DNA of 10,397 nt from Gemmatimonadota bacterium (GTDB taxonomy: Bacteria > Gemmatimonadota > Gemmatimonadetes > Gemmatimonadales > Gemmatimonadaceae). A model generated the notes under the pieces. It worked only from the letters and a program-made list of their open reading frames with translations, ran no database searches and had not been told where the DNA came from. The stretch is taken from positions 1 through 10,397 of the forward strand of contig CANJOX010000088.1 of assembly GCA_947475795.1 (NCBI GenBank), given 5' to 3'. Positions 1 to 10,397 of this stretch are shown here, in pieces (the first letter of the stretch is position 1; each line of letters opens with the position of its first letter). A program made the translations under genes and the position numbers.

Positions 1-86
1 CGGCCGGCCGCGCGGCGCGGAATGATGTCAGAACTGGATGCATACCGAAACCGGAGACGCGCGCTGTTACCCGAAGTGGAATACTA

Positions 87-1895
87 CTACCGTCGCGCCA
101 CCGCCGCCTTCGGCGTGTGCCACTCTTCACGGATCCAGTCCACCACCATCTCGATCTCGCGCTGCGTGAGGCTCTTCTCGGGGCCATACGACGGCATCCG
201 GTCGTTGTCACGCCCGAAGAAACGTGGGTGCGAGGGGTCGGTCACGAACGACACCATCCACTCCCGCGACGCCCAGCCGCTGAGCTCCGGGCTGTCGGTA
301 CCCACGTCCTGGAACTTGTGGCACTCGGCGCACCCGTTGGTAGTGTTCCGCATGAACCCGATGCCGGCCGCGATCTGCACGCTGTCCCGCCGGTCCAGCG
401 CCGCCTGCGACCGCAGCGCGGCCTGCGACGACAGCGCCAGCACCACGTTGCGGCGCATCGCCTTCTCCTCGTCGGTGTCCGGCATGTGATCGCCCAGCCA
501 CCCCACCATGTCCCCTTCGGTGTGCGCCGTGCCGCCCCAGTAGCGCGCGGTCAGAATCGTATCGGCGTTGAGGAAACCCTCCGCCCACGCGCGCGAGCCG
601 TACCCCTTGAGATCCGAGGCCGAGATGGAGTCCTTGGGGAGCGCGTTCCCCATGCCGTCGTGCCCATCGTAGCGATGGCAGGACGCACAGTTGCGCGAGA
701 AAATCCGCGGCCCCTGCGTGTACGAGTCGTCCCGCATCAGCGTGAGCGCACCGGTGATCGGCACCCCCGCGTTGGCCAACTCCACCGCCCGCGCTGCGTC
801 GCGCGTGGACACGGCCTTGGCCACCTGATACTCGGCGTCCTTGGCGTCGGCCGACATCGACTGCCACGTGAGCAACGCGGCGCCGGCCAGCAGCGCGCCC
901 ATGAAGCCCACATTGAAGCGGTGCCCGAGCTTCCAGCGTCCCAGGAACGGCATCGCCATCAGCACCACCAGCCCCAGCGAGGGGAGCACGATCGCGCCGA
1001 TGATTTCGGTCTTGCCCGGGAAGTACTTCAGGAACTGATACAGAAACAGGAAGTACCATTCCGGGCGGGCCGCCGAGAACTGCTCGGCGGGATCCGCCGG
1101 CGCGCCGAGCGGGGCGCCTTGCTCACGGACCACGAGGAAGAGCACCACCGCCAGCACGGCCAGGCACGCCACCGCATCGCGCAGCACCTGCTCCGGCCAG
1201 AACCCCTGATCGGGGCCCTTGAGCGGCTGCTTGGGGGTGAGCCCGTGCTTCCGGAACAGATACACGTGCCCCACGGTCAGCAGGATCACGAGCCCCGGCA
1301 GGACGCCGGCGTGCAGCGCGAAGAAGCGCGTGAGCGTGAGGTGTCCGTACGTGACCCCGCCCACCACCACGGTTTGCAGCGACTGACCAATCCCCGGACT
1401 CATGCCCACGATGTTGGTGGACACCGCCGTGGACCAGTAGCCGTTCTGGTCCCACGGCAGCAGATAGCCCGTGAGCGACAGCGCCAGCACCAGAATCAGC
1501 AGTAGCACGCCGAACCAGAAGTTCATCTCGCGCGGCGCCTTGTAGGCGCCGTCGATGATGACCTGCATGAGGTGCAAGACCAGCAACACCGTCATGGACT
1601 GGGCCACGAAATGGTGCAGCCCGCGCAGGAACCAGCCCCCCAGCATCTGGTGCTGGATGTAGTACACACTCTCCCACGCCGTCTGCGAACTCGGGCTGTA
1701 GGACATCCACAGAAACACGCCCGTGATGACCTGCACCACGAAGAAGAACGACAGCGTGCTGCCCCACACGTAGCGCCAGCGGGCGCCCCCGGGGACGTTC
1801 TCGAACAGGGTTTCGTGCAACAGCCCCTTGTACCCGGTGCGCGAGTCGATCCAGGAACCGATCGACGGGCGTTCGTTCCGCGGTTGCTCGGCCAT
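87..1895 (-). CDS. qcrB: Cytochrome b (b6 plus subunit IV type) fused to a C-terminal dihaem cytochrome c
   Basis: This is the membrane core of a quinol:cytochrome c reductase (bc complex), 602 aa. Residues 35-345 form the cytochrome b part. Haem b ligand pairs are H94/H108 and H195/H210; the second pair is 15 residues apart, as in cytochrome b6, not 14 as in mitochondrial cytochrome b. The quinol-site PEWY motif is at 278-281. Two c-type haem domains follow: CASCH at 403-407 with probable ligand M471, and CAECH at 522-526 with probable ligand M567. The ATG at 1895 overlaps the Rieske stop by one base (TGATG), so the two are translationally coupled; the frame stays open further upstream only over the Rieske gene. 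The cytochrome b part has one cysteine (C244) and valine where b6 carries its haem-binding cysteine, so a covalent extra haem is not expected. Family assignment is very secure; the exact acceptor is unknown. Confidence 0.95.
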   Translation of the reverse strand: MAEQPRNERPSIGSWIDSRTGYKGLLHETLFENVPGGARWRYVWGSTLSFFFVVQVITGVFLWMSYSPSSQTAWESVYYIQHQMLGGWFLRGLHHFVAQSMTVLLVLHLMQVIIDGAYKAPREMNFWFGVLLLILVLALSLTGYLLPWDQNGYWSTAVSTNIVGMSPGIGQSLQTVVVGGVTYGHLTLTRFFALHAGVLPGLVILLTVGHVYLFRKHGLTPKQPLKGPDQGFWPEQVLRDAVACLAVLAVVLFLVVREQGAPLGAPADPAEQFSAARPEWYFLFLYQFLKYFPGKTEIIGAIVLPSLGLVVLMAMPFLGRWKLGHRFNVGFMGALLAGAALLTWQSMSADAKDAEYQVAKAVSTRDAARAVELANAGVPITGALTLMRDDSYTQGPRIFSRNCASCHRYDGHDGMGNALPKDSISASDLKGYGSRAWAEGFLNADTILTARYWGGTAHTEGDMVGWLGDHMPDTDEEKAMRRNVVLALSSQAALRSQAALDRRDSVQIAAGIGFMRNTTNGCAECHKFQDVGTDSPELSGWASREWMVSFVTDPSHPRFFGRDNDRMPSYGPEKSLTQREIEMVVDWIREEWHTPKAAVARR

Positions 1896-2431
1896 CAGAC
1901 GGCGATCTTGTCGGGGGAGCCTTTCCGGAAGTTCTGGAAGCGCACCCAGACCTCGCCGTCGCGCACCACGGCCTCCAGTTCGTCCATGCCGCGCGGGCTC
2001 GGGCTCTTGGGATCGGCGATGGCGCCGTCCAGCGCGAAGCTGCTGCGGTGACAGGGGCAGAAGTAGCCCTGCGTGCTGGCGTTGTAGCCCACCGAGCACC
2101 CCAGATGCGGGCACACCGAGTTGAGCACGCGGACGGTGGCGTCACCGGTGCGCTGCAGGTACACCGAGCCCACAGGCACGTTTTCGGTCTTGTTCCACGC
2201 GTCCACCAGCGTGTCGAGCACCGGGAACTTGCGCGGCGGCCCGTCGGTCTCGAGCGAGGCCAGCGACGCCACGCGCACGAGGCCGCGCGTGTCCGATTTC
2301 CGACGTAGCGGATCGAACAGCGTGAACAGGCCGGCGATGGGCGCCACGGCGGAGATGAGGCCGCCCACCACGATCGAGGCGGCCTTGGCGACGAAGTTGC
2401 GCCGATCTGGCGCCTGCGTGGGGTCGGACAT
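1895..2431 (-). CDS. qcrA: Rieske [2Fe-2S] iron-sulphur protein of the bc complex
   Basis: The 178-aa protein passes electrons from quinol to the c-type haems of the neighbouring subunit, on the periplasmic side. An N-terminal twin-arginine-like stretch (DRRNFVAK, residues 9-16) and a hydrophobic anchor at about 17-38 fit Tat export with a retained membrane anchor. Box 1 is CPHLGC (107-112) and box 2 CPCHRS (125-130): cluster ligands C107, H109, C125, H128 and disulphide C112-C127. Box 2 has Arg where Gly is usual (CPCHGS). It is first in the operon with the cytochrome b-c gene. The start at 2431 gives the normal Rieske N-terminus but lacks a Shine-Dalgarno. An in-frame ATG at 2524 lies exactly where a transcript from the -10 box at 2531-2536 should begin, so a form with 31 extra residues is a real alternative. 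Confidence 0.93.
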   Translation of the reverse strand: MSDPTQAPDRRNFVAKAASIVVGGLISAVAPIAGLFTLFDPLRRKSDTRGLVRVASLASLETDGPPRKFPVLDTLVDAWNKTENVPVGSVYLQRTGDATVRVLNSVCPHLGCSVGYNASTQGYFCPCHRSSFALDGAIADPKSPSPRGMDELEAVVRDGEVWVRFQNFRKGSPDKIAV

Positions 2432-2530
2432 GGTGGCGGTGGGAATCCGGGAAGGCAGCAAAAGACACCGCACGCACGCGTACGGCGGGACACGGCGGGG
2501 CACCCATGCCCCGACGTATTCCATGCCCAT

Positions 2531-2536
2531 ATTATA
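2531..2536 (-). promoter_or_regulatory. -10 box (TATAAT) for the Rieske/cytochrome b-c operon
   Basis: A perfect TATAAT on the minus strand lies 100 bp upstream of the chosen Rieske start. No convincing -35 hexamer is visible. Transcription would be expected to start about seven bases downstream, at the A of an ATG at 2524. Confidence 0.55.
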
Positions 2537-2686
2537 CGCCGTGGAACGGCGCGCTGCTGACAGTGTTTACCGTATGTCAGCGATCGTGCAGCGCGCTGCG
2601 TTATGCGTGCAGTACGGCCTGCATCCACGTGCCGCCGATCGTCTCCGGCGGCGTACGGCTCCCACCCTCTCGTTCTCTATTTCCCC

Positions 2687-3148
2687 ATGCATCTGCGACT
2701 CCGTCAGTTCGGCGCGGTCTGCGTCCTGGCCCTCTCCATGGTGAGCACGGCCAGCGCCCAGCAGGACGAAGACAAGACGCCGCTCGGCAAGAAGATGAGC
2801 GCCATGAACACGGCCTTTAAGGCGGTGGGCCGCCAGATCGACGACGCCTCCAAGAACGCCAATACCCTCGAGCAGCTGGCGATCATGGAAACGAACGCCA
2901 AGGCGGCGCTCACCATGGAGCCCGAGAAGAAGGCCAAGGTGCCCGCGGGCGACCAAGCGAAGTTCACGGCGGGGTATCAGGCGGGCATGAAGGAGTTCAT
3001 CGCGACCGTGCAGAAATTGCAGGCGGCCATCAAGGCGGGTAAAAATGCGGACGCGGTGGCCATGTACGACGAACTGAAGGGACAGCAGCGCGAAGGGCAC
3101 AAGGAATACCGCCTGAAGAAGGCCGGCGCGCCCCCGGGCGGGAACTGA
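2687..3148 (+). CDS. Cytochrome b562-like periplasmic haem protein
   Basis: This 153-aa protein has a signal peptide (residues 1-24, cleavage after TASA) followed by a four-helix-bundle sequence of the soluble cytochrome b562 family. The family's two axial haem ligands have counterparts: a Met in the first helix (M37, in GKKMSAMN) and a His near the C-terminus (H138, in REGHKEYR; the E. coli equivalent is AYHQKYR). Helix 3 (AKFTAGYQAGMKEFIATVQKL is the local context at 91-111) also resembles the family. Haem would be bound non-covalently, since there is no CxxCH. It starts 255 bp from the Rieske gene and diverges from it, which suggests but does not prove a role as electron carrier for the bc complex. 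The frame is open from 2603, but the ATG at 2687 places the signal peptide correctly. It is probably cotranscribed with the DUF2809-type gene 38 bp downstream. Confidence 0.85.
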   Translation: MHLRLRQFGAVCVLALSMVSTASAQQDEDKTPLGKKMSAMNTAFKAVGRQIDDASKNANTLEQLAIMETNAKAALTMEPEKKAKVPAGDQAKFTAGYQAGMKEFIATVQKLQAAIKAGKNADAVAMYDELKGQQREGHKEYRLKKAGAPPGGN

Positions 3149-3186
3149 CGGCCGAGGCAGCGCTTCACCGCGGCGGGCGCGCGACC

Positions 3187-3576
3187 GTGCGCCCCCGCCT
3201 GCGGTACCTCGCGTTGGTCGTCCTGACCATCGCGGCCGGCCTGTGGGTGCACCGGGGCGGGACTATCCAGCATGCGATCGCTCGCGACGTCACCGGCGAC
3301 GCGCTCTGGGGGATGATGATGGCATGGGGGTGTGGCGTGCTCTTCCCACACCGTGCCGTGGGACCACGCAGCGCCGCGGCGCTCGCGGTGTGCGTGGCCG
3401 TGGAGGTCAGCCAACTCCTGCACACGCCGCTCCTCGCTGCCATCCGCCACACCACGCCGGGTATGCTGGTGCTGGGCAGCGGATTCGACGCGCGCGACCT
3501 CGTGGCGTACGCGCTCGGCGTGGCCGCGGCCGCCCTGCTGGAATACGGCGCTACGCGCGGACGACCGGCCCACTGA
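3187..3576 (+). CDS. DUF2809-type small integral membrane protein
   Basis: This 129-aa protein starts at GTG and has about four membrane helices (roughly residues 7-21, 38-53, 63-79 and 104-120). The motif GSGFDARDLVAYALG (97-111) and the preceding EVSQLL segment (73-78) are the hallmark of the DUF2809 family. That family has no established function, so none is assigned. The gene begins 38 bp after the cytochrome b562-like stop on the same strand and is probably cotranscribed. No Shine-Dalgarno is evident before the GTG. Length and topology are typical of the family. Confidence 0.8.
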   Translation: MRPRLRYLALVVLTIAAGLWVHRGGTIQHAIARDVTGDALWGMMMAWGCGVLFPHRAVGPRSAAALAVCVAVEVSQLLHTPLLAAIRHTTPGMLVLGSGFDARDLVAYALGVAAAALLEYGATRGRPAH

Positions 3577-3591
3577 CACCGCCGCGGTCCA

Positions 3592-3617
3592 GCGCTCCAA
3601 ACTGTAGCGTTGGCGCG
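3592..3617 (+). terminator. Imperfect hairpin after the DUF2809-type gene
   Basis: The arms GCGCTCCAA (3592-3600) and TTGGCGCG (3610-3617) can pair with one mismatch or bulge around a 9-nt loop, starting 16 bp after the stop codon. There is no T-tract. It is a weak terminator candidate. Confidence 0.3.
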
Positions 3618-3652
3618 TCACCTGTCCCTCGTAGGCCGCACCGGCCTTATCG

Positions 3653-3688
3653 GGCGAGCAGCTCGCCGAACGGTGCAAACCATTGCAC
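3653..3688. promoter_or_regulatory. Two adjacent short inverted repeats upstream of the ubiquitin/PEP-CTERM gene
   Basis: The first repeat is GGCGAG-CAG-CTCGCC (3653-3667) and the second GTGCAA-ACCA-TTGCAC (3673-3688); both have perfect 6-bp arms. They lie 150-185 bp before the start at 3837. They could be terminator stems of the upstream transcript or an operator for the downstream gene; the sequence does not decide between these. Confidence 0.3.
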
Positions 3689-3836
3689 GTCAACGATCTA
3701 TGCGTGCACCACCGCCCTCGTTCTCGACGGCTGAGGTTGGCACAAATACTGCTACCGAGTTTGTTCGGCCGCCGTGCACCGCGGCCCGCTCTCCGCCGCC
3801 GGTCGATGGCGATTCCTCCACCGAGACGCTCACGCT

Positions 3837-4727
3837 ATGCCGTTCCTCACACCGCGCACGCGCTCCGTCCCGTCGCCGTCTGGAGCGCTCACGAGCGGCG
3901 TGGCCGCGGGTGGCCGTGGCGTCTTCGGGGCCATCGCGAGGTGCTCGCGCCAGCTCACAACCCTGCTGCCGTTTGTGGCGCTGGCGTTGTGCCCTGAGGA
4001 TGCGAGCGCACAAATGCAGATCTTCACCAGGAACCTGACGCCTCTCGGAGCCCCCACGGTCACCCTGGACGTTGACGGCTCAGACGCGCTGGAGAAAGTC
4101 AAAGCCGACAACCAACACCAACTTGGCTATCTCGCGCAGAACCAGTTCCTGATCTTCGCGGGGAAGTTGCTGGAAGACGGCAGAACGCTGGCGGACTATA
4201 ACATTCAGAAGGAATCCACCATCAACATGGCGGTGATCGATGCCTTCAACGGGCTGTCGTTTTCCGGATTCCTGCCCGGTTCGCGAGGAGGGTTCTCGCC
4301 CTTCCTGATGCGGAGTGGCACCAGTGGTGCTGGCAGTGGATGGTCGGTGTTCAATTACGCGAACGCCGTGAATCTCTCGGCAACCCAAAGCGGTTTCTAC
4401 ACGCTCGACCTGGTTACGCTGACGCCCGGGGAGCCGCTCGTCAGGAGCGATGCATTCGGCGCGATGCCCGACTTTGATGGACAACGGGCCTACGACTGGA
4501 CCTTCCTCACCGCGACCGGCGGGATTTCCGGTTTCTCGGCCAATCAGTTTGTGATCAACACCGGAGATTTTGCCAACACCGTAAACGGCTCGTTCGCGGT
4601 GGTGCAGCAGGGCAACACCCTGGCGCTGTCGTACACGCCGGTGCCCGAGCCATCCACGTGGGTGTTGGTGATGACCGGACTCGCCTTCGGCGGGTGGCGC
4701 ATGTCCCGTCGCCGCCAGCGGGCCTGA
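3837..4727 (+). CDS. Exported PEP-CTERM protein with an N-terminal ubiquitin domain
   Basis: The 296-aa protein has three parts. Residues 1-58 are an N-terminal region with a long basic stretch and a hydrophobic core (40-52), ending DASAQ, a good signal-peptidase site after ASA. Residues 60-134 are ubiquitin: MQIF, then after a 3-residue insertion in the first beta hairpin TVTLDV, and [14 protein letters not shown] and DYNIQKEST nearly unchanged. Residues 137-268 are a Gly/Ser/aromatic-rich beta region typical of PEP-CTERM proteins (for example [15 protein letters not shown] at 219-233). VPEP (269-272), a hydrophobic helix (275-287) and a basic tail (RMSRRRQRA) form the PEP-CTERM sorting signal, which exosortase normally recognises and removes. 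No diglycine follows the ubiquitin domain. The ATG at 3837 is the chosen start; GTG at 3900 is an alternative that shortens the leader. Arg codons in the ubiquitin domain are AGG and AGA, uncommon in neighbouring genes. The gene appears monocistronic. Confidence 0.92.
4014..4238 (+). other. Ubiquitin domain within the PEP-CTERM gene
   Basis: Aligned by hand to eukaryotic ubiquitin 1-72, 41 positions are identical, and 23 of 26 between ubiquitin positions 41 and 66. Equivalents of K27, K48, K63, L8 and I44 are kept. K6, K11, K29 and K33 are replaced by R, P, D and Q. V70 becomes A, H68 becomes N, R42 becomes F and R72 becomes I. Three residues are inserted after T9. The positions of G75-G76 are occupied by F and N, so classical E1 activation is not possible. 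Predicted signal cleavage leaves the ubiquitin methionine as residue 1 or 2 of the mature protein. Confidence 0.9.
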
Positions 4728-4748
4728 CCGGACTCAGGTCACCGTGAT

Positions 4749-4773
4749 GCGTACGCGACCCGCTCGCGTACGC
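4749..4773. terminator. Perfect 10-bp hairpin between convergent genes
   Basis: GCGTACGCGA, loop CCCGC, TCGCGTACGC: a perfect stem placed 21 bp after the ubiquitin/PEP-CTERM stop and about 38 bp after the minus-strand zinc-ribbon stop. It has no T-tract on either side. Its position between convergent genes suggests a bidirectional terminator. Confidence 0.6.
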
Positions 4774-4811
4774 GCTCCACGTGGTCACGGCGTGCGTCGC
4801 CCTCCGTCAGG

Positions 4812-5006
4812 TCACCCCGTGGCGCAGGTCATGTCCTGTCCGCAGCACAGCGGCGACTTGATCTTGCCATGCCCGTTCGGGCACTTCGAAATGGCCACCA
4901 CGCGACCGTCCGGGGTGGTGAGGGAATCGTGCACCAGCGCATCACCGCACTTGGCGCAGCTGGCGTTCACCGCCATGCCGCACTTCTCGCACTCGTAGGT
5001 TGCCAT
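4812..5006 (-). CDS. Small zinc-ribbon protein of unknown function
   Basis: This 64-aa protein is built from metal-binding pairs: C6-x2-C9 and C17-x2-C20, then C42 with H46, and C54-C55 and C61 near the end. Such knuckles normally hold structural zinc. The middle (DGRVVAISKCPNGHGKIKSP) and the tail motif PLCCGQDM resemble small uncharacterised bacterial and archaeal zinc-ribbon proteins I have seen, but I cannot attach a function. It is the last gene of the minus-strand group with the monooxygenase-like and serine-hydrolase genes, 83 bp after the former, and may be cotranscribed. There is no signal peptide or membrane segment, so it is cytoplasmic. The ATG at 5006 lacks a clear Shine-Dalgarno, but the cysteine pattern starts right after it. 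Confidence 0.8.
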   Translation of the reverse strand: MATYECEKCGMAVNASCAKCGDALVHDSLTTPDGRVVAISKCPNGHGKIKSPLCCGQDMTCATG

Positions 5007-5089
5007 CGGTTCGCCGAATGATTGAGGGAAGGAAGAAATCGCAGCAGTAAGGTAACGCCTTCGCCGCACCGCCGCGTTCCGTGCCTGCG

Positions 5090-5359
5090 CTACACCTCGT
5101 ACTCGCGCACCCGCGCGCGCACGATCAGCGCCGTCAGGCCGTCGTCTGGCCCCGCGTCCCGAAAGTCGTGCAGGGCCTGGCGCGAGCCCCACACCTCGAA
5201 GACGTTGACGCGATGCTCGTCGAGCGGGTCGGCAGCGACGACGAAATCCTCGCACCCTGTGGTTTCCCGGGCGAGGTGCATCGCCATCTGCGAGCCGTCC
5301 AGTAAACGTTGGCGCTGCCCGGGCTGCACCTCGATCTGGCCGGCAACGATGATCGGCAT
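5090..5359 (-). CDS. Antibiotic biosynthesis monooxygenase (ABM/YgiN-like) domain protein
   Basis: The 89-aa protein is a single dimeric alpha/beta-barrel ABM domain: an N-terminal strand (IIVAGQIEV), a helix with basic residues, the GCEDFVVAADP strand (35-45) and the VNVFEVWGSRQALHDF segment (51-66), which matches the usual Y/F-E-x-W-x-S/D-x-x-A-x-x-x-H pattern of the family. Members include cofactor-free quinone-modifying monooxygenases and many uncharacterised stress proteins, so the substrate cannot be predicted. The length is normal for a stand-alone member and there is no export signal. The start at 5359 lies 3 bp from the serine-hydrolase stop, which indicates cotranscription. Confidence 0.82.
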   Translation of the reverse strand: MPIIVAGQIEVQPGQRQRLLDGSQMAMHLARETTGCEDFVVAADPLDEHRVNVFEVWGSRQALHDFRDAGPDDGLTALIVRARVREYEV

Positions 5360-5362
5360 GGC

Positions 5363-6544
5363 CTACTTCGTCGCGCGAATCAGCCGTTCCTGAACCGCAC
5401 GCAGTGGCAGCGTGGGCCCGCCGCTGATGTTCCACGCATTGAACACCACCACCATCTCCTGATCGGGAAACGCCATCGGGAACTGCCCGCCGAATCCGGA
5501 CCCGGCCCAGATGAACGCGTCCGGCTGTACCGGGTTGGCATACAACCACCACTTGTACCCGTACTTCGGCGCGCCCGCGCGAGCGCTGGTGGCGATCTGC
5601 GGTGTCACGGATTCGCGCACCCAGCGTTCCGACACGACGGTCGTTCCGTTCCAGCGGCCGCCCTGCAGCCACAGCTGCCAGATCCGCGCCAGGTCGGTCG
5701 CTTCGAGATACAGGCCGCCCTCGGTGTCGATGGCGCCCGAGGTGGTGCGCTTCCAGTGCCAGTTGGTGATGCCGAGGGGCGTGAAGAGATGGCGCGCCGC
5801 GTACTCCTCGATGTCGACGCCGGTGGCGCGGAAAAAGATGTGCGCGAGCAACGCGCTTTCGCCGCTGCTGTAGTTGAACTGTGTGCCCGGCTCGCGCATC
5901 ATCGGCCGGTCGATGGTGAACTTGACCCAGTCCGGGCTGGCCTCGAGCGCGCCGGCCGTGTTGCGCGGATCGCTGTACGGGATGCTTTCGTTCCAGTCGA
6001 ATCCGCCCGTCATCGTCAGCAAGTGGCGGATGGTGATGCGCCGCTTGCGATCGTCGAGGTTCGCGACGGTGGTGGTGTCCCAGAACGTGAGAATCGGCGT
6101 GTCGAGCGCGGGGAACTCACCACGGGTGACCGCCACGCCGATCACCGCCGATGCCACCGTCTTGGACACGGACTGCAGGGTGTGCAGGGTGCCCCGCCGA
6201 TACGTCGGGTGCCACCACGGGTTGAAGTAGTTGAAGGGCCCGGTCGGGTCGTGCGAATTGTTCAGCGACGCGCTCGCGCGCGATGAGTCACCGTAGATCG
6301 CGTCGTAGTCGCGCGGATACGTCTTGTCGGTGACGATCCGACCGCGACGAATGACCACCATGCGGTCGATGTTGCCGTACTTCCCCGCCCTGATCTCGGC
6401 GTCGAGGCTGTCGAGTACGGCCGGATTGAGACCGACCTTGGACGGCGTCGACGTTGGCCACGTGAATGACGTGGGCTGGGCACCGAGCGAGGAAGCGAGC
6501 GACGCCAAAAAGGCGACGGCGGAGCAGAAGGATCGGCATGTCAT
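5363..6544 (-). CDS. Secreted serine hydrolase, beta-lactamase class C / penicillin-binding-protein fold
   Basis: The 393-aa protein has a signal peptide (1-22, ending SLGAQ) and an alpha/beta serine hydrolase domain. The catalytic S-x-x-K is S125-V-S-K128 in LQSVSKTVAS. The Y-x-S/N element is Y225-S-S227 in FNYSSGES. The third box, usually HxG or KTG, corresponds to AGSGFGG (347-353). TMTGGFDW (178-184) and PLGIT (256-260) are also typical. Such enzymes hydrolyse esters, amides or D-amino-acid peptides in the periplasm; lactamase activity cannot be inferred. ATGs at 6550 and 6544 are both possible. I prefer 6544 because the TACAAT box abuts the 6550 codon and would start transcription at about 6544. 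The frame stays open to 6880, but that stretch resembles no protein. It leads a probable operon with the ABM-domain gene (3-bp gap). Confidence 0.9.
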   Translation of the reverse strand: MTCRSFCSAVAFLASLASSLGAQPTSFTWPTSTPSKVGLNPAVLDSLDAEIRAGKYGNIDRMVVIRRGRIVTDKTYPRDYDAIYGDSSRASASLNNSHDPTGPFNYFNPWWHPTYRRGTLHTLQSVSKTVASAVIGVAVTRGEFPALDTPILTFWDTTTVANLDDRKRRITIRHLLTMTGGFDWNESIPYSDPRNTAGALEASPDWVKFTIDRPMMREPGTQFNYSSGESALLAHIFFRATGVDIEEYAARHLFTPLGITNWHWKRTTSGAIDTEGGLYLEATDLARIWQLWLQGGRWNGTTVVSERWVRESVTPQIATSARAGAPKYGYKWWLYANPVQPDAFIWAGSGFGGQFPMAFPDQEMVVVFNAWNISGGPTLPLRAVQERLIRATK

Positions 6545-6550
6545 GGCCAT

Positions 6551-6556
6551 ATTGTA
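6551..6556 (-). promoter_or_regulatory. -10 box (TACAAT) for the serine-hydrolase operon
   Basis: TACAAT on the minus strand is followed directly by ATGGCCATG, the same layout as the Rieske promoter (TATAAT then ATGGGCATG). The expected transcription start coincides with the second ATG at 6544. No clear -35 is seen; a 5-bp inverted repeat (CCGCC...GGCGG, 6562-6577) occupies part of the region just upstream. Confidence 0.5.
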
Positions 6557-7020
6557 CGGGGCCGCCGTGCGTGGCGGAATGGCCGTTGTCGGCGTGCCGA
6601 TCCCCATCAGCGTCGCCCCCATCACAAGCCGGAGCGTTTCCGACTCCGTCCCGATCGTGTCCGCGATCCGATCGACGCTGCCCAAGGCAGTCGTGCGAAC
6701 ACGAGTCCGATCGCGAACGCGCAGGCACTGATGAACAGAGTTCGTATTGCCTTTCCTTCTCGGTTCCGGCGGGCGATTCCGGCGCTGCGCAGGTGGTGCT
6801 TCGCGTGGGGCGCTGCGCCCGTTCGCCTTTTGCTTCTGCGGGCCAAACACCGGCACGTGCGCCATGGCTCGCGAGAGCACGATCAGGGGCGTATTGTAAG
6901 GGTCGCACGGTGGAGAACCGCCGGCCGGGCGTGTGGAGCGGCCCGCAATGCCGCACCGGCATGTACCAAGGCGGCCGCATAGCCGGTCGCATCATTCTTC
7001 ACCGTTACCGGACAAACTCC
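6557..7020. other. Intergenic region without a supportable gene
   Basis: Several frames are open here because the DNA is GC-rich, but none gives a recognisable protein. Visible structures are a G/C hairpin GGGCG-CTG-CGCCC (6808-6820) followed by a T-rich stretch (6826-6837), which looks like a plus-strand rho-independent terminator with no gene before it; and a perfect inverted repeat ATGCCG-CAC-CGGCAT (6948-6962), about 60 bp before the beta-helix gene. A second minus-strand TACAAT occurs near 6893. On the minus strand a purine-rich AAGGAAAGG precedes a hydrophobic reading frame that lacks an ATG/GTG/TTG and ends at 6622; I do not call it. Confidence 0.4.
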
Positions 7021-7401
7021 ATGGCACACGCGAACGACCGCATCCAGGGCAACCGGGTCCTCACCATCACGGGATCCGACCACGTGACCGTCGGCACTAC
7101 GCAGACAGAGACGATCGCTGGTAGCCGCACCGAGTCGATCGGGTTGAGTGCGTCGGTACACATCGGAAGTGATCAGGCCACCACGATCGGTCAGAACATG
7201 AAGATCAAGGCAGGCAAGGTCGTGACCATCGACGCCGGTGATGTCCTTGAGCTCGTGGTGGGCTCCGCGCGGCTGACGATGAAGAAGGACGGCACGATCG
7301 AGCTCAGAGGCGGCAACATCACCATCGTGGGCACGGGCAAAATGACAGTAAATGGAGCCGGCGATTTCGGGATATCGGGAAACAAGATCACGGGAAACTA
7401 G
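7021..7401 (+). CDS. Free-standing VgrG/gp5 C-terminal beta-helix (spike needle) protein
   Basis: The 126-aa protein reads like the last part of a type VI secretion VgrG. Residues 20-66 carry short repeats with Gly about every eight residues (G25, G34, G41, G49, G57, G65; VTVG, TIAG, SIG, HIG, TIG), the repeat that builds the trimeric beta-helix of gp5/VgrG needles. The second half (SARLTMKKDGTIELRGG, NITIVGTGKMTV, then SGNKITGN) matches the usual VgrG ending. There is no gp27/gp5 base domain, signal peptide or effector domain. The upstream in-frame sequence does not resemble VgrG, so this is not simply a visible frameshift of a longer gene. No Shine-Dalgarno is seen. It may be an accessory spike protein for a contractile system elsewhere, or a domesticated fragment. 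Confidence 0.75.
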   Translation: MAHANDRIQGNRVLTITGSDHVTVGTTQTETIAGSRTESIGLSASVHIGSDQATTIGQNMKIKAGKVVTIDAGDVLELVVGSARLTMKKDGTIELRGGNITIVGTGKMTVNGAGDFGISGNKITGN

Positions 7402-7443
7402 GCGAGATTCCCACTGCACCGGCGGCGCAGAACCGCCCGAACG

Positions 7444-8178
7444 TCAAGGCTGGCCCACCCATCCGCCGATCATCTCCGGGTAGTGATAAATCCGGGACGT
7501 GGTCGGCGGGTGCAGCGACGTGGCGATCATCGCGCGCGCGATCTGCGTGACGGTAATCGACTTGTACTTCGCGGGCGTCACGAACGAGAGGAGCGGCAGC
7601 AGCTGTTCGAGCAGCTTCGGCGTGTGCTGCGAGCCGATGATCATGGACGGACGGAAGATGCTCACGACGGCGGGCCCGTGCGCCTTCACCGCTTCTTCCG
7701 CTTCTCCCTTCACGCGATTGTATCGCGCACCGCCGGCGGCGCCCGATGCGGTCGTGGACGCGGTCGCGTTGGCCCCGACGGCCGACATGAACGCCAGGTG
7801 CTTCACGCGCCCCGACGCCTCGAGTCCGCGCGCAAAGGCGGCGTTCAGCTCCACATCAACGGCGCGATGTTGATCGATGGTGAGCGTGCCCGTTCCGGCG
7901 CCGATGCCGAGCACGCTCAATCCCACCACGTGGCCGTCGGCGTGACGCGCTGCGTCGACGGTGGCTGACTCCACGGCGTCAACGGTCATGTCCGGCAGGA
8001 TGACCTCGCGCAGCGCGGTACCTGACGCGAGGGCCATGGCGCGTTGATCCGGCTGTGCGCGTCGCGTCAGTGAGACGATCTGCGCGAACGCGCCGCTCCG
8101 GATGAGTTCGGCGACGAGCGCGTTGCCGACCGAGCCCGACGCCCCAAGGACAATGGCGGATCGCGACGGTGTAGTCAC
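7444..8178 (-). CDS. Atypical short-chain dehydrogenase / NAD(P)-binding protein (TIP30-like)
   Basis: The 244-aa Rossmann-fold protein starts with the dinucleotide motif GASGSVG (12-18) after a beta strand (SAIVLGA). LAFMSAVGANA (128-138) supplies the Ser region, and YNRVKGEAE (153-161) gives the Y153-x3-K157 catalytic pair. RPSMIIG (176-182) is the element typical of extended/atypical SDRs such as HTATIP2/TIP30-like and NAD(P)H-binding proteins. The substrate is unknown. The start is GTG at 8178, supported by a good Shine-Dalgarno (GAGGTG) five bases upstream. It is convergent with the beta-helix gene (42-bp gap) and divergent from the amidohydrolase. There is no export signal, so it acts in the cytoplasm. 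Confidence 0.88.
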   Translation of the reverse strand: MTTPSRSAIVLGASGSVGNALVAELIRSGAFAQIVSLTRRAQPDQRAMALASGTALREVILPDMTVDAVESATVDAARHADGHVVGLSVLGIGAGTGTLTIDQHRAVDVELNAAFARGLEASGRVKHLAFMSAVGANATASTTASGAAGGARYNRVKGEAEEAVKAHGPAVVSIFRPSMIIGSQHTPKLLEQLLPLLSFVTPAKYKSITVTQIARAMIATSLHPPTTSRIYHYPEMIGGWVGQP

Positions 8179-8183
8179 TGCGG

Positions 8184-8189
8184 CACCTC
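8184..8189 (-). promoter_or_regulatory. Shine-Dalgarno (GAGGTG) deciding the GTG start of the dehydrogenase gene
   Basis: Five bases separate it from the GTG at 8178. It is the only strong Shine-Dalgarno I found in the window, where most other starts lack one. Confidence 0.6.
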
Positions 8190-8252
8190 ATGTGCTGTGG
8201 TGTTCCACGCGCGGAGACGCGCGCTCGTCGCAGCCCGTTCCGTGTCGCGCGT

Positions 8253-8258
8253 AGTATA
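8253..8258 (-). promoter_or_regulatory. Possible -10 box (TATACT) for the dehydrogenase gene
   Basis: TATACT on the minus strand lies 74 bp upstream of the GTG start. No good -35 accompanies it. Confidence 0.35.
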
Positions 8259-8296
8259 CCCGATCGCTCGCGCCGCGATGACACGGGGGCGCGTGT

Positions 8297-8365
8297 CGTT
8301 TCCGGCGTTTGGCGTTTCCGGCGTTTGGCGGGCCGGCGTTTGGCGGGCCGGCGTTTGGCGGGCCG
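8297..8365. repeat. Composite minisatellite, 16-bp x2 merging into 15-bp x3
   Basis: CGTTTCCGGCGTTTGG occurs twice in tandem (8297-8312, 8313-8328). It overlaps a perfect triplet of GCGTTTGGCGGGCCG (8321-8335, 8336-8350, 8351-8365). The array sits between the divergent dehydrogenase and amidohydrolase genes, 90 bp before the latter. Open frames through it encode only repeat peptides and are not called as genes. Confidence 0.9.
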
Positions 8366-8384
8366 GTCGCGCGAACGGTAGGAT
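8355..8384 (+). promoter_or_regulatory. Possible promoter of the amidohydrolase gene, with its -35 inside the minisatellite
   Basis: TTGGCG (8355-8360, four matches to TTGACA) and TAGGAT (8379-8384, four matches to TATAAT) are 18 bp apart. The -35 candidate lies in the last 15-bp repeat; the other two 15-bp units carry the same TTGGCG. Both boxes are imperfect. Confidence 0.3.
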
Positions 8385-8454
8385 ACGCGTACGAGAGAGC
8401 CATCGCGCGACGGCTCGTCCTCCAACACCGTCTCCGTCCCTCGCCCGCCCGTCC

Positions 8455-9813
8455 ATGCCTTCCCTGTCCGTCGTGTTGCAGTTGCTGGTCATCACCCACG
8501 CCACCGTCGTGGATCCTGACGCGGCGCGCCCACGACGCGACCAGACCATCGTCGTGCGCGGTACCCGCATCGAGCGCGTGGGGCCCAGCGCGTCGACCGC
8601 AGTGCCGCGGGGCGCACGCGTGGTCGATGCCACGGGGAAGTTCGTGATCCCGGGGATGTGGGACATGCACATGCACGCCGACGTCCCCGGGGGGCGAGCG
8701 CTGCTGCCGCTGTATGTCGCGCACGGCGTGACGGGGGTGCGCGACATGAACGCGCGGTTGGAGGTGCTGCGCGGCTTTCAGCGCGACGTGGCGGCGGGGA
8801 CGCTGGTGGGGCCGCGCATGGTGGTCTCAGGGCCGTTTCTCGTGGGGCGCCCGCTCCCACCGGAGTTGGGGATCGCGCACTACGTGGTGACTGACTCCGC
8901 CAGCGCGGCGACCGCCGTGGCGGCGGTGGCGGCGTCGGGCGCGGACTTCATCAAGGTGCACAACGGGAACCCCGTCGAGGCCTACCGGGTGATCGCCGCC
9001 GAGGCGCGGCGCCGGGGGATGGTGTTCGCCGGGCACGTGGCGTCGCCCACAACCGTGGTGGAGGCGGCCGTCGCGGGGCAGCGGTCGCAGGAGCACCTGT
9101 ACGCCTTCCCCAATCGCTGCAACGCCGCCGACTCCGCCGTGGTGGCCGCGGCGCTCCCCGTCCAGCAGTTCATCATGGGCGCGTGCACGTCGGCGTCGCA
9201 GGCGGAGCTGTACACGGCGCTCGCGCGCCACCGCACGTGGGTGACCCCCACGCTGATCGTGCAGGAGCTGGTGGCCACCATGCGCCCGTCCATCGTGGCC
9301 GGCGACAGCACGGCGCAGTTCTACGCCGATTCGCTGATGCGCCGCGTGGCGATGGAGATGGAGCTGCCGCCCACGCCCTCGCCCGCCGCCATCGCGGCGG
9401 GCGCGGTGCTGTTCCGCAAGCGGATGGAGGTGGTGCGCGGGCTGCACGCGGCCGGCGTGCCGCTGCTGGGGGGCACCGACGCGCCGCTCGCCGCCGGGGG
9501 GCCCGGGAAGTCCCTGGTGGGGGAGCTGCGCCACTTGGTGGCGGCCGGCCTCTCGCCACGCGAGGCGTTGCGCTCAGTGACCACGGAACCGGCGCGCTAC
9601 TTCGCGGCGGATTCGATTGGGGCGGATTCGCTCGGGGCGGTGGCGCCGCGGGCGGTGGCCGATCTGGTGGTACTGGACGCCGACCCGTTGGTTGACATCG
9701 GCCACGTGGCCCGCGTGCACCTGGTCGTGGCCAACGGTCGCGTGTACGACCGGGCGGCGCTGGCCGCGCTGGTCGCCGAGGCACGGCGTGTGGCGCGGAG
9801 CGCGGCGCGGTAG
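8455..9813 (+). CDS. Metal-dependent amidohydrolase (imidazolonepropionase/prolidase-like)
   Basis: The 452-aa protein has the complete binuclear amidohydrolase signature: H72-x-H74 in MWDMHMHAD, a lysine in FIKVHNG (K167) able to bridge two metals, H194 in FAGHV, H214 in SQEHLY and the catalytic Asp D342 in GGTDAPL. The N- and C-terminal strands form the small beta-sandwich (ATVVDPD...QTIVVRGTRIERVG; ADLVVLDADP...ARVHLVVANGRVYD). Relatives hydrolyse imidazolonepropionate, X-Pro peptides and other amides, and many are exported. Here the N-terminus is too short for a signal peptide, so a cytoplasmic location is more likely. The start at 8455 puts a short hydrophobic strand at the usual place. 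The frame is open from 8197, but that extension runs through the minisatellite and has no protein character. Confidence 0.9.
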   Translation: MPSLSVVLQLLVITHATVVDPDAARPRRDQTIVVRGTRIERVGPSASTAVPRGARVVDATGKFVIPGMWDMHMHADVPGGRALLPLYVAHGVTGVRDMNARLEVLRGFQRDVAAGTLVGPRMVVSGPFLVGRPLPPELGIAHYVVTDSASAATAVAAVAASGADFIKVHNGNPVEAYRVIAAEARRRGMVFAGHVASPTTVVEAAVAGQRSQEHLYAFPNRCNAADSAVVAAALPVQQFIMGACTSASQAELYTALARHRTWVTPTLIVQELVATMRPSIVAGDSTAQFYADSLMRRVAMEMELPPTPSPAAIAAGAVLFRKRMEVVRGLHAAGVPLLGGTDAPLAAGGPGKSLVGELRHLVAAGLSPREALRSVTTEPARYFAADSIGADSLGAVAPRAVADLVVLDADPLVDIGHVARVHLVVANGRVYDRAALAALVAEARRVARSAAR

Positions 9814-9815
9814 GG

Positions 9816-9835
9816 CGGCACACGAGGGCGTGCCG
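9816..9835 (+). terminator. Hairpin directly after the amidohydrolase stop
   Basis: CGGCAC (9816-9821) pairs perfectly with GTGCCG (9830-9835) around an 8-nt loop, two bases after the stop. A second stem, CGGTTCA/TGAACCG (9853-9859, 9871-9877), follows. Neither has a T-tract, as is common in GC-rich DNA. Confidence 0.45.
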
Positions 9836-9986
9836 GCTCGCGCGCCCCCCGCCGGTTCAGGTGCTCCGCGTGAACCGCAGCGCAGCAGGTAAAGTGCGGC
9901 CGGACGGGCGACGAGCGCCAGCACGGCGACCGCCTGCCGCGCACGGAGCCGCAGCAACTCGTGGCGTGCCTTCAGTGGGCTCTCCG

Positions 9987-10290
9987 TCAGCGATACGCCG
10001 TGCGCTCGGTGCGTACCAGCTTACGCGCAGCGATGAGACGAATGATGTCGGGGCCATGCACACCGTGCGTCACGACCAACACCCGTGGCGCGCCGCCGAC
10101 GCCCAGAAAGACACCGCGCTCCTCGCGCATCGCGTGCTCCGCACCGCGTGCTCCGCACCGCGTGCTCCGCAGGCGCACGAACCGTGTCCCCGCTCGCGAG
10201 CGTTGAGCACGGCGGTAGGCCGGCGCCGTGCTTGGCGTGCCGCAACCTGGTCGCTTTCGGAGGCCGAACGCCAGCCTCGACACGTGATGG
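9987..10290 (-). pseudogene. brnT: BrnT-type toxin gene, frame broken by a 14-bp tandem repeat
   Basis: The C-terminal frame (stop at 9987) reads REERGVFLGV, then APRVLVVTHG and PDIIRLIAARKLVRTERTAY, the BrnT pattern ExR...G...R-x-L-V-V-x-H...IRxISARxAT-x-x-ER-x-x-Y. BrnT is a ribonuclease-fold toxin of type II toxin-antitoxin pairs. Another frame further upstream has PPKA (from about 10263) and KHG (10225-10233), which match the N-terminal BrnT motif (D/P-P-A-K-A...N...KHG). The two frames are separated by three copies of a 14-bp repeat; deleting two copies (28 bp) joins them without a stop. Distances between the motifs fit the family to within two residues. The 5' end is uncertain, no start is evident and no BrnA-like antitoxin is recognisable. 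A single 102-aa frame spanning 9987-10295 exists, but its N-terminal half does not resemble BrnT. Confidence 0.55.
10131..10172. repeat. 14-bp tandem repeat, three copies
   Basis: CGCGTGCTCCGCAC at 10131-10144 and 10145-10158, and the same with a last-base change (CGCGTGCTCCGCAG) at 10159-10172. Because 14 is not a multiple of three, each gain or loss shifts the minus-strand brnT-like frame. Confidence 0.92.
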
Positions 10291-10352
10291 CCCAAACGTC
10301 CGATGTGAGGGCCAGCCTCGGTCTCGCCGCATGGCGGCTCAGCATGGCCGTT

Positions 10353-10397
10353 CTACTTCAGGGCGAGAAAGGCTGCCACGAGCGCATTCGCGTGACC
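10353..10397 (-). CDS. C-terminal end of an unidentified protein (partial, runs off the window)
   Basis: The last 14 codons before a TAG at 10353-10355 read GHANALVAAFLALK. This amphipathic, Ala/Leu-rich ending resembles the final helix of alpha/beta hydrolases, where a motif such as H...NALV..FL is common, but it is far too short to assign. Its composition fits the coding DNA of the region. Most of the gene lies beyond the right edge. Confidence 0.35.
   Translation of the reverse strand, partial: GHANALVAAFLALK

Follow-up and report, generated by a model that had tools for sequence, protein, structure and literature searches.

A ubiquitin domain at the predicted mature N-terminus of a Gemmatimonadota PEP-CTERM protein, and its relation to other exported-type bacterial ubiquitins

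Introduction

Ubiquitin counts as a hallmark of the cytoplasm of eukaryotes, and a ubiquitin domain at the front of an apparently exported bacterial protein raises the question of what it does there. The protein studied here is encoded in a stretch of 10,397 nucleotides from a Gemmatimonadota genome, hereafter the window. An earlier note, made from the sequence alone, named the secreted ubiquitin of Bacteroides fragilis, BfUbb, as the closest precedent. B. fragilis has been called one of few bacteria with a eukaryotic-like ubiquitin (PMC5705921). BfUbb lacks the terminal Gly-Gly, has ubiquitin Met1 as its first residue after signal peptide cleavage, and inhibits other strains (PMC5705921, PMC3352274). 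Exported and apparently non-conjugating domains in many phyla bear on the view of ubiquitin as a eukaryotic hallmark. Their spread over phyla and anchors makes it testable which extracellular factor constrains the ubiquitin surface, and natural variants with a changed binding face are useful for ubiquitin engineering. Judged by the titles and abstract openings of the matches listed, we found neither ubiquitin in PEP-CTERM proteins nor a multi-phylum exported class in the open-licence literature; some members of the class already carry the names ubiquitin-like protein or ubiquitin family protein in public records.

Results and Discussion

The gene and its predicted product

The open reading frame, its coordinates and the order of signal peptide, ubiquitin domain and PEP-CTERM region are as the earlier note described them (Table 1). 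The C-terminal region matches the Pfam PEP-CTERM family PF07589 (E 8.4e-5, 22.9 bits against a cut-off of 20.7) and the NCBIfam model TIGR02595, PEP_CTERM (24 bits, cut-off 16). The PEPST motif, hydrophobic helix and Arg cluster are common to PEP-CTERM/exosortase proteins, from which the window protein differs in its N-terminal ubiquitin domain. Its start codon may lie downstream of 3837: aligned relatives begin at matching or shorter N-terminal positions, and initiation at a GTG at 3900 instead would shorten the N-terminus and leave the mature protein the same. By the -3/-1 rule the mature chain probably begins at Q59-M60, one residue ahead of ubiquitin Met1, because ASA at 56-58 forms an AxA motif. 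A hydrophobic stretch followed by ASA-Q-M ahead of the ubiquitin, with cleavage predicted, is also the arrangement of BfUbb-type secreted ubiquitin. The earlier note expected display outside the cytoplasm, and the sequence is in keeping with apparent export.

Table 1. Features of the ubiquitin/PEP-CTERM gene, in window coordinates
Feature	Coordinates	Strand	Remarks
Signal peptide - ubiquitin domain - middle domain - PEP-CTERM protein gene	3837..4727	+	296 aa, stop included; Pfam and full-length relatives
N-terminal extension and predicted signal peptide, residues 1-58	3837..4010	+	Hydrophobic core about 40-52, ASA 56-58
Ubiquitin domain, residues 60-136	4014..4244	+	Pfam, PDB sequences, AlphaFold2, Foldseek
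PLG insertion, 3 residues, in the beta1-beta2 loop after ubiquitin Thr9	4041..4049	+	Alignment
Residues 99-136, the C-terminal half of the ubiquitin domain and its part closest to ubiquitin	4131..4244	+	Alignment; carries F104 (= R42), N130 (= H68), A132 (= V70), I134 (= R72)
Middle domain, residues 137-267	4245..4637	+	Beta-rich in a weak model; without Pfam match
PEP-CTERM sorting tail, residues 268-292: PEPST, hydrophobic helix, Arg cluster	4638..4712	+	PF07589, TIGR02595

Identity and fold of the ubiquitin domain

Pfam assigns residues 74-132 to the ubiquitin family PF00240 (E 1.9e-14, 53.6 bits against a cut-off of 25.4). A search of PDB sequences returned 308 distinct matches at E≤0.001, and the 60 listed carry the names of ubiquitins, of fusions with ubiquitin or of engineered forms, one of them (4nnj_B) being labelled Uba1. 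Counted by eye on the alignment, the domain matches ubiquitin residues 1-70 at 41 positions, three residues being inserted behind Thr9, and is identical at 23 of the 26 positions from 41 to 66, the differences being R42F, Q49L and S57A; the counts of 41 and of 23 of 26 agree with the earlier note. The whole AlphaFold2 model, built from 23 sequences, is weak (pLDDT 56.5, pTM 0.38), and within it residues 61-130 show ubiquitin-like secondary structure with block pLDDT values of 64-90. Foldseek found 512 PDB matches to the model at E≤0.001. Among the matches listed, 49 of 50 titles name ubiquitin or Ub, 3rul being the exception, and 5ydr_A superposes with a TMt of 0.94 and 55% identity over 77 columns of predicted fold. 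The comparison with ubiquitin structures that had been proposed therefore came out in favour of a ubiquitin-like fold. A viral fold search, whose matches were for the most part viral ubiquitins and long polyproteins that superposed poorly, was set aside.

Relatives, flanking sequence and the question of contamination

Relatives of the window protein are encoded on contigs of two Gemmatimonadota MAGs (L001 and L002, 81-82% identity) and in a Burkholderiales MAG (L003, 50% identity in the best segment). Our family alignment (A1, n=23) comprises the window protein, L003 and 21 proteins picked among the 120 matches listed, two of them Gemmatimonadota entries. By eye, 12 of the 23 tails are PEP-type and 10 are VPEI/VPEID-type, presumably a related sorting signal; the remaining one is cut short. 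The window-type gene is rare in Gemmatimonadota: PF00240 matched 4 of 395 genomes at E≤0.001, and the two that pass the cut-off are the genomes of L001 and L002.

The flanks of the gene are shared with L002, which is 96.3% identical over window positions 8-3195 and 88.3% identical over 3580-5939, and which lacks positions 3196-3579. Binned at 150 bases, identity lies at 86-100% as far as 3150, at 65-93% across 3601-4800 and at 89-99% between 4801 and 5939. Since bin identity drops over 3601-4800 between similar flanks, the whole gene together with its 5' side, and not the ubiquitin part alone, is a divergent, fast-changing island.

Eukaryotic contamination was considered and rejected. It is unlikely because full-length relatives occur in the two Gemmatimonadota MAGs, whose contigs share layout and flanks with the window, in the Burkholderiales MAG and among proteins from several other sources; other exported-type ubiquitins are found in isolate genomes, one of them complete (L005). 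Independent assemblies had been named as the place to look for the gene, and copies are indeed present in L001, L002 and others, with the qualification that the record titles of L001 and L002 suggest one sampling campaign, so that these two may not be fully independent.

A changed receptor face

Ubiquitin receptors use the L8/I44/H68/V70 face together with R42 and R72. The window protein retains L8 and I44 and has replaced H68, V70, R42 and R72. Across its family the face reads L8 in 20/22, F or Y at 42 in 23/23, F44 in 22/23, A70 in 22/23 and I72 in 23/23, with N, D or S at position 68 and H68 in none, so that the intact patch of a canonical receptor ligand is absent from the family. In A1, the four I44-patch positions match ubiquitin in 21 of 91 cells, 20 of these being L8, and the six rim positions in 26 of 138 cells. 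Of the cells at 15 ubiquitin core positions, 87% are hydrophobic and 204 of 341 hold the ubiquitin residue. As polar face residues have given way to nearly invariant hydrophobic ones, the alignment suggests that the changed face is buried on the next domain, which is the simplest explanation, or meets a new partner.

Mean pairwise identity in A1 is 66% for the ubiquitin part (N-terminal half 62%, C-terminal half 70%) and 75% for the middle domain; the signal peptide and the C-terminal tail, at 51% each, both fall below the ubiquitin part. Between L001 and L002 the ubiquitin part is 75% and the middle domain 93% identical, whereas between the window protein and L001 the values are 78% and 81% with dN of 0.115 and 0.113, and between the window protein and L002 dN is only somewhat higher in the ubiquitin part (0.158 versus 0.112). 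Faster change of ubiquitin than of the middle domain is therefore clear only for L001-L002 and modest elsewhere. For the three closest pairs omega is 0.60-0.76 in the ubiquitin part and 0.26-0.50 in the middle domain. Relaxed constraint would leave a similar picture.

The ubiquitin and middle domains mostly travel together. A search with residues 137-296 returned 22 proteins, the window's own included, and 18 of these carry PF00240. By eye, the truncated P0121 and P0124 still have the C-terminal half of a ubiquitin-like domain, P0125 carries a diverged copy, and P0127 shares only the C-terminal part and has no recognisable ubiquitin remnant. A Pfam scan of residues 137-267 gave no match, and a model of the middle domain (pLDDT 63) had 62 matches among PDB folds at E≤10, none of them at E≤0.001.

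Conjugation and anchoring

A protein modifier is expected to end in Gly-Gly; in the window protein positions 75-76 are F-N and the chain continues. The three nearest genomes (G001, G002 and G003), MAGs that may be incomplete, gave no match to the E2 family PF00179. A wider E2 search took 36 of 80 loci and, with L014 left out, covered 35 genomes, in which two partial matches lie just above the cut-off. Because the diglycine is missing, R72 is replaced by Ile and the three nearest genomes lack a recognisable E2, conjugation by the window ubiquitin is very unlikely, in agreement with the earlier note.

A search for the exosortase family PF09721 gave no match in G001 and G002, Gemmatimonadota MAGs that may be incomplete; the family is present in G003 and in 32 of 150 Gemmatimonadota genomes. 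PEP-CTERM matches number 16 in G001 and 11 in G002. Anchoring of the window protein, predicted from its tail, is therefore putative.

A wider class of exported-type ubiquitins

Exported ubiquitin in bacteria is commoner than the earlier note assumed when it took BfUbb as the closest precedent. From a genome scan we analysed the best 80 of 176 stretches encoding relatives, calling signal peptides by our own rule, which combines hydrophobicity with an AxA-type motif. These 80 loci hold 86 ubiquitin ORFs, 77 of which have a hydrophobic stretch ≤45 residues upstream of the domain; the motif lies within 6 residues in 75 of these and exactly before ubiquitin Met1 in 59. The 77 signal-like ORFs represent 74 loci in eleven bacterial phyla (as named in record titles, four of them resting on one record each), as well as an archaeal MAG and two records without a placement. 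Bacillota contribute 37, Pseudomonadota 13, Verrucomicrobiota 7 and the rest 1-3 each, with isolates included. The anchors are many: among 87 members including the window protein, Pfam recognises dockerin tails in 12, autotransporter in 11, PEP-CTERM in 5, SLH in 4, T9SS in 2 and IPTL-CTERM in 2, and NCBIfam recognises LPXTG in 2.

The scan patterns included ADYNIQKE, so invariance at ubiquitin 57-64 among the 83 other domains is partly built in. Family-profile searches of Gemmatimonadota, Verrucomicrobiota and the Ruminococcus albus 8 family are free of this bias. In Verrucomicrobiota, the phylum of L005, 13 of 387 genomes match, and a hydrophobic stretch precedes 15 of the 16 matches, L095 being without one. 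For the Ruminococcus albus 8 family, 9 of 197 genomes match; 7 of the nine matches clearly follow a hydrophobic stretch, L114 is internal and L116 is doubtful as a ubiquitin.

These other exported-type ubiquitins (Bacillota, Verrucomicrobiota, Pseudomonadota and others) share with the window family a signal-like stretch, a ubiquitin at or close to the mature N-terminus and a variable C-terminal module, but they are closer to human ubiquitin (median 63 of 72 identical, range 41-69, versus 34-41 in the window protein, L001, L002 and L003). Most of the 83 domains from the best 80 of 176 loci keep the receptor face (I44 in 75, L8 in 70, H68 in 70, V70 in 61, R42 in 66), as do many of the 24 profile-found domains, partly the same genes (I44 17, L8 18, H68 21, V70 15). 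The diglycine has decayed, G75 being present in 27 of the 83, G76 in 10 and both in 7. Signal-like ubiquitins that keep GG at 75-76 were noted in L025, L031, L044, L052 and L075; in L025, L031 and L075 further sequence lies behind it, a format that eukaryotic deubiquitinases cleave.

The other exported-type ubiquitins differ from the window family also in that the ubiquitin is mostly more conserved than the tail. Tails could be aligned in 77 pairs, from which we left out six: the window-family pairs L001-L002, L001-L003 and L002-L003, and three from Actinomycetota whose tails are ≥95% identical; ubiquitin is the less conserved part in all six. In the 71 pairs that remain, which are interdependent and weighted toward Bacillota, the tail has changed more than ubiquitin in 65 (median identities 0.50 and 0.90, respectively). 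The six exceptions are L019 and L027 versus L028, both artefacts of ungapped comparison, the tandem pair of L005 and three L046/L060 pairs. dS could be measured in 47 pairs; their median omega is 0.09 in ubiquitin against 0.30 in the tail, and ubiquitin has the lower value in 42. As dS itself is lower in ubiquitin than in the tail in 34 of the 47, module exchange or codon constraint may explain some of the conservation. When ubiquitin identity is ≥93%, tails are without detectable similarity in 102 of 162 pairs.

Taken together, we propose tentatively, and with rather less than even confidence, that bacteria of about eleven phyla share envelope proteins in which ubiquitin would serve as a portable mature N-terminal head under strong purifying selection, with a decayed conjugation tail, and that much of its face was rebuilt as a conserved aromatic surface in the Gemmatimonadota/Burkholderiales family. 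Strong purifying selection despite the decayed tail would imply a conserved extracellular partner. The wider class deserves study.

Several members stand apart. The ubiquitins of L007, a rumen Clostridia MAG, and L029, a Verrucomicrobia MAG, are 99% identical as protein and 75% as DNA, and their tails have no detectable similarity; either an exchange of the module with silent changes afterwards or independent transfers would account for this. Actinomycetota proteins with a ubiquitin domain and no clear signal peptide occur in L046, L060, L072 and L076, in two copies in the first three, and the ubiquitin parts of the L046/L060 copies differ more than their tails. In the Verrucomicrobiota loci L104 and L004 an exported-type ubiquitin is joined to a PEP-CTERM-like end; since these proteins are otherwise unlike the window protein, the ubiquitin/PEP-CTERM fusion may have arisen more than once. 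A ubiquitin family protein lies on a Ruminococcus albus 7 plasmid of 420,706 bases (NC_014824.1:388207-388431). Among plasmids, a relative of L055 with a ubiquitin domain was found in three records; two of these also match the window protein, none over most of its length.

What the ubiquitin head may do

We favour, with about an even chance of being right, the reading that the domain has been co-opted as the head of an anchored surface protein, with a role in structure or recognition, rather than being a modifier or a classical ubiquitin decoy. The gene would specify a Sec-exported envelope or matrix protein whose signal peptide would be cut just ahead of ubiquitin Met1, leaving the ubiquitin domain to fold beyond the cytoplasm as an N-terminal head. 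Going by the known PEP-CTERM/exosortase pathway, the tail would tie the protein to the cell surface or to the exopolymer layer. The head, its diglycine absent, would no longer modify proteins, and the receptor face, L8 aside, has become an aromatic/aliphatic face nearly invariant in the family. On a tentative structural reading, this rebuilt face would most likely pack on the protein's own middle domain, or bind a new partner; the more variable N-terminal half with its loop insertion would probably be the exposed side.

The strongest rival, though unlikely, is that the domain is a neutral or stabilising cap, a small, fast-folding, protease-resistant N-terminal module that would shield the exported protein while its surface drifts. 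The kept core and changed surface of the window family, the higher omega of its ubiquitin part in the three closest pairs and the pairing of near-identical ubiquitins with dissimilar tails are what such a cap would give. Drift alone, however, does not give almost invariant new residues at positions 42, 70 and 72, and outside the window family ubiquitin is the more conserved part in nearly all comparable pairs.

The earlier note had offered a decoy, adhesin or ligand as possible roles. A displayed ligand for ubiquitin-binding proteins of protists or hosts would fit the face kept by most other bacterial ubiquitin domains, and the window protein does retain L8 and I44. We nevertheless regard this as a poor prospect for the window protein, clearly behind the cap: its family changes most of the L8/I44/H68/V70 face together with R42 and R72 (H68, V70, R42 and R72 throughout, I44 in 22/23, with L8 kept), which disfavours the classical decoy reading, and record titles name sources as different as rumen, lake or pond, and mine tailings.

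Slightly less probable again is a contact-dependent or secreted antagonist of related bacteria, proposed by analogy with BfUbb. The export, mature N-terminus and inhibitory activity of BfUbb are the model for this, and the window gene is a divergent island between close relatives, but no immunity gene was recognised beside it among the window ORFs scanned, and, unlike the free BfUbb, the protein has a PEP-CTERM tail suggestive of anchoring. The likeness to BfUbb otherwise extends to a signal peptide ending at or beside ubiquitin Met1, the missing terminal GG and a patchy distribution; for BfUbb, conjugation enzymes were not seen in the organism's own genome (PMC3352274, PMC5705921). BfUbb differs as a free protein with 63% identity (48/76) to human ubiquitin and a C-terminal Cys (PMC3352274, PMC5705921); the window domain heads a PEP-CTERM protein, one of its loops carries an insertion and its binding face is changed. 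That the domain works as a conjugated modifier in the envelope is extremely improbable: only the fold speaks for it, and the missing diglycine, R72I, R42F/Y and the E2 results speak against it.

Origin of the domain

Acquisition directly from a eukaryote had been suggested from the degree of identity and is not supported in that form. A tree over 72 columns, built from 85 bacterial and 18 eukaryotic domains (103 in all), leaves 63 of its 100 inner branches open and mixes the two groups. As this tree resolves almost nothing, the immediate source of the window ubiquitin could be another bacterium as well as a eukaryote. Nor does the tree separate single from repeated transfer.

Neighbouring genes

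Directly upstream, at 3187-3576 (+), lies a DUF2809 gene (PF10990), within the segment absent from L002. The same place in L001 and L002 is without DUF2809, and we therefore rejected this gene as a required partner of the window gene. Other neighbours scanned with Pfam (cytochrome b562, ABM, beta-lactamase fold) suggest no partner. Further downstream, ORF 6466-7401 has a stretch at 7033-7218 (+) resembling the gp5/VgrG C-terminal trimerisation region (PF22178, 30.5 bits, below the cut-off of 30.9); no further phage or T6SS genes were recognised by Pfam among the nine window ORFs scanned. Finally, the amidohydrolase ORF at 8197-9813 opens with a short tandem repeat, VWRAG x3, at 8323-8367 (+), because of which its true start probably lies further downstream.
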